Made by a program: the position numbers and the translations under genes. This document shows, piece after piece, positions 1-64,000 of a stretch of DNA of 64,000 nt; position 1 is the stretch's first letter; each line of letters starts with the position of its first letter. The stretch spans positions 2,252,001 to 2,316,000 of the forward strand of contig NZ_CP037948.1 in the NCBI RefSeq assembly GCF_004358425.1, given 5' to 3'. The notes beneath the pieces are model-generated. The model did not search any database. It saw only the letters and a program-made list of their open reading frames with translations, and was not told the origin of the DNA. This DNA comes from Qipengyuania sediminis (GTDB taxonomy: Bacteria; Pseudomonadota; Alphaproteobacteria; Sphingomonadales; Sphingomonadaceae).

Positions 1-654
1 GATGAAGGCCTCCAGCGCCCAGCCGATTCCGAGTAGCGCACCGCAGGTCAGCGCGAATATCAGCTCGGTGTTGGGACCCAGGAACTGGCCGTGGCTGTGG
101 TCGTGACCGTCCCCTGGCCAGTGCTTGCTGCCGTCGGCGTGGTCATGGTCGTCTCCCGGCGCATGGGTGAGCTCCGTAGCGTGTGCAGCCTTGTCGTCCG
201 ACGCGACCACCCCGGTGCGCGTTACCTTCAGCTTGGCGAGAGCGGCCAGGATCGCGGATTCCTCGATCGCCTGGCGGTCATACTCGACCCTCACGGTGCC
301 GGTGGCGCTGGCGTCCGCTTCGACAATACCCGGGATCGCGGCCAGAGTCTCAGCGACGGTGCGCGCCCGGCGTTCGTGGGTGATGCCCTTGACGGCCCAA
401 AGCCCGTGTCCGTAGCGTCCGCTCAACTCGGCGCCCGCCGCACGCACCAGTTCCCGCAGTCTAGGTAGAGGCAGCTGCTTGGCGTCGAAGTGCACGCATA
501 GCTGGGCGGGGCCGTCTGCGGGTGGGACCACATGCACCTCGGTCACGCCGGGTTTGGCCTTGATGGTATCCTGCAGGCGGCCGACGCAGGCGTCGGCAGC
601 GTCGGGCACGTCGGGTAGGATGAGGGGGAGGTCCAGCGCCAGCTTCTCGGTCAT
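1..654 (-). CDS. Heavy-metal P-type ATPase, N-terminal part (cut by window start)
   Basis: The frame is open from an ATG at 654 to the window edge (218 codons). The first ~145 residues read like two HMA-type metal-binding folds, but neither has the CxxC pair. They are followed by a His/Asp-rich linker (HDHADGSKHWPGDGHDHSHG) and the first membrane helix (ELIFALTCGALLGIGWALEAF). This order (HMA, His linker, TM) is that of Zn/Cd/Pb-exporting P1B-ATPases (ZntA/CadA); catalytic motifs lie outside the window. The ATG overlaps the stop of the CDF gene as ATGA, so it is the last visible gene of the czc operon. The ATPase class is family inference; the exact metal is not shown. Confidence 0.8.
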   Translation of the reverse strand, partial: MTEKLALDLPLILPDVPDAADACVGRLQDTIKAKPGVTEVHVVPPADGPAQLCVHFDAKQLPLPRLRELVRAAGAELSGRYGHGLWAVKGITHERRARTVAETLAAIPGIVEADASATGTVRVEYDRQAIEESAILAALAKLKVTRTGVVASDDKAAHATELTHAPGDDHDHADGSKHWPGDGHDHSHGQFLGPNTELIFALTCGALLGIGWALEAFI

Positions 655-1253
655 TGTTTCGCTTCTCCGTTCTTTCGCTGTTCCGTTCGGGCGTCGCGCA
701 GGATTTCGATGCCGCCCTTGATCGCGATCAGTGCGGTCGCGAAGCCCACCAAGAGGTCGGGCCAGTTCTGCCCCAGCCACAGCACCAGCGCGCCGGCCGC
801 GAGGATGCCGCCGTTCGAGATGAAGTCGTTGAAGCTGAACGTCGTTGCGGCGCGCAGGTTGACGTCTGGCTTCTCGATCCGCTGGAGCAGCCGCAGGCAG
901 AGGAAGTTCACCGCGGCCGCCACGGCCGACATTGTCATCATCGTCGGCCCGATGGGTTCGCTGCCGTAGAGGTAGCGCCATCCGACATCGATGAGGATGC
1001 CGATGGCGAAGATCAGCAGCATGACGCCCGAAGCGGTGGCTGCGCGCGTCTTCCAGACCGGCCCGTGGCTCAGTGCGACCAGGCTGAGCGCATAGACCGC
1101 GGTATCCGAGAGATTGTCGACCCCGTTGGCGATGAGGGCGCTCGAATCGCCCAGCGCCCCGGTGACGAAGAAGCCGGCGGCGATGGCGGCGTTGAGCACC
1201 AGCACCATCCACAGCGTGCGGCGTTCGAGGGCAGTGTCGGCCTGGGCAGTCAC
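651..1253 (-). CDS. CDF-family cation efflux protein (CzcD-like)
   Basis: About 200 residues with five to six hydrophobic segments and the CDF signature of an Asp-rich helix (ALIANGVDNLSDTAVYAL) near residue 45, plus a second metal-site helix (FSFNDFISNGGI). CDF proteins exchange cytoplasmic Zn/Cd/Co for protons. It lacks the long C-terminal cytoplasmic domain of typical CzcD, so it is a short form. I chose the GTG at 1253, which has AAGGGA about 8 bases upstream; a TTG at 1274 would add seven residues. It is the fourth czc gene after czcA and overlaps the following ATPase gene by four bases. Confidence 0.8.
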   Translation of the reverse strand: MTAQADTALERRTLWMVLVLNAAIAAGFFVTGALGDSSALIANGVDNLSDTAVYALSLVALSHGPVWKTRAATASGVMLLIFAIGILIDVGWRYLYGSEPIGPTMMTMSAVAAAVNFLCLRLLQRIEKPDVNLRAATTFSFNDFISNGGILAAGALVLWLGQNWPDLLVGFATALIAIKGGIEILRDARTEQRKNGEAKQ

Positions 1254-1337
1254 GCTAGCATCCCTTCGCTTCAATACGTTCCGACGATGGTGGGGAGACG
1301 CCTTGGAACGGTTGGCGTCTCCCGCATCGATCGCTTC

Positions 1338-4300
1338 CTATTTTGCCGGCAGCGGGCTGCCGAACCGGTCGACGTCGTCATAGTCGCCGGGCACATGCTC
1401 CTTCCCGCGGGGCCGCAGCAGGAGGCGGCTGATCGCGGGAAGCACGAACAGCGTGAGGACGGTGGCTGTGATCAGCCCGCTGATGACGACGATCGCCAGC
1501 GGCTTCTGGACCTCCGCGCCTCGCCCGGTCGCGAGCGCCATCGGCACGAACCCCAGCGACGCGACCAGCGCGGTCATGAGGACAGGCCTGAGGCGCTTGA
1601 GTGCGCTCTCCCTAATGGCCTCCTCGACCGTAGCTCCGGCGGCGCGCAGATCCTCCACTGAGCTCATCAGCACCAGGCCGTTGAGCACCGCGATGCCGGA
1701 CAGGGCGATGAAGCCCACCGCCGCCGAGATCGAGAACGGCAGTCCGGTCAGGGTGAGGCCGAACACGCCTCCAGCGAGCGCCAGCGGGATTGCGGAATAG
1801 ATCGCTAACGCCGGCCGCACGCTCCTCAGTGCCAGGAACAGCAGGGCGAAGATCAGCGCGAAGACCAGCGGCACCATGATCGACAGCCGCTGGGTAGCTG
1901 CCTGCAGGTTCTCGTATTGACCGCCCCACTCGATGAACACACCCGGCGGGAGGTCGACCTGATCGCCGACCCGCTCCTGGATATCCTCGACATAGGACCC
2001 CAGGTCGCGCCCGCGAACGTTCGCCTGGACCACGACCCGACGCTGGCCGTTCTCGCGGCTGACCTGGTTGACGCCGTCCGATATGCGGAACTGCGCGAGT
2101 TCGCGCAGCGGAAGCGATGCACGGATTCCGCTCCCCGTCTCCGGCAGCATTACCGGAAGCGCGCCGATTGCATCGAGGTCGTCGCGGGTCGCGTTGGGCA
2201 GCCGGACCACGATCGAGAAGCGACGGTCGCCCTCGAACACCAGCCCGGCCTCGCGCCCGCCCAGTGCGGCTGCGACCGTGTCGGTCACATCCGCGATCGA
2301 GAGGCCATAGCGCGATATGGCATCGCGGTTGAATTGCACGTCGAGCGTCGGGAAGCCTTCGGTCTGCTCGACACGGAGGTCCGCCGTGCCGTCAACTTCC
2401 GACATCACTGCGGAGATCTGCTGGGCGACACGGCCTGTCTGGTCGAGGTCGCTGCCGAATACCTTGACGGCGATGTCGCCGCGAACGCCAGCGATCAGCT
2501 CGTTGAACCGCATCTCGATCGGCTGGCTGATCTCGTAGGCGTTGCCGGTGAGTGTCGCCATTTTCCCTTCGATGCGCTCGACTACCTCATCCTTGGAATC
2601 GACACCGTCCGGCCACTCGTCCTTCGGCTTGAGGATGACGAAGGCGTCCGAGATGTTCGGCGGCATGGGATCCGTCGCGACCTCTGCCGTGCCTGTTTTG
2701 GAGAACACGTAGGCGACTTCCGGAAGGCTAGAGATCGCCCTTTCGACCCGGACCTGCATGTCCTTCGACTGGTCGAGCGCGGTCGACGGAATACGCAGCG
2801 CCTGGACGGCGAGGTCGCCCTCGTCGAGCTGCGGGATGAACTCGCGGCCGAGCAGCGTGAACAGCAGCCCCGCCAGCACAACCGCGCAGACCCCGGCTCC
2901 GACCCATGGCCACGGTCGCAGCAGCGCCCGCTCGAGGAGCGGAGCGTAGCGATCCTTGACCCAGGCGATCGGCTTTGCTTCCTTCTCCGCCACCTTTCCG
3001 GTGATGAGGATCGCCACCATCGCGGGAACGAAGGTGAGCGACAGGATGAATGCACCCGCCAGCGCGAGCATGACGGTCGCCGCCATGGGCGTGAACATCT
3101 TCCCCTCGACGCCCTGGAAGGTCAGCAGCGGGACGAAGACCAGGAAGATGATCGCCTGGCCGTAGACGGTCGGCTTGATCATCTCCCGGGTCGCCTCGTA
3201 GACCTCGTGGAGGCGCTCGTTCAGCGTGAGCAGCCGCCCCTCGTGGTGCTGCCGCTCGGCGAAGCGCCGCAGGCAGTTCTCAACGATGATGATGGACCCG
3301 TCGACAATCAGGCCGAAGTCGAGCGCGCCGAGGCTCATCAGATTGCCCGACAGGCCGAACCGGTTCATTCCCGTCGCCATCATCAGGAACGAGAAGGGGA
3401 TTACCAGCGTAGCGATGATCGCCGCCCGAAAGTTGCCGAGCAGGAAGAACAGGACTGCGATGACCAGCAGCGCGCCCTCCGTAAGGTTCTTCTCGACAGT
3501 CCAGATGGTCGCGTCGACCAGCGAGGATCGGTTGTAGACGGTCTGCACTGCGACGCCCGGCGGCAGGGACTTGGCGACCTCGTCGAGACGTTCGGCGGCC
3601 GCGTCGGCGACGATGCGGCTGTTGCCGCCTGCTAGCATCAGGGCGGTCCCGATCACGGTCTCGCGGCCGTTCATGGAAGCGGCGCCGCTCCGCAGTTCGC
3701 CGCCGACGGTCACATTGGCGACGTCGCTGACGGCGATCGGCACGCCGTTGCGGGTAGCGATCGTGGCGCGGCGGACCTCATCGACCTGCCTGATCCGGGC
3801 GTCGGCCCGGACGAGCAGCGCCTCGCCGCCGCGGTTGATGAAGTTGGCACCGACGGAGATGTTGGCCCGCTCGAGAGCCTCGGCCAGTTCGCGGAACGAG
3901 ATGCCGTAGCTGGCGAGGCGGCCGGGATCGGGTTGCACCACCAGCTGCTTCTCGTAGCCGCCGATGGAATCGACGCCCGCTATGCCCGTGACGGTGCGGA
4001 GCTGGGGGCGGATGATCCAGTCCTGCACCGTCCGAAGGTAGGCGAGCTTCGCGACATCGTCTCGAAGGACCTCACCCTCGAGCGTCAGATAGGAGCCGTC
4101 GGGCTGGAAGCCCGGGCGGCCGGCGACGCGCTTCTGGTCGGCGCGCGGGGCGTATTGCACGCTCCAGAACAGAACCTCGCCAAGGCCCGTCGAGACAGGA
4201 CCCATCTGCGGTTCCGCCCCCTCGGGCAGGGCGTCGCCTAGCTGTGCCAGCCGTTCCGATACCTGCTGGCGGGCGAAGTAGATGTCGACGTCCTCGTCGA

Positions 4301-4589
4301 AGACCGCCGTGATCTGCGCGAAGCCGTTTCGCGAGATGGAGCGGGTGTAGCTGAGCCCCGGTATCCCGGCGAGCGATGTCTCGACGGGAAAGGCAACGAG
4401 GCGCTCCATGTCGAGCGGTCCGAACTGGGGTGCGGGCACATTGACCTGCACCTGCTTGTTGGTGATGTCCGGCACCGCGTCGATGGGTAGCTTGAGGAGC
4501 TGGAACACCCCGTATGCGGCTACGGCGAGCGTGAGGACGACGACGGCCCAGCGGAAGCGGACTGAGGAATCGATGAGACGATCGATCAT
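1338..4589 (-). CDS. czcA: CzcA-type heavy-metal RND efflux pump (first copy)
   Basis: 1083 residues, the usual length of an HME-RND inner-membrane pump. The N-terminus has TM1 followed by the PDITNKQVQVN segment typical of CzcA/CusA. The proton-relay helix with [15 protein letters not shown] lies near residue 424, and the second large periplasmic domain and repeated TM block follow. It takes divalent cations (Zn, Co, Cd, Ni) from periplasm or cytoplasm and passes them to the CzcB/CzcC channel. The DFGxxxDGxxxxxEN pattern is that of divalent-cation pumps rather than Cu/Ag CusA. It follows czcB by 66 bases and precedes the CDF gene by 84 bases. Confidence 0.95.
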   Translation of the reverse strand: MIDRLIDSSVRFRWAVVVLTLAVAAYGVFQLLKLPIDAVPDITNKQVQVNVPAPQFGPLDMERLVAFPVETSLAGIPGLSYTRSISRNGFAQITAVFDEDVDIYFARQQVSERLAQLGDALPEGAEPQMGPVSTGLGEVLFWSVQYAPRADQKRVAGRPGFQPDGSYLTLEGEVLRDDVAKLAYLRTVQDWIIRPQLRTVTGIAGVDSIGGYEKQLVVQPDPGRLASYGISFRELAEALERANISVGANFINRGGEALLVRADARIRQVDEVRRATIATRNGVPIAVSDVANVTVGGELRSGAASMNGRETVIGTALMLAGGNSRIVADAAAERLDEVAKSLPPGVAVQTVYNRSSLVDATIWTVEKNLTEGALLVIAVLFFLLGNFRAAIIATLVIPFSFLMMATGMNRFGLSGNLMSLGALDFGLIVDGSIIIVENCLRRFAERQHHEGRLLTLNERLHEVYEATREMIKPTVYGQAIIFLVFVPLLTFQGVEGKMFTPMAATVMLALAGAFILSLTFVPAMVAILITGKVAEKEAKPIAWVKDRYAPLLERALLRPWPWVGAGVCAVVLAGLLFTLLGREFIPQLDEGDLAVQALRIPSTALDQSKDMQVRVERAISSLPEVAYVFSKTGTAEVATDPMPPNISDAFVILKPKDEWPDGVDSKDEVVERIEGKMATLTGNAYEISQPIEMRFNELIAGVRGDIAVKVFGSDLDQTGRVAQQISAVMSEVDGTADLRVEQTEGFPTLDVQFNRDAISRYGLSIADVTDTVAAALGGREAGLVFEGDRRFSIVVRLPNATRDDLDAIGALPVMLPETGSGIRASLPLRELAQFRISDGVNQVSRENGQRRVVVQANVRGRDLGSYVEDIQERVGDQVDLPPGVFIEWGGQYENLQAATQRLSIMVPLVFALIFALLFLALRSVRPALAIYSAIPLALAGGVFGLTLTGLPFSISAAVGFIALSGIAVLNGLVLMSSVEDLRAAGATVEEAIRESALKRLRPVLMTALVASLGFVPMALATGRGAEVQKPLAIVVISGLITATVLTLFVLPAISRLLLRPRGKEHVPGDYDDVDRFGSPLPAK

Positions 4590-4655
4590 GATGCGAGAAT
4601 CCTAGAGCCGCTAGTAGGAGCGGCAGGCTTTGGGAGGGGCGGGGTGGCGCGGACG

Positions 4656-5861
4656 TCAGTGCCCGGCATCGCTCGCCCCCAGCTGGGACTTCAGGACAAA
4701 CGCCCCGCCGGTGACGGCGACCTGGCCGGCCTTGAGCCCCTCGATGATCTGCGCCCGGCCGGCGCTGCGGCTCCCGATCATGACCGGGACGGCCTGGAAG
4801 CCGCCCGCGACCTGCACGAAGACGACGTCGCGGCCCTCGAACTGCTGGACGGCCTCCTCGGGAAGCACGAAGCCGCCTCCGGTCACGCTCCCGCGCGGCG
4901 TGATCCGAGCGCGAACAGCCTGTCCCTGCGTCAGCCCACCCGGCGTGCCGCCGACCTGGAGCACGACGGTCGCCGTCCGACTCTGCGGGTCCAGCGCGGG
5001 GGTGGAGGATCGCACGGTCGCCGAGACGGTCGATCCGTTCGGCAATTCGATGACGGCACCGTCGCCTGGCCTGATGCGCTGGGCATCGGCCGCCGGAACC
5101 GAGGCATCGATCTGGATGCGGCGGGGGTCGGCGACGTTGAATAGTTCGGTGCCGGCCGCGACATAGGCGCCGAGTTGGGTATCGACCTCGGTGATGCGGC
5201 CGCTGATCGGGCTGCGGACCGCGAGGTAGCGGCCGTTGTCGGTGACGCCGGCTGTCTGCACCGCGGCCTGGGTGCGCTGCAGTTCGGCCTCCGCCTGCGC
5301 ACGGGCGGCGTCGGCTGCCTCCAGGTCCTGACGCGCCGTGATGCGCGCGTTGAACAACCGCCTCTCGCGCGCTGCGGCGGCGCGTGCCGCCTGCGCGGTC
5401 GCTGCGGCCGAATTGCGCTCGGCGACAAAGGCGGCGGCCTCTCGGCTTTCGAGAAGCGCGACCGTCTCCCCCGCCGAGACGGGATCACCGAGGCGACGGT
5501 TGATGCGGACCACCGCCCCGTCGGCTCGAGCTGTGATCAATGCCTGGCCCTCTGGAGGTGCTGTAACCGTCGCCTGAGCGATGATCTCGGCGCCGATTGA
5601 GCCGGGCCGGATTGTGCTGGTCGCGATGCCGCTGGCCTGCATCCGGGCGGGGGTCATCTCCACAAAGCCCTCGCGCGCTTCTGCGCCACCTTCCTCGCCC
5701 GCATGGCTGTCCGCCTCGCCGCCGTCTCCTGCTCCCTCGGCAGCGGGCGTTTCCGCTATATCGCCGGTGGAGCGACCGACGAGTAGACCGGCGGCGCCGG
5801 CGACGAGCACCGCTGCAGCCGCCCCGGCCAACAGCGTCTTCCTTTCGATAGTGATTTCCAT
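4656..5861 (-). CDS. czcB: CzcB-type periplasmic adaptor (first copy)
   Basis: 401 residues from the ATG at 5861 (METI...). An upstream in-frame extension to 5933 would overlap czcC and has no signal, so I rejected it. The N-terminus has one membrane anchor (residues ~8-27), then a Glu/Gly/His-rich spacer (DSHAGEEGG), a lipoyl/barrel-sandwich half-motif, a coiled-coil hairpin rich in Ala/Arg (residues ~150-210) and the second half of the sandwich. It is the membrane-fusion partner linking CzcA to CzcC. Its start is 13 bases after the czcC stop. Compared with the second copy, it is TM-anchored rather than a lipoprotein. Confidence 0.93.
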   Translation of the reverse strand: MEITIERKTLLAGAAAAVLVAGAAGLLVGRSTGDIAETPAAEGAGDGGEADSHAGEEGGAEAREGFVEMTPARMQASGIATSTIRPGSIGAEIIAQATVTAPPEGQALITARADGAVVRINRRLGDPVSAGETVALLESREAAAFVAERNSAAATAQAARAAAARERRLFNARITARQDLEAADAARAQAEAELQRTQAAVQTAGVTDNGRYLAVRSPISGRITEVDTQLGAYVAAGTELFNVADPRRIQIDASVPAADAQRIRPGDGAVIELPNGSTVSATVRSSTPALDPQSRTATVVLQVGGTPGGLTQGQAVRARITPRGSVTGGGFVLPEEAVQQFEGRDVVFVQVAGGFQAVPVMIGSRSAGRAQIIEGLKAGQVAVTGGAFVLKSQLGASDAGH

Positions 5862-5874
5862 TGTCTTGGTATCC

Positions 5875-7200
5875 TTACTGTGCGGCGACGCGGCCGAGTT
5901 CGGCGATCGCGTTGGCGAGCGAGAGGCGCGCATCGACGAGCGCTAGCTGGGCGGTGCGGCTGGCGTTCTGGGCGTCGAGCAGTTCGAGGAGGCTCGCGCG
6001 GCCCTCGCGGTAGGAGAGCTGCGCCAGTCGGAGCGCCTCCGCCGCCTCGGGCACGCCGGCACCTTCCAGGGCCTCCACCCTCGCCTCTGCCGCCTCGACC
6101 GCGATGGCTGCGTTTCGGGCGCGCGCTGCGACGCTCGCACTGGCGTTCGCCAGCGTAGCTTCCGCCGAGCGGACCTCGGCGCGCGCGGCAGCGATGTTGC
6201 CCTGGTTGCGGTCGAACACCTGCAGTGGCAGCGAGATGCCGCCCACCAGCGCGAAGTCGCCTGTTTCGCGCACGTGTCGGACGCCCAGGCCCACGGCCGG
6301 GTCGAGCCGACCTTGGGCCAGCTGGGCAGTGACCTCGCTCTCCGCTCTCGCGCGCTCGGCTTCGGCCAGCCTGATTTCCAGGCTCAGTCGCGGATCGACC
6401 GATTGCGGGGGCGGTGCGAGCAGTTCGCCCACGACACCGGCGGGGGGTTCGACGACGCCGAACAGGCTGGCCAGCGTGCCACGCGCGGAGACTTCCTCGG
6501 CACGGGCAGCTTCGAGTTCGGCGGACGCTTGGGCGGCGGCCGACCTTGCGCGCACGGCTCGGAGCGGCGGATCACGTCCTTCCGCTACGAGAACACCGGC
6601 GACCCGGGCCACCTCCCGTGCGTTGGCCTCGTTCTCCTGGGCGATCCGCAGCCGTTCGCGGGCTGAGACTGCGCGGGCGAACTGCTGGCGCACCGATTGC
6701 GCCAGATCGGCGCGCGCAATCGCCAGGCGAAGCCGTTCCGAGGCGAGGGTCGCCCCAGCGACGGCAATCCTAGCGCGGCGGCGCCCTCCTAGGTCGAGGC
6801 GCTGGTTGAGCGACACCGTAGCCTCGGTCTGCCTCAGGCCGGAAAGCTCCCCGGTGCCGAGGAAGTTCTCAATCTCTATGCTGAGATCCGGGTTCACGCG
6901 ATAGCCGGCCTGGCGGATGCGCGCCTCGGCGGCCTCGACCCTCGCTTGCGCCGCGATGATTGTGGGCGAGCGCGCCTCTGCCTCGTCGAGCGCCTGCTCT
7001 AACGAGAGCATCGCCGGGAGGGGGCCGTCGCGCGGGACGAGCGTCTGCGTTTCGGTGAGGGGCGCCTCGTCGGGGGGACCCACAGGCGATGAGATGACTG
7101 GCGAACCGACGCGCGGGGTTGCAGGCGTGCTTACCTGCGCCCCGGCCGCGCCTGCGACCAGCATGGCTGCGGCCACAGCCGCAGCGGATTTGCGATACAT
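5875..7200 (-). CDS. czcC: CzcC-type outer-membrane efflux channel (first copy)
   Basis: 441 residues of the TolC/OMF family. A signal peptide (MYRKSAAAVAAAMLVAGAAGAQV) is followed by a Pro-rich segment and two repeats of long amphipathic helices rich in Ala, Arg and Glu, such as residues ~75-250 and ~270-440. It forms the outer-membrane exit duct for the CzcBA pump. The ribosome binding site AGGAG lies nine bases before the ATG and is also part of the inverted repeat at 7212-7264, so its access may depend on translation of the upstream gene. Confidence 0.93.
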   Translation of the reverse strand: MYRKSAAAVAAAMLVAGAAGAQVSTPATPRVGSPVISSPVGPPDEAPLTETQTLVPRDGPLPAMLSLEQALDEAEARSPTIIAAQARVEAAEARIRQAGYRVNPDLSIEIENFLGTGELSGLRQTEATVSLNQRLDLGGRRRARIAVAGATLASERLRLAIARADLAQSVRQQFARAVSARERLRIAQENEANAREVARVAGVLVAEGRDPPLRAVRARSAAAQASAELEAARAEEVSARGTLASLFGVVEPPAGVVGELLAPPPQSVDPRLSLEIRLAEAERARAESEVTAQLAQGRLDPAVGLGVRHVRETGDFALVGGISLPLQVFDRNQGNIAAARAEVRSAEATLANASASVAARARNAAIAVEAAEARVEALEGAGVPEAAEALRLAQLSYREGRASLLELLDAQNASRTAQLALVDARLSLANAIAELGRVAAQ

Positions 7201-7211
7201 GGAATTCTACT

Positions 7212-7264
7212 CCTGACAACAAGACCAGCCCGCCGCGTCATCGCGGTGAGCGCTCGTTGTCAGG
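7212..7264 (-). promoter_or_regulatory. Hairpin joining the end of the czcI-like gene to the czcC RBS
   Basis: On the minus strand CCTGACAAC (7264-7256) pairs perfectly with GTTGTCAGG (7220-7212). A smaller stem, CCGCG-ATGA-CGCGG, sits inside the loop. The left arm contains the TGA stop of the czcI-like gene; the right arm contains AGG of the czcC Shine-Dalgarno sequence. A ribosome finishing the leader gene would cover the left arm and free the RBS. The pairing is read directly; the regulatory role is inferred and is supported by the same layout at 34697-34781. Confidence 0.6.
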
Positions 7265-7601
7265 CGATGGGAGGCCTCAGCGCTTCGGATCCGTGCGCGC
7301 GGGGACGCCACGCGTCCTCATCCGGCATCGGGAAGGATCGAACCGTCGTGAAGGGCACGGAATTGGCGTCGATCCGGGCCGAGGACGCGGCATGGCCAGC
7401 GCAAGGCGCGTGGTGATGTGCAGATTCCTTGCCGCCGTGCGACTGCTGGTCGCTGTCACCTTCATAGTGACCGGCTGACTCGGAGACCTCCGCTACGCAG
7501 TCGGCGCTCGCCGCAGCCGCCGGCGGCTCGCACGCAATCGCGCCGAGGCCGAACGCCATCGCGGCAAGAATGAGGAGCATCCGCTGAAGCACGGCGGTCA
7601 T
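7260..7601 (-). CDS. CzcI-like small exported His-rich protein
   Basis: 113 residues with a hydrophobic N-terminal signal (residues ~7-27, ending near a Cys-Glu-Pro that could be a lipobox, GAIACEPP), then Ser/His-rich sequence (HYEGDSDQQSHGGKESAHHH) and a C-terminal ending RPPIA. Small exported proteins of this kind (CzcI/CnrX neighbourhood) sit before czcC in other bacteria and are thought to sense or buffer periplasmic metal. The second czc operon has an analogous gene (34755-35138) also ending in RPP. Family assignment rests on position, composition and the shared ending rather than clear sequence identity. Confidence 0.55.
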   Translation of the reverse strand: MTAVLQRMLLILAAMAFGLGAIACEPPAAAASADCVAEVSESAGHYEGDSDQQSHGGKESAHHHAPCAGHAASSARIDANSVPFTTVRSFPMPDEDAWRPRAHGSEALRPPIA

Positions 7602-7678
7602 CTAGCAGCCGCCTTGCCGAAGGTGAAGGCCCGATCGTCGCCGCTCGTGATGAACACCGCGCGCTTCCGGAGCGGAGG

Positions 7679-8044
7679 TCAGCCGGGACATCTCTCGTCC
7701 CCGCTTCTTGAGAGCGCCGCCTCGAGGTCGGCCGGCATCGGCATCGGCGCGAAGGCGCTCACGTCCGATCGACCGGTATTGCCGGTGGGGAGACGTCCCG
7801 TGAGATTTCCGAGGGGAGCCAGGAGGAGACGCATGAGCTGCCCGCGGACTTCACGCATGTCGGCCGTGCGTGCGGCGAACGCGAGCATCGTCATGTGGAC
7901 CCGCAGGTGAGGAACCGCCGATGGCTGCGCGAGGATATGCCAGCGCTCGAGGGCGCGCCAGGACGCTTCAACATCGCAGGCCCTTCGAGCCGCAAGGAAC
8001 GCCCGCCTCTCCGATCGAATTAGATCGCGCACTGCGTGCTGCAT
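7679..8044 (-). CDS. DUF3703 family protein
   Basis: 121 residues from the ATG at 8044 (MQHAVRDLIRSER...). The conserved block runs ALERWHILAQPSAVPHLRVH, then MREVRGQLMRLLLAPLG, then GRLPTGNTGRSDVSAF and MPMPADL, which is the DUF3703 pattern. The function is unknown; the family is often found beside czc and other metal-resistance genes. It is the first gene of the minus-strand czc block, 77 bases before the czcI-like gene, and is directly downstream of the MerR-type promoter at 8102-8132. An in-frame extension to 8110 would run over the promoter and is unlikely. Confidence 0.8.
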   Translation of the reverse strand: MQHAVRDLIRSERRAFLAARRACDVEASWRALERWHILAQPSAVPHLRVHMTMLAFAARTADMREVRGQLMRLLLAPLGNLTGRLPTGNTGRSDVSAFAPMPMPADLEAALSRSGDERCPG

Positions 8045-8101
8045 CTTTGATCCCCTGCTTCGCCATCGTAGCGACGGTCCCCGTGATGGGTCGAGGATCA
8101 G

Positions 8102-8132
8102 CGAATGCACCCTGTAGCTACTAGAGGGTCAA
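8102..8132 (-). promoter_or_regulatory. MerR-type metal promoter (CadR/PbrR/ZntR-like) for the first czc operon
   Basis: Reading leftwards: -35 TTGACC (8132-8127), then the dyad ACCCTCTAG-tag-CTACAGGGT (8129-8109; one mismatch), with the -10 about 19 bases from the -35 (CATTCG, weak). A dyad in a 19-20 bp spacer is the mark of MerR-family activated promoters, and the ACCCT...AGGGT arms resemble Zn/Cd/Pb sensors rather than CueR. No such regulator is encoded between here and the window start. Confidence 0.6.
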
Positions 8133-8391
8133 GCACTATTTCACGGGTGGGCTTCAGGAATTGACCCTCGAGACGACAGCTGCGGAGTGGAAATCGCCAG
8201 GACGGATCGGTCGGCCGATGCGGCATTGGCGCTGCAATCGCTCCCGGGTCCGGGACTCGCGGTTGCCGATCAGGTCCTGCCGAGTGCCCGGTGCGGGGGC
8301 CAGGACATTTTTGGGTCCCTGCTGGCGGTCCGCTGGGGGCTCACGTGAGCCGATCATTGTCGGGGCTCGACCCGACGGATAGCCTGGGGTC
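8133..8391. other. Intergenic stretch without a recognised gene
   Basis: It separates the leftward czc operon from the rightward unknown gene at 8392. Short open frames exist on both strands but none has a convincing start, ribosome site or protein pattern. I see no repeat or RNA gene. Confidence 0.5.
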
Positions 8392-10008
8392 ATGCGGATC
8401 GAACGCAGACTCGAACTGAGGCGCTTCCTGGATGAGATCCGCGATCTCCGCATACTGCACTTCCCGCCGCAGGAGCGCATTCTCGAGCACTTGGAGGCCC
8501 AGCGCATACTCGTGCCCCGCATGAGGCTGCGCTATCCCGACGCGATCGAGCGCCGCTGGTTCGCGGCCGAGAAGCCCGGCTGGCGGCCGGTCGGGGAGAG
8601 GGAGCCGGACGGCCCCCGCTGGCGCGCTGCCCGCGCCCTGGAGGCCGCCAGGCAGTCTATGCGGTTGCCGTGGCGGGATGACCCGCTCGTGAGGGTAGAC
8701 CCCCTCGACGATCCCAGGGAGGAATGGCGGCAATTCATTCAGTTTCCGCGGCGCCGCCGCTTCACGCCTTGGCAGGACTTCCGCGTCCGGGTCGACGGTC
8801 GGGACGGCGAGCCGCGCTGGCATGCGCGGACCGTGGTTACCTACTACTCATCCTGGCAGTTGCTGCTCTTTCTCGAGTGCCACGACATGGGCACGTCGTT
8901 CGTCGGCAACACCGACGGCTGGGACTGGATGTCGGGTTCGATCCCGAACGACTGGCGCGGCGGCGGGATCGATTTCGATCCCATCCGCACCCTGCGCTCT
9001 TTCCGGAAGTTCGAACGGGCCCTCGACGCCGTGGTGTGGTTCAGCGAGGAGGATGCGCACAACGACGGCTATGTCCTCCGGGACGCGCAGGGTCGACGCC
9101 TCATCGAGGAGCATGAGCTTCTCGAGATGGATCGCAGATCGACGGAACTCGCCAGGCGTTGCCGTCGGCGCTTCAGGGTGAGCTATCCCCAGATGGTGGA
9201 GCTCGCGAAGTTTCTTTGCGGGCGCTGGGGCCACTGGGACCGCGTGGGCTATTCGAACCACGCCAAGGCCTACAAGAGGTTCCTGGGCGAGACTATAGGA
9301 CTGGCACGTCACCTTCGCGACGTTTCGATCGAACGGCTGATCGCCGACGTCGGTCGGGTGACCGGCCACTTCAGACCGACCCTGCGCGTCATATTCCGGG
9401 ACTGGGCTCTCGAATGGCGCGAGGACGCGGAGCGCATCCTGATCGGCTTCTCGCGACCGGGCGCGATACTGAAGGCGGATTTTGACCAGGCGGAGGTCAC
9501 TGGGCTGCTCGATCTGGTCGAGGCCAATGATCTGCTGGAATTCTACTGGAGATGGAAGTCGCTGAACGAGCGGGCCTTCTCCGGCGACAGCAATCGGCTG
9601 GCTGGCATGAGGAGCGACCTCCAGGGCATGGCTCTCAGCGTCGAGCACCTCGTCGACGCCATGCTCGCTGGCAAGGTGAAGCACCCCAGGCAGCAGCTCT
9701 TCGAGAAGTTCAAGCAGCTCTGGCCCGCCTCCACCGACGTGGGTAAACTCCTGCGCAGCGCCGAGTATCGCAGGATCGCCAGCGAACGTGGCCGTATCGA
9801 CCTTGACTGGCATATTGCGAGGGGCAGTGGTTGGGATCCGATCGGAATCGCGAGCGATCTGGCGATCGGTCATGCGATCCGCGGGAACGCGCACTCGCGG
9901 ATTGATGAGCCCAACCAGCTGCGCTTGGAGCGCATGAGCGTGATCCTGCTCCGTGCTGTGATGCACGCCTTCCGCAGGAGTCGGGCGATGCCGGCCGCCG
10001 CGGACTAG
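8392..10008 (+). CDS. Large unknown protein with HEPN-like C-terminus
   Basis: 538 residues, charged and rich in Arg, Trp and Asp, with no signal peptide or membrane segment. I do not recognise the family. The middle has Trp-rich blocks (TDGWDWMSGSIPNDW, residues ~178-192). The last ~80 residues are helical and carry AIRGNAHSRIDE, followed by a helix LERMSVILLRAVMHAFRR. An R-(x3)-H in this position before a terminal helix resembles HEPN RNase folds, where the usual spacing is Rx4-6H, so the match is imperfect. It is a single gene between metal operons. A defence or RNA-processing role is only a guess. Confidence 0.7.
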   Translation: MRIERRLELRRFLDEIRDLRILHFPPQERILEHLEAQRILVPRMRLRYPDAIERRWFAAEKPGWRPVGEREPDGPRWRAARALEAARQSMRLPWRDDPLVRVDPLDDPREEWRQFIQFPRRRRFTPWQDFRVRVDGRDGEPRWHARTVVTYYSSWQLLLFLECHDMGTSFVGNTDGWDWMSGSIPNDWRGGGIDFDPIRTLRSFRKFERALDAVVWFSEEDAHNDGYVLRDAQGRRLIEEHELLEMDRRSTELARRCRRRFRVSYPQMVELAKFLCGRWGHWDRVGYSNHAKAYKRFLGETIGLARHLRDVSIERLIADVGRVTGHFRPTLRVIFRDWALEWREDAERILIGFSRPGAILKADFDQAEVTGLLDLVEANDLLEFYWRWKSLNERAFSGDSNRLAGMRSDLQGMALSVEHLVDAMLAGKVKHPRQQLFEKFKQLWPASTDVGKLLRSAEYRRIASERGRIDLDWHIARGSGWDPIGIASDLAIGHAIRGNAHSRIDEPNQLRLERMSVILLRAVMHAFRRSRAMPAAAD

Positions 10009-10206
10009 GGCCGGGCGAAATGGCCCGACGACTCCTGCTGTTCCCAAGCGCCCGTTCGGATGGGAGCTGCTGCCGGCCTGCGGACACCCAGACGGCCCCT
10101 TGCTCATAGGTGGCTCCGGGGCGGGGGGCGGGCCGCAGGCGTGGGTGCATATCAGCCCATCCGCTGGATTTCGGAATTCGGCGCCTGGCGGCTAGGTGAT
10201 ACTACG
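10009..10206. other. Intergenic stretch before a gene remnant
   Basis: No credible gene. It leads into the remnant at 10207; a frame open from 10060 adds a low-complexity Arg/Gly N-terminus without protein character. Confidence 0.4.
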
Positions 10207-10392
10207 ATGGTGGAACCGCGACGGGGCGGCCAGCGCAGCTTGTTCGGCCTGCTAGGTTACCTTTCTGCTGTTCTTGCTGGCGAGCAGATCGATCGCTGGG
10301 ACGATTGGAGCGATTTGGTCGAGCGGCAGGGGGCTCGCGCTCTGACCGAGCACCTGATGCGTCTGTCGTTTTGCGACCCGCTCATTGTCTAG
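10207..10392 (+). pseudogene. 3' remnant of a paralog of the 43424-44278 gene
   Basis: The last ~38 codons read AGEQIDRWDDWSDLVERQ then GARALTEHLMRLSFCDPLIV. The intact protein at 43424 ends ERVDRWDDWSGLVAEHGSRA then LTEHLMRLAFCDRF, a clear match in the same register, but about 220 upstream residues are missing here. An ATG at 10207 could start a 61-residue peptide, so a short product is possible. The base sequence differs at many third positions, so this is an old or independently acquired copy. Confidence 0.65.
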
Positions 10393-10508
10393 GCCCTTGA
10401 CGGTTTCAGCGGGACAGGGAGCCTCGACCGTATTCCCAGACCTACGACCGCCGTTGCTGGAGGCGAAGGATTTCTGCACGACTGCTGGTCAGAGCATGAG
10501 ATGCCGCC

Positions 10509-11582
10509 TCACGCGGAAGCGCTGACCCCTTCGCCTTCATACCAGCCCCGCGACCGCTTCACGATCGCGACCACCGACAACATTACGGGCACCTCGACTA
10601 GCACGCCCACAACCGCGGCCAGCGCCGCGCCGGAGTTGACGCCGAACAGCGAAATCGCCGCGGCGACGGCGAGCTCGAAGAAGTTCGACGCGCCAATGAG
10701 CGCGGCGGGCGCGGCGACGCACCAGGCGACGCCAAGCTTGCGGCTGAGCCAGTAGGCGAGGCCCGCGTTGAAATAGACCTGGATGAGGATCGGCACGGCG
10801 AGCAGCGCGATCACGAGCGGCTGCGCGAGGATCTGCTCGCCCTGGAAGCCGAACAGCAGCACCAACGTAGTGAGCAGCGACACCAGCGATACCGGGCCCA
10901 ACACGCCTAGGAGACGATCGAGCGCCGGCTGTCCCCTGCGCGCCAGTAGCCAGCGCCGCACGACCTGCGCGATCACCACTGGGATGACGATGTAGAGCAG
11001 CACGGATAGCAGCAGCGTGCCCCAGGGGACGGTGATGGAAGCAACGCCGAGCAGCAGCCCGACGATCGGCGCGAAGGCGAAGACCATGATCAGATCGTTG
11101 AGTGCGACCTGGCTCAACGTGTAGTTGGGCTCGCCATCGCAAAGGTTTGACCACACGAAGACCATCGCAGTGCAGGGGGCGGCAGCGAGGATGATCAGTC
11201 CGGCGATGTAGGACGATATCTCGCCCGCCGGCAGCAGCGGCGCGAAGAGGTAGCCGATGAAGAACGTGCCGAGTGCCGCCATCGAGAAGGGCTTCACCGC
11301 CCAATTGATGAACAGGGTTACACCGACGCCTTTCCAGTGCTGGCGCACCGAGCCCAGCGCGCCGAAGTCGATCTTGAGCAGCATGGGGATGATCATCAGC
11401 CAGATGAGCCCGGCCACCGGCAGATTGACCTGCGAAACCTCGGCCGCGGCGATGAACGCGAAGGCGCCGGGCGCAACGGCTCCCAGCGCGATGCCTGCCG
11501 CGATGCATAGCAGCACCCAGACCGACAGGTAGCGCTCGAAGGTCGAGATCGCGGGCTTCGTCGCCACGGCAGCCTCAGCCAT
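10509..11582 (-). CDS. acr3: ACR3-type arsenite efflux permease
   Basis: 357 residues with ten predicted membrane helices. Family marks are present: LIWLMIIPMLLKIDF in TM2, the Cys-containing APCTAMVFVWS in TM4 (the Cys essential in ACR3 proteins) and IGASNFFELAVA in TM9. It exports As(III), possibly Sb(III), using the proton gradient. It overlaps arsC by eight bases and is the last gene of the arsR-arsI-arsC-acr3 operon. Confidence 0.95.
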   Translation of the reverse strand: MAEAAVATKPAISTFERYLSVWVLLCIAAGIALGAVAPGAFAFIAAAEVSQVNLPVAGLIWLMIIPMLLKIDFGALGSVRQHWKGVGVTLFINWAVKPFSMAALGTFFIGYLFAPLLPAGEISSYIAGLIILAAAPCTAMVFVWSNLCDGEPNYTLSQVALNDLIMVFAFAPIVGLLLGVASITVPWGTLLLSVLLYIVIPVVIAQVVRRWLLARRGQPALDRLLGVLGPVSLVSLLTTLVLLFGFQGEQILAQPLVIALLAVPILIQVYFNAGLAYWLSRKLGVAWCVAAPAALIGASNFFELAVAAAISLFGVNSGAALAAVVGVLVEVPVMLSVVAIVKRSRGWYEGEGVSASA

Positions 11583-11982
11583 TGGCGGGCACCACTTCGC
11601 CGTCTTCCTTGACGAAGTCCTCGTTTAGCGGCCGGTCCAGGATGGACAGCACCTCCTCCGACGGCCGGCACAGCTTCGCGCCGTTGGGACCGAAGACAAC
11701 CGGACGATTGATGAGGATTGGATGCGCGACCATCGCGTCGATCAGATCGTCGTTGCTCAGCACCGGGTTCCTCAGTCCGAGCTCGGCGAAGGGCGTCCCC
11801 TTCTCGCGCAGGAGAGCGCGCGGACCAACACCGAGCCGTTCGATGGTATCAACAAGTTCGGCGCGGCTCGGCGGCGCCTCCAAATACCACACCACCTCCG
11901 GCTCGATGCCGGTGGCGCGGATCAGCGCCAACGTGTTTCGCGAAGTGCCGCAGGCAGGATTGTGCCAGATCGTCACGCTCAT
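11575..11982 (-). CDS. arsC: Arsenate reductase, glutaredoxin/ArsC type
   Basis: 135 residues from the ATG at 11982; this ATG shares one base with the arsI stop (TGATG). The active-site loop IWHNPACGTSRN has the catalytic Cys at position 11, and the C-terminal LINRPVVFGPNGAKLCRP carries the Arg expected to stabilise the arsenate adduct. It reduces As(V) to As(III) with glutathione/glutaredoxin; acr3 then exports the product. An in-frame extension upstream lies in arsI and is not needed. Confidence 0.93.
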   Translation of the reverse strand: MSVTIWHNPACGTSRNTLALIRATGIEPEVVWYLEAPPSRAELVDTIERLGVGPRALLREKGTPFAELGLRNPVLSNDDLIDAMVAHPILINRPVVFGPNGAKLCRPSEEVLSILDRPLNEDFVKEDGEVVPANG

Positions 11983-12452
11983 CAGCAGCAGGCCTTGACC
12001 GCCGGGGCGGGCATGGCGGGCGCACAGCATGCGTTGGCGGCGGCATTGTCAGATAATGCTGAGAGTGCCGGGCTGTCACCATAGACGGTCGCCTCGCCAT
12101 TGGTGTGGAAAGCTTCCCATACCACGCCGTCAGGATCGGCGATCCAGCTCTTCTCCGACTTCGCGTAACAACAGGTCGTTGCGCCTTCCTCCAGCACAGG
12201 ACGGTCGGCAGTCTTGAGGCGTCCATAGACCTCAGCGAGTTCTTCGCCGCTTTCTGCCTGTATGCCGAGATGTTCGATGCCGTTCGCGGCATGATTGCCG
12301 GAGGAAATGGCGAAGTTCACCCGCGGATCCTCCAGCATCCACTTGGCATAGTCGGCCTTCGTAACGGTCGGCTCGGCACCAAACAGCGTGGAATAGAAGC
12401 CGATAGATTTGTCGAGGTCGGCGACCCCAACGTGCACATGCAGGCGCTTCAT
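11982..12452 (-). CDS. arsI: ArsI-type glyoxalase-fold protein (C-As lyase / CadI family)
   Basis: 156 residues, a single VOC domain. Key residues of ArsI are all visible: metal ligands H5, H61 and E114, and the vicinal Cys pair C94-C95 in EEGATTCCYAKS that binds trivalent organoarsenical. ArsI cleaves the carbon-arsenic bond of methyl- or aromatic As(III), giving As(III) for Acr3. Unusual is a 35-residue tail rich in Ala with two more Cys pairs (ANACCAPAM and VKACC), which may bind extra metalloid. The longer in-frame extension to 13007 is non-coding. The start overlaps the arsR stop as ATGA. Confidence 0.88.
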   Translation of the reverse strand: MKRLHVHVGVADLDKSIGFYSTLFGAEPTVTKADYAKWMLEDPRVNFAISSGNHAANGIEHLGIQAESGEELAEVYGRLKTADRPVLEEGATTCCYAKSEKSWIADPDGVVWEAFHTNGEATVYGDSPALSALSDNAAANACCAPAMPAPAVKACC

Positions 12453-12805
12453 GCGGATTTCCTTTCGTCGTGGGGAGCGGCATCGCAGCCAGTTGCGGTT
12501 GCGGGAGAGCATTCCGCACCCGCGCAGCAATTCTCCATGAGGTAGCCGACCAGCGCGTTCATTTGGGCGTAGTTGGCCGTGTAGATGAGCGACCGGCCGT
12601 TGCGCCGCTGCTCGATCAAGCCCGCCCGGGTAAGATGCGCGAGGTGGAAGGATAGGGAAGAGTTCGGCACTCGTAGCCGTTCCGCGATTGCGCCTGCAGG
12701 CATGCCAGCGACACCTGCTTGGACGAGCAGGCGAAAGAGGGAGAGGCGGTGTTCTTGGGCAAGCGCGCCAAGCGCATCGACAGCCGCGTGAGTCTCCATT
12801 TCCAT
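12449..12805 (-). CDS. arsR: ArsR-family arsenic repressor
   Basis: About 118 residues; ATG at 12805 or 12799, with no strong ribosome site for either. The winged helix-turn-helix covers residues ~10-90 (recognition helix VPNSSLSFHLAHL). There is no Cys pair in the DNA-binding helix as in plasmid ArsR. Instead the C-terminus has ENCCAGAEC, a CC-x4-C cluster resembling the C-terminal As(III) site of the Acidithiobacillus ArsR type. It starts the arsR-arsI-arsC-acr3 operon. A small dyad CGGA-n4-TCCG lies about 25 bases upstream of the start and may be its operator. Confidence 0.9.
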   Translation of the reverse strand: MEMETHAAVDALGALAQEHRLSLFRLLVQAGVAGMPAGAIAERLRVPNSSLSFHLAHLTRAGLIEQRRNGRSLIYTANYAQMNALVGYLMENCCAGAECSPATATGCDAAPHDERKSA

Positions 12806-12884
12806 AAACACCGAAATATAGTTCGGACGTTTCCGGCGCAAGTATTATTTCGAGCGAAGTCGAAACGTCGCTCGAGCCGTGGCG

Positions 12885-13141
12885 ATGTCGTGCTGGTGAC
12901 CATGCGAATGGTCGTGGGCATGCCCGGTGCCCGTGATGGTGGTCGTGCCCGTGGCGACCGTGCCCGAGAAGCCGAGCGCTCCCCAGCTTCACCCACGAGC
13001 CGAGCACGGGGATTCACGTGGCTTAGACGCAGGCGATCCGTATGGGCTCGAAGAAGCGCTGGAATGACATAACGCCGATGCCAAGAGTGACGATCGCGAG
13101 AACGAGAGCGCTGGCGAAGCCCGTGAGATCGCCCACATGAC
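12885..13141 (-). pseudogene. Remnant of a dmeF-like CDF transporter gene
   Basis: From 13141 leftwards one frame gives HVGDLTGFASALVLAIVTLG then IGVMSFQRFFEPIRIACV and stop. This aligns with residues ~93-130 of the intact DmeF at 13574 (VGDLAGFASALVLGVIALGI). After the stop, two frames carry the His-rich loop of the same protein (LGHGRHGHDHHHGH, then GHAHDHSHGHQHD), so at least one frameshift is present. The rest of the gene is missing. It lies between arsR and dmeR, opposite in direction to the working dmeF. Confidence 0.75.
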
Positions 13142-13270
13142 ATGCGCGGCATTGCCACCCAAGCGTTCTCGCGCCGACCGCGGTCCGCATGCGGCCTCGA
13201 AGCGACAGCGCGGCTGTATAGAGGGTTCATCGGCCGCATATACCGAGACATTGCAAGGTGTGTCGAAAAT

Positions 13271-13290
13271 AGTATAGGGGGGTATAGTAT
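13271..13290 (+). promoter_or_regulatory. DmeR/RcnR-type operator overlapping the start codon
   Basis: AGTATAGGGGGGTATAGTAT: a six-G tract flanked by TATA on both sides. G-tract operators of this form bind RcnR/CsoR-family repressors. The G tract (13277-13282) ends six bases before the dmeR ATG (13289), so the same bases can act as ribosome binding site and repressor core. Confidence 0.7.
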
Positions 13291-13564
13291 GGCGCATTTG
13301 TCGAGAAACCGCACCGCGCTCGTGAACCGCGTCCATCGCGTGGCGGGCCAGGTTGCCGCTATCGAGCGATCGATAGTCGAGGAGGCGGACTGCAGCCGCA
13401 CGCTACAGCTCGTCGCGGCTGCCCGCGGCGCGCTCTCCGGGCTCATGGAGGAGCTGGTCGCCGACCACGTGCGCGAGCATGTCGCCCGAGCCGATCTCGC
13501 TCCCGAGGCCCGGGCCGAGGCCGCCGAGGAGCTCATCGCGATCATCGGTCGCTACTCGAAGTAG
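13289..13564 (+). CDS. dmeR: DmeR/RcnR-type metal-sensing repressor
   Basis: 91 residues of the all-helical CsoR/RcnR family. Counting from the ATG at 13289, Cys35, His60 and His64 fall exactly where RcnR places its Ni/Co ligands (EADCSRTL and VADHVREHV). This suggests a Co/Ni sensor rather than a copper CsoR. It sits nine bases before dmeF, the divalent-metal exporter it presumably represses. An in-frame extension to 13142 would run through the operator and is rejected. Confidence 0.88.
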   Translation: MAHLSRNRTALVNRVHRVAGQVAAIERSIVEEADCSRTLQLVAAARGALSGLMEELVADHVREHVARADLAPEARAEAAEELIAIIGRYSK

Positions 13565-13573
13565 GTTAGGACG

Positions 13574-14524
13574 ATGATGCTGGACTCCCACGCCGATCCG
13601 CTGGTTCACGATCACGTCTTCCTCGGCAGCTCGCACGACGAGAACGCGCGCAGGACGCTGCTTGTCGTGGCGCTGACGGCGGCGATGATGGTCGGGGAGA
13701 TCGTGGCAGGCACGATTTACGGATCGATGGCGCTACTCGCGGACGGCTTCCATATGGCCACCCATGCGGGGGCGCTGGCGATCGCCGTCGGCGCATATGC
13801 CTTCGCCAAGCGCAACGCCTCGAACCCGCGCTTGAGCTTCGGCACGGGCAAGGTGGGCGATCTCGCCGGTTTCGCCTCGGCGCTGGTGCTCGGCGTCATA
13901 GCTCTGGGGATCGCCGCTGAATCGGTTGGCCGGTTGTTCGAGCCGAGGGAGGTCGCGTTCGGCCAGGCGACGCTGGTCGCCGTGATCGGGCTGGTCGTCA
14001 ACATCGTGAGCGCCCTACTCCTCTCGGGAGGCCACGGGCATCATCATGGACACGAGCATCATCAACATCACCATGGTCATGTGCACGATGATGACCGGGT
14101 GCGCCCGGCCCATCGCGACAACAACCTCAGGTCTGCATACGTTCACGTGCTGGCCGATGCCTTGACTTCGGTCCTCGCCATCGCGGCGCTGCTCGCCGGC
14201 CGCTATCTCGGCTGGGTCTGGCTGGATCCCGCGATGGGGATTGTCGGCGCCATCGTGATCGCGCGCTGGTCGTGGAGCCTGATGCGGGACACCGGGGCGG
14301 TTCTCCTGGACACTACCGACGACGATCTCGAGCGGGAGATAAGGGAGCATCTCGCGGCGGACCCCGGCATTCGTATCACCGATCTTCACGTCTGGCGCGT
14401 TGGTCCAGAGGCCCATGCCGCGATCGTCAGTGTAGCTTCCGACGGGGCGGTATCGGGGAGGGACGTCCGCAGGATGCTTTCGCCTGTCCACGAGCTCGCG
14501 CACCTCACGGTCGAATGCCGCTGA
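13574..14524 (+). CDS. dmeF: DmeF-type cation diffusion facilitator
   Basis: 316 residues. The N-terminus DHVFLGSSHDENARRTLLVV is the DmeF/CDF start, then MALLADGFHMATHA in TM2 with Asp/His metal ligands. A long His-rich cytoplasmic loop (residues ~155-175) follows, then TM5 with HVLADALTSVLA and the C-terminal domain. It exports Co/Ni (and possibly other divalent ions) from cytoplasm to periplasm. It is transcribed with dmeR and followed by mntP 33 bases later. Codon use and family fit are normal; the gene appears intact. Confidence 0.92.
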   Translation: MMLDSHADPLVHDHVFLGSSHDENARRTLLVVALTAAMMVGEIVAGTIYGSMALLADGFHMATHAGALAIAVGAYAFAKRNASNPRLSFGTGKVGDLAGFASALVLGVIALGIAAESVGRLFEPREVAFGQATLVAVIGLVVNIVSALLLSGGHGHHHGHEHHQHHHGHVHDDDRVRPAHRDNNLRSAYVHVLADALTSVLAIAALLAGRYLGWVWLDPAMGIVGAIVIARWSWSLMRDTGAVLLDTTDDDLEREIREHLAADPGIRITDLHVWRVGPEAHAAIVSVASDGAVSGRDVRRMLSPVHELAHLTVECR

Positions 14525-14557
14525 CCGCGCGCTCTCCGCTGACCGCGACCCTCGCAC

Positions 14558-15112
14558 GTGGCGACGCTGCTTCTTCTGGCGCTTGCGCTTTCCATGGATG
14601 CGTTCGCCGTTTCCGTCGCCCGGGGCGCGATCGGCGACGGCGGCTGGCGCTCGGCGATACGCCTGGGACTGTCGTTCGGTCTGGCGCAGGGCTCGATGCC
14701 ACTCCTCGGATGGCTTCTCGGCACCACCTTCGCCGATCGGCTCGCGGCGGTCGACCACTGGATCGCGTTCGTGCTCCTCGCCATTCTCGGGACCAGGATG
14801 ATCCGCGAGGGCGTCTCCCCGAGCGACATGGCAGTCGACCAGCGCAGGAGCCTTTCGCTGCTGGGTCTTGTCGTCGCCTCCGTCGCGACCAGCATCGATG
14901 CCGCCGTGGCCGGCATGAGCCTGCCGTTCCTTGGCCAGCCGGTCCTCGTCGCGTGCCTGGTGATAGGAGGCGTGACGGCGTTCGTCTGCATGTTGGGAGT
15001 AATGATCGGAGCAAGAGTGGGCGTGGGCATGGGCAGGCGCGCCGAGGTGGCTGGCGGGATAGTCCTGATCGGCATCGGCATGAGGATCCTTGTTGACCAT
15101 GTCGGGTCCTAA
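14558..15112 (+). CDS. mntP: Manganese efflux pump MntP
   Basis: 184 residues, six predicted helices. The two repeats each hold the family's acidic motif: LSMDAFAVSVARG at residues ~12-24 and ATSIDAAVAGMSLP at ~110-122. MntP proteins remove cytoplasmic Mn(II). The start is GTG at 14558; no ATG fits the conserved N-terminus. No mntR box or yybP-ykoY riboswitch is visible, because the gene follows dmeF closely and probably shares its message. Confidence 0.9.
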   Translation: MATLLLLALALSMDAFAVSVARGAIGDGGWRSAIRLGLSFGLAQGSMPLLGWLLGTTFADRLAAVDHWIAFVLLAILGTRMIREGVSPSDMAVDQRRSLSLLGLVVASVATSIDAAVAGMSLPFLGQPVLVACLVIGGVTAFVCMLGVMIGARVGVGMGRRAEVAGGIVLIGIGMRILVDHVGS

Positions 15113-15284
15113 GTCGCCCTGCACCGACGTCTGCGCGCTTGATCGTCGCACGGGATGGTGCCTGGGCTGCGGTCGCACAGCTGCCGAGATACAGTCCTGG
15201 AAGAAGGCGCAGCCGCATCAGGTCAGGAAGGTGCTCGCGGATCTTCCGCGCCGGCTCGCGAAGCTCAAGGCAAGGCGATCATGA
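15099..15284 (+). CDS. DUF1289 small Cys-rich protein
   Basis: 61 residues. The family pattern SPCTDVCALDRRTGWCLGCG then RTAAEIQSW is complete, with four Cys that probably bind a metal ion or Fe-S cluster. The function is unknown. It begins inside the last 14 bases of mntP, so the two are translationally linked. Confidence 0.85.
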   Translation: MSGPKSPCTDVCALDRRTGWCLGCGRTAAEIQSWKKAQPHQVRKVLADLPRRLAKLKARRS

Positions 15285-15626
15285 CCCGCGGCGAAGGTGC
15301 TCGGTAGGCAGGTGGAGCCTTGCAGACACCCAATCGGATGCTTGCGTTGGCAATTTTCGACCAGCGTGTTCACGCAATGGCATCCGCTCCGCCGGCCGTG
15401 AACGCGGCGGTCGGGCCGGCCTGCGGGTCTTTGGAAGTGGCCTACGGTCGATCTCCAGGCCGTAGAACACGACCACTCGGACGTGCCAGCTAAGCAACCC
15501 CCATCTTGGCGGCGAGGACCTCGGTCCCCATCGGCACCCCGACGTGTGCGACGATCTGCATGTGGAATGGCCGGGTAGGAACTGGAGTCCAGCCCCTCAT
15601 CCGGCATATCCTCTATCGATTGCCGG
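15285..15626. other. Intergenic stretch with stem-loops between convergent blocks
   Basis: No credible gene. Two stem-loops are visible: GCCGGCC (15391-15397) with GGCCGGC (15414-15420), and CTACGG (15442-15447) with CCGTAG (15460-15465). They lie between the rightward dmeRF-mntP unit and the leftward PepSY unit and could end transcription, though no T-run follows. Confidence 0.4.
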
Positions 15627-16349
15627 CTAGCGCTGCCGGATTCGGCGTGCACGCAGCCAGGCAAAGTCGTGCCGCCACATCGTCCGGAACAGCAGCCAGA
15701 AGCCTGTGACCGCGAGCCAGGCCATGGCTATGGCTGCCGTGATGATGAGCGGGTGGTTGAAGCTCGTTCTGTCCGCGTAGTCCATGTTGTGGAGCATCCA
15801 GAAGAAGTCCCACCAGCGCCAAGTATCGTTCCGGCGCTCGAGCAGGGCGCCGGTGGTCGCCGACACGTAGTAGGTGCTCGCGCCATCGTCGGCGAACTCA
15901 ACCTGCCAGATCGGCAGCTCGTGATCCCTGACGGGCAGCAACGGCTCGGTGAGCAGCCTCACCGCTACGGACTTCGCCCTGTCGGGATGGTGCGTCTCCG
16001 CGATGGCACGAGCGGCCCTGGCGTCGATCGCCATCCGCTCGCCTGTGCGCGAGTCGAAGACCAGTGTCGACCGGCCGGTCCGTATTTCGAGCACGGGCTT
16101 GTCAAGCAGGACCCCGGAGCGAAGCGCCTCGATCCTTTCAGGCCCGATCTGGCGGACGATGGTCGGCCAGGCCGCCGGATCGCCGGCGCCCGCGGTCGCG
16201 ACGGTTTCCGGATGCGGCCCTCCGGCCACGGCCTCCATGTCGAGCAGCGCCATCGCGGCGCCGCTGATCGCCCACAGGACGAACTGCAGGCCGATCGCGA
16301 GCCCGACCCACTTGTGGATCCGGCGCAGCCAGATCGACTTGATCGTCAT
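15627..16349 (-). CDS. PepSY-associated membrane protein (second of pair)
   Basis: 240 residues from the ATG at 16349. A first helix (IHKWVGLAIGLQFVLWAISGAAMA) is followed by a periplasmic PepSY-like region ending ELPIWQVEFADDGASTYYVS and ATTGALLERRNDTWRWWDFF, then a C-terminal helix (ITAAIAMAWLAVTGFWLLF). Such proteins resemble iron-regulated or reductase-associated PepSY membrane proteins; the substrate is unknown. It overlaps its paralog by four bases (ATGA). Confidence 0.8.
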   Translation of the reverse strand: MTIKSIWLRRIHKWVGLAIGLQFVLWAISGAAMALLDMEAVAGGPHPETVATAGAGDPAAWPTIVRQIGPERIEALRSGVLLDKPVLEIRTGRSTLVFDSRTGERMAIDARAARAIAETHHPDRAKSVAVRLLTEPLLPVRDHELPIWQVEFADDGASTYYVSATTGALLERRNDTWRWWDFFWMLHNMDYADRTSFNHPLIITAAIAMAWLAVTGFWLLFRTMWRHDFAWLRARRIRQR

Positions 16350-17074
16350 GGGACGCGCTCCACCTTCTTCCGGCGCTTGGGGAAGGCGTAGAACAGTAGC
16401 CAGATGCCGGACAGCGCCATCATGACCGCCCCCCAGGTGAAGACCCGCAGAAGCGAATTGTTGACGTTTTCCCTCTCGTCGTAGTCCATGATGTGGAGCA
16501 TCCAGACGAAGTCGAACACGTGCCACAGCTCGTGCCGGCGCGACACGAGTTCGCCGGTGACCGGCGAGAGATAGAAGGTGGGCCGGTTCCAATGGTCGAA
16601 CTCGACCCGCCACAGCGGTGCCTTCCGACCCCGGATTTCCCCTGGAACCTCGCTGATGAGCTGCGCCGAGACGACGGGCTCTGAGCCCGTGTAGTAGGAC
16701 GACGCAAGCTCCTTGATCCGCTGCTCGTCCGGGCGCGCGAGTGCCGCGGAGGAGGAAGCCGAGAAGGCGCTCTCGCCCGTCGGACCGTCGGTGACGTAGA
16801 GCGGCTGGCCATCCACCCATGCCAGTCGGACCACTTCCGCCCGTTCCCTCGCGGCAAGCTCAAGCGGGTTCTGTATGGCGTCCGCGCTCACACTGGTATC
16901 CGCGGGCTCGCGGACGAGGTGGTCGCCGTGGATTGTATCGATGTGCACGACGGTCATGTAGAGACCACCCAGCGACCAGACGACGACCTGCAGACCGATG
17001 AGGAGCCCCAGCCATTTGTGGGTTTTTCGAGCGAGGACCGGGTAGCGAACCTTCACCCCACCGCCTCCAGACAT
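16346..17074 (-). CDS. PepSY-associated membrane protein (first of pair)
   Basis: 242 residues from the ATG at 17074, which lies inside the 3' end of the ferritin-like gene. The layout is the same as its neighbour: helix ARKTHKWLGLLIGLQVVVWS, periplasmic part with APLWRVEFDHWNRPTFYLSP and VTGELVSRRHELWHVFDFVW, then a last helix. The pair share the HKW...GL and ELW-x-FDF/WDFF patterns, so they are an old duplication. They probably form a heterodimer in the membrane, possibly for metal or electron transfer; this is inference. Confidence 0.8.
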   Translation of the reverse strand: MSGGGGVKVRYPVLARKTHKWLGLLIGLQVVVWSLGGLYMTVVHIDTIHGDHLVREPADTSVSADAIQNPLELAARERAEVVRLAWVDGQPLYVTDGPTGESAFSASSSAALARPDEQRIKELASSYYTGSEPVVSAQLISEVPGEIRGRKAPLWRVEFDHWNRPTFYLSPVTGELVSRRHELWHVFDFVWMLHIMDYDERENVNNSLLRVFTWGAVMMALSGIWLLFYAFPKRRKKVERVP

Positions 17075-17754
17075 CTGCGCTGAGACGGGCGCGGAGGACC
17101 CTCGGTGGACTCTTCGGCCGCGTCCGCCCAGCGGGCCCGCCGGTCGAGCCGCGGGTTGAGGAACACCAGCGGCAGCTTGAAGAGCAGCAGCTCCGAGTGA
17201 ACGATGCGATCTACGAGCCTCTCTCGGCGAGCGGGGCGCACACGCCCGTGCTCGCCCAGCCATCCCTCGTAGGGCGCCCAATGGCTGGGCTCATCCTCAA
17301 GGATGATGCGGAATATCCGGGTGAGCACGGAATCCTTCAGCACGATCGGATTCCTCAGCAGGGCCTGCACTGTCCGGTGGCCGCGACGCTCCGTGAGCGA
17401 GATGACGCGGCAGAGCTTCTCGAAGAGCTCGTCGCTATCGACCACGGCCTGGGTATCCAGCTCATCGATCGACTTTCGGAAGACGAGTTCGATGAAGCGG
17501 TCGATGTGGCCGAACGCGCGGTCCAGGGCGAAGGGCATGACGCCGCGAAGCTCGAACCACCGCCGAAACATCACGTAGTGCTTGCGTTCGTCCGCCCGGT
17601 GCTGCGCGATCGCCGCGATCAGTGTCCGATCGTCGGGATATTTCATGCGCACCGCTTCGAGCACCCGGTCGATTGCCGTATACCCCCGGTGCTCGTTGTA
17701 GATGTATATCGAGCCGAGCACGTCCAGATAGCGGCGAGCGAACCAGGCGACCAT
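17053..17754 (-). CDS. Ferritin-like (di-iron fold) protein
   Basis: 233 residues, mostly helical. Candidate di-iron ligands are E21 (YNEHRGY), E56 and H59 (ADERKHY) and a later Glu/His pair (ILEDEPSHWAPY, residues ~150-160), the spacing expected of a ferritin-like four-helix bundle. The C-terminal ~50 residues are Arg-rich and irregular. The role could be oxidation or radical chemistry; the substrate is unknown. It is the first gene of an apparent operon with the two PepSY proteins. Confidence 0.7.
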   Translation of the reverse strand: MVAWFARRYLDVLGSIYIYNEHRGYTAIDRVLEAVRMKYPDDRTLIAAIAQHRADERKHYVMFRRWFELRGVMPFALDRAFGHIDRFIELVFRKSIDELDTQAVVDSDELFEKLCRVISLTERRGHRTVQALLRNPIVLKDSVLTRIFRIILEDEPSHWAPYEGWLGEHGRVRPARRERLVDRIVHSELLLFKLPLVFLNPRLDRRARWADAAEESTEGPPRPSQRRCLEAVG

Positions 17755-17921
17755 GCTTATCCCCCATTGGCGCCGTGCGCCGTTTCTGACCTAGACCCGC
17801 ATCGCGCTGGATGGACTTCAATGACCCATCGGATTGGCGGCGCTTCCGGGGCCGACGAGGACGAGACGTCTCGCCCCCGCGCTGGGCTCCGTCGGAAGAG
17901 CGCCGCCGTGCCGAAGATTGA

Positions 17922-18722
17922 TCAGCAGTGACCCGCTGCCCGGTGCTCGGGCGAACAGGTTGATGATGCCTTGGGCTCAGCGGTCGGCTCCGCTGTGGGT
18001 TTCGCTGCAGCCGGCTTGGGGGGAGTGGGCTTCGCTGATGCCGGCTTCGGCGCTGCGGGACCGGCGGCCGTCGTCGATGCGGGTGGGACGGGTGTCGCAT
18101 CCGCCTGCATCGTCATCGGTTCGCCGCGCTGCATGGCCTCTACCATGGCGACTTCCTTGAGCTGCTCGGCGCGCGTCTCCTCGATCTGCGTGCGCACCGC
18201 GCCGGTCGCCCCGTTGGCGAGGGCAATGTCGGACATCGCGACGGCGCCGCGGTGATGGGCCAGCATCTTGGCCAGATAGGCTTCGGACGGAGTGGCCCCG
18301 GACGCCGCCATCATCCCCTCGTGCATCTTGCTCATCGCGGGCTGGTAGAGCGCCGCGCTGTCGGCGTTTGCGGCGCCGTTTCGAGCAAGCGCCTTCAGGG
18401 CCTCGATCTCGGCACCCTGGTTGTCGATCGTCATCTGCGCCATCTTCGCGACACCGGCGGTCGGCTCGAGGCCCAGCACCACCTTCGACATATCGATGGC
18501 GCCCTGGTGGTGCGCGATCATCTTCTTGACCCAGGTATCGGCGGCGTCGATGCCGACCGCGTCCTTCATCGCCGTGTCCATGGCCATCTCGGACTCCGCG
18601 AACGGTCCATCCATCTTCATCTCCGCCGCCGGCGCCGTGTCATTGGCGGGCTGGTCGGCACTTCCGCACGCGCTCAGCGCTGCGAGCAGGGCAAGCGCGC
18701 TCAATCCGGTAAGTCTGTTCAT
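17922..18722 (-). CDS. DUF305 lipoprotein with C-terminal Cys/His copper-type motif
   Basis: 266 residues. The signal ends LLAALSACGS, a lipobox with Cys19. Two DUF305 units follow, each with a Met/His site: KKMIAHHQGAIDMSKVVL and AKMLAHHRGAVAMSDIAL. A Pro/Ala/Lys linker (residues ~205-250) leads to CSPEHRAAGHC at the very C-terminus. That ending is the same CxPEHxAxGHC motif repeated five times in CopB of this operon. DUF305 proteins fold like ferritins and are often found with copper genes. It is probably a periplasmic Cu binder or carrier. Confidence 0.85.
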   Translation of the reverse strand: MNRLTGLSALALLAALSACGSADQPANDTAPAAEMKMDGPFAESEMAMDTAMKDAVGIDAADTWVKKMIAHHQGAIDMSKVVLGLEPTAGVAKMAQMTIDNQGAEIEALKALARNGAANADSAALYQPAMSKMHEGMMAASGATPSEAYLAKMLAHHRGAVAMSDIALANGATGAVRTQIEETRAEQLKEVAMVEAMQRGEPMTMQADATPVPPASTTAAGPAAPKPASAKPTPPKPAAAKPTAEPTAEPKASSTCSPEHRAAGHC

Positions 18723-18753
18723 CGGTTCTCTCCTGGTTTCTGGGTGTTGGTTG

Positions 18754-19233
18754 TCAGAGGCGGTCCATGATCCGCTTCATCTGGTCGATTTCCTGCTTCT
18801 GGGCCTGGACGATCTCGCCGCAGAGACGGCGCAGTTCGGGATCGGTTATCTTCGCTTCCTCGCACATCAGGATCGCACCCGAGTGATGGGGGATCATCGA
18901 GCGGAGGAACTGGTCGTCTCCGACCAGGCTCTGCTGGCGGATGCCCAGCAGCGAGAGGACGAAGATCGCCGCGAAGGCGATGTAGAGCGCGGCATTGAGC
19001 TTTCGGTTGCCATACATGCCGCCCATCGTCGCCAGCATGACCGCGCCCATCGGCGCCCACATGACCAGCGCCATGTAGAAGAAGTTGATGTTCTGGATGA
19101 ACTCGCCCCAGGTCCAGATCATCGCGAACATCGCGAGATACATGACCACAAGGCTGAGCCCGAGGTTTACGGCCAGCATCACGTAGGCGTTCGAGCCGCC
19201 CCCGTGGTGCCCTGACTTCGCATGGTCTTCCAT
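18754..19233 (-). CDS. DUF305 membrane protein
   Basis: 159 residues. An N-terminal His patch (MEDHAKSGHHGGG) leads into three to four membrane helices (residues ~17-110), then a DUF305 helix FLRSMIPHHSGAILMCEEAK with its conserved His pair, Met and an added Cys. A soluble helical end follows. Likely holds copper at the membrane surface. It lies between the DUF2231 gene (12 bases) and the DUF305 lipoprotein gene (31 bases). Confidence 0.85.
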   Translation of the reverse strand: MEDHAKSGHHGGGSNAYVMLAVNLGLSLVVMYLAMFAMIWTWGEFIQNINFFYMALVMWAPMGAVMLATMGGMYGNRKLNAALYIAFAAIFVLSLLGIRQQSLVGDDQFLRSMIPHHSGAILMCEEAKITDPELRRLCGEIVQAQKQEIDQMKRIMDRL

Positions 19234-19244
19234 CTAGGGTCTCC

Positions 19245-19934
19245 TTACCAGTTGAGGTGGTCCACGCCGTGCACCAGCGCGCCGCCGAACCAGCCCTGCA
19301 CCAGGATGGCGGCGGTCAGGACCGACAGACCGATGATCATGGCCGTGCCGCGATCCTGCTCAGGTCGTCTTAGCGCGAACACGCCCAGCGCGATTGCGCC
19401 CAAGCCTATGCCGGTGCCTAGCCAGCGGTGGCTCTGCGTGAGCCAGTCGTCGGCCCCGAGAGCGAACCCTCCGCTCAGCCAGCCCGAGAGCATGGCGAAC
19501 GGGGCGGTAACGCCTGCGGTCACGACAAGGAACTGAACAGGCTTGGCAAAGCCGGGCTTCCTGCGGCCGACAATGGCGGTGAAGAGCGCCGCCGGGATGA
19601 AGGCGATCGGGAAATGCACCAGCATCGGATGGAAGCGGCCCAGCCAGTCCAGCAGTCGGGCTGCGAACCCCTGGGGCGGATCTTCCGCCTTGACCATGCC
19701 GGGCACCACCGCGGCATGCCCTGGCATCGTCATGTCGTGCGCCGTGGTCTCCGTCTGCGGGGATCTCGCGGCAGCGGCGCGCTGAGCCTCGAGTTGCGCC
19801 GCCTCCTGCTTGGCCTTGTGATCCTTGTGTGCCGAGGCCGGGGCGGCTGGCATCGACAGCACTGCGATGGCCGCCACAACGGCAAGCACGGGTCGTGCGA
19901 GCCATGCTAGCGGGCGTTGGATGAGTGGCGCCAT
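19245..19934 (-). CDS. DUF2231 membrane protein
   Basis: 229 residues. A signal-like start ends at ASAHKDHKAKQ, then a His/Met patch (AHDMTMPGHAAVVPGM), then four helices beginning FHPMLVHFPIAFIPAALF, the DUF2231 signature. Two of the membrane His residues could bind heme or metal. The function is unknown, but it is encoded in the copper operon with only a few bases on either side. Confidence 0.8.
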   Translation of the reverse strand: MAPLIQRPLAWLARPVLAVVAAIAVLSMPAAPASAHKDHKAKQEAAQLEAQRAAAARSPQTETTAHDMTMPGHAAVVPGMVKAEDPPQGFAARLLDWLGRFHPMLVHFPIAFIPAALFTAIVGRRKPGFAKPVQFLVVTAGVTAPFAMLSGWLSGGFALGADDWLTQSHRWLGTGIGLGAIALGVFALRRPEQDRGTAMIIGLSVLTAAILVQGWFGGALVHGVDHLNW

Positions 19935-19935
19935 C

Positions 19936-20430
19936 TCAGGCCCCCTTCGGATTGCGGGCCGAGCCGTGCATGACGAGGATCTTCCATCCGTCCTCGGTCC
20001 GGGTGAGGACGCTGGTCGCGACGCCCTTGCGCATCGCGACCTCGCCGACCTTGGGGTCGATGCGGTAGTTGTAGGTCTCGGTGGCGAGCGCGAGATCGCC
20101 CTCGATGCGCACCGCTACCTTGTAGTCCGAGAACGCGAATGCGCGAAACGCCGCGAGTTCGGGCGCCAGGTGGTGTGCGAGATACTCCTTGTAGGTGCCT
20201 TCGACCCCGCCTGTCTCGAACACTGCGGAGTCCTCGGTGAACAGCCCCTCCGTGCCTGTCGCATCCAGCCGCTCGATCGCGGACTTGTAGCGCGCCAGCA
20301 CCGCCCGAACGGCGTTCTCGTCTGCATTGTTCGAAGCCGGCTGCGCCCCCACCGGCGGGGCGTGCGTGGTATGTTGTTCGGCTGCGGCCTGTGTTGCAAG
20401 CGCGGCAGCGATTATAGTGGTGATCAGCAT
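19936..20430 (-). CDS. Exported NTF2/SnoaL-like protein
   Basis: 164 residues from the ATG at 20430. A short signal (MLITTIIAAALATQAAAEQ) precedes an NTF2-like cone fold: ENAVRAVLARYKSAIERLD, FTEDSAVFETGG, then VLTRTEDGWKILVMHGS. Its stop is one base from the DUF2231 start. Its role in copper handling is unknown; similar proteins occur in sphingomonad copper operons. A longer frame to 20550 overlaps copB and is rejected. Confidence 0.75.
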   Translation of the reverse strand: MLITTIIAAALATQAAAEQHTTHAPPVGAQPASNNADENAVRAVLARYKSAIERLDATGTEGLFTEDSAVFETGGVEGTYKEYLAHHLAPELAAFRAFAFSDYKVAVRIEGDLALATETYNYRIDPKVGEVAMRKGVATSVLTRTEDGWKILVMHGSARNPKGA

Positions 20431-20443
20431 TCTTCCTCCCCCC

Positions 20444-21712
20444 TCAAAACCAGGCCCGGATGCCGGCGAGGAAGCTCCAGCCGCCGGTTGCCTCGCCGTC
20501 ATCGCGCAGGAAATCGCGTGTCCGGCCGAAGGCGCGCTCGTATTGGACACCGATGTAGGGGGCGAACTCGCGCGCTATATCGTAGCGCAGCCTCACGCCG
20601 ATCTCGGCATCGCTGAGGCCCGCGCCCACACCAATGTCCTCACTATCCTGCACGGCGAAGTTGAGCTCGGCGCGCGGCTGCAGGATCAGCTTCTGCGTGA
20701 TGCGCTGATCGTAGTAGCCCTCCAGCCGGCCCATGAGCTCGCCCCGGTCGGACAGGAACAGCGCGCCCTCGACATCGAAGAAACCGGGCGCCAGCCCTTC
20801 GAATCCGACCGTGGCGTAGACTCGCGACGGATCGGGCTGGAAGTCGTAGCGGACGCCGGCCTGCAGGTCGAAGTAAGGCCCGATGGCGCGGCTGTAGAGC
20901 GCCTGGACCTCGGCGGATTCGACGCCGCCGCCGAACTCGCCTTCGCCCTCCGTCTTTACCACCAGCCGATTTATGTCCCCGCCATACCAGGCCTCGCCGC
21001 CCCATTCGTAGGCGTCGCGTCCGTCCTTGATCTTCACCTCGGCGATGTCGAGGATCGCCATCCCGAAGTTCTGGCCGCCGTGATGGAGTGAGAGATGGTG
21101 GCGCCCCATTCCCATGGCCGACGGGCCGTAGATGGCGTCCGCGGCATGATCCGTGGGAATGGGTGGAGCGGAACCGGTTCCGGCAGGCAGGTCGGTGCCT
21201 TCGGGAGCGGTGGCTGCCGACGGTGTGCAGTGACCCATGGCCGCGTGCTCCGGCGCGCATGCCGGCTCCGGTGCGGGCGCGCGTGCCGGAATAGTGCAGT
21301 GGCCCATGGCTGCATGCTCCGGTGAGCAGGTAGACGGGGCCGGCTGTGCGGGCGGCGGCGTGACCGGGGCGGGAGCGGGGAGCGTGCAATGTCCCATCGC
21401 AGCGTGCTCCGGGAGACACGCGGGCTGAGCCGAGGGCGCGGAGCGCGGGGGAGCCACGGCCGTCCGATCCGCCGGCAACACGCAGTGGCCCATCGCGGCA
21501 TGCTCGGGCGAGCACGACGATGCTGGCGCTGGCTTTGGCGGGGCAGCCGGTGCCTGCACGGCCGGCAGCTTGCAGTGCCCCATGGCGGCATGTTCCGGGG
21601 TGCAGGTGTTGCCGGCGACGGGCGCGGACGGCTCAGCCTGCGTCTGTGCTGCCGCGGGCACACTCGCGAAGGCCGCCAGGGCAAGTAGCGGCAGCTTGTG
21701 GAATGAAGTCAT
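20444..21712 (-). CDS. copB: Copper resistance outer-membrane protein CopB, with five CxPEHAAMGHC repeats
   Basis: 422 residues. After the signal (ending ASVPAAAQT) come five copies of C-[TSLA]-PEHAAMGHC in the first ~165 residues, at spacings of about 25-31 residues with Pro/Ala linkers. Then follows the CopB beta-barrel, from about MGMGRHHLSLHH to the terminal FLAGIRAWF. The barrel end in Trp-Phe is typical of outer-membrane proteins. It works with CopA in periplasmic copper tolerance. The ATG overlaps the copA stop as ATGA. Confidence 0.93.
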   Translation of the reverse strand: MTSFHKLPLLALAAFASVPAAAQTQAEPSAPVAGNTCTPEHAAMGHCKLPAVQAPAAPPKPAPASSCSPEHAAMGHCVLPADRTAVAPPRSAPSAQPACLPEHAAMGHCTLPAPAPVTPPPAQPAPSTCSPEHAAMGHCTIPARAPAPEPACAPEHAAMGHCTPSAATAPEGTDLPAGTGSAPPIPTDHAADAIYGPSAMGMGRHHLSLHHGGQNFGMAILDIAEVKIKDGRDAYEWGGEAWYGGDINRLVVKTEGEGEFGGGVESAEVQALYSRAIGPYFDLQAGVRYDFQPDPSRVYATVGFEGLAPGFFDVEGALFLSDRGELMGRLEGYYDQRITQKLILQPRAELNFAVQDSEDIGVGAGLSDAEIGVRLRYDIAREFAPYIGVQYERAFGRTRDFLRDDGEATGGWSFLAGIRAWF

Positions 21713-23712
21713 TGGGCGCCTCCCTCGGCGGAGCGGACGGTGACGACGCGCATCATCCCGGCGGTCATGTGGTAGAGATTGTGGCAGTGGAACGCCCAGT
21801 CGCCCTTCGCGTCGAGGGTGACGTCGAAGGTCGCGGTCCCGCCCGGCTGGACGTTCACGGTATGCTTGCGCGGCGAATGTGCGCCGTGGCCCGTGACCAG
21901 CTCGAAGAAGTGCCCGTGCAGGTGGATCGGGTGTTGCATCATCGTGTCGTTGACGAGCCGCACCCGCACGCGCTCGTTGTGGCGGAACGGGATCGGCTCG
22001 GCCGGCTCGCTCAGCTTCACGCCGTCGAACGACCACATGTAACGCTCCATGTTGCCGGTGAGGTGGATGTCGAGCTGGCGGCTCGGTGCGCGGACATCGG
22101 GATTGCGGTCCAGCGCGATCAGATCGCGGTAGTTCAGCACGCGGTGGCCGACATCCTCGAGCCCAGTGCCGGGATCGCCCATCCGATCGACCGGCATCGG
22201 CGAGATCGTCTGCACTCCAGGGTTCTTGTCGACACCCGGAGCGTTGGCGAATTCGCGCATGCCCATGGAGCCGTGATCCATCGGCGCCGAGGTCTGACCG
22301 GCCGTGGGGGATGCGGGCATCGCATGGCCCATGGCGGCGTGGTCCACGGGCGGGGCGGCCGGTGCTGGTGCCGCAGACGGGCCATGCCCCATCGCCGCAT
22401 GATCCATACCCGCCATTCCCGTGGCCGCGGCCGCCGCAGCGCCGGTCTCCTTCCAGCCGGTCAGCTTCCACAGTTCGCCGGAGGCGTTCTGCTGCGCCGT
22501 CGGATCGATGCCTCTCGCCTTGGCGGGATTGGCGGAGCCGCCGCTCATGCCGCCATGTCCCATCGCGGAATGGTCCATACCGCCCATATCCATGTCGCCC
22601 ATGCCCATGTCCTTCATGGTGAGCAGCGGGCGCGGGCGTAGCGGCGGAACCGGCGCGCTCATGCCTTCACGCGGTGCGAGAGTGGCGCGGCCGAGGCCCG
22701 ACCGGTCGCTCGCCTCGCTGACGAAGCTGTAGGCCCGGTCCTCTGGCGCGACGACGACGTCGTAGGTCTCCGCTGTGCCGATCTGGAACTCGTCGACGAT
22801 CACCGGGCGCACGGCGAGACCATCCGCCTGCACCACCGTCATCGGCAGCCCGGGAATCCGGATGTTGAAGGTGGTCTGCGCCGAGGCGTTGATAATGCGC
22901 AGCCGCACCCGCTCGCCTGGCGTGAACAGGCCGGTCCAGTTGTCGAACGGGCCGAAGCCGTTGATGGTGAAGCTGTAGGTCGAGCCGGTGACGTCCGCGA
23001 TGTCGGCCGCGTCCATCCGCATCTGCGCCCATTCCCAGCGCTCCTTCGCGGTCAAATCCTTGCCTGCCAGTAGGCCGGAAAGTGTCATGCGCTGGCGGTT
23101 GAAGTAGGGACCGCCAATCTGCTTGAGCTTGCGGTAGATGATCGCGCCGGCGAGCGGGCTGTGGTCGGACAGCACCAGCACGTGCTCGCGGTCGTAGGCG
23201 ACCGGATCGGGTCCGGCCGGATCGATCACGATCGGACCATAGACGCCGTCCTCCTCCTGATAGGCGCTGTGGCTGTGATACCAGTAGGTGCCAGCATGGC
23301 TGAGATCGAATTCGTAGTCGAATGTCGAGCGCGGCATGATGCCGGGGAAGCTGACCCCCGGAACTCCGTCCATCTCGAACGGCACCAGTAGCCCGTGCCA
23401 GTGGATCGAGCTTTCTTCGTCGAGCGTGTTCTGGACGCGCAGGCGGACGCGCTGGCCTTCCTTGAGACGGATCAGCGGACCGGGCACGGTGCCGTTGATG
23501 CCGACCGCGCGGCTCACCTTGCCATCGACTTCGACGCTGACCTTGCCGATGGTGAGCGCGATGTCGCTCCCACTGACTGTCGGCAGCGGGCGCACGAGGC
23601 CTTTCGAGAGCGGCTGAGCCCAGGCGGGCAGGGCCTGCGCGAGACCGAAGCCTGCGCCGGATACGGCGGCGGCGCGCAACAGCGCACGCCGTCCGAGGAC
23701 GAGTTCATTCAT
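21709..23712 (-). CDS. copA: CopA-type periplasmic multicopper oxidase
   Basis: 667 residues. A Tat signal (LGRRALLRAAAVSGAGFG) implies export folded with copper. The four copper-site segments are present: SSIHWHGLLVP (~102), GTYWYHSHS, HPIHLHGHFFEL (~592) and HCHNLYHMTAGM (~641). The middle holds Met/His-rich inserts (MGMGDMDMGGMDHSAMGHGG, MDHAAMGHG, VDHAAMGHA, MDHGSMGM) that probably bind Cu(I) for oxidation. It oxidises Cu(I) and sequesters copper in the periplasm. Confidence 0.95.
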   Translation of the reverse strand: MNELVLGRRALLRAAAVSGAGFGLAQALPAWAQPLSKGLVRPLPTVSGSDIALTIGKVSVEVDGKVSRAVGINGTVPGPLIRLKEGQRVRLRVQNTLDEESSIHWHGLLVPFEMDGVPGVSFPGIMPRSTFDYEFDLSHAGTYWYHSHSAYQEEDGVYGPIVIDPAGPDPVAYDREHVLVLSDHSPLAGAIIYRKLKQIGGPYFNRQRMTLSGLLAGKDLTAKERWEWAQMRMDAADIADVTGSTYSFTINGFGPFDNWTGLFTPGERVRLRIINASAQTTFNIRIPGLPMTVVQADGLAVRPVIVDEFQIGTAETYDVVVAPEDRAYSFVSEASDRSGLGRATLAPREGMSAPVPPLRPRPLLTMKDMGMGDMDMGGMDHSAMGHGGMSGGSANPAKARGIDPTAQQNASGELWKLTGWKETGAAAAAATGMAGMDHAAMGHGPSAAPAPAAPPVDHAAMGHAMPASPTAGQTSAPMDHGSMGMREFANAPGVDKNPGVQTISPMPVDRMGDPGTGLEDVGHRVLNYRDLIALDRNPDVRAPSRQLDIHLTGNMERYMWSFDGVKLSEPAEPIPFRHNERVRVRLVNDTMMQHPIHLHGHFFELVTGHGAHSPRKHTVNVQPGGTATFDVTLDAKGDWAFHCHNLYHMTAGMMRVVTVRSAEGGAQ

Positions 23713-23790
23713 CGAAGATTCCTTGGCTCACTGGCGTGAAGACGATCGCCTGCCGGCGGGAGCAACGCCCCCGCCGGCAGTCAATCGTGC

Positions 23791-24030
23791 CTAGTGGTGC
23801 GCGTGACCGTCGGCCGGGGCCGCGGGCGTCATGTCATGCCCTGCGTGCGCGTCCGACGAAGGCGCGTCCGTGCCGCTGGCGGGCTTGGCCGCCATCTTGT
23901 CGCAGCACGCGCACTTGTCCTTCATCTTCTCGCAGCATTCCATCTTCGGCTTCTCCGCGGGAGCAGCCTGGGCGTGCGCGACACCCGGAAGAGCGATCGC
24001 CAGCGCGACCGCGGTCATCAACTTGTTCAT
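23791..24030 (-). CDS. Small exported Cys/His/Met protein of the copper operon
   Basis: 79 residues from the ATG at 24030. A signal peptide (MNKLMTAVALAIALPGVAHAQ) is followed by PKMECCEKMKDKCACCDKMA, five Cys in sixteen residues, then a His/Asp-rich tail (AHAGHDMTP, GHAHH). It looks like a periplasmic Cu(I) buffer. It is not a family I can name. It lies 78 bases before copA. Confidence 0.75.
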   Translation of the reverse strand: MNKLMTAVALAIALPGVAHAQAAPAEKPKMECCEKMKDKCACCDKMAAKPASGTDAPSSDAHAGHDMTPAAPADGHAHH

Positions 24031-24064
24031 TGTCCTAACTCCATGAAATCGAAAAATGACGATT

Positions 24065-24394
24065 TCACGCAAGTTTGGGAGGGGGAGTGGGAAGTTCTGC
24101 CAGAAACGGTTGATGCTTGGTCGGTCGGAAGCCGGCCAGAATGGGTGCATGATAGGGGATCTGCTCGAGCGAAGCCGCGCCGAGCGGCGCAACGACCGAG
24201 CACATCGCGACGCAGCACTGCGTCATCGCACCCGGCAGATCACCCTTGTCGGGGTCCGTGTCGCCGCAGTGCCCTTCCATCGCCATCTCGCGATGGTTCA
24301 TAGGCATTGCCGCCATGGCCATGCCGGACTGCATCGCCACGGGGGCGATCAGCATGGCGAGCGCTGCCAGGATGAGATGGAAACGGCGAAGCAT
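24065..24394 (-). CDS. Small exported Met/Cys/His protein, DUF2946-like
   Basis: 109 residues. A signal helix (ILAALAMLIAPVAMQSGMAMA) leads into AAMPMNHREMAMEGHCGDTD, then MTQCCVAMCSVVAP and a Pro-rich end. Met, His and Cys placement suggests copper binding; a resemblance to DUF2946 is weak. It follows the glutaredoxin-MauE gene by 48 bases. Confidence 0.6.
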   Translation of the reverse strand: MLRRFHLILAALAMLIAPVAMQSGMAMAAMPMNHREMAMEGHCGDTDPDKGDLPGAMTQCCVAMCSVVAPLGAASLEQIPYHAPILAGFRPTKHQPFLAELPTPPPKLA

Positions 24395-24442
24395 CAGGAG
24401 ACTGTCCTAGGCTCGGGCGGAGTGGGGGTCAATTTACTTGCA

Positions 24443-25204
24443 TCAGTGCGCGCCCAATAGCGCCGGCTTGGCCAGCATCCACACGGCCATGGCCACCATC
24501 ATGACGTTCTCGGTCAGCGACACGAAGCCCAGCGGCACCCTGCTGTTGCCGCCGACGCAGGCGCACTTGAGCTCGCGCTTGTCGATGTAAACCGCCTTGA
24601 ACACCGAGACCGCGCCGATGGTGCCGATGAACAGCGCGATGGGGACCGAGAGCCACATCAGAGCGCCCGAGATCATCAGCACGCCCGCCGCGCCCTCCGC
24701 GAAGGGATAGATGCGGCCGTAGGGCACCCACCGGGCCGCGAGCAGATCGTAGTTCAGGAACATGGTCGCGAAGGAATCCACGTCCTTGAGCTTCTGGAGC
24801 GCGAGCAGACACATCGAGAAGGCGATGAACCACTCCGCGGTGCGCATGGTCAGAAGCTCGCCGAGCGAGGCCCAGCTGCCGGCCATCGCCATCGCCGCCG
24901 CCATCGCGAACAGCGCGATCACCGGGGTGTAGGTGACGGCGTCCTTGTCCTTCACCTCCCCGCCGAGGAAGCGGACCAGATCGTCGTGACCGCCGACGCG
25001 CTTTCCATCGATGAATACCTGGGGTGTCGTCGCGACCGCGTGCTCGCCCTTGAACGCATCGGTTTCCTCACGCGACGTGAGGTGGTGGTCCTCGACGGTG
25101 AAGCCTCTCCGCTTCAGGAGGTCGAGCGCCTTGATGCCATATGGGCACGTGTGGCTCGGCATCACCATCCGATAGATCTCGGCGGTCTTGGTCGCGCTGG
25201 CCAT
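24443..25204 (-). CDS. Glutaredoxin-MauE fusion membrane protein
   Basis: 253 residues. Residues ~8-85 form a glutaredoxin fold with active-site-like TCPYGIKALDLL and the cis-Pro region ATTPQVFIDGKRVGG. The active site CPYG keeps only the first Cys (monothiol type). From ~95 onwards come four or five helices of the MauE/DoxX type, ending ELKCACVGGNSRVPLGF, a CxC followed by the usual MauE segment. MauE proteins support disulfide or methylamine dehydrogenase maturation. Here, first in a CueR-controlled operon, it may repair thiols damaged by copper or move Cu(I). Function is inferred. Confidence 0.8.
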   Translation of the reverse strand: MASATKTAEIYRMVMPSHTCPYGIKALDLLKRRGFTVEDHHLTSREETDAFKGEHAVATTPQVFIDGKRVGGHDDLVRFLGGEVKDKDAVTYTPVIALFAMAAAMAMAGSWASLGELLTMRTAEWFIAFSMCLLALQKLKDVDSFATMFLNYDLLAARWVPYGRIYPFAEGAAGVLMISGALMWLSVPIALFIGTIGAVSVFKAVYIDKRELKCACVGGNSRVPLGFVSLTENVMMVAMAVWMLAKPALLGAH

Positions 25205-25253
25205 GATCTGTCCTTCCCGGCCGTGCGGCCTGTCGTTTAGTCCACGCCGAGGT

Positions 25254-25284
25254 CATATGGTCCTTCCAATGGTTGGAAGGTCAA
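25254..25284 (-). promoter_or_regulatory. CueR-type copper promoter of the cop operon
   Basis: Reading leftwards: -35 TTGACC (25284-25279), a 19-bp spacer, and -10 CATATG (25259-25254). The spacer holds the perfect dyad CCTTCCAA-cca-TTGGAAGG (25280-25262), the known CueR box. It drives the Grx-MauE to DUF305 operon; cueR is divergent from it. Confidence 0.9.
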
Positions 25285-25333
25285 GCCCTAGATCCTACAT
25301 TCTCGATCAATCGCGAAACGACGAGGTTCCGGC

Positions 25334-25744
25334 ATGAAGATCGGTGAGGCCGCCCGGTATTCGGGCATCTCCGCGAAGATGATCCGCTACTACGAGACGA
25401 CGGGCCTGATCGGTCCTGCGGAACGCAGTGGATCGAACTATCGCGACTACTCGGACAAGGATGTGCACGAGTTGCGTTTCGTTCGCCGGGCCCGCGACCT
25501 GGGCTTCTCCGTCGCGGAGATTGGCGAGCTGCTCGATCTCTGGCGCGATCGCGGACGCAGGAGCAGCGAGGTCAAGCGCTTCGTCCGTGACCATACCACT
25601 CGGCTTCGCGGAAAGATCGATCAGCTGGAGGCGATGGTGGTCACGCTCCAGTCATTGGCCGGCCAGTGCGCGGGGGATGAACGACCCGACTGCCCAATCA
25701 TCGAGGAACTCGCGCGGACCGGAGATACGCCGCGCGCCCGATGA
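25334..25744 (+). CDS. cueR: Cu(I)-sensing MerR regulator CueR
   Basis: 136 residues. The N-terminal helix-turn-helix (MKIGEAARYSGISAKMIRYY) and long dimer helix are standard. The metal loop has C112 and C120 (QCAGDERPDC) and S77, the same numbers as in E. coli CueR; Ser77 marks sensors of +1 ions. It turns on the divergent copper operon through the 19-bp-spacer promoter at 25254-25284. No second gene follows; the next gene is convergent. Confidence 0.95.
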   Translation: MKIGEAARYSGISAKMIRYYETTGLIGPAERSGSNYRDYSDKDVHELRFVRRARDLGFSVAEIGELLDLWRDRGRRSSEVKRFVRDHTTRLRGKIDQLEAMVVTLQSLAGQCAGDERPDCPIIEELARTGDTPRAR

Positions 25745-25791
25745 GCGACGATGCGACCCGGATGCGGGCCCTGAAGTCGCGACGTGGCGGA

Positions 25792-27126
25792 TCAGCCTTT
25801 CCCGGGCCACCTGCTGTGGAGGTCGTCGATCACGTAGGGATGCCGATGCTCGCCGCCGTCATGACCGGTCAGGTGCGGATGGTTCTCCGGCAGCTCGGGG
25901 TGGCCGTGTGCGAGGTCGTCGGGGTCGGCCACGGGCCAGCGCACGATGGCAAGCACCGCTCCGATACCCGCTACGGCTGCCAGCGCGAGGAAGGCGGCCG
26001 CCATGCCGGAGCGTGCGCCGATCTGTCCGGCGATGGGATAGGCGACAAGCCAGCACACGTGGCTCAGTGCGAATTGCGCAGCGAACAGAGGGGGGCGGTC
26101 GGCCTCGCCTGACGAGCGGCGCAGCAGCCGTCCGCCGGGGGTGACGCACAGCGAGTAGGCGATACCCATCGACAGCCACCCCGCGAGCAGCGTGGGCCAT
26201 GCGATGGCGCTGCCGCCACCTCGCGTCGAAAGGCCCAGTGCCGCGAGGGCCGCGCACAGCATCGCGGCTCCGGTGATCATGACCGTGCGGTCGGCCAGCC
26301 CTCTCAGGATACGCGGCAGCGCGAGCGCCGCCAGCATCGAGCCGCCACCGTAGGCCGCCAGCGCCAGTGCCACGTCCTGCTGCGTGCGGCCCATTCCCTT
26401 CACGATCACGACGGTGTTGACGATCACCATCGCGCTGCCCGCGGCGGCCGCGAGCGTCACCGCGAGCAGCCCGACCAGGCGCGGGGTCCTGAGGTAGATG
26501 CGGGCGCCCCGCGTTGTCTTGCGCCAGACGCCTTCCACTGCGCGGGCCGCCGCCTTGCGGTGGGGGAGCGCCGAGGTGAGCACCAGCAGCGCCGAGATTA
26601 CGAAGCCGATCGAGGTGCCTGCGAACAGCCAGTGGAAGCTGATGACCGTCAGCAGGGCGGCAGCCAGCATCGGACTGAGCAGGCTCTCAAGGTCGTAGGC
26701 CAGTCGGGAGAGGGACAGCGCGTTGGTATATTCCTCCTCGTCGGGGAGGATCTCCGGGATGGTCGCCTGGAACGTCGGGGTGAAGGCGGCCGAGGCGGAC
26801 TGGAGCAGGAAGATCAGCAGGTAGACCTGCCAGATCGCGTCCACGAAGGGCAGGACGAGGGCGACGCCCGCGCGCACGAGATCCATCGCGATTAGAAGCG
26901 TCTTGCGCGGCAGTCGGTCGGCGTAGGCGCCGACCAAGGGTGCGATGCCGATGTAGGCGACCATCTTGATGGCCAGCGCCGTGCCGAGAACCGCGCCGGC
27001 ATTGGCGCGGGCGATCTCGTAGGCGAGAAGCCCGAGCGCGACGGTTGCGAGCCCCGTGCCGACCAGCGCGATGACCTGTGCCAGGAAGAGATGGCGATAG
27101 GTGCGATTGGCGAGGACGTTCATCAT
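25792..27126 (-). CDS. MFS exporter with His-rich C-terminal tail
   Basis: 444 residues with twelve helices. The MFS motif A is VGAYADRLPRKTLL between TM2 and TM3. The last ~40 residues (HGHPELPENHPHLTGHDGG, then EHRHPYVIDDLHSRWP) are a hydrophilic His tail. Such tails occur in NreB-like nickel/cobalt exporters, and the DDLHxRWP ending is shared with those. It is the last gene of the block that begins with the second czcI. Substrate Ni/Co is inferred from tail and context. Confidence 0.75.
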   Translation of the reverse strand: MMNVLANRTYRHLFLAQVIALVGTGLATVALGLLAYEIARANAGAVLGTALAIKMVAYIGIAPLVGAYADRLPRKTLLIAMDLVRAGVALVLPFVDAIWQVYLLIFLLQSASAAFTPTFQATIPEILPDEEEYTNALSLSRLAYDLESLLSPMLAAALLTVISFHWLFAGTSIGFVISALLVLTSALPHRKAAARAVEGVWRKTTRGARIYLRTPRLVGLLAVTLAAAAGSAMVIVNTVVIVKGMGRTQQDVALALAAYGGGSMLAALALPRILRGLADRTVMITGAAMLCAALAALGLSTRGGGSAIAWPTLLAGWLSMGIAYSLCVTPGGRLLRRSSGEADRPPLFAAQFALSHVCWLVAYPIAGQIGARSGMAAAFLALAAVAGIGAVLAIVRWPVADPDDLAHGHPELPENHPHLTGHDGGEHRHPYVIDDLHSRWPGKG

Positions 27127-27145
27127 CTCGATTTTTCCTCTCGGT

Positions 27146-27592
27146 TCAGCCCGACCAGCCCGTCACTACCGCGGCCAGGAGTATGTAGCGACCGCCCTTG
27201 GCTATCGTGACGATCACGAGAAATGGGATCAGTCGCATCCTTAGGACGCCCGCGATAAGCGTCAGGGGATCACCCACGACCGGGAGCCAGGACAGCAGGA
27301 GGACAGCCGGTCCGAAGCGCGTGAACCACGCCTCGGCCCGTCTCATCGCTCGCTCCGAAGCCGGAAACCAGCGCGCGTCGGCATGGTGCGCGAGCTTGCG
27401 CCCGATCAGCCAGTTGATGAGCGAGCCCAGCACATTGCCGGCGGTCGCGGCTGCCAGGAGTGCCGTGGTCTCGAACCGCCCTGCGGCGAGCAGCGTCGCC
27501 AGCAGCAGCTCCGACTGCGCGGGCACGATCGTCGCCGCCACGAAGGCGGCGACGAAGAGCGCTGAGTAGGCGCCGAAGAGTGCCTCGGGCAT
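27146..27592 (-). CDS. YqaA family membrane protein
   Basis: 148 residues with four helices; the conserved parts are FVAATIVPAQSELLLATLL and LLSWLPVVGDPLTLIAGVLR, typical of YqaA (a branch of the DedA/SNARE-associated family). Members are thought to act in membrane lipid or proton homeostasis. It lies 19 bases before the MFS gene and 24 bases after the anchor protein gene. Confidence 0.8.
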   Translation of the reverse strand: MPEALFGAYSALFVAAFVAATIVPAQSELLLATLLAAGRFETTALLAAATAGNVLGSLINWLIGRKLAHHADARWFPASERAMRRAEAWFTRFGPAVLLLSWLPVVGDPLTLIAGVLRMRLIPFLVIVTIAKGGRYILLAAVVTGWSG

Positions 27593-27616
27593 TTGGCTCC
27601 GCCGTGATAACAGCGA

Positions 27617-28231
27617 TCAGACGACGCGCTTGATGTCGGTGTAGCCGCCCTGCGTGCGCAGCGTGACCGTCACGCTACCACCCGAGCGATTGCGCCAGAA
27701 CCAGCCGTGCTTGCCGTCGAAGGCGGCGATGAGCGTCCCCTTCTCGCCTTGCGAGTTTCGGCCCTTGCCATAGCCGTGGTAGTCGATGCCGGCGCCGTCG
27801 GCGTGGGTATCGAAGTTGACCGCTCCGCCCCTGACCGACCAGTCGAACGCAAGCTGCTCGCCCTTGGCCATGGTCGCCTTCACCTCAGCACCCTCACCCG
27901 GAGCCAGCGTGACCTCTGTCACATCGCTGCGCGCGTCACCGTTGGATGGAGCCACCGCATCGGTTGGGGCCGCGGCGACGACGGCACGCACTTCGGAGGA
28001 CGCAGCAAGGCGACGGTCGGTCTCGGCCTCCCGGGCAAGCTGGGCCTTGATTTCGCCCATCTCGGTGAAGCCGAGCGCACGCCCGGCTCCGGTGGGATCG
28101 ATGGCGTATTCCGCCGGTAGCACCACTGCGACCAGCAGGACTCCGGCTGTGGCGGCGGCCAGCGCGGTAGCACGCAGCAGCTGGCCGTTGGTGGGAAGGT
28201 CGTCGATCGAAGGGCGTTGCGAATTGAACAT
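27617..28231 (-). CDS. Single-pass membrane anchor protein of metal clusters
   Basis: 204 residues. One N-terminal helix (LLRATALAAATAGVLLVAVVL) leads to a periplasmic domain of beta type: EGAEVKATMAKGEQLAFDWS, then a His-containing stretch (NFDTHADGAGIDYHGYGKG) and GKHGWFWRNRSGGSVTVTLR. Database annotation of similar proteins in czc clusters is only 'transmembrane anchor protein'. It may bind metal or stabilise a pump. Function unknown. Confidence 0.7.
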   Translation of the reverse strand: MFNSQRPSIDDLPTNGQLLRATALAAATAGVLLVAVVLPAEYAIDPTGAGRALGFTEMGEIKAQLAREAETDRRLAASSEVRAVVAAAPTDAVAPSNGDARSDVTEVTLAPGEGAEVKATMAKGEQLAFDWSVRGGAVNFDTHADGAGIDYHGYGKGRNSQGEKGTLIAAFDGKHGWFWRNRSGGSVTVTLRTQGGYTDIKRVV

Positions 28232-28258
28232 GACTGGTCTCCGGAGAACAGGTGGGAA

Positions 28259-28987
28259 CTAGGACTGGCTGACGGCGTAACCGGCGATCTGGTAGCCGAC
28301 CAAGAGGAAGCCCAGGGCCATGACGATGGTGTTCGCGGCGAAGGCGTGGCGCATGAAGCTGGAGGTGCGGCGCCAGAAGCCCATGACCACCAGGATGGCG
28401 CCCAGCGCCAGCAGCTGGCCGATCTCGACACCCACGTTGAACGCAATCAGGTTTTCGATGAGTCCTTCGCGCGGAATTTCGAACTCGACGATCTTGGTCG
28501 CCAGGCCGAATCCGTGGAAGAAGCCGAACACCAGCGTCGCCACCTTGGTGTTGGGCTGAAAGCCGAACCAGCGCTGGAAGGCGCCTAGATTGTCGAGTGA
28601 CTTGTAGACCACCGACAGGCCGATGATCGCGTCGATCACGTAGGCGTTGGCGCTGATCCCGGTGAGCACTCCGAACAGAAGCGTGGTCGAATGGCCGATG
28701 GCGAACAGCGTCACGTAGATGCCGATCTCCTTCAGCCGGTAGAGGAAGAAGATGACGCCGAAGAGGAACAGCAGGTGGTCGTATCCGGTGACCATGTGCT
28801 TCGCACCGAGGTAGATGTAGGCGAGGAACTGCACCCCGCTCATCTCCTGGATGTAGCCCTTGTCACCTTCGGCGACGTTGTGGGCCAGGGCCTCGGCGCT
28901 CGTGCACAGCAGCAGGAGGAGAACGACGGCCGCGAGGATGGCGCGGCGGGGAATAGCCGCCGGGTCGAACTGAAGCGGTTTCAGCAT
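28259..28987 (-). CDS. HupE/UreJ-type membrane protein
   Basis: 242 residues from the ATG at 28987 (MLKPLQFD...). A signal-like start ends at ALAHNVAEGDKGY. The family motifs GAKHMVTGYDHLLFLFGVIF, AIGHSTTLLFG and FGFFHGFGLA carry His and Asp in helices, resembling nickel permeases HupE/UreJ. It may move Ni or Co across the membrane, or pass metal from periplasm to cytoplasm. It follows czcA by 73 bases. Confidence 0.85.
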   Translation of the reverse strand: MLKPLQFDPAAIPRRAILAAVVLLLLLCTSAEALAHNVAEGDKGYIQEMSGVQFLAYIYLGAKHMVTGYDHLLFLFGVIFFLYRLKEIGIYVTLFAIGHSTTLLFGVLTGISANAYVIDAIIGLSVVYKSLDNLGAFQRWFGFQPNTKVATLVFGFFHGFGLATKIVEFEIPREGLIENLIAFNVGVEIGQLLALGAILVVMGFWRRTSSFMRHAFAANTIVMALGFLLVGYQIAGYAVSQS

Positions 28988-29060
28988 CTGGGGAACTCCA
29001 TGTGATCTTTGGTTGGGTCGCCGCCCGGGGCGGGGAAGCACGGGCGGCGTCAGGAGGGGC

Positions 29061-33463
<4,403 letters not shown>

Positions 33464-33465
33464 AT

Positions 33466-34689
33466 TCAGAAACCCCCAACAAGTTCGGCGAAGCGCCCGG
33501 TCAGCCGATCGAGGTCGGAGCGGGCGCGGTGATATTCGGAGAGAGCGGCGACCATTCGGACGCGGGCGTCCTGGAGCGCGCTCTGTGCGGTGGAGACGTC
33601 GAGGAATGTGAAGCCCCCGCGGTTGTAGCCGGCTCGCACCTCGCGCAGCGTCTGCTCAGCGCCCGGAATCACCTTCTCGCGGATCGCCTCGGCCTCGTGG
33701 CGCGCCTCCTCGACGCGCTCGGCGGCAAGCGCCACCTCGCTGCGGCGCTGAAACCGTTCGACCGCAAGGTCCGCCTCGACCTGCCGTTTCTCGGCCGTCG
33801 CACGCGCGACGTTTGCGGAATTGAGCGCGCGATTGCGCAGTGGCAGCGATACGCCAGCGACCAGTGCGACATCCCCGGACCCGAAGAGTCGTGGCCCCGC
33901 GAACACAGTGGGGTCGGTGCGCGTGGCGGCCTCCTGCAGCCGGATATTGGCGTCGGCCCGGCGGCTGCGCGCCTCGAACAGGGCGAGATCGACAGAAGTC
34001 AGTCCGACACCTTCGCCGGCAATGGCCTTGGGCTCCAGGAACCCGGCCGTGATAATCTCCATCGACGACGGCAATCCGCCGGTTAGCAGCGCCAGCCGGG
34101 ACTTGGCGGCGTCGAGTGCATGCTGGGCGAGCTCCAGATCGACCTTGGCCTCGGCGAGCTGCGTGCGGGCCCGGGTGCCCGCGAACAGCGGATCGCGCGC
34201 GTCATCGACCCGTCGCTTCACCTCGCGCTGCAGCGTCTGCGCGATCTCGACGCGGCTCTTCGCCAGCTCTAGGCGCAGTGCCGCGGCCTGGGCTTCCACG
34301 TAGAGCTGCTGGACCTGCTTCGCGAGGTCGAGCCGGCGGATCAGTGCCTCCGCCTCAGCTACGCCGATGTCGCCCTCGGCCAGATCGACGCGCGCTTGGC
34401 GCTTCCCGCCGCGCTCGATGCGCTGGTTGTAGGTGGCATCGACCTGGACCTGGCTGAACCCGCCGGTGCCGATGTTTTCTACCGTGCCGTCGATCGTCGC
34501 GGCTGGCTTTGTGTTCGCCGCGGCGCGGGCCGCTTCGAGGACTGCGGTTCTCGCCGCGGTGGCCTCGCCCTGCGGGGACTGGGTCACCGACCGGCGGATC
34601 GCCTCCTCCAGCGTGAGCGACTGGGCTGATGCCGCACTTGCCCACGCCATCGTGACCGCCAGCAGGGCGGCACGCGAAATCGCGTTCAT
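33466..34689 (-). CDS. czcC: CzcC-type outer-membrane efflux channel (second copy)
   Basis: 407 residues, TolC/OMF family. A signal (MNAISRAALLAVTMAWASAASAQ) leads into LTLEEAIRRSV, the usual OMF entry motif, and two long helical repeats. The ribosome site AGGAG is six to eight bases before the ATG and is buried in the hairpin at 34697-34781. The stop is two bases from czcB. Confidence 0.93.
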   Translation of the reverse strand: MNAISRAALLAVTMAWASAASAQSLTLEEAIRRSVTQSPQGEATAARTAVLEAARAAANTKPAATIDGTVENIGTGGFSQVQVDATYNQRIERGGKRQARVDLAEGDIGVAEAEALIRRLDLAKQVQQLYVEAQAAALRLELAKSRVEIAQTLQREVKRRVDDARDPLFAGTRARTQLAEAKVDLELAQHALDAAKSRLALLTGGLPSSMEIITAGFLEPKAIAGEGVGLTSVDLALFEARSRRADANIRLQEAATRTDPTVFAGPRLFGSGDVALVAGVSLPLRNRALNSANVARATAEKRQVEADLAVERFQRRSEVALAAERVEEARHEAEAIREKVIPGAEQTLREVRAGYNRGGFTFLDVSTAQSALQDARVRMVAALSEYHRARSDLDRLTGRFAELVGGF

Positions 34690-34696
34690 GATCTAA

Positions 34697-34781
34697 CTCC
34701 TGAGATTCCCGGCTTGGGCCGGCTGATTGGGACCGGACGTGAGCCCGGCTGGAATCAGCCCGCTCGGGGGGGTCTCAGGAG
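34697..34781 (-). promoter_or_regulatory. Hairpin joining the end of the second czcI-like gene to the czcC RBS
   Basis: On the minus strand CTCCTGAGA (34781-34773) pairs perfectly with TCTCAGGAG (34705-34697). Inside, GGCTGATT pairs with AATCAGCC. The left arms cover the last codons of the czcI-like gene and its TGA stop; the right outer arm is the czcC Shine-Dalgarno AGGAG itself. The same logic is seen at 7212-7264 with different bases, so it is not simple copying. Confidence 0.65.
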
Positions 34782-35138
34782 GGATTGCAGGCGCGTTGCG
34801 CCGTCAGCGACAGCAAGGCCGTCGAAAGGAAGGTCGGTGCCGGAAATCCAGGCTAGGAGATCCGTGTCGCCCGCGAGGAGAGCGAGGGTCACGTGCGAGG
34901 AGCCGTGATCGTGCGCGAGGCCCCTCTCTGGGCTGGGAGCCTTGCTGCCCGCGTCATCATCTGCGGAGGCGATGTCCTCCGCCCGCTCGTGGGAGTGGTC
35001 ATCGTGGTGCAGATGCTCGGCGACAGCCGAGGACAGGGGCGCGTGACCGGCGAGGTGCGCCGCGCCCGCGACATTGGGCACCAGCAAGGCGCTTATCAGC
35101 ACGCAGAAGGCGAGAATCCTAGCGATCACGCTTGGCAC
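34755..35138 (-). CDS. CzcI-like small exported His-rich protein (second copy)
   Basis: 127 residues if started at the GTG at 35138 (or 124 at the GTG at 35129). A signal helix (IARILAFCVLISALLVPNVAGAA) is followed by HLAGHAPLSSAVAEHLHHDD, more His, then TLALLAGDTDLLAWISGTDL and the end RLQSLLRPPRAG. The RPP ending and position before czcC match the first copy. It probably senses or buffers periplasmic metal and, by translation, controls czcC. A frame open to 35354 lacks protein character upstream. Confidence 0.55.
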   Translation of the reverse strand: MPSVIARILAFCVLISALLVPNVAGAAHLAGHAPLSSAVAEHLHHDDHSHERAEDIASADDDAGSKAPSPERGLAHDHGSSHVTLALLAGDTDLLAWISGTDLPFDGLAVADGATRLQSLLRPPRAG

Positions 35139-35664
35139 ATAGCGTTCGAATATTCTGGGGGCAATTGGCGATGTCGCACCACACGGTGGGCACCGGTGCC
35201 GGCATCGCTCAAGCCGTCCCGGCGGTTCCGGCGCGGCGTTCCAAGCTGCCCGGCGCCGTCTACGGGTGCTAGGTTGCTGTGGATACGCCATGAACGGAGC
35301 AGTCGGTCGAACTGATCGGGACGCAGCCCGGTCGAGCGGGCTGCCTGCCGGCAAGCGATGACGCCAAGACTGTTAGCCTTTGGTTCCACGAGGCGGGACG
35401 CAAAGCGGGTGTCACACTCCCATCCGTGCCGAACGTTCTCGGCGACTGGGACGGTGAGGACCCGCTGGAAGAATGAGGTCCCGTCTGGCGAGCGTCACAG
35501 TGGCAGATGAGGTCGGCGCGCCGACGGGCACTGACACCGGCCTCCAATGCCTCCGAGTCCGCGATGCGAGCTAAACGTTCTGACCGCTGCCGCGCGGGTC
35601 GCGGCTTCTTTCTCGACCTGCCCTATGGGCACAGCTCGTGCAGGGTTCGGGGTGTTGGAGGTGC
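35139..35664. other. Stretch without a convincing gene between czc and qat
   Basis: No good start/RBS/protein pattern on either strand. On the plus strand a frame without a start codon, ending at 35476, reads SDDAKTVSLWFHEAGRKAGV and GDWDGEDPLEE before a stop; it might be the 3' relic of a gene, but I cannot match it. The upstream promoter of the second czc operon should lie near 35139-35300, but I see no clear MerR-type dyad. Confidence 0.4.
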
Positions 35665-36420
35665 CTATCCTCGCGGAATGGCAGCTGGCGAGCTCGCGCG
35701 AGCCAGGCGACGCAGGTTGCTCTGGACTTTGGGAGCCATCGTCCCGGGTTCGAAACCCAGCACGCCCTCGAGGTCTCCGAGACAGTCATAAGCTTGCCAT
35801 GGCATTAGTGGCTGGTTTCCTTCACGAACAAAGGGCGCGTCCGTTTCGGTGAGAATGCGGTCAGGAGGCATTGCCGCGGCTAGGTCCCGGCCCCTCGCGG
35901 AACGAAGCATCGCGGGGCCGATAGAGAACCAGCAACCGTGTTTCACCGCTCGTGCGAGTTCGGATTTGGTGCCACTGAACCAGTGTAGGATGGCGACGCC
36001 AGCGTGGGGATGTCGATCCAGCGCGTCTATCACCTCGGTCGCCGCGCCGCGCGAGTGTATCGACAGGATCCTTCCGCCGTGATCGCTGCACTCGCGCAGG
36101 ATGCGCTCGAACACCGTCCTCTGCAAATCTAGGGACTGTCGATGGGGCGGACTGCCATCCAGCCCGATTTCGCCGACATAGCGCGCCTCGGGAATGAGAC
36201 CGCACAGGAGGGCGACTTCGCCATGGCGTTGCGCGACGACCTCGGGATGTAGGCCGAGCGCCACCCTGACGCGCTTCCGCTCGCCGACAAGCTTGTTTGT
36301 CCCTCGCCAAGCTTTCGGTGTTGTCGTGACCGCGAGCACGTATGTTCCTCTTCGGTCAACGCCGGCGAGGACATCCTGGGGATCCGGGTAGAGATCGAGG
36401 TGGCAATGGAAGTCGATCAT
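35665..36420 (-). CDS. qatD: QatD: TatD-family nuclease of the Qat defence system
   Basis: 251 residues of a TatD-type metal-dependent hydrolase. Seen are the HxH start (IDFHCHLDLYPD), YVGEIGLDGSPPHRQSLDLQ, the His of SIHSRGA, AILHWFSGT and the final TETDAPF Asp. It probably degrades DNA. It overlaps qatC as ATGA. The combination of ATPase, small protein, QueC-like and TatD-like in one operon defines the Qat antiphage system. Confidence 0.9.
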   Translation of the reverse strand: MIDFHCHLDLYPDPQDVLAGVDRRGTYVLAVTTTPKAWRGTNKLVGERKRVRVALGLHPEVVAQRHGEVALLCGLIPEARYVGEIGLDGSPPHRQSLDLQRTVFERILRECSDHGGRILSIHSRGAATEVIDALDRHPHAGVAILHWFSGTKSELARAVKHGCWFSIGPAMLRSARGRDLAAAMPPDRILTETDAPFVREGNQPLMPWQAYDCLGDLEGVLGFEPGTMAPKVQSNLRRLARASSPAAIPRG

Positions 36421-37697
36421 GGGACCCCGTAGGCGGCGTGCAGCGCCGCCAGCTCGCTGATGCCTCTTCTTACTACGTCCTTGTATGGTGCTGCATTGCC
36501 TAGGAGCTGCGTATTGATGGATCCGCCGATCAGTTCGGCCAGGCCGTTACGCCGGACATTCTCTATCGCGAGCGCCACCGAGCGCACGTCGTCGAAGCGT
36601 CCGTGCCTTGCGTCACCGATTCCAAGATCGTCATACTTGTAGCCTTTCACGGTGTCGTCCGCTCGTCCCCATGCCATGTAGGCGCCACGCCTGACCTGGC
36701 ACGGCACACAGCGGCCGCAATGCTGGAAGCCCGTGCGGGAGAAGCGTCCGCAACTCGTCGAGGCAGAAGCCAGTTTGGCGAGCATCTGCTGGTCTTGGCA
36801 CGCGGAAAGCATCTCACCCTTAGTCGCAACGGCATAAGGGTTGTTGAGCCGCACGTGCAGACCCGCGGAGCGCAGGGCGTCCTGCATGAGTGCAAGAAAA
36901 TAGGGGTGCGTTGTTTTTGTGCTTAGGCTCCCCGTCCGCATCGGGGTGAGGGGGACATTCTGGCTTATGAACCCGTTCTCGGGGATACGCAGTTCGACTT
37001 CGATGCCATCTCGGTAGGCGGTGGTGCAACTGGCGGCGAGGACGCCGAATCCGAGGAATGCCAGGGATCTCGCTCGCTGCGACCGTTCTGACCGCCCCGG
37101 CGGCCTAGCATGATGGTTGAGCTGGAGATGCAGGCTGCTGGGAGCGATGGTCTGGGCGAACCACCGCTGGTCCGCGGAATCCCCTTTGGCTATCTGACTG
37201 ACCAGCAAAGGCTGGTGGCCTTCCCGGACCACGTCGATTGCGCCGACTAGGCTGTCCATGCCGCCGGACAGCAGGCAGACGAGGTTCTCAGGGCGGAGGC
37301 GCTCGCGCCCCCGTCCGGTCGGGGCGATACCGTGACCGACGAAATTTATGTGCCAGATGTCCCCGGACAGGAAGCGAAGGGCCGTGGTGAGGACTGCGGC
37401 CTGGCCGTTCCAGAGATCGGGATCGGTAACCGCGATGGTCAGCGCAATCTCCCTCGTCCATCCGTCGGGACTCCTGTCGCGAGGAGCGGTCTCATCGGCG
37501 GCCACTGCCGCCAGGGCAAAGGTTGTGAAGTCCCATGCAATGGCTGGTGGGCGGAGCCCGAGCTTCTGGAGCGGACCGGGCACCCGATTCCCTACCCGGC
37601 CGCGATCGCCGATTCTCGAGTGAGAGTAGAGATCGAAACGCACATCGGTGCCGGGGATGTCGCCGAGATCGGCGGGGAGGCATGCGACGGAGATCAT
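36417..37697 (-). CDS. qatC: QatC: QueC-like protein of the Qat defence system
   Basis: 426 residues. The PP-loop motif NLVCLLSGGMDSLVGAID (residues ~148-165) and a zinc-type Cys cluster (SCGRFSRTGFQHCGRCVPCQ) near residue 340 are as in QueC, which makes 7-cyano-7-deazaguanine. The extra N-terminal ~140 residues are Qat-specific. Whether it modifies DNA, protein or a nucleotide is unknown. The start overlaps the qatB stop (ATGA). Confidence 0.92.
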   Translation of the reverse strand: MISVACLPADLGDIPGTDVRFDLYSHSRIGDRGRVGNRVPGPLQKLGLRPPAIAWDFTTFALAAVAADETAPRDRSPDGWTREIALTIAVTDPDLWNGQAAVLTTALRFLSGDIWHINFVGHGIAPTGRGRERLRPENLVCLLSGGMDSLVGAIDVVREGHQPLLVSQIAKGDSADQRWFAQTIAPSSLHLQLNHHARPPGRSERSQRARSLAFLGFGVLAASCTTAYRDGIEVELRIPENGFISQNVPLTPMRTGSLSTKTTHPYFLALMQDALRSAGLHVRLNNPYAVATKGEMLSACQDQQMLAKLASASTSCGRFSRTGFQHCGRCVPCQVRRGAYMAWGRADDTVKGYKYDDLGIGDARHGRFDDVRSVALAIENVRRNGLAELIGGSINTQLLGNAAPYKDVVRRGISELAALHAAYGVP

Positions 37698-38578
37698 AGG
37701 CCGGCCTCATCCTCGAAGATTTCGAACGTCTGCCGGATTGCGTTGTCCGAGATACGTTCGATGGCCGCTTGGCCCACCGTGCCGACCCGCGCGCGCTCCG
37801 CGGCGTATTCTCTTGCGACGACCTCGCGAACGTAGTCCTTCATCTCCTGGAGTCGCTCGAGGCCGTCCACCTTGGTGGGGGCCTTGTCTATGACCGCCTT
37901 GCCGACGTCGAGCTCAATCCGTAGGGCGACATCGTGGCCGAGGAGGGACGCGGTCACCTTGTCGATCTGCGGAACGGTGAGACCGGTGAGATCCTAGTTC
38001 TCCGCCATTATCTCGGACAGTGCCCGCGCCGCCGAGTCACGTGTCGCCTCGGAATCCTGGGTGCCGTCTATCGGTCTGATCGCGTTTACGATCGCGTCCA
38101 GGACCTGTTCGGGCGATAGGCCCGCGAGCGCCTGCGCGTCTATGCCGATCTCGGGTGGAAGCGAGGTGCCCTGCGCCAGTGAGGTCAGCGTCGTGTGGAG
38201 GACCCCGGCGGACCGCGACGAGCCGCGCAGCCTTCGCGCGGTGTTGGCAGCGCCACCCATCCCGCTTCGCGAGTAGTGGCCGAGCCCGCGCGTCAGGTGG
38301 CGCTGGCGATCGGCGCCTCCGGACGCGAACTTGCCCAGCGAGGTTCGCGCGCCGCGCCACCGACCCGGCTGAGACGGCAGCGCTGGCGACGCTGGCGGCA
38401 CCTGCAGCGGGTTGGGAGCCGATCCCGGCGAGGCACTGGATGGGCTCGGTTGGGTCGGCTGCGGGGGCGTCGTGATAGGGTGGGTGGATGGCGGGGCGGG
38501 CGGGTTCTCGACCCATGGCGGCACGATGGGTATGTCCGAGCCTGACCCCGGGCCGCGACTGGATGCCGACGTCCCCAT
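37694..38578 (-). pseudogene. qatB: qatB with an in-frame amber codon
   Basis: One reading frame runs from the ATG at 38578 to the TGA at 37694, except for TAG at 37996-37994, after residue 194 (IMAEN, stop, DLTGLTVPQIDK). Both sides look coding: a Pro/Ala/Ser-rich N-terminus, then helices up to QTFEIFEDEAGL. The full length (~293 residues) suits QatB, whose function is unknown. It overlaps qatA by one base and qatC by four. A GTG at 37957 could restart an 87-residue piece. It may be a nonsense mutation, a suppressed codon or a sequence error. Confidence 0.75.
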
Positions 38579-40482
38579 CAGACCGTCCCCTTCATTTCGT
38601 TCTGCACAGCCTTAAGAACGGCTCCCTTCAGGTCACCGCGCTGGAGCCAGCCCATAAGCACCTTTTTGCCCCAGTCCGTTGTCGCCAGCCTGGGCGCGAT
38701 CGCCGGCCTTATCTGCGCTGCGGTCACCTCGCTGAGGAAGGCGGCCACTCCTGCCGCCGAAGCCGGCGAGACCGTGGCAACCGACTGAAGCGCATTGAGA
38801 ATCTGCGGCGTTCCCCAGCTAGTCTCCTGGCGGGCTTTCCCTATCACTGCGTCGGTGACACTCGCGACCTCCGGTGCGGAGAGCTTGGCGACTTCCGCAT
38901 CGACTGTCGGGCTCGAGCTGGTCAGCTTCAGCAGCATGTCGAGCACTGCCCTGGCTTCCGAGGACAACTCGTCGGCGCGGGCTATTATGGGGTGAGTCTC
39001 GCGTCCAACGTATAGCGCGCCACGCAAGTCGCGCTCGCCGAGCGGCGGATCGAGTGCGAGCCATTTCGAATGGAACTCGTCGCTCCATGGTTTCTCGAGC
39101 GCCGGGGCCTTTTCGTCGCCTCGGGCCCTCCGCTCCTTGTCGACGAGAAGGGTGGGATGGCCATCCTCGGATTCATTGACCGAGCGCAGCAACTCCCCGA
39201 ACGCGAGTCTATCGCCGCACCGTTCGAAGAGGAGCAGCTTCACCAACACTTCCTCGTCGACGTTGACGTTCTGGATGCGGGCCATTGAGATACGCATAGA
39301 CAGCGTGTTCAGGAAGCGCTTGATCAGGCGGGGATTACCCCGGATCATCGGGGAGGTCGTGAGCATGGGCGCGACGCGCTCGGCCAGCGTGAGCCGGTTG
39401 AGCAGCCGGGGTGGGCATTCGCCTATGCTGGCGGCCATGAAGGCCTTGTCGACGCGCTTCCCGTTCCAGGTCTCTCCCAGCTGCTGGCAGACGGCGTCGC
39501 GCAGCGCGTCCTTGCGGTTGCTCGACAGGTCGGGATCCTCATCGACGAAGAGCATCATCAGGTAGGCTCGGACCTCCTGCGTCCCCAGGGGTGGCACTCT
39601 GATCGGGAGTTGTATGAGCTTGTCGAAGTAGTTGGTCACGAGTTGGTCATCGAGGGTCAGGTCGCCGAAGTGCGATTTCACCGCTTGGCGTATCATGCCC
39701 TCATCCGCGGCTATCACGAACGCCGTGTGCTTCAGGAACAGGAAAAGGCGCATCGCCTCGAGCGTGGCAATCGCGGTCTTGGGGAGGCATCGGTCCAGGT
39801 CGTCGATCAGGACCACGAGCGTGACGCCCAGCTGCTCGAGTGTAGCCTCCAGATCGTCGCGGAATGATTGAATGGCTTTGCGGGGCGTCTCCTCTTCGGC
39901 CTCGGGGGCGTCGTCATCCTTCGCCTTCTCGTCGTCGATCAGATCCTTTGCACTCTTGATGCCTTCGGACAGAGTGTCCTTGGCTGCCTTGACATCGGCT
40001 CCCCGGACTTCGCCGTCGGTCAGCCCGCCGAATGCCGCGAGCCCTCCTGCGACCCACGGCGTCATCTGTCCCATGGTGAAGTAGTCGACGACCGCGGAAC
40101 CGGCGAGACCGAGCAGCCTCAACTTCTTGACCCGGCCAAGGAGACCTAGCGCCCGGTCGAGCACGGGGCGGGGCAATATGTCCTTCTTCTTGACGGCCTG
40201 TTCCACGACTGCGGCCGTTATCGCCTCCATCAGCGCGGCCCGCGCATCGTCGTAGCTCTGGTAGAGCCAAGCATTGAACTCGACAAAGCGCACGTCGATG
40301 TCCTCGCGGCATTCCAGCGAGTTCCGAAGCAGCTTCATCATCGAAGACTTGCCCACGCCCCAGTCGCCGGAGATCCCGAGGGAAAGTGGCTCTCCCCGCG
40401 CGCCAACGATGCGTTCGGCCGCGATCTCGGCGACTTGCGCGAAGTTGACCAAATCGCGGACGGTCTCGTTGTCTGACCACAT
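38578..40482 (-). CDS. qatA: QatA: KAP-family P-loop ATPase of the Qat defence system
   Basis: 634 residues. Walker A is GDWGVGKSSMMKLL (~37-50). Walker B is LVVLIDDLDRCLP (~225). A hydrophobic insert near 110-150 (LLGLAGSAVVDYFTMG, WVAGGLAAFGG) between them is typical of KAP NTPases, which sit at the membrane. The remainder is helical. It is the first gene of the qatABCD operon and would sense or drive the antiphage response. Confidence 0.92.
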   Translation of the reverse strand: MWSDNETVRDLVNFAQVAEIAAERIVGARGEPLSLGISGDWGVGKSSMMKLLRNSLECREDIDVRFVEFNAWLYQSYDDARAALMEAITAAVVEQAVKKKDILPRPVLDRALGLLGRVKKLRLLGLAGSAVVDYFTMGQMTPWVAGGLAAFGGLTDGEVRGADVKAAKDTLSEGIKSAKDLIDDEKAKDDDAPEAEEETPRKAIQSFRDDLEATLEQLGVTLVVLIDDLDRCLPKTAIATLEAMRLFLFLKHTAFVIAADEGMIRQAVKSHFGDLTLDDQLVTNYFDKLIQLPIRVPPLGTQEVRAYLMMLFVDEDPDLSSNRKDALRDAVCQQLGETWNGKRVDKAFMAASIGECPPRLLNRLTLAERVAPMLTTSPMIRGNPRLIKRFLNTLSMRISMARIQNVNVDEEVLVKLLLFERCGDRLAFGELLRSVNESEDGHPTLLVDKERRARGDEKAPALEKPWSDEFHSKWLALDPPLGERDLRGALYVGRETHPIIARADELSSEARAVLDMLLKLTSSSPTVDAEVAKLSAPEVASVTDAVIGKARQETSWGTPQILNALQSVATVSPASAAGVAAFLSEVTAAQIRPAIAPRLATTDWGKKVLMGWLQRGDLKGAVLKAVQNEMKGTV

Positions 40483-40937
40483 GACCTTGTTATCCCCCCA
40501 ATTCCTCGACGATCCGACTTCCGTGCGAACCGGTCAAGCCGAAGGTTCCGGATTATGTCGAAATTGGAGATAGTTGGGTGGTTTCTCCCTTCGACTTTGG
40601 CTGATGACGACGGTCGGTTAAACCGCTCTATGGACTGCAGAAGATGTGGGGAGGCGCAGCACCCTTGACGAAGCCCGGAGCAAGGGCCGTCTTGTCGTGT
40701 TGGCCGACAAGCCAATGGAGGCAAGCCCATTTCGTGGCGGCCAAGTGCATATGGCGTGGACGCTCGGTTGCATTGAGGGCAACAACCGCCGACTCTGTAA
40801 GGCGACCAAGGCGGCATGCCGAAGGGCCTTGTTGACGACTAGCGATCTGCAGAATTCATTGGCTGCTGATTCTGCCTGTAAGAATCTAGTTGATCGCCAT
40901 GGCAATACGGGCACCCATTTCATGGGAGAGATTCCCT
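40483..40937. other. Stretch without a convincing gene upstream of qatA
   Basis: It should hold the qat promoter; CATAAT on the minus strand (near 40555) could be a -10, but no -35 is clear. A frame from 40646 on the plus strand has uneven composition and no ribosome site. I see no repeat or RNA gene. Confidence 0.4.
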
Positions 40938-41213
40938 CTAGCCCGCCAGCTTACCAAGGTATCCTGCCAGGGCGCCGACGACCGCGTGCTCCGCGCGGTA
41001 GTTCACCATCTTGCCGTCGCGCCGAGCCGTCACGAGCCCGGCGTTTCGCAGGACCGTCAGGTGCGCGGAGGTATTGGTGGGCATCGTCCCGGTGGCGTCC
41101 GCGATGTCGGTCGGGTTCATCCCGTCCTTAGCCTTCGCGATCGCCTCGAAGATCTCGCGCCTGGTCGGCTGTGCCAGGGCGCTGAGCAGTGCGTTGAGTT
41201 TCATCTTTTCCAT
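40938..41213 (-). CDS. ArsR-type winged-helix regulator without metal Cys
   Basis: 91 residues from the ATG at 41213 (or 88 from 41204). The HTH is TDIADATGTMPTNTSAHLTV with LRNAGLVTARRDGKMVNYRA as the wing. It has no Cys at all, so it is unlikely to sense arsenic or soft metals like the first ArsR. It is divergent from the gene chain at 41344-45732, with a dyad between them, and probably controls that chain. Confidence 0.85.
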   Translation of the reverse strand: MEKMKLNALLSALAQPTRREIFEAIAKAKDGMNPTDIADATGTMPTNTSAHLTVLRNAGLVTARRDGKMVNYRAEHAVVGALAGYLGKLAG

Positions 41214-41250
41214 TTCTCCTAGGATAGGCGATGCCTGACGCGCCGACAAC

Positions 41251-41302
41251 ACAATTCGATGCTTCATCATCTATTGAATTGTTGAAGCGTTGTGCTATAT
41301 GC
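41251..41302 (+). promoter_or_regulatory. Operator and promoter between the ArsR gene and the unknown gene chain
   Basis: CAATTC (41252-41257) and GAATTG (41276-41281) form the outer dyad; GATG and CATC lie inside. The plus-strand promoter overlaps it: -35 TTGAAT (41275-41280), 16 bases, -10 TATATG (41297-41302). ArsR-type repressors bind such dyads. Confidence 0.5.
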
Positions 41303-41343
41303 TCCTTCGTCGTGCTTCCGCGGCATTGCGAAGGAGATGCGTC

Positions 41344-41724
41344 ATGCTCGATCAGGCAGACGGGGATCGGTTCGGTTTCGACGCAAGGGTGACGGGGCGC
41401 TGGCTCCTCGATCCCTTGTCGGACGAGGAGGTTGGCGAGACGGTGCCTCTCAGCGACCTGGCTGTGCTGCGCATCGCCCTCGTCGCCATCGAGACCGGCG
41501 CCCGGTTCCAGCGCGAGGGCATTGCCCTCGATCCCCTGGCCTGGATGGTCACTCCGCGGCGCATGTTCGATGGACGGCCACCGATCGAGGCTTGCGTCGA
41601 TGCCGACGCCTGCTCGCGGGCGGTGCTCGTCCACGGTCTGGGCCTGGGGCTAGACCCCGAGGCGGGCGCCGTCGCGATGCTCATGGCCGACGACGAGTTC
41701 GACGAGGCGGAGCTCGCGGCGTGA
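41344..41724 (+). CDS. Unknown small protein, possibly MbcA/ParS/Xre antitoxin-like
   Basis: 126 residues. AAGGAG lies seven bases before the ATG at 41344. The C-terminal half (LDPLAWMVTPRRMFDGRPPI, EACVDADACSRAVLVHGLGL) resembles the toxin-binding domain of MbcA/ParS antitoxins (DUF2384), but I cannot confirm it. No RES-domain toxin is seen next to it. It overlaps the next gene as GTGA, so the two are co-translated. Confidence 0.6.
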   Translation: MLDQADGDRFGFDARVTGRWLLDPLSDEEVGETVPLSDLAVLRIALVAIETGARFQREGIALDPLAWMVTPRRMFDGRPPIEACVDADACSRAVLVHGLGLGLDPEAGAVAMLMADDEFDEAELAA

Positions 41725-42635
41725 CGGGTGCCGATGGGCTCGCGTCGGACGGCTCCGCGGCTCTCGGCGGCCACGCTGGCTCCTGCGTTCACCGGGACGA
41801 GGATGTGCGCAGCCTGCGCCGCGTGAGCGTCCGGGTGGGCGAGACTGGGCTCGGAGATCCCGACGCCGCGCTCAGGGTCGCCGTGGCGCTTGATGTGGAG
41901 ACCACGGGTCTCGGTGAAGACGCCAAGGTCATCGAGCTCGCGATGCGGCGCTTCCGCTACGATGCCGAGGGACGGATCGTCGAGATCGGGCGTGCCTGGT
42001 CCTGGCGCGAGGACCCCGGAGAGTCGCTCTCGGTGGAGGTGATCCGTCTCACCGGAATCACGGACCAGGACCTGGTTGGGCGCCGGATCGACGACCGGAT
42101 AGCCGTCGGCATCCTCGAGGGTGCGGATCTGGTGATCGCCCACAACGCCGCATTCGATCGGCCCAGGGTGGAGGCCCGGCTGGAGTCGCTGCCCACACTG
42201 CGCTGGGCATGCTCCTATGCCGAGATCGACTGGCAGGATGCCGGGTTTGAGGGCAGGTCGCTCGGCTGGCTCTGCGCGCAGGCGGGCTTCTTCTTCGACG
42301 CCCACCGCGCGCAGGCCGACGTCGACGCCGTGATCACTCTGCTCCGGCACGAGCGCACCGACGGGCGGCCGCTCATGTGGGAACTCGACGACAACGCGGC
42401 GCGCGATAGCCACCTGATAGAGGCGGTGGGTGCCGCCTACGGGGTGAAGGATGCGCTCCGGCGACGGGGCTACCGCTGGAATCCATCTGCGCAGGTCTGG
42501 TGGCGCGAGGTCGCCGACCGCGACCTGATGGCCGAGGAATTCTGGCTCGCGACCGAGGTCTACGCCTCGGGACGCGGCTCGCGTGGGTCCGGTCCGCGCG
42601 TGACCCCCCGCACCGCATACGAGCGTCACCGCTGA
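41721..42635 (+). CDS. DEDDh 3'-5' exonuclease (DnaQ-like)
   Basis: 304 residues from the GTG at 41721. ExoI is VALDVETTGLG (D58, E60), ExoII LVIAHNAAFDR (H141, D146), ExoIII DAHRAQADVDAV (H195, D200). This makes a complete DnaQ/epsilon-type active site. The final ~90 residues (ALRRRGYRWNPSAQVWWREV) form a small added domain seen in some DnaQ-like proteins. It could trim DNA or RNA; as a free-standing copy it is not needed for replication and may act in defence or mobile-element biology. Confidence 0.85.
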   Translation: MTGADGLASDGSAALGGHAGSCVHRDEDVRSLRRVSVRVGETGLGDPDAALRVAVALDVETTGLGEDAKVIELAMRRFRYDAEGRIVEIGRAWSWREDPGESLSVEVIRLTGITDQDLVGRRIDDRIAVGILEGADLVIAHNAAFDRPRVEARLESLPTLRWACSYAEIDWQDAGFEGRSLGWLCAQAGFFFDAHRAQADVDAVITLLRHERTDGRPLMWELDDNAARDSHLIEAVGAAYGVKDALRRRGYRWNPSAQVWWREVADRDLMAEEFWLATEVYASGRGSRGSGPRVTPRTAYERHR

Positions 42636-42686
42636 CGCTCCGTCCAAGCCGAGGGTTTCTCAAGTCGACAAGAAGGGAGGCCGTCA

Positions 42687-43427
42687 ATGGCCAGGAAGAA
42701 GACTGCGACCACCAAAGCTCCAGGAATCGACGTCGCGAAGTCGGGTCTGCCTGATGGTCTGCTCAGCTCGCAGCCCGTCGCCTACCCGGTCGCTGGCACC
42801 AGCGTCACCGCACTCCAGGTCTGGCACAATCCCGACCGGCGCCCGCGTGGCGATGGGCCCTGGACTGACGAAGCGGACAAGGTGGCATGGATCGACGAGA
42901 CCACCGGCTTTGGCTGTATCATGCTCAGGCAGAGCAATGGCACGCTGTCCGGCTACGTGGGCGTCCCCCCTGGCCACCCGCTGTTCGGCTTCGAGGCCGA
43001 CGCGCTGCCGGTCGATCTGGCCAGCGGGGTCCATGGCGGCATCACCTATGCGAGGCCCTGTGAAGTGAATCGCTTCGAGCGCAGGGCTCACGGCCGGCCC
43101 CGCGAGGAGCGCTACACGGTCTGTCATACGACCTACATTCGGCACGTGCAGGAATATCGCACCGTCCAGACGACAAGTGACGAGTTCGAGGATGAGGACC
43201 TGTGGTGGGTCGGCTTCGACACGGGCCATCCCGGCGACCTCGTCCCCAAGCCGCGGCTTGGAGATGATCACCGCAGGGGTGGTGTCTACCGGGACCAGGC
43301 CTTCGTCTACGCCAACGTCCTGGAGCTGGCGCGCCTTCTGACTGCCGCGGACGGCGAACGGAAGGGCCAGAGATCGACCACGCCTGCGAGCCTGCCGTCG
43401 CCGGACATCGGTGGAGACGAGGCATGA
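42687..43427 (+). CDS. Unknown protein
   Basis: 246 residues, soluble, beginning MARKKTATTKAPGIDVAKSG. AAGGGAGG is a good ribosome site ~8 bases before the ATG. Tryptophan-rich patches (WTDEADKVAWIDETTGFGCI, EDLWWVGFDTGHPGD) and several short conserved-looking turns are visible, but no family that I know. The stop overlaps the next start (ATGA), so it belongs to the chain. Confidence 0.7.
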   Translation: MARKKTATTKAPGIDVAKSGLPDGLLSSQPVAYPVAGTSVTALQVWHNPDRRPRGDGPWTDEADKVAWIDETTGFGCIMLRQSNGTLSGYVGVPPGHPLFGFEADALPVDLASGVHGGITYARPCEVNRFERRAHGRPREERYTVCHTTYIRHVQEYRTVQTTSDEFEDEDLWWVGFDTGHPGDLVPKPRLGDDHRRGGVYRDQAFVYANVLELARLLTAADGERKGQRSTTPASLPSPDIGGDEA

Positions 43428-44278
43428 CGTTGGGCGGCACTGCATTCGCACGCACCGATGGCGAGCGCTATGGTGAGGGTCGGCATTCGGCCCTGCCGTG
43501 GGGTTATTGGCTGACCTCCACCGGGAAGGTGCCCGGCGAGCCCCCGCTGGTCGATGAGGACGGCCGCGTGTGGAAGTCGGTGCGGCAGGCCTTCTGGGTC
43601 GGCCGGCTCGGCCTTCCCGACCTTCTCGACACCTGGGTGAACCCGATCCTCGAGTTCATCATGTGTTACCTGGCGATCGTCGACGGACGCTTCGTGTCGA
43701 GGCAGGAGCGCCTTCGGGATATATTCCTGGGCGACGGTCACTTCGACACCTTCTTCGGCGCATGGTTGGAAGCCAGCGACCTTGTGTCACGGCAGGGCAA
43801 GGAGCTCACTGCGGAGGGCCGCTCCGCACTCCTCATGTTGATTGCGACGCGCACCCGCGACGATGCCGAGGACGACGTCGGCCTCGACTGGATCGATGCC
43901 AGGCGGGGCTTCGCAGGCCCTGCCGAGCGTAGGGCGACTGTGGACATGGTGCGCGAGAGCGAGGCGGTTGCTGCGCGTATGACGCACCGTTTTGCCGTCG
44001 ACGAAATCGCCGGGCGTCCCGCGGTCAAGCTGATCGGCCTGAGGATCACGCGCGAAATCCCGGTCCGCAGCACCGTCTGGTCGATGTCGTGGCCCGATCG
44101 TGACCGTCATGCGCGGGACTGCTTCTACCTGTGGTTGCTCGAGCGCGTCGACCGCTGGGACGACTGGAGCGGGCTGGTGGCCGAGCACGGGTCGCGGGCG
44201 TTGACCGAGCATCTCATGAGACTGGCCTTCTGCGATCGGTTCGCCGCCGCGGACCACGTTGCTCCCGACAATGTCTGA
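43424..44278 (+). CDS. Unknown protein with RWDDW...ALTEHLMRL C-terminus
   Basis: 284 residues, no signal or membrane helix. Features: SALPWGYWLTSTGKVPGEPP near the start, a helical middle, and a conserved-looking end (LWLLERVDRWDDWSGLVAEH, GSRALTEHLMRLAFCD). This end is repeated in the remnant at 10207-10392, showing the gene family occurs at least twice in the region. Function unknown. Its last bases overlap the start of the next gene. Confidence 0.7.
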   Translation: MTLGGTAFARTDGERYGEGRHSALPWGYWLTSTGKVPGEPPLVDEDGRVWKSVRQAFWVGRLGLPDLLDTWVNPILEFIMCYLAIVDGRFVSRQERLRDIFLGDGHFDTFFGAWLEASDLVSRQGKELTAEGRSALLMLIATRTRDDAEDDVGLDWIDARRGFAGPAERRATVDMVRESEAVAARMTHRFAVDEIAGRPAVKLIGLRITREIPVRSTVWSMSWPDRDRHARDCFYLWLLERVDRWDDWSGLVAEHGSRALTEHLMRLAFCDRFAAADHVAPDNV

Positions 44279-44927
44279 CGAGGATCGACCACAGCGGAAT
44301 CGCTACATGCGGCACGCGCTGCGGCGGGAAGTTGCAGCAGCCATGGGAACCGGGCGAGCCGCACGTGCCTATGCGCATCCCAAGCGCCTCGTGTCGCTGG
44401 TCATCGTCGACGAGACGACGCCCGTCCACCTTCACCGCTTGACCTGCTTCGGAGCGTTGGTGGTCGACATTATTGGCGGGGACCCACATTTCGCGCTCTA
44501 TCACCGATCGACTTCGCGTGGCGCCGAGCGGAGGAGCCTGCTCGCTGGCTTGCGGGCCATGAGCGAAGATCGGCACGTCGTTCTCGCGTCGTCCCATCCC
44601 TTCGAGAGATTTGCCGACCACTGCCACGTCCTGCTCGACGGTCTTGCCTTCCTTGAGATAATCGAGGTGGATGATTCAATCGAGCCTGCCGGTCTGACGC
44701 TGCTCAACGCCCGTGAGAGATTGATGGACGGGGTCGCCTCGGCGTTTGACCTGCAAGTGGGTGGTAGGGGCAACGCCGCAGATCGTGCTCGATACGCCGG
44801 CGTGCGCGCGCAGGTCGGTTGGCTCGCCTATGTCAGTAGCAGTTTCGACGAGCGTCGCGTCAGGTCGCTCTTGGCAGCCTATAGGGCTTGGCAGGCGCTC
44901 GAGCGGGCAAGGCCTCTGCCTTTTTAG
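44271..44927 (+). CDS. Unknown protein, first of a tandem paralog pair
   Basis: 218 residues from the ATG at 44271, which overlaps the previous stop by eight bases. Core blocks: HPKRLVSLVIVDETTP, FGALVVDIIGGDPHFALYHR, HVVLASSHPFERFADHCHVL, GRGNAADRARYAGVRAQVGW and LLAAYRAWQALERARP. All blocks recur in the 45145 gene. The many His (HPF, HCH) might bind metal. No known family. The pair suggests an alpha/beta fold by alternation. Confidence 0.7.
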   Translation: MSDEDRPQRNRYMRHALRREVAAAMGTGRAARAYAHPKRLVSLVIVDETTPVHLHRLTCFGALVVDIIGGDPHFALYHRSTSRGAERRSLLAGLRAMSEDRHVVLASSHPFERFADHCHVLLDGLAFLEIIEVDDSIEPAGLTLLNARERLMDGVASAFDLQVGGRGNAADRARYAGVRAQVGWLAYVSSSFDERRVRSLLAAYRAWQALERARPLPF

Positions 44928-45144
44928 GCTACCGATGACGGCGTTCGGGAGCATGGCGATCGGGATCCATCAGCGTCTTCATTGTCGCGAAAAGCTGAAA
45001 TCCTGGCCGCGATGAGCCAGGCGATCGATCCGTTACAGAAAGCCGAGAACGAGCTAAACCGAAATCTGCGCAGTTTTTCGGCAGAAACTGCATGATGACC
45101 AACCCACGGGGCGGAGGCCTACTCGGCATTGGCTGCGGCGCGAG

Positions 45145-45732
45145 TTGGCGGCGAACGCGACCAATTCGAACGGGCAGGACCACCCGCGGCGCTTGGTGGC
45201 TATGGTGATCGTCGATGGCCAGGATGCTGGGCAGTCGCATCGTGTCAGCTGCATGGGCGCGCTGATCGTGGACCTCGTCGACGGCGATCCCCGGTTTGCG
45301 CTTCATCATCATTCGATGTTGTTCGATATGGAGCGGGACGGCCTCCTCGCCCATGTGCGTGATTTGAGTCACAATCGACACGTGGTCCTCGCGTCAGCTC
45401 ATGCTTTCGAGACTTTTGCCGACCACTGTCACATCCTTCTCGATGGTCTGTGTTTCCTCGATGTCGTCGAGATGGACCGAACGATTCGTCCAACCGGCCT
45501 GACGCTAATCTATGGCCGGGAGCGATGGATGGACGGTCTTGCGTTTGCTTTCGGACTCCCGCGGGCCCGCGGCACGGATCTCGATAGTATGGCCCGCTAC
45601 GCCGCCACGCGCGCGCAGCTCGCTTGGTTCGCCTATGTCAGCAGCAGCTTGGATAGGCGACGGGTGCGATCGCTCTTCGCGGCATACCGGGCCTGGCAGG
45701 TTCTTGAGCGGGCGAGGGCTCAACGCTTCTAG
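45145..45732 (+). CDS. Unknown protein, second of the tandem pair (start uncertain)
   Basis: 195 residues from a TTG at 45145. It matches the 44271 protein along its length (VAMVIVDGQ, GALIVDLVDGDPRFALHHHS, HVVLASAHAFETFADHCHIL, LFAAYRAWQVLERAR). Homology continues upstream of the TTG in the same frame (TRHWLRREL against MRHALRREV), but that frame has no ATG. ATGs at 45092 and 45095 are in another frame. A single-base frameshift near 45115 would explain this, so the N-terminus may be damaged. Confidence 0.6.
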   Translation: MAANATNSNGQDHPRRLVAMVIVDGQDAGQSHRVSCMGALIVDLVDGDPRFALHHHSMLFDMERDGLLAHVRDLSHNRHVVLASAHAFETFADHCHILLDGLCFLDVVEMDRTIRPTGLTLIYGRERWMDGLAFAFGLPRARGTDLDSMARYAATRAQLAWFAYVSSSLDRRRVRSLFAAYRAWQVLERARAQRF

Positions 45733-45880
45733 GATCAAGGCGCCAAGCCAGCGCTTCACCGCTGCTCTGGCCCATCGCAAACTCCTGCAGCTCGTTCAGT
45801 GATGGCGCACCCTCCGCGTCGAAGGGTCGCGGAAAATCGCCGGTTTCTGAGCCCTGCAAGTTAGGCTGCGCTGCAACTCT

Positions 45881-47137
45881 TCAATCAGGCGGACGCGATG
45901 GGTCCTCCCAAACCTTGCCGCTTTCCAGGTTGATAAGCAGCTCGCGCTCTTCCACATAAAGCCGGACACCCCAATCAAGCGCCTCCGCTTTGGCAATAAT
46001 GAGTTCGCCCCCAAAGGGGAGATCAGCGATCTCTGAAATCGGTCGCGCGGGTAAAGCGGCAAGTGCTGTCTCGGGAAATCTCACTCCGAAGAGTTCCAGC
46101 CGGTCGCGGTGCCAGTCAATCGCCTGGTTCATGCTCACCTCCGCCCGGATTTCTCCAGTGTGCCAGAAGAAAGTGAGATAGATCGGCGACTTGGCAGTTG
46201 CGACAGCTAGTCGACACTCGTAATTGACTGACAGCGCGGAGAGAATCGCGTCACGATCAACGTGTTCGCACGCCAAGATGGCAGCGGCCACTTCAGTTAT
46301 CCGACCATGAGCCCCGAGACCGCGTAGTTCAACGAGGTCATCAGCCCAGCCCGGCTCTCCGTAAGGAAACCCGGTGCGACGACGTTGCTCGCGCATTCTG
46401 GCAGGAATGTAGTCGAGGATGATTCCGCGCCGCAGAGCTACGTCAATGCCGGAATAGTGCACATACATATCGAGCTCAGCGTCGTCGCTCGACTGAATGC
46501 TGAAATCGACGATAATTGCTTGGACTTCGGCATCATGGCCTTCAACCCTCGCCTCTGCGAGCGCCCGGACCTCGGCGACCTGGCAGGCAATGTCCTTGCG
46601 ACGCCTCCATACCGTGCGCATGTCCTTCACGATCTCATCGGCAAAAGTCTCTATCTGCCATGGTAGAGCCGCACAAAACAGGGGAGCGCCAGTGACGTGA
46701 GACCAGAGCTGCAGGACAACCGCTCCGGCTTCCGACAACGGATCGAAGTGCAACAGGTGCCGCGCGTCCGTATCGCAGACGAATACCGGCTTGGGTAGAC
46801 CTAGGCGGCGGCAGGCCAGTTTGCGGGTTTTGCGCAAGATGTATTTATGTAGCAGGTCGAGGTTGGGGCCGGTCGCGCCGCGAGGGGCCATGGCCGACGG
46901 ATACAAGCCGGGCTGGCCGGCAATGAAGACCCACTCCTCGCCGCCAATTTGAATTTCTCCAGTATTTTGTGTTTCGAGCGTAGTGCCTGACGGAAGCTCG
47001 ACACGTGCGGGAGGAATATCGATTGCGTCGATGATGTCGCATGCGAGCGTGAGCAATGCAGCATCGGCCAATTCCAGCGTAACCGGCCTCCGACCGGCAC
47101 CGAGACGGTTGTCGACCTCGAGCACGGTTGCGACCAC
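45881..47137 (-). CDS. Unknown protein, leftward at the island end
   Basis: 418 residues from a GTG at 47137; the frame extends a little further without ATG (ETTYGTPAADVV), so the true start may have been lost. Visible: YPSAMAPRGATGPNLDLLHK, FVCDTDARHLLHFDPLSEAG and ADLPFGGELIIAKAEALDWG. No membrane segment or known motif. Its base composition is less GC-rich than its neighbours, which suggests separate acquisition. I do not recognise the family. Confidence 0.65.
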   Translation of the reverse strand: MVATVLEVDNRLGAGRRPVTLELADAALLTLACDIIDAIDIPPARVELPSGTTLETQNTGEIQIGGEEWVFIAGQPGLYPSAMAPRGATGPNLDLLHKYILRKTRKLACRRLGLPKPVFVCDTDARHLLHFDPLSEAGAVVLQLWSHVTGAPLFCAALPWQIETFADEIVKDMRTVWRRRKDIACQVAEVRALAEARVEGHDAEVQAIIVDFSIQSSDDAELDMYVHYSGIDVALRRGIILDYIPARMREQRRRTGFPYGEPGWADDLVELRGLGAHGRITEVAAAILACEHVDRDAILSALSVNYECRLAVATAKSPIYLTFFWHTGEIRAEVSMNQAIDWHRDRLELFGVRFPETALAALPARPISEIADLPFGGELIIAKAEALDWGVRLYVEERELLINLESGKVWEDPSRPPD

Positions 47138-47612
47138 GTCTGCTGCAGGAGTTCCATAGGTCGTTTCCGTCTCAAGCAGGACGCCAGCGAGGCGTCACCT
47201 TAAGTCATCTGGAGCGAACTGCTGCTGGCTACCAATATACATTCACTTTTTCCTCTCATGGCACCATGCCGCGGGATCCTTTCTGCTCTAAGCATATGAA
47301 GATTCGACTGACGCCCCTCGTGGCGCACGCATTCAGACCTGCTGAGGAAACGAAGAAATGGGGGCGCATCCCCTTGGCAAGGGAATGCACTCCCGAAAAA
47401 TGGGCTGACTCTATTCGGCGACCCTATCCTCGTTGGTCGGACTAAACTTTTGCGTGATTCTATTAGCTACATGACGGGGTTTGCGGCTCGATCTCGATCG
47501 ATAGGGTTGGCGCGTGATGCGTATGTCGTGATGCATCAGCAGTATCAGGAACGAGACACATATCCCTCGTTTTGCAAATTTGAGGGGAGCTTGTTGCAAT
47601 CTGATACGAGGA
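47138..47612. other. AT-richer gene-free stretch next to tRNA-Cys
   Basis: No convincing gene on either strand. It directly adjoins the 3' end of tRNA-Cys, where an element would have integrated. I looked for a copy of the tRNA 3' end here and found none, so the other attachment site would be left of the window. No integrase is present in the window. Confidence 0.45.
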
Positions 47613-47686
47613 TGGAGGCCCGAGCCGGAATCGAACCGGCGTGCAAGGATTTGCAGTCCTCTGCGTAACCACTCCGCCATCGGGCC
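47613..47686 (-). tRNA. tRNA-Cys (GCA)
   Basis: On the minus strand it starts GGCCCGA and ends TCGGGCC-U-CCA, a full seven-pair acceptor stem with the CCA encoded. The anticodon loop ACTGCAAA gives GCA (Cys). The T arm GCCGGTTCGATTCCGGC is standard. The 3' end points left, to the accessory DNA. Confidence 0.95.
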
Positions 47687-47783
47687 GTGCCCCCTTTGCA
47701 AGGGACGCAGGCCTCTAGCGGAGGCGGGGGACCCGCGCAACGGCTTGTTGCCCGGCCCTGCGATACGGCTAGAGCGAGTGGCC

Positions 47784-48560
47784 ATGACCATCGCCGCGCT
47801 GCTCGAACCCATCACCGGCCGGGACGGGCCCATCACGCTCCCCGATGCAAAGGCCTGGCTGCAAGGCCGCACCCTCTATGGCGGTGCCTCGGCCCTCCTC
47901 GCCTATACCGCCGCGGTGCGCGCGCATCCGGGCCTTCCCCCCTTGCGCGCCGCGCAGATCGCTTTCGCGGGGCCAGTAGGCGCCCAGTTCGCGGTCCGCG
48001 TGACCGTGCTGCGCGCCGGACGCAATGTAACGCAGATGCGGAGCGAGCTCGTCGTGGATGACGCCGTCTGCCTCGCCGCGACTTTCGTCTTCGGCACGGC
48101 GCGCGAGCCCAATGCGCTCCACCCGGCGCCGGCGTGCGAACCCTGGCCGGGCGCGCCGGAGGAGCGCGAGGCACTGCCTTCGCCCGAAGCCCTGCATTTC
48201 ATCGCCAATTTCGAGCTCCGCCGCGCGCAGGACGAGAGCGGCAAGGGCGCGCCGCTGGTGCGCCGTTGGCTGCGGTTGAAGGACGAAAACGGGCTCGATC
48301 CCGTCAGCCGGCTGCTCCTGATCGGCGATACGCTTCCGCCGGGCTCGATGCGCGCGATGCGGCGGCCGGGGCCGCTGTCCTCGATCAATTGGAGCCTTAA
48401 CATCCTCGACCCCGAGGCGGAGACGCGCGACGGCTGGTGGCTCGCCGAAAGCGCCAGCGACCATGCCGATCACGGCTATTCGAGCGAGCGATTGCGGTTG
48501 TGGGACGCGGACGGGCGGCTGGTGATGGTAGGGATGCAGGCCGCGGCGCTATTCGGGTGA
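47784..48560 (+). CDS. Acyl-CoA thioesterase-like double-hotdog protein
   Basis: 258 residues from the ATG at 47784; the frame open further left passes through the tRNA and is not coding. LYGGASALLAYTAAVRAHPG and the second-half SINWSLNILDPE, DGWWLAESASDHADHGYSSE fit the two hotdog halves of TesB-like thioesterases. It would hydrolyse acyl-CoA. It is the first core gene right of tRNA-Cys. Confidence 0.8.
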   Translation: MTIAALLEPITGRDGPITLPDAKAWLQGRTLYGGASALLAYTAAVRAHPGLPPLRAAQIAFAGPVGAQFAVRVTVLRAGRNVTQMRSELVVDDAVCLAATFVFGTAREPNALHPAPACEPWPGAPEEREALPSPEALHFIANFELRRAQDESGKGAPLVRRWLRLKDENGLDPVSRLLLIGDTLPPGSMRAMRRPGPLSSINWSLNILDPEAETRDGWWLAESASDHADHGYSSERLRLWDADGRLVMVGMQAAALFG

Positions 48561-48582
48561 ATGGGCGGGGGTTGCGCCTGAC

Positions 48583-48654
48583 CCTTCGACAGGCTCAGGG
48601 CGAGCGGATCACGTTCCTTCCCGCAAGACCCGTTTGTCCCGAGCCTGCCGAAGG
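48583..48654. repeat. Inverted dispersed repeat between convergent genes
   Basis: CCTTCGACAGGCTCAGGG (48583-48600) and CCCGAGCCTGCCGAAGG (48638-48654) are near-complementary and can form a hairpin. This sequence type is common between genes in sphingomonads; here it may also end transcription of both neighbours. Confidence 0.75.
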
Positions 48655-48663
48655 ACGCTTCGC

Positions 48664-49461
48664 TTAGCTGTCAACAAACACCGGGGCGCGTTTGGCCATC
48701 CCCGCCATTACCGCCTCGACCTGGTTGGGCCGGCTGATGACGCCCGCCTGCTCGCGGCTTTCGGCAAGGAGGATCGCGTCTTCGCCCTCCTCCTCCATCA
48801 CCGCAAAGAGACGCTTCGCGGCGCGCACCGCCTCGGGGTTGCGGTTTGCGATCTCGGCAGCCAGCGCGTGGGCCCGGCCGAGCGGGTCCGCCTCGACGAA
48901 GGTGGCGAGGCCGAGGCTCTCTGCCTCCAGCCCCGTGAACTCGCGGTTGGTGTAGACCAGTTCGCGCAGCACATCGCCACGTACCAGGCCCCGCCACAGC
49001 GCATAGCCGCCCATGTCCGGCACCAGCCCCCAGCGCATCTCCATGATCGCCAGCCGCGTCTCCGGGTGGACCACGCGAATGTCTGCCCCGCTGGCGATCT
49101 GAAGGCCCCCGCCGAAGCACACGCCCTGCACTGCCGCGATCACCGGCACCGGGCATTTCCGCCAGGTCATGGCGACTTCCTGATAGCGGTTGGCGTTGCC
49201 GTGGGTCCGCTCGGTGATCGGCGCGCCCGTTCCGGAGCCTACGTTGGCGAAGCTGGCGGTGTCGAGCCCCGCGCAGAAGGCGCGGCCCGCCCCGGTAAGG
49301 ACTACGGCCCGCAGGCCCGCCATGGTCCGCAGCTCCTCACCCACCGCGATGATCGCCTCGAACATCGCAGTGTCGAGCGCATTCATCTTGTCGGGGCGGT
49401 TGAGCGTCACCAGCGCAACCCCGTTCTCGCCCAGCTCGCAGGTGACCCGCTCTTCGCTCAT
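48664..49461 (-). CDS. Enoyl-CoA hydratase/isomerase family protein
   Basis: 265 residues, crotonase fold. The oxyanion-hole parts are GRAFCAGLDTASF (~60-72) and GVCFGGGLQIASGADIRVV (~113-131). The catalytic region (MRWGLVPDMGGYALWRGLVR) has Asp in place of one of the usual Glu residues, so the reaction may be isomerase- or hydrolase-like rather than a standard hydratase. It is 11 bases after the aminotransferase gene in the same direction. Confidence 0.88.
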   Translation of the reverse strand: MSEERVTCELGENGVALVTLNRPDKMNALDTAMFEAIIAVGEELRTMAGLRAVVLTGAGRAFCAGLDTASFANVGSGTGAPITERTHGNANRYQEVAMTWRKCPVPVIAAVQGVCFGGGLQIASGADIRVVHPETRLAIMEMRWGLVPDMGGYALWRGLVRGDVLRELVYTNREFTGLEAESLGLATFVEADPLGRAHALAAEIANRNPEAVRAAKRLFAVMEEEGEDAILLAESREQAGVISRPNQVEAVMAGMAKRAPVFVDS

Positions 49462-49472
49462 CGCTCGTCTCC

Positions 49473-50684
49473 TCAGCCCGCCCGCTGACCGGCGGGGGTG
49501 TTGACGCCCATGTCCTGAAACCAGCGGCGGATATTGCGCGCGGCCTGGCGCAGGCGCTGCTCGTTCTCGACCAGCGCGATGCGCACGAAGCCCTCGCCAT
49601 CCTCGCCATAGCCGACGCCCGGCGCCACCGCGACATCGGCATGGGCGAGCATCTGCTTGGAGAATTCGAGGCTACCCATGTGGCGGAGCGCCGGCGGCAA
49701 GGGAGCCCAGGCGAACATGCTGGCGGCAGGCGGCGGGATCTCCCAGCCGGCGCGGCCGAAGGCTTCCACCAGGACGTCGCGCCGCTTGTGATAGAGGCGG
49801 CGGTTCGCCTCGACGATATCCTGCGGCCCGTTGAGCGCGGCGCAGGCCGCCGCCTGGATCGGCGTGAAGGCACCGTAATCGAGATAGCTCTTCACTCGCG
49901 TCATCGCCGCCACGAGATCGCGGCTACCCACCGCAAAGCCGATCCGCCACCCCGCCATGGAGAAGGTCTTGGAGAGCGAGGTGAACTCGATCGCCACCTC
50001 CTTGGCCCCCGGTACCTGGAGGATCGAAGGGGTCGGATTGCCATCGTAATAGAGCTCTGAATAGGCGAGGTCGGAGATTACCCAGACGCTGTTGGCCTTC
50101 GCCCAGGCAACCAGCCGCTCGTAGAAGGCCAGATCGACCGTCTCGGCTGTCGGATTGCCAGGGTAGTTGACCACCAGCACGCTCGGCCTCGGGACTGTGA
50201 AGGCCAAGGCGCGGTCGAGCGCGGTGAAATAGGCCTCCCCTGGGGTCGTTGGCACGCTGCGGATCGTGGCGCCTGCCAGGATGAAGCCGAAGGTATGGAT
50301 CGGGTAGCTGGGATTGGGCGCCAGCACCACGTCGCCCGGCGCGGTGATCGCGGTGGCGAGGCTGGCGAGCCCTTCCTTCGAACCCATGGTAACAACCACC
50401 TCTGTCTCCGGATCGGCCTCCACCCCGAAGCGGCGCGCGTAATAACTCGCCTGCGCGCGGCGGAGGCCCGGGATGCCCTTGGACTGCGAATAGCCATGCG
50501 CGTTCGGCTGACGCGCGACCTCCACCAGCTTGTCGATGACATGCGGCGGCGGGGGCAGGTCGGGATTGCCCATGCCGAGATCGATGATGTCGCGCCCTGA
50601 TCGCCGCGCTGCATGGCGCAGCGCGTTCACCTCCGCGATGACATAGGGCGGCAGGCGCTTCATGCGGTAGAATTCGGCGTCCAT
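49473..50684 (-). CDS. Class I/II aminotransferase (AlaC-like)
   Basis: 403 residues, PLP fold type I. IDLGMGNPDLPPPPHV at the start, NYPGNPTAE (substrate Asn), SDLAYSELYYDG, and the PLP lysine in SLSKTFSMAGWRIGFAVG (~240). This pattern matches AlaC, which makes alanine from pyruvate and glutamate. It may instead be a LL-DAP-like or methionine transaminase. It is divergent from phaC. Confidence 0.88.
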   Translation of the reverse strand: MDAEFYRMKRLPPYVIAEVNALRHAARRSGRDIIDLGMGNPDLPPPPHVIDKLVEVARQPNAHGYSQSKGIPGLRRAQASYYARRFGVEADPETEVVVTMGSKEGLASLATAITAPGDVVLAPNPSYPIHTFGFILAGATIRSVPTTPGEAYFTALDRALAFTVPRPSVLVVNYPGNPTAETVDLAFYERLVAWAKANSVWVISDLAYSELYYDGNPTPSILQVPGAKEVAIEFTSLSKTFSMAGWRIGFAVGSRDLVAAMTRVKSYLDYGAFTPIQAAACAALNGPQDIVEANRRLYHKRRDVLVEAFGRAGWEIPPPAASMFAWAPLPPALRHMGSLEFSKQMLAHADVAVAPGVGYGEDGEGFVRIALVENEQRLRQAARNIRRWFQDMGVNTPAGQRAG

Positions 50685-50796
50685 CGCGCGAAATCATGCG
50701 CCATCGCGTGCGCCCACGCAATCTCGGGCGGGTGCTTATGGGCGACGGATGCGTTACCGTAGAGATGGGAATCGCCCCAGCAGGAACCAGCCAGCC

Positions 50797-52611
50797 ATGA
50801 CCGGTGACGAGACCAGCCCCGATCCCTTCACCAACCTCTACGAAGCGCCCGCCAAGCTGATGCAGGCGATGCTCGCGCCCGCGGAGCTCGCGCGCTGGGC
50901 GGATGTCGCCACCCGGCTACAGGCGCTGTGGATGAAGATCATGGCCGAGCAGGCGGAGAAGCCCGAAACCTCGGCCGCTTTCTTCGAACCCGCCCGCTGG
51001 ATGCAGTTTGCCCAAGGCTGGTACAAGCAGATGCCGCTCGCCGAGCCGGCATGGCAGAAGGCGCTGTGGGACGAAAGCTTTGCCCTGTGGCAGAGCGTGC
51101 TCGCGGGCTACTCGGGCGGCACGGGGGCGCCGCAGCTGCCACGCGAGGACAAGCGCTTCGCCGATGAGCGTTGGCGGTCGCACCCGGCCTTCGCGCTGAT
51201 CCACCAGACCTATCTGCTGCTCGCCGAACGGGCCGCGCAGATGGTGGACGAGATCGAGGGCCTGCCAGAGGACCAGCGCGACAAGCTGCGGTTCGCAACC
51301 AAGGCCATCGGAGAGGCGGCGAGCCCGGCTAACATTCCCTTCCTCAACCCCATTGTCATCGAACGCACGCTCGAGACCCGGGGGGAGAACCTCGTCAAGG
51401 GGATGGAGCATCTGCTCGCCGATCTCAAACGCGGCCAATTGACCCATGCCGACGGCTCGGGCTTCGTGCTGGGTGAGACCATTGCCTCCACCCCCGGCAA
51501 GGTGATCCACGAAACCCCGCTCTACCAGCTCATCCAGTACACCCCGACGACCGAGCGGGTGCTCGAGGTGCCGCTCATCATCTTCCCACCCTGGATCAAC
51601 CGCTTCTACATTCTCGACCTCAATCCCAAGAAGAGCTTCGTGCGCTGGGCGGTGGAACAGGGCGTCACCGTCTTCATGGTGAGCTGGAAGTCGGCCGATG
51701 CGAGCATGAAGGACATCGTTTGGGACGATTACGTCGGCGCGCAGATCGAGGCGATCGACCATGTTCGCGATAGGCTCGGCGTGCCTGCCGTCCATGCCAT
51801 CGGCTATTGCGTCGCCGGCACCACGCTCGCGGCGACGCTGGCGGTGATGGCGCGGCGGGGGGAGGCGGATAAGGTCCGAAGCGCCACCTTCTTCACCGCG
51901 CAGGTCGATTTCGCGGATGCGGGCGATCTCCTCCACTTCATCGACGAGCAGCAGTTCGCCGCGATCGAAGCGCTCAGCCCCGATGGCTATCTCGACGGGC
52001 GCTATATGGCCGCGACCTTCAACATGCTTCGCGGCACCGATCTCATCTGGAACTACGTCCAGAACAACTACCTGCTGGGGGAGGAATATCCCGCTTTCGA
52101 TCTCCTCCACTGGAACGGCGATACGACCAATCTGCCGAGCAAGTGGCACCTGGCTTACCTGCGCGACCTTTACCGCGACAATCGGCTTGTCGAGCCCGAC
52201 GCGCTGACGGTGGCCGGCACGCCCGTCGATCTGTCGCGCGTCGAGGTGCCGATCTTCGTCCAGGCCGGAAAGGAGGACCACATCGCGCCGGCGAAGAGCG
52301 TGTGGCGGCTGACGCATCATTTTCGTGGGCCCATCGAGTTCGTGCTCGCGGGATCGGGCCATATCGCGGGCGTCGTGAACCCGCCTGAAGCGCAAAAATA
52401 CCAGTATTGGACAAACGACGCGAAGGTTGAGACGCTGGACGAGTTCATCGCCGGGGCAACCGAGCACAAGGGCAGCTGGTGGCCGCACTGGATCGCCTGG
52501 CTGAAGGCGCGGGGGGACGAGACGGTGCCGGCCAAGGGCAAGCGTAAACCCGGCGGCAAGAAGGACCGCGTGATCGAAGATGCACCGGGCCGATACGTCA
52601 AGACCGCCTGA
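50797..52611 (+). CDS. phaC: Class I poly(3-hydroxyalkanoate) synthase
   Basis: 604 residues from the ATG at 50797. The N-terminal domain has FLNPIVIERTLETRGENLVK. The lipase-like box is AIGYCVAGTT with catalytic Cys near residue 337, where most class I enzymes have GxCxGG, so a Gly is replaced by Ala. VPIFVQAGKEDHIAP and GSGHIAGVVNPPE hold the Asp and His of the triad. A Lys-rich tail closes it. It polymerises hydroxyacyl-CoA; the phasin gene follows. Confidence 0.95.
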   Translation: MTGDETSPDPFTNLYEAPAKLMQAMLAPAELARWADVATRLQALWMKIMAEQAEKPETSAAFFEPARWMQFAQGWYKQMPLAEPAWQKALWDESFALWQSVLAGYSGGTGAPQLPREDKRFADERWRSHPAFALIHQTYLLLAERAAQMVDEIEGLPEDQRDKLRFATKAIGEAASPANIPFLNPIVIERTLETRGENLVKGMEHLLADLKRGQLTHADGSGFVLGETIASTPGKVIHETPLYQLIQYTPTTERVLEVPLIIFPPWINRFYILDLNPKKSFVRWAVEQGVTVFMVSWKSADASMKDIVWDDYVGAQIEAIDHVRDRLGVPAVHAIGYCVAGTTLAATLAVMARRGEADKVRSATFFTAQVDFADAGDLLHFIDEQQFAAIEALSPDGYLDGRYMAATFNMLRGTDLIWNYVQNNYLLGEEYPAFDLLHWNGDTTNLPSKWHLAYLRDLYRDNRLVEPDALTVAGTPVDLSRVEVPIFVQAGKEDHIAPAKSVWRLTHHFRGPIEFVLAGSGHIAGVVNPPEAQKYQYWTNDAKVETLDEFIAGATEHKGSWWPHWIAWLKARGDETVPAKGKRKPGGKKDRVIEDAPGRYVKTA

Positions 52612-52620
52612 TCCGCCTCT

Positions 52621-52670
52621 TTGTGCAATGCACAATAATACTTGAAATCATGTTGCAGTGCACTATATAA
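52621..52670 (+). promoter_or_regulatory. Phasin promoter with two TGCA dyads (PhaR-like sites)
   Basis: A perfect dyad TTGTGCA-A-TGCACAA (52621-52635) and a looser one, TGTTGCAGTGCACTA (52651-52665). The second lies between a possible -35 TTGAAA (52642-52647) and -10 TATATA (52664-52669), 16 bases apart. Repressors of PHA storage (PhaR) bind TGC/GCA-type dyads before phasin genes in alphaproteobacteria; PhaR as the binder is inferred. Confidence 0.6.
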
Positions 52671-52697
52671 CCCCTCGTCAGAACGACGAGGTCAGTA

Positions 52698-53333
52698 ATG
52701 TCGGATACGCTTCAAGGGTTGCCGAGGGGCCGCCGCGCCAAGGCTGGCAAGGCGCTCGCTCCCAAGGCCGCGTTGCTCGCCGGCGTCGCGCAGGACGTCG
52801 AAGCCGCGGCGATTGCCAGCGAACTTCACACCGACGGCCCGGCCGCCGAGGCCGCCCCCGCAATCGCTCAATCCATTAAGGAAACCACCATGGAAACCAT
52901 GAACACCACCGAGAACGCCGCCGGCACCGCCACCGGAATGGGCGCCGACATGCAGTCGCGCGCGAAGGCGGCCTTTGATAAGACCGCGGAGATGACCGCC
53001 GACCTCACCGCCTTCCACAAGGGCAATGTCGAGGCGCTGGTCGAAGCGGGCAAGGTGCTCGCGACCAACCTGCAGGACCTCGGCCGCAGCGCGCTGGAGG
53101 ATGCCAGGTCCGCCGCCGAGACCGCGACCGCCGACGTGAAGGCGATGGCCGCCGTCAAGTCGCCGACCGAGCTGTTCCAGCTCCAGGGCGAGATCATGCG
53201 TCGCAATGTCGATGCCATGGTCGCCCGCACCTCGCACAATGCCGAGGCGATGATGAAGCTTGCGAACGACATCTTCGCGCCGCTTTCGACCCGCGCCAGC
53301 GTGGCGATGGAACGCTTCAACAAGGCTGCCTAA
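52698..53333 (+). CDS. Phasin (PHA granule protein)
   Basis: 211 residues. From ~80 on it is amphipathic helix rich in Ala (AKAAFDKTAEMTADLTAFHK, then SPTELFQLQGEIMRRNVDAM), the phasin_2 pattern. The first 64 residues are Lys/Ala-rich (RGRRAKAGKALAPKAALL) and precede a second good start: AAGGA seven bases before the ATG at 52890. Two forms, with and without this basic head, are possible. It coats PHA granules made by PhaC upstream. Confidence 0.88.
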   Translation: MSDTLQGLPRGRRAKAGKALAPKAALLAGVAQDVEAAAIASELHTDGPAAEAAPAIAQSIKETTMETMNTTENAAGTATGMGADMQSRAKAAFDKTAEMTADLTAFHKGNVEALVEAGKVLATNLQDLGRSALEDARSAAETATADVKAMAAVKSPTELFQLQGEIMRRNVDAMVARTSHNAEAMMKLANDIFAPLSTRASVAMERFNKAA

Positions 53334-53486
53334 GCGCCCTTGCTTGACCCCTTGCGCGGGCCGGGCTGCCATGGAGGCGGTCCGGCCCGTTTGCTTGTGA
53401 CGCCGCCTTGCGCTGGCGCGGGGCCTTGGGATAGTGGCGAGCCTATGCTTCTCTCCCCCCGCTCGTCCTCGCTTCCCGTGCGCGCC

Positions 53487-53816
53487 ATGGTGGACGAGCC
53501 GCAGGACGGCGATCCCGGCGGCCCGCAGATCGGCGTCGCGACCAAAACTCGCGCCAAGCCGAAGAAGCCCAGCCAGTACAAGGTCCTGCTGCTGAACGAT
53601 GACTACACCCCGATGGAATTCGTGGTGATGGTGTTGAAGCGATTCTTCCGCATGGATCTGGAACAGGCCACCCGGGTCATGCTCCACGTCCACCAGCGCG
53701 GCGTCGGCGTTTGCGGCATCTTCCCCTACGAGGTCGCCGAGACCAAGGTGAACCAGGTGATGGACTTCGCCAAAGCGAACCAGCATCCCCTGCAGTGCAC
53801 GCTCGAGAAGGCTTAG
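53487..53816 (+). CDS. clpS: ClpS adaptor for ClpAP
   Basis: 109 residues from the ATG at 53487 (another ATG at 53445 would add 14 residues). [20 protein letters not shown], the hydrophobic pocket for N-degrons, and [24 protein letters not shown] are complete. ClpS delivers N-end-rule substrates to ClpAP. clpA is not in the window. Confidence 0.93.
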
Positions 53817-54145
53817 AAAACCTGTCGTTCTATCGTCGGCCCGGACCGGTTCCGGGCCATGGCTGTCTCCCAGCGCAACGCCCGATAAGGAGTCATCACC
53901 AAAATGAAACCTAGCCCCCGGATCAAGCCTGGGGCGACGCTGGAAAGGCGCGCGGCCGGTAATTGGCTCGCCAAGGATTTGCTTTCGCCCAACGCGTTGG
54001 GAAAGGGGGCCACACGAAGTGTAGTGGAGGGGTCGCGAGCCCCGCGCAGTTACCCTCCACCATGCTGCACGGGCGCCTGCAGAAGTCTTACTTTTTGGAG
54101 AACCCTTAGGGGCCCCCCCATCGCCGTCGATGGGGAGGATCGGTG
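53817..54145. other. Intergenic stretch downstream of clpS
   Basis: No gene. It holds the repeat at 53916-53934 and a perfect palindrome CCCAACGCGTTGGG (53988-54001). Nothing else is supported. Confidence 0.5.
53916..53934 (+). repeat. Short dispersed palindromic repeat, copy 1
   Basis: CCCCGGATCAAGCCTGGGG. The reverse complement of 60846-60864 differs only in the inner two to three bases. It belongs to a CCCCGGATCAAG-type repeat often seen between sphingomonad genes. Confidence 0.6.
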
Positions 54146-55255
54146 TCAAACGGCCTCGCGTTCCATCGCCGGATAATCGATATATCCCACCTCGCCCGGG
54201 AAGTACCAGGTGGCGGGGACATTGACGTTCTCGGCCCAGTCCGCGCCCACCCGGATACGCTCGGCCAGGTCGGGATTGGAGATATAGGGCCGCCCGAAGC
54301 TCACCGCGTCGCAGCGGCCCTCGCTGATCGCGCGTTCCGCCCCCGCCGCCGTGTAGTCCGAATTAAGCACCAGCGCGCCGGAATAGAGCGAGCGGATCAG
54401 GGCGCTTTGCTTGGGCACATCGGTGCGGCCGAAAGTCCCCTCCGGCCCCGGCTCGCGCAGTTCGACGAAGGCGAGGCCGAGCTCTTCGCAAACCCGTGCC
54501 GCCGCGCCGAAGGTGGTGGCGGGATCGCTGTCGTCGCAGCCTTGCGTCTCGCCATTGGGGGAGAGTCTGACGCCCACCCGGTCCGCCCCCCAGACCCCGA
54601 CCAGCGCCTCCAGCACCTCGCGCAGAAACCGAACCCGGTTCTCCGCCGGTCCGCCGTAGCGGTCGGTGCGCAGATTGGTGCTGTCGCGCAGGAATTGGTC
54701 GACCAGATAGCCGTTGGCACCATGAAGCTGGACACCGTCGAAGCCCGCCGCCTTGGCGTTCTCGGCGGCGCGCGCGTAGTCGGCGACGACCCGCCCGACC
54801 TCCTCGGTCTCGAGCGCGCGCGCGGGCTGGTAGTCCTTGCGCCCCTCCATCGTATGGGCATGCCCCGGCGCGGTGGTGGCGCTGGCGCTGACCGGTGCTT
54901 CGCCATCCAGGAAGTCGGGATGGACCAGCCGGCCCATGTGCCAGAGCTGGAGCACGATTGCCCCGCCTTCCTCATGCACGGCGCGGGTGATGGGCTTCCA
55001 CCCCTCAACCTGTTCTTCGCTCCAGATGCCCGGCGCGGCAGGCCAGCCGAGACCCTCGACGCTGATCCCGGTCGCTTCCGAGATGATCAGCCCCGCGCCG
55101 GCGCGCTGCCGGTAATAGGTCGCCATCATGGCGTTCGGTACCGAACCGGGCTGCGTGGCGCGCCCGCGCGTAAGCGGGGCCATCCAGATGCGGTTGCGGG
55201 CATGGATCGCGCCCGCCTGGAGCGGCTGGAACAGATTGTCGTGCATGGGTGGCAA
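54146..55255 (-). CDS. Old Yellow Enzyme-type alkene reductase
   Basis: 369 residues. NRIWMAPLTRGRA (FMN), VLQLWHMGRLVHPDF, FDGVQLHGANGYLVDQFLRD with the conserved His/Asn pair, and TDRYGGPAENRVRFL follow the NemA/OYE pattern. It reduces activated C=C bonds (enones, nitro compounds) with NAD(P)H and FMN. It is divergent from the EamA gene. Confidence 0.92.
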   Translation of the reverse strand: MPPMHDNLFQPLQAGAIHARNRIWMAPLTRGRATQPGSVPNAMMATYYRQRAGAGLIISEATGISVEGLGWPAAPGIWSEEQVEGWKPITRAVHEEGGAIVLQLWHMGRLVHPDFLDGEAPVSASATTAPGHAHTMEGRKDYQPARALETEEVGRVVADYARAAENAKAAGFDGVQLHGANGYLVDQFLRDSTNLRTDRYGGPAENRVRFLREVLEALVGVWGADRVGVRLSPNGETQGCDDSDPATTFGAAARVCEELGLAFVELREPGPEGTFGRTDVPKQSALIRSLYSGALVLNSDYTAAGAERAISEGRCDAVSFGRPYISNPDLAERIRVGADWAENVNVPATWYFPGEVGYIDYPAMEREAV

Positions 55256-55301
55256 TATCCTTCGGGCTGGTTTCAGATCGCAACCGAGCTAGGGGCGGAG
55301 G

Positions 55302-56201
55302 ATGCAGACGGCAACCGCGCGCGCGGCGCAGAAAACCTATCCGGGGGGCGCGTGGCCCTTTGCCGCGCTCATCGGCGGTAACGCGGCGCTGGCGCTGGGG
55401 CCGTGGCTGGTCCGCCTGGCCGACACGGGGCCGGTCGCCGCCGGGTTCTGGCGCATGGCCCTGCCGCTGCCGCTGTTCGCCTGGCTCGCATGGCGGGAGA
55501 CCCGGGCGCGGGGCGCCCTGCCGGGGCGGGGCACGGTGTGGCTGCTGCTTGCGGCCGGCGCCTTCTTCGCGCTCGACCTTGCCAGCTGGCATCTCGGCAT
55601 CGAGTTGACGCGGCTCGGCAATGCGACGCTGTTCGGCAATTCGGGGAGCCTGATCCTGATGGTCTGGGGGCTGGTGGCGCTGCGGCGCGGGCCGAGCCGG
55701 ACCGAGATGCTCGCTATCGCCGCCGCGCTTGGCGGAGCGGCGATCCTGCTTGGCCGCAGCCTGGAGGTGAGCGCCGAGACACTGACGGGCGATCTCCTCT
55801 GCGTGCTGGCAGGCCTTTTCTACGTCCTCTACCTCCTCCCCGCCCAGCGTGCCCGCGAAACGCTCGGCCAGTGGAGCGTCCTCGCGCTGGTCTGTGCCAG
55901 CGCGGCGCCGGTGCTGCTCGTCTGCGCTTTGCTTTTGGGCGAGCCCGTCTGGCCCGGCGCGGCGGGCTGGACGCCGATCCTCGCGCTCGCGGTCGGCAGC
56001 CAGATCGTCGGGCAAGGGCTGCTCGTCTATGCCCTGCCGAGCTTCAGCCCGCTCGTCGTCGGCCTTTCGCTGCTGGTCCAGCCGGCCATCGCCTCGGTCG
56101 TGGGCTGGCTGGCCTTCGACGAATTGCTGGCGCCCGCCGACATGCTCGGCATGGCTCTTGTCGCCGCCGCCCTGGTGATCGCGCGGGCGGGGGCGCGGTG
56201 A
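55302..56201 (+). CDS. EamA/DMT-family transporter
   Basis: 299 residues, ten helices in two repeats: LVRLADTGPVAAGFWRMALP, LTRLGNATLFGNSGSLILMV, then ALPSFSPLVVGLSLLVQPAI in the second. Exports a small metabolite; substrate unknown. It follows 46 bases after the start of the divergent reductase gene. Confidence 0.85.
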   Translation: MQTATARAAQKTYPGGAWPFAALIGGNAALALGPWLVRLADTGPVAAGFWRMALPLPLFAWLAWRETRARGALPGRGTVWLLLAAGAFFALDLASWHLGIELTRLGNATLFGNSGSLILMVWGLVALRRGPSRTEMLAIAAALGGAAILLGRSLEVSAETLTGDLLCVLAGLFYVLYLLPAQRARETLGQWSVLALVCASAAPVLLVCALLLGEPVWPGAAGWTPILALAVGSQIVGQGLLVYALPSFSPLVVGLSLLVQPAIASVVGWLAFDELLAPADMLGMALVAAALVIARAGAR

Positions 56202-56227
56202 GACGGTTCTCCCACCCCCACACCCTT

Positions 56228-56595
56228 CGTCATTGCGAGCGAAGCGAAGCAATCCAGAGCGTCAGGCACAGATCTCCGCAAATAGATCCAGCCAGCGCGG
56301 ATTTGCCCCTTCGATCAATGCCAGCTTTTTCGAACGAGAGCCGCCCTTAAGTTGCTTTTCGCGCAGGATCGCGAACTTCATGGTCGCATGCAGCTCAAAC
56401 CACACAAGCATCTTGCATCCGTGCCGTTTGGTAAAGCCATCGATGATGCCGTCGCGATGTTGGGCGATACGTTGAGGCAGGTTGGAGGTAACGCCGATGT
56501 AAATCGTACCGTTGCGCTTGTTCGCGACCATGTACCCGGCGGGCTGAAAGTCCCGCTTCATCGCTCTGGATTGCCTCGCTTCGCAGGCAATGACG
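56228..56595. mobile_element. Candidate minimal element: GIY-YIG gene between 34-bp inverted repeats
   Basis: The left repeat 56228-56261 and the reverse complement of 56562-56595 match at 31 of 34 bases (shared start CGTCATTGC, shared end GCAATCCAGAGCG). The gene fills the space exactly: its stop begins one base inside the left repeat and its ATG one base inside the right repeat. There are no other genes. A related hairpin without a gene is at 59270-59315. Confidence 0.6.
56262..56561 (-). CDS. GIY-YIG nuclease domain protein
   Basis: 99 residues. GYMVANKRNGTIYIGVTSNL holds the GIY/YIG strands, RIAQHRDG gives the Arg/His, and ILREKQLKGGSRSKKLALIE the catalytic Glu. This is the compact single-domain form (UPF0213-like). 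It could nick or cut DNA. Its transcription and ribosome signals must lie within the flanking repeat, since the ATG touches it. Confidence 0.9.
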   Translation of the reverse strand: MKRDFQPAGYMVANKRNGTIYIGVTSNLPQRIAQHRDGIIDGFTKRHGCKMLVWFELHATMKFAILREKQLKGGSRSKKLALIEGANPRWLDLFAEICA

Positions 56596-56619
56596 AATTG
56601 AGGGAGTGATAATTCGAGG

Positions 56620-57615
56620 CTAGTCCTCGCCCACCGGCCCCAGATCGCCGCGCCCGATGGTGCCGCTCGCCATTTCGAGCATGCGATCGAGGCTGCGCTT
56701 CGCCCGCACCCGCAGCCCCTCCTCGATCTCGATCCGTGGGCTTAGATCGCGCAACGCGACGTAAAGCTTCTCCATCGTGTTCAGCGCCATATAGGGGCAG
56801 ATGTTGCAGTTGCAGTTGCCGTCGCCGCCGGGTGTGCCGATGAAGCGCTTGCCCGGCATGGCCCGCTCCATCTGGTGGATGATGTGAGGTTCGGTGGCGA
56901 CGATCAGCGTATCGCCTTCGAAGGTCTTGGCAAATTGCAGGATGCCGCTGGTGGAACCCACGTAATCGGCATGATCTATGATCGCGGGCGGGCATTCGGG
57001 ATGCGCCGCAACCGGCGCGCCCGGGTGCTGCGCCTTGAGCTTCAGGAGCGCGGTCTCGCTGAAAGCCTCGTGCACGATGCAAACCCCGGGCCACAGCAAC
57101 ATCTCGCGCCCGAACTTGCGAGAGAGATAGCCGCCCAGATGCCGGTCCGGCCCGAAGATGATCTTCTGTTCCGGCGGGATCTGGCTCAGGATCGTCTCCG
57201 CGCTTGAAGAGGTGACGATGATGTCCGAGAGCGCCTTCACCTCGGTCGAGCAGTTGATGTAGGTGAGCGCAATATGGTCGGGATGCGCCTCGCGGAAGGC
57301 GCGGAACTTGTCCGGCGGGCAGCTGTCCTCGAGGCTGCACCCGGCGTCCATGTCGGGCAGCACCACGATCTTGTCGGGCGAGAGGATCTTGGCGGTATCG
57401 GCCATGAACTTTACGCCGCAGAAGGCGATCACCTCGGCATCGGTCTCCGCCGCCTTGCGCGAGAGTTCGAGGCTGTCGCCGACGAAATCGGCGATGTCCT
57501 GGATTTCGGGCCGCTGGTAGTAATGGCCGAGGATGATCGCATTGCGCTCCTTGCGCAGGCGGTCGATCTCGGAGGCGAGGTCCACCCCCGTCGGCAGTCT
57601 GGTCTCGACGCTCAT
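56620..57615 (-). CDS. nadA: Quinolinate synthase NadA
   Basis: 331 residues. NAIILGHYYQRPEIQDIADF, CGVKFMADTAKILSPDKIVV, then LPDMDAGCSLEDSCPP, INCSTEVKA, HPECPPAI, IGTPGGDGNCNCNICPYMAL. The Cys residues that hold the [4Fe-4S] cluster are present. It makes quinolinate from iminoaspartate and DHAP for NAD. nadB/nadC are not adjacent. Confidence 0.95.
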   Translation of the reverse strand: MSVETRLPTGVDLASEIDRLRKERNAIILGHYYQRPEIQDIADFVGDSLELSRKAAETDAEVIAFCGVKFMADTAKILSPDKIVVLPDMDAGCSLEDSCPPDKFRAFREAHPDHIALTYINCSTEVKALSDIIVTSSSAETILSQIPPEQKIIFGPDRHLGGYLSRKFGREMLLWPGVCIVHEAFSETALLKLKAQHPGAPVAAHPECPPAIIDHADYVGSTSGILQFAKTFEGDTLIVATEPHIIHQMERAMPGKRFIGTPGGDGNCNCNICPYMALNTMEKLYVALRDLSPRIEIEEGLRVRAKRSLDRMLEMASGTIGRGDLGPVGED

Positions 57616-57678
57616 GCTGGGTGTCCGTTCGAATGGATTGGCCGTATATAAGCCGCCATGGCTCGTTTTCGAGTGCGT

Positions 57679-58359
57679 TCAGCGCGGGGACGGCTCGCCG
57701 TCGAATCGCACTGTGACCTTGGCGCTCTCATGCCCAGCCAGCTGCAGCGGAATGGCCAGGTTCTGGCGGACCGCGTCCTTCGCCGCCTGCCGGGCGAGCG
57801 CCATGACCTCAGGGTTCTGCGCGAACTGGGCGGCCTTGCGCTCCGCCTGAAGCGAATTGTTCTTGGCCAGCGCCTCGGCCGCGGCGCCCGTCACCAGCGT
57901 GCCTTCGGTAAAGGTGCGCGCCTGGCCCTCGTCGAGATTGGGGCGCGAGATGCGCAGGGGCGGAAGCGTCACGGCGAGCGTCTGAGTCGCCTGATCCCAC
58001 GTGAGCCGGTCGCGGTCCATGGTGGCGAGGTCGAGCCGGTATTCGACCAGCGCCGGGATGATCGCAGCCTGCCGGCTCTTGAGAAGATCGATGCCCAGCA
58101 CGCCCTGGCTGTTGGTGCTTTCGGCCACGATCTCGAACCGGCTGGAAAATACGGTGAGCGAGTTCTGCCTTTCGAAAGCGAGCATGGCGCTGCCGACCGG
58201 ATCGGCATTGGGGTTATGGAAGAAGGCGCGCCAGGCAAGCCAGATCACCGCCGCCGACAGCGCGATCACGATCAGCCAGGGCACCGCCTGCAGCCGCGCC
58301 AGCGGGGCACGCGCGGGCGCGGTGGGGGCGGGCGCGGTCTCGGTCAGTTTCTGTTCCAT
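57679..58359 (-). CDS. DUF4230 membrane-anchored protein
   Basis: 226 residues from the ATG at 58359. One helix (LQAVPWLIVIALSAAVIWLAWRA) and a long outside part with QNSLTVFSSRFEIVAESTNS, LTWDQATQTLAVTLPPLRIS, then a helical end. This is the DUF4230 pattern; function unknown. It overlaps the end of the MBL hydrolase gene by 16 bases, so they are co-expressed. Confidence 0.8.
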   Translation of the reverse strand: MEQKLTETAPAPTAPARAPLARLQAVPWLIVIALSAAVIWLAWRAFFHNPNADPVGSAMLAFERQNSLTVFSSRFEIVAESTNSQGVLGIDLLKSRQAAIIPALVEYRLDLATMDRDRLTWDQATQTLAVTLPPLRISRPNLDEGQARTFTEGTLVTGAAAEALAKNNSLQAERKAAQFAQNPEVMALARQAAKDAVRQNLAIPLQLAGHESAKVTVRFDGEPSPR

Positions 58360-59216
58360 AGCCCCTCCGAACGGGCGACCATCCCGCGGCGTTCCAGATC
58401 GATGAGATGAGCGCTGACCGAAAGCGCGGCGGCCTTGGTCAGCCGCGGGTCGAGGCCCTTGTACATCTGCGGCACCAATTCCTCCGGGCTCGCCGGAGCG
58501 CCGCCCAGCAGCCGCATAATCTGGTTCTCGCGCTGCTTCCTGTGCCCGATCATCCCGCGCACCAGCCGGCGCGGACGATCGACTGCAGGACCGTGCGCGG
58601 GGTAATAGATACGGTCCTCGCGGCCCTGCAGCAACTCGAGGCTGCGCATGTAATCGCCCATGTCGCCATCGGGCGGGACGACGACGCTGGTGGACCAGCC
58701 CATGACGTGGTCCCCGGTGAAGAGCGCGCCCGTCTCCTCCAGAGCGAAGCACAAGTGGTTTGAGACATGGCCGGGGGTGGCAAGGGCGCGCAGCGTCCAG
58801 CCCGGTCCCTGCATCGCTTCGCCATCGGCAAGCACGCGGTCCGCCGCGTAATCGAGATCGAAGCCCTCATCGGCACGCGGCCCCGCCGCATCGAATGTGA
58901 GCGGCGCGCAGCCGACGATGGGCGCCCCGGTCGCCTCGGCGAGCGGGCGCGCGGCGGGCGAATGGTCGCGGTGGGTATGGGTGCACAGGATCGCCAGCAC
59001 CGGCGCGGGCCCGATCGCGGCCAGCAGGGCGTCGACATGCCCGGCCAGGTCCGGCCCCGGATCGATCACCGCGCAGCCAGCTCTCATGCCGATGATGAAG
59101 CTCTGCGTGCCGGTATAGGTAAACGGCGAGGGATTTGGCGCGAGCACGCGCCGCACCAGCGGCTCGAGGCGCTCGGCCTCACCGGTCGGCCAGGGCTGGG
59201 GCGGCATTTCGGCCAT
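58344..59216 (-). CDS. MBL-fold metallohydrolase (LACTB2-like)
   Basis: 290 residues. ILCTHTHRDHSPAARPL is HxHxDH; LATPGHVSNHLCF, LFTGDHVMGW and IYYPAHGPAV supply the other zinc ligands. A C-terminal winged domain (QMYKGLDPRLTKAAALSVSA) is that of LACTB2-like/RNase proteins. The substrate could be RNA or a thioester. Confidence 0.88.
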   Translation of the reverse strand: MAEMPPQPWPTGEAERLEPLVRRVLAPNPSPFTYTGTQSFIIGMRAGCAVIDPGPDLAGHVDALLAAIGPAPVLAILCTHTHRDHSPAARPLAEATGAPIVGCAPLTFDAAGPRADEGFDLDYAADRVLADGEAMQGPGWTLRALATPGHVSNHLCFALEETGALFTGDHVMGWSTSVVVPPDGDMGDYMRSLELLQGREDRIYYPAHGPAVDRPRRLVRGMIGHRKQRENQIMRLLGGAPASPEELVPQMYKGLDPRLTKAAALSVSAHLIDLERRGMVARSEGLWNRN

Positions 59217-59269
59217 GGGTTCGTTATGGGGGCGGGGTAGTGCGGTGTCGAGGTGCGGTTCTCAGCCGG

Positions 59270-59315
59270 CCTGGATTGCTTCGTCGCTTCGCTCCTCGCA
59301 GCGACGCAATCCAGG
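59270..59315. repeat. Palindromic repeat related to the GIY-YIG element ends
   Basis: CCTGGATTGC at 59270-59279 pairs with GCAATCCAGG at 59306-59315, with an inner GTCGC/GCGAC pair and a GCTTCGCTCC loop. The GGATTGC...GCAATCC core and GCTTCGC stretch are shared with the 34-bp repeats at 56228 and 56562, but there is no gene inside. Confidence 0.6.
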
Positions 59316-59368
59316 ACGCGCTACGCTCACGCCTCGACTTCTTTCAGGCCCAACGGCACACGGTAGCA

Positions 59369-60832
59369 ATGCCCGATCGCATCCTCGTCATCGACGCCGG
59401 CACAACCTCCAGCCGGGCGATGCTGTTCGCTGCCGATGGCACGCTGGTTCGCAGTGCCCAAGCGGAGCTCACGCAGCATTATCCGCAGCCCGGCTGGGTG
59501 GAGCACGATGCGGGCGAGATTTGGGCCAGCAGCCTCGCTTGCGCGCGCGAAGCCGTGGGCGATGATGCCGGCGCGATCGCCGCGATCGGCATCACCAACC
59601 AGCGCGAGACGGTGGTCGCCTGGGACAAGAGCACCGGGGCGCCGCTCGCCCGCGCGATCGTGTGGCAGGACCGCCGCACCGCCGAGGCTTGCGAAGCCCT
59701 GCGCGCGGCGGGGCATGAAGAAGCCGTCCAGGCCGCGACCGGGCTGGTGCTCGATCCCTATTTCAGCGCCACCAAGATGCGCTGGCTGATTGAGAATGAC
59801 GGTCAGGTCCGCGCCGCGGCGCAGAGCGGACGCCTCGCCTTGGGCACGGTCGAAAGCTGGCTCGCCTGCAAGCTGACCGGCGGCGCGCACATCAGCGATG
59901 CCAGCAATGCCAGCCGCACATTGCTGCTGCCGCTCGCGCAGGCGCAGTTCGACGCCGGGCTGTGCGACCTGTTCGGGGTGCCGCCCGGCGCCCTGCCGGA
60001 GGTCCTGGATACCCATGGCTGGCTTGGCGAAACCGATCCCGAATGGTTTGGCCGCGCGGTCCCCATCTGCGGCTTGATCGGCGATCAGCAGGCGGCGACG
60101 GTGGGGCAGGGCTGCCTCGCGCCCGGCATGACCAAGGCGACCTTCGGCACCGGCGCCTTCGTGCTCACCGCCATGGGCGCGCATCGCCCGGTCTCGCGCC
60201 ACCGCCTGCTCGGTACCGTGCTGACGCAAAGCGAGGGCGAGCGCAGCTATGCCCTGGAGGGGGCGGTCTTCACGGCGGGGAGTCTCATCAAGTGGCTGCG
60301 CGACAGCTTGGGCGTGATCAGCAGCGCAGGCGAAACCGAGGCGCTCGCTCGCTCGGTGCCCGATAGCGGCGGGGTGGTTGTCGTGCCCGCGCTCGCGGGT
60401 CTCGGCGCACCGCATTGGCGGCCCGAGGCGCGCGGGGTGATCACGGGGCTGAGCCATGCCACCGGCCGTGCCGAGGTCGCCCGCGCCGCCCTTGAGGCGA
60501 TGGCGCACCAGATGCACGATCTCAGCGAAGCGTTCGCCGCCGACGGGGCGAGGTGGCAAGCCTTGCGGATCGACGGCGGGATGAGCGCCAACGACTGGCT
60601 GGCGCAGGACCTCGCCGATATGCTGGCGCTGCCGGTCGAGCGCCCCGACTTCGTCGAGAGCACCGCGCTCGGCGCCGCGGTCTGCGCGGCGATGGGGGCC
60701 GGGCTTTATCCGTCGCTGAAGAAAGCGGCGGAAGCAATGCGAGGGCCGGAGCGGAGCTTTATGGCGGCTCTTGCGGAGGAGGAGAGGTTGGAGCGGCTTA
60801 CTCGCTGGCGACGCGCACTATCCCACTCATAA
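59369..60832 (+). CDS. glpK: Glycerol kinase
   Basis: 487 residues from the ATG at 59369 (a longer frame to 59135 overlaps the repeat and the divergent gene). ILVIDAGTTSSRAMLFAADG, GITNQRETVVAWDK, GLIGDQQAATVGQGCLAPGM, KATFGTGAFVLTAMG and RIDGGMSANDWLAQDLADML are FGGY-kinase marks. It phosphorylates glycerol. No glpF/glpD is beside it. Confidence 0.93.
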   Translation: MPDRILVIDAGTTSSRAMLFAADGTLVRSAQAELTQHYPQPGWVEHDAGEIWASSLACAREAVGDDAGAIAAIGITNQRETVVAWDKSTGAPLARAIVWQDRRTAEACEALRAAGHEEAVQAATGLVLDPYFSATKMRWLIENDGQVRAAAQSGRLALGTVESWLACKLTGGAHISDASNASRTLLLPLAQAQFDAGLCDLFGVPPGALPEVLDTHGWLGETDPEWFGRAVPICGLIGDQQAATVGQGCLAPGMTKATFGTGAFVLTAMGAHRPVSRHRLLGTVLTQSEGERSYALEGAVFTAGSLIKWLRDSLGVISSAGETEALARSVPDSGGVVVVPALAGLGAPHWRPEARGVITGLSHATGRAEVARAALEAMAHQMHDLSEAFAADGARWQALRIDGGMSANDWLAQDLADMLALPVERPDFVESTALGAAVCAAMGAGLYPSLKKAAEAMRGPERSFMAALAEEERLERLTRWRRALSHS

Positions 60833-60845
60833 AGACACATCGTCA

Positions 60846-60864
60846 CCCCGAACTTGATCCGGGG
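60846..60864 (-). repeat. Short dispersed palindromic repeat, copy 2
   Basis: CCCCGAACTTGATCCGGGG. It is the reverse-oriented counterpart of 53916-53934. It lies right after glpK and before the convergent DUF1465 gene, where it may end transcription. Confidence 0.6.
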
Positions 60865-60953
60865 TCCCGCTTTTTTCTTTGCTCGGCGCCCGAAGAGAAA
60901 GCCTGGCCCGCATCTTGTCGGGGCCGACGAGAGCAGAGCAAGTGATTCTCGGA

Positions 60954-61415
60954 TCACCCCGTGCCGAAGGCGTTTGCCAGCCTGCCCTGCAGCGCCCGCG
61001 CCTGCCCATTGGCATCCTCGCGGCGAAGCTGCCGGTCGAGCCGCTCGGCGCGCGCGTAGAGCCGCTCGCTCTCGCGGACCAGGGCACGGGTGCCGAGCTG
61101 CAGCGCCGCCATTTGTGCGGGGTCGGATGGGCGATTGCCGGCGAGCGAGCCGCAGCGCCGCACCTGCGCCTCGCTGAGCTCGCCCGCGAAGAAGGCGCGC
61201 TGGTTGAGCAGCCAGGCGAGGAGGTTCATCAGCCGGGTGGTGGTCCTGAGCCCTTCGATCGAGAGCGCGATCCGGCTCGCCGCCTCGCTCCTGGCCCCGT
61301 CCTGCCCGCGCATGTCGAAGGCCGCCCGCGCCTCGTCGGCGAGCAGCAGCGTCTCCTCGTAAAGCTCTTCCACTACCTGGCGGCGGATGCGCTGAGCGGA
61401 TTGGACCGTCGTCAT
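60954..61415 (-). CDS. DUF1465 / RcdA-like protein
   Basis: 153 residues, helical: QVVEELYEETLLLADEARAA, SRIALSIEGLRTTTRLMNLL, AWLLNQRAFFAGELSEAQV. The DUF1465 family includes Caulobacter RcdA, which helps ClpXP remove CtrA. The match is on the family level; a role in CtrA control here is an inference. Confidence 0.85.
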   Translation of the reverse strand: MTTVQSAQRIRRQVVEELYEETLLLADEARAAFDMRGQDGARSEAASRIALSIEGLRTTTRLMNLLAWLLNQRAFFAGELSEAQVRRCGSLAGNRPSDPAQMAALQLGTRALVRESERLYARAERLDRQLRREDANGQARALQGRLANAFGTG

Positions 61416-61531
61416 GCCCGCGCCCTATAAAAGGGGGCAGCCCCGCGGCCAGTCCCTCTCTCGCACCCGTCTCGACATCGGACAGCCATGTCTGCGGCTT
61501 AGCGCGAAAGTCCTAAGCCTTGGTGGACGGA

Positions 61532-61729
61532 TCAGGCGATGATGTCGGGAACAAGATAGTCCTCGATCAGCACGATCTGGTCGCGGATCGCGAGCTTGCG
61601 CTTCTTCAATCGGGCAAGCTGGAGCTGATCGCCGGCCCCAGTGGTGGTCAGCGCGGTGATGGCGGCATCAAGGTCGCGGTGCTCGACCCGCAGCAGCTCG
61701 AGCCGCTTGCGCAATTCCTGCTCGTTCAC
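61532..61729 (-). CDS. DUF465 (YdcH-like) protein, copy 1
   Basis: 65 residues from a GTG at 61729. VNEQELRKRLELLRVEHRDL and QLARLKKRKLAIRDQIVLIE form the short two-helix coiled-coil of DUF465. Function unknown. It is divergent from a second family member at 61896. Confidence 0.85.
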   Translation of the reverse strand: MNEQELRKRLELLRVEHRDLDAAITALTTTGAGDQLQLARLKKRKLAIRDQIVLIEDYLVPDIIA

Positions 61730-61895
61730 GCCCGCCCCATCCGTTCCATTGCCTTCCGTTCGTCGCGTTTTTCGCGGCAGCCGCTCGCTTATCGCGAAGC
61801 GAGGGGCTTCGCAAAGCGGATGGCTTATGGTTGTTTCTGCGGTTCGCGGCCCGTCCGCCCCGGGACGAGTCGCCAACCGCGAAGGAGACCTGTCC

Positions 61896-62051
61896 ATGGC
61901 TACGCCACACGTCGATGCGCTCACCACCAAGCACGCCGGGCTCGATGCCCGCCTTGCCGAGGAATTGGCCCGCCCCGCACCCGACGCCAGCCGTATCCAG
62001 GACATCAAGAAGCAGAAGCTGCGGATCAAGGAAGAGATCGCGCGGCTGTAG
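61896..62051 (+). CDS. DUF465 (YdcH-like) protein, copy 2
   Basis: 51 residues: MATPHVDALTTKHAGLDARL then IQDIKKQKLRIKEEIARL. AAGGAG lies eight bases before the ATG. This is a short form of the same two-helix family. Function unknown. Confidence 0.85.
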   Translation: MATPHVDALTTKHAGLDARLAEELARPAPDASRIQDIKKQKLRIKEEIARL

Positions 62052-62135
62052 CGGTCAGCAAACCAAAGGTTGGGGTTGTAACATGGGGACCTAGCCACCT
62101 TCCCCCGCACCCCCACGCTGCTATAGCCGCGGGCG

Positions 62136-64000
62136 ATGACCGCCGCTTCCGCCGCCCGCCTGATCCTGACCCGGCTGCACGAGGTCATGGCCTCGCGCGA
62201 TGCGGCGCAAAAGAAGCTCGATTCTGTTGTCGAGATCATCGGCGAAAGCCTCGATAGCGAGGTCTGCTCGATCTATCTGCTGCGCGACGGGGCGCTGGAG
62301 CTGTTCGCCACCCGCGGGCTCAACCCCGATGCGGTCCACGTCACCCGCCTCGATATAGGTGAGGGTCTAGTCGGCACCATCGCCGCCAATGTCGAAACGC
62401 TCAACCTCGCCGAGGCGGCCTCGCACCCCGACTTCGCCTACCGCCCGGAAACGGGGGAGGACCAGTTCCATTCCTTCGCCGGGGTTCCGATCATCCACCG
62501 CGAGCGCGCGATCGGCGCGGTGGTCGTCCAGCACGCCGATCCGCGCCGCTATGAAGATATCGAGATCGAGGCGCTGCAGACCACCGCCATGGTGCTGTCC
62601 GAGCTCATCGCCAGCGCCGGGCTGGTCGACGGCGAAGGCGCGGCGGAAGCCGACCTTGGTCCCCGCATCCTCGCCGGGCTGACGCTGGTCAAGGGGCTGG
62701 CGGCGGGGGTCGCCGTCTTCCACCAGCCGCGCATCACGATCGATCAGGTGGTCGCGGACGATATCGAGGCCGAACGGCAACGCGTCTACCGCGCCTTCGC
62801 CAAGATGCGCGAACAAATCGAGGCGCTGGGCGAACGAGCGGAGTTCGGCGCCGGGGGCGAGCACGACGAGGTGCTCGAGACCTACAAGATGTTCGCCTAT
62901 GACGAAGGTTGGGGGCGGCGCATCAACGAGGCGATCGACTCAGGCCTCACCGCCGAGGCCGCGATCGAGCGGGTGCAGCAGCGCACTCGGATGCGGATGC
63001 GCCAAATCGACGATCCGCTGCTCGCCGATCGGATGCACGATCTGGAGGATCTCTCCAACCGGCTGCTGCGAATTGTCTCGGGCAAGATGGGCACCGCGGC
63101 GACCCAGGGTCTCAGGAGGGACACGATCCTCGTCGCGCGCAATCTCGGCCCTGCCGAACTGCTGGAATACGATCGCCGGCGGCTGAAAGGCGTGGTGCTG
63201 CAGGAAGGTTCGCTTACCAGCCATGTAGTCATCGTCGCGCGCGCGATGGGCGTGCCGGTGCTCGGCCGCTGCGAGGGCATCCTGCGTTATGTGTCCGACG
63301 GCGATGAGGTGCTGCTCGATGCCGACAAGGGCGCGGTCACCCTGCGCCCCACGCCCGCGATGGCCGAGGTGTTCGATAGCCGCTTCGCGAAGAGCCGCGA
63401 GCGCCAGGCCGCCTATGCCGCCCTGCGCGCGGTGGAGCCCTTCACGCGCGACGGCACGCGCATCCAGGTGATGATCAACGCCGGCCTGCGCGACGATATC
63501 TCGATGCTGGCGATGACCGGCGCGGACGGGGTCGGTCTGTTCCGTACCGAGTTCCAGTTCCTCGTTTCCGCGACGCTTCCGCAGCGCGAGCGCCAGACGC
63601 GGCTCTACCGCGACGTGCTCGATGCGGCGGAGGGCAAGCCGGTGATCTTCCGCACGGTCGACATCGGCGGCGACAAGGCGGTGCCCTATCTGACCAGCGA
63701 GGCGGTCGAGCGGGAGGAGAACCCCGCGATGGGCTGGCGCGCGCTGCGCTTGTCGCTCGATCGCGAAGGGCTGCTGAAGGCGCAGGCGCGCGCCTTGCTG
63801 GAAGCGGGGGCCGGCCGCAGCCTAAACGTCATGTTCCCGATGGTGAGCGAGCCCTGGGAATTCGATGCCGCCAAGGCGGTGTTCGACGATCAGCTCGCCT
63901 TCCTGAAAGCCCGCCGCAAGCAATTGCCGGAGCGCATCCGGTTCGGCGCCATGCTGGAAGTGCCGGCGCTTGCCGAAGTGCTCGAGCAGATGGTGGGGCG
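62136..64000 (+). CDS. ptsP: PtsP, nitrogen-PTS enzyme I (cut by window end)
   Basis: Open from the ATG at 62136 to the window end (621 codons). A GAF domain (residues ~10-160: IIGESLDSEVCSIYLLRDGA, FAGVPIIHRERAIGAVVVQH) precedes the PEP-utilising enzyme: QEGSLTSHVVIVARAMGVPV holds the phospho-His, and GADGVGLFRTEFQFLVSATL and VIFRTVDIGGDKAVPYL are in the PEP barrel. It passes phosphate from PEP to the NPr/PtsN chain, which in alphaproteobacteria adjusts nitrogen, potassium and PHA metabolism. Confidence 0.95.
   Translation, partial: MTAASAARLILTRLHEVMASRDAAQKKLDSVVEIIGESLDSEVCSIYLLRDGALELFATRGLNPDAVHVTRLDIGEGLVGTIAANVETLNLAEAASHPDFAYRPETGEDQFHSFAGVPIIHRERAIGAVVVQHADPRRYEDIEIEALQTTAMVLSELIASAGLVDGEGAAEADLGPRILAGLTLVKGLAAGVAVFHQPRITIDQVVADDIEAERQRVYRAFAKMREQIEALGERAEFGAGGEHDEVLETYKMFAYDEGWGRRINEAIDSGLTAEAAIERVQQRTRMRMRQIDDPLLADRMHDLEDLSNRLLRIVSGKMGTAATQGLRRDTILVARNLGPAELLEYDRRRLKGVVLQEGSLTSHVVIVARAMGVPVLGRCEGILRYVSDGDEVLLDADKGAVTLRPTPAMAEVFDSRFAKSRERQAAYAALRAVEPFTRDGTRIQVMINAGLRDDISMLAMTGADGVGLFRTEFQFLVSATLPQRERQTRLYRDVLDAAEGKPVIFRTVDIGGDKAVPYLTSEAVEREENPAMGWRALRLSLDREGLLKAQARALLEAGAGRSLNVMFPMVSEPWEFDAAKAVFDDQLAFLKARRKQLPERIRFGAMLEVPALAEVLEQMVG

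Follow-up and report, generated by a model that had tools for sequence, protein, structure and literature searches.

A Putative Translational Leader Gate on Two czc-Type Efflux Operons of Qipengyuania sediminis

Organization of the czc Loci

The DNA analyzed here, referred to as the window, is a 64,000-nt stretch of the Qipengyuania sediminis sequence NZ_CP037948.1 (positions 2,252,001–2,316,000). It carries two operons in which czcC, czcB, and czcA, identified with Pfam, follow in that order 3' of a small leader gene. The first leader ends ...EALRPPIA-TGA, and czcC begins 59 nt away on the same strand, at 7200 on the minus strand. In the second operon, the leader stop codon lies at 34757–34755 and czcC2 begins at 34689, also on the minus strand. 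The features of the two operons are listed below, each with its basis.

7260–7601, minus strand: leader gene (czcI-like, CutF-like), 113 aa, ending RPPIA-stop (translation and alignment with 37 leaders)
7392–7418, minus strand: codons of the leader metal motif HHHAPCAGH, residues 62–70 (translation; His/Cys enrichment in 72 leaders)
7269–7274, minus strand: Pro-Pro codons, residues 110–111, proposed pause site (PPxx-stop conservation)
7253–7264, minus strand: 5' arm of the outer stem (anti-Shine-Dalgarno, anti-SD), holding the TGA at 7262–7260 (folding, covariation, background helices)
7233–7246, minus strand: inner hairpin CCGCG-ATGA-CGCGG (folding)
7212–7223, minus strand: 3' arm of the outer stem, overlapping the czcC Shine-Dalgarno (folding, covariation, background helices)
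7210–7214, minus strand: czcC Shine-Dalgarno (SD) AGGAG (sequence)
5875–7200, minus strand: czcC, outer-membrane efflux protein, 441 aa (PF02321, E 1.1e-37)
4656–5933, minus strand: czcB, membrane fusion protein (PF16576)
1338–4589, minus strand: czcA, RND pump with a motif presumed to be of the divalent-cation type (PF00873 and motif)
34755–35129, minus strand: second leader, His-rich, ending LLRPPRAG-stop (with a guessed GTG start at 35129)
34773–34781, minus strand: second-operon anti-SD arm CTCCTGAGA, immediately 5' of Pro-Pro (folding and geometry)
34697–34705, minus strand: second-operon 3' arm TCTCAGGAG over the czcC2 SD (folding and geometry)
33466–34689, minus strand: czcC2, outer-membrane efflux protein (PF02321, E 5.2e-29)
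32219–33463, minus strand: czcB2 (PF16576)
29061–32327, minus strand: czcA2, RND pump with a motif presumed to be of the divalent-cation type (PF00873 and motif)

The CzcA motifs of both pumps are what we take to be the divalent-cation type and not the copper type; the copper-type HME-RND motif, AxGxxxxDAAxxxIEN, was found in neither CzcA. A cation-diffusion-facilitator-like protein (651–1274, minus strand) adjoins the first operon, and a HupE/UreJ-like membrane protein (28259–29041, minus strand) lies directly 3' of czcA2, both recognized by eye from their translations. At the gathering threshold, Rfam matched the window at one tRNA. A plasmid DNA similarity search returned 10 records, with query coverage below 80% in all of them.

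Hairpins at the Leader–czcC Junctions

A hairpin certainly exists at the czcC junction. The first-pass annotation of this sequence had proposed that the leader's stop region pairs with the ribosome-binding site of czcC, and this pairing was present: CCTGACAAC (7264–7256, minus strand, with the stop TGA at 7262–7260) is complementary to GTTGTCAGG (7220–7212), a segment that includes part of the SD AGGAG. At 12 bp (CCUGACAACGAG/CUUGUUGUCAGG), the stem exceeds the length first described, with CCTGACAACGAG (7264–7253) pairing with CTTGTTGTCAGG (7223–7212) on the minus strand through 11 Watson–Crick pairs and one G–U pair. This outer stem surrounds the inner hairpin CCGCG-AUGA-CGCGG. Folded alone, the hairpin reached −34.4 kcal/mol compared with −18.97 ± 3.01 kcal/mol for shuffled sequences (z −5.13; none of 200 shuffles as stable). 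In the wider, 121-nt context that had also been suggested for folding, the stem was still the core of the structure, but z was only −2.01, and 7 of 200 shuffles were as stable.

The second operon has a 9-bp outer stem (CTCCTGAGA/TCTCAGGAG) and an inner stem (GGCTGATT/AATCAGCC) that contains the leader stop codon (z −5.27; 0 of 200 shuffles as stable). The second operon had been described as following the same logic with different bases; the logic is the same but the geometry is not, with the anti-SD here lying 5' of Pro-Pro.

Conservation and Covariation among Relatives

A CzcC search of 397 genomes of the family gave a match at E ≤ 1e-60 in 105 genomes. The 113 match rows were reduced to 87 places that were examined, with 26 rows left out, and these places, together with the second operon and three places taken twice, made up 91 loci. 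A leader end was found directly 5' of czcC in 90 of them. The sole exception, L032, had no leader end, its upstream sequence resembled an insertion element by eye, and it was excluded from the alignment. The 73 unique junctions had leader–czcC gaps of 51–70 nt and a leader stop codon that was TGA in 71 and TAA in two (L061 and L086). In L070, L085, and L086, the stop was located via the Pro-Pro pattern and the czcC start was set by hand; the leader stop of L081 was likewise hand-set, and the czcC starts of L072 and L075 were hand-corrected. L081 (stop at about position 1402 of the oriented locus) keeps a PPPRA-stop end and the stem, but a stop 17 codons upstream interrupts its leader frame; either the leader has decayed or the sequence contains an error. 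In L070 and L072, the stop-region stem (CTGAT.A/T.ATCA) ends before a ATGGACGAGAACGGG stretch, far from the czcC start, and no 4-base SD was recognized.

The 73 junctions were aligned with MAFFT, and seven pairs were scored inward from the C preceding the stop codon. The covariation that the first-pass annotation had proposed to look for in homologous junctions was found, in statistics that ignore the kinship of the sequences, having no tree behind them: the seven pairs were formed in 91.4% of cells compared with 75.5 ± 1.2% in shuffles, both sides had changed in 80 cells compared with 29.5 ± 5.7, and the covariation score was 0.392 compared with 0.117 ± 0.014. Sliding the stem columns by 1–3 positions left 17.7–47.4% of cells paired, and RNAalifold recovered six of the seven pairs unprompted. 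Across the 73 junctions, neither pairs with a double change (3) nor extra pair types (15) were more numerous than in the shuffles. The four SD-side pairs are little informative because they are nearly fixed as stop codon and SD, while the three freely varying pairs occurred as four, five, and six kinds of standard pair. Distinct arm triplets were fully paired in 17 of 35 cases (18 were not), whereas combining arms across different sequences gave full pairing in 8% (95 of 1,190). After clustering at 70% identity, all three variable pairs were formed in 23 of the 37 representatives. Wobble is no proof of function on the leader/czcC RNA strand, since G–U cells (25) barely outnumbered A–C cells (22). 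Because the covariation test was passed, we consider the stem very likely to be a selected structure that hides the czcC SD.

Chance levels were estimated within the same genome, using 400 kb of its 2.4 Mb with genes called by a simple GC3 rule (357 genes), which gave 29 background junctions with a gap of 35–110 nt and an SD. Helices of at least six Watson–Crick pairs between stop codon and SD occurred in 2 of the 29 background junctions compared with 63 of the 73 unique czc junctions, and helices of at least seven in none compared with 52. Permuted czc spacers reached at least seven pairs in about 2% of 3,650 cases. In 10 of the 73 junctions the helix had at most five Watson–Crick pairs, which counts against a gate. 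An RNA model of the junction, R1, recovered the first-operon junction in the whole genome at E 9e-5 and missed the differently built hairpin of the second operon. Its second match in this genome, antisense in a fabG-like frame (by eye), was taken as chance.

The Leader Protein

The constant element of the leaders is a Pro-Pro four codons before the stop. The leader end read PPxx-stop in 72 of the 73 unique junctions, with Pro-Pro one codon earlier in the window's second operon, and in 66 of the 67 located without the Pro-Pro pattern or hand correction; the same C-terminus ended 4 of 350 coding-like ORFs sampled from the window's own genome. Pro-Pro was encoded by 12 synonymous codon combinations and is thus conserved as protein. 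Seventy-two leaders could be read, with starts picked by script and L081 absent for lack of an open frame. All 72 had Pro at −4, and 71 had it at −3; 71 were no longer than 148 aa from the script-chosen start. A hydrophobic N-terminal segment was present in 68 under a simple hydropathy criterion, which had also been used in choosing the starts. The window's leader was only 10–55% identical to 37 other leaders, and P110 and P111 were the only invariant positions across these 38.

About 40–47 residues N-terminal of Pro-Pro lies a His/Cys motif, with examples such as CxHGHCHH, HGCHGHH, and HHHxPCxGH. His/Cys enrichment spanned −43 to −54 from the C-terminus (n = 72): each of positions −44 to −47 was His or Cys in 48 to 61 leaders, and positions −48 and −49 in 35 and 39, respectively. 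The first leader of the window carries HHHAPCAGH, and the motif of the second has His only and no Cys. Pro-Pro and the upstream His/Cys motif had both escaped the first-pass annotation.

A profile search for leader homologs found 35 proteins, one of them 97% identical over its length. Among 60 genomes of the genus, seven leader matches reached E ≤ 0.01, of which only that of the own genome was convincing; the other six (E 0.0015–0.009, 28–34% identity) were set aside. NCBIfam CopL_fam (NF033807) scored the window's leader at 7.4 bits, below its cut-off of 40, and touched 10 of the 38 leaders, with a best E of 0.0028.

Geometry and Shine-Dalgarno Accessibility

Measured from the first base of the first Pro codon, the SD-pairing arm begins at +10 or +11 nt in 54 of the 73 junctions. 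Given the size of the ribosome footprint, this distance places the start of the arm at the leading edge of a ribosome with Pro-Pro in its P and A sites. The second operon and four relatives (L127, L132, L133, and L134) are built differently, with an arm that starts 9–10 nt upstream of the first Pro codon. The second-operon anti-SD occupies the codons immediately before Pro-Pro, 16–24 nt 5' of the stop, where it would be under a ribosome at Pro-Pro and perhaps uncovered by one at the stop. Since the anti-SD lies 5' of Pro-Pro in these five junctions, pausing at Pro-Pro is preferred over mere arrival at the stop. The first-pass annotation had predicted that czcC is translated only when ribosomes reach the leader stop; coupling is likely, but the stop rule is too narrow to be general, because the second-operon anti-SD lies upstream of Pro-Pro.

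Accessibility was scored in 68 of the 73 junctions, the remaining five having no recognized SD. The czc SDs were less accessible than background SDs, with a median unpaired probability of 0.203 compared with 0.300 (p 3e-4). When the stretch covered by a ribosome at Pro-Pro was masked, the czc median rose to 0.322 and the background median to 0.324. On masking, accessibility rose by more than 0.3 in 22 of the 68 junctions and exceeded 0.5 in 16. In the window's own junction, Pro-Pro masking lowered SD accessibility from 0.26 to 0.07, and the SD appears in the folding model to re-pair locally. L010, L016, L034, and L086, among six junctions printed, likewise showed an SD left unfreed by this masking.

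We weighed these results against plain translational coupling, in which any ribosome passing through the leader end would open the hairpin, the roles of Pro-Pro and of the metal motif lying in the exported protein and not in a pause. Such classic coupling would need no sensor and nothing beyond a covarying stem that hides the SD at the stop, and masking at the stop left the SD about as accessible as masking at Pro-Pro (means of 0.328 and 0.343, respectively). Plain coupling does not readily explain, however, why the PPxx-stop register is fixed in all but one of the junctions among leaders so divergent in sequence, nor why the anti-SD in the second operon and its four relatives lies 5' of Pro-Pro, where it may be uncovered at termination. 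We therefore regard it as unlikely, although it is the strongest of the competing explanations.

Occurrence beyond the Family

In a wider sample of 337 genomes from the class, five genomes outside the family had a CzcC match at E ≤ 1e-40. R1 found the junction in four of these five loci, from three families, with E values of 5e-4 (L124), 0.02 (L121), 0.057 (L123), and 0.42 (L125), the best false match being at 0.99. The upstream frame ended in PPRA or PPLA in the same four loci. In the fifth locus, L122, the R1 junction was not found.

A second czcC family gave 54 match rows in the 397 genomes, of which 30 were examined, with the upstream frame chosen by Pro-Pro itself. Such a frame, with Pro-Pro among its 15 C-terminal residues, was found by this very criterion in 29 of the 30 junctions, and in four loci it was not the longest frame. 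Pro-Pro lay within the last six residues in 25 cases and at −9 in four, and was absent in one (L148). The absence of such a leader from L148 and from L032 among the loci examined counts against the gate, as does the interrupted leader frame of L081. The four loci with Pro-Pro at −9 had short or displaced helices. In these loci (L143, L145, L149, and L154), Pro-Pro is nine residues from the stop (RPPKHLTISA and similar) and the hairpin is placed differently, possibly representing a third architecture. On a Caulobacter henricii plasmid, a TolC-family gene is preceded at 56 nt by a leader that ends EPPRV, a likeness seen at the leader end. The leader at about 6475–6810 (plus strand) of L156, which precedes a TolC-family gene, is absent from the PLSDB gene table of the Tardibacter plasmid pHSL4, a table that declares itself incomplete.

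Discussion

The best reading of these data, to which we give a probability of about 0.65, is a translational gate of the CutF kind on a divalent-metal-type RND efflux pump. The pump would then probably be made only while the leader is translated, as in CutF. In the proposed mechanism, a small, probably exported His/Cys leader is encoded by a message whose end forms a hairpin between the leader end and the czcC SD. Judging from this structure, czcC would be initiated poorly on free mRNA. The geometry suggests that a ribosome finishing the leader, above all one slowed at Pro-Pro, would cover the anti-SD and so free the SD. With the ribosome at Pro-Pro, the His/Cys motif some 40–47 residues back would sit just outside the membrane, and by analogy with CutF, binding of metal at this site could prolong the pause and increase czcC translation. 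These parts differ in strength. Translational coupling of czcC to the leader is likely, and ribosome pausing at Pro-Pro is somewhat more probable than its absence, whereas metal sensing by the leader, and which metal it would be, is plausible by analogy. Since the pumps carry a CzcA of the presumed divalent-cation type, Ni, Co, Zn, or Cd is weakly favored over Cu. The full form of the idea, in which divalent Ni, Co, Zn, or Cd, sensed by the nascent chain, holds a Pro-Pro-paused ribosome on the anti-SD, and in which two geometries were selected under the rule "anti-SD under the paused ribosome" rather than "hairpin at the stop", is tentative, and we place it somewhat below even odds.

The closest known system is CutF of Rhodobacter capsulatus, described as an exported nascent copper sensor that acts in cis, with a CXXXC motif, a proline-rich tail, and a stem-loop that hides the cutO SD (PMC9973294). 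Like CutF, the czc leaders are small and presumably exported, with a motif about 45 residues from the proline motif and an SD-hiding stem-loop, and the PPPRL at the end of the CutF C-terminus (PEPEGPPPRL; PMC8456105) has Pro-Pro at −4/−3, the same distance from the stop as in the first leader. The window's leader also shows three of the traits used to define CutF-like proteins in PMC9973294: it is shorter than 150 aa, has Pro-Pro in its last 15 residues, and precedes a same-strand gene within 1,000 nt (czcC, at 59 nt). For the N-terminal signal peptide that the definition also includes, the observation is the hydrophobic segment given by the hydropathy criterion in 68 of 72 leaders. According to the same paper, efflux channel genes are the commonest neighbors of CutF-like proteins, which often precede outer-membrane efflux genes, and clusters with His only, for which Ni/Co was suggested, adjoin HupE/UreJ genes; in the window, the second leader is His-only and a HupE/UreJ-like protein is encoded next to czcA2. 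The CutF proline tail by itself is reported there to have failed to stall ribosomes in E. coli. The systems also differ. What is encoded downstream here is a channel protein of the outer membrane that belongs to an RND pump of the divalent-metal type, and not a multicopper oxidase; the metal motif is rich in His and has one or two Cys, or in the second leader none, in place of CXXXC; and the czc leader stop codon lies within a stem for which covariation is seen. SecM, VemP, MifM, and the RAPP arrest peptides are likewise exported nascent leaders whose pausing opens an SD-hiding stem (PMC9973294, PMC12992588), but SecM, VemP, and MifM are described as sensing export and not metal. Neither leader of the window has the RAPP or RGPP C-terminus; they end in RPPIA and RPPRAG.

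The leader might instead be a working periplasmic protein like CzcI of Cupriavidus metallidurans, with a hairpin that sets only mRNA stability or processing. CzcI is a small, metal-related periplasmic protein encoded directly before czcC (PMC10127602, PMC9973294) and is described as quenching the pump (PMC10127602), the cutF-cutO stem-loop is reported to influence mRNA stability (PMC8456105), and the leaders are under purifying selection (dN/dS 0.06–0.37 in 28 of 34 non-independent pairs of relatives, six below 60% identity having been dropped). Yet CzcI is reported in PMC9973294 to have no C-terminal proline motif, the NCBIfam CzcI model (NF045614) touched 2 of 38 leaders at a best E of 0.0054 and left the window's leader unmatched at E up to 10, and a stability hairpin has no need to pair with the SD, so we consider this account improbable. 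Least probable is attenuation as in CruR, the DUF2946 uORF of Bordetella, with leader translation governing Rho-dependent termination before czcC and the hairpin secondary: CruR is also an exported nascent metal sensor with C-terminal Pro-Pro, 45 residues separate its CXXC from its RAPP (PMC9426467), toeprinting suggests that its ribosomes hold Pro-Pro in the P and A sites (PMC12992588), and the leaders show weak relatedness to DUF2946 (PF11162), which matched 12 of the 38 (E cut-off 10, best 5.6e-4; the window's leader 14.5 bits, E 0.061, below the gathering score of 23.7), but copper is described as lowering expression there through Rho termination across a 162-nt cruR–bfrG gap (PMC9426467), compared with which 51–70 nt leave little room for Rho loading, and the czc stem hides the SD. 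The finding thus belongs to the CutF/CruR class as a variant.

The first-pass annotation had presented leader-gated efflux as a translational layer on metal resistance; the mechanism finds partial support, but it is not new in kind, given the cutF-cutO precedent (PMC9973294). This analysis adds the covariation, the fixed spacing between Pro-Pro and anti-SD in its two geometries, and a connection to pumps whose CzcA motifs are presumed to be of the divalent-cation type. Among the matches listed from the open-licence literature, there was no leader-gated czcC in sphingomonads and no such leader for a metal other than copper.

Metal efflux is usually ascribed to transcriptional sensors. The covariation and fixed spacing extend the isolated Rhodobacter case into a testable rule, and the Pro-Pro/anti-SD signature may flag leaders that are annotated as "hypothetical protein" or not listed at all. 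If the CutF-like gate is real, metals other than copper would possibly be sensed by a leader of this kind, and sphingomonads, with some other alphaproteobacteria, would have a further, translational level of control, one that detects metal on the outer side of the membrane during synthesis of the leader.
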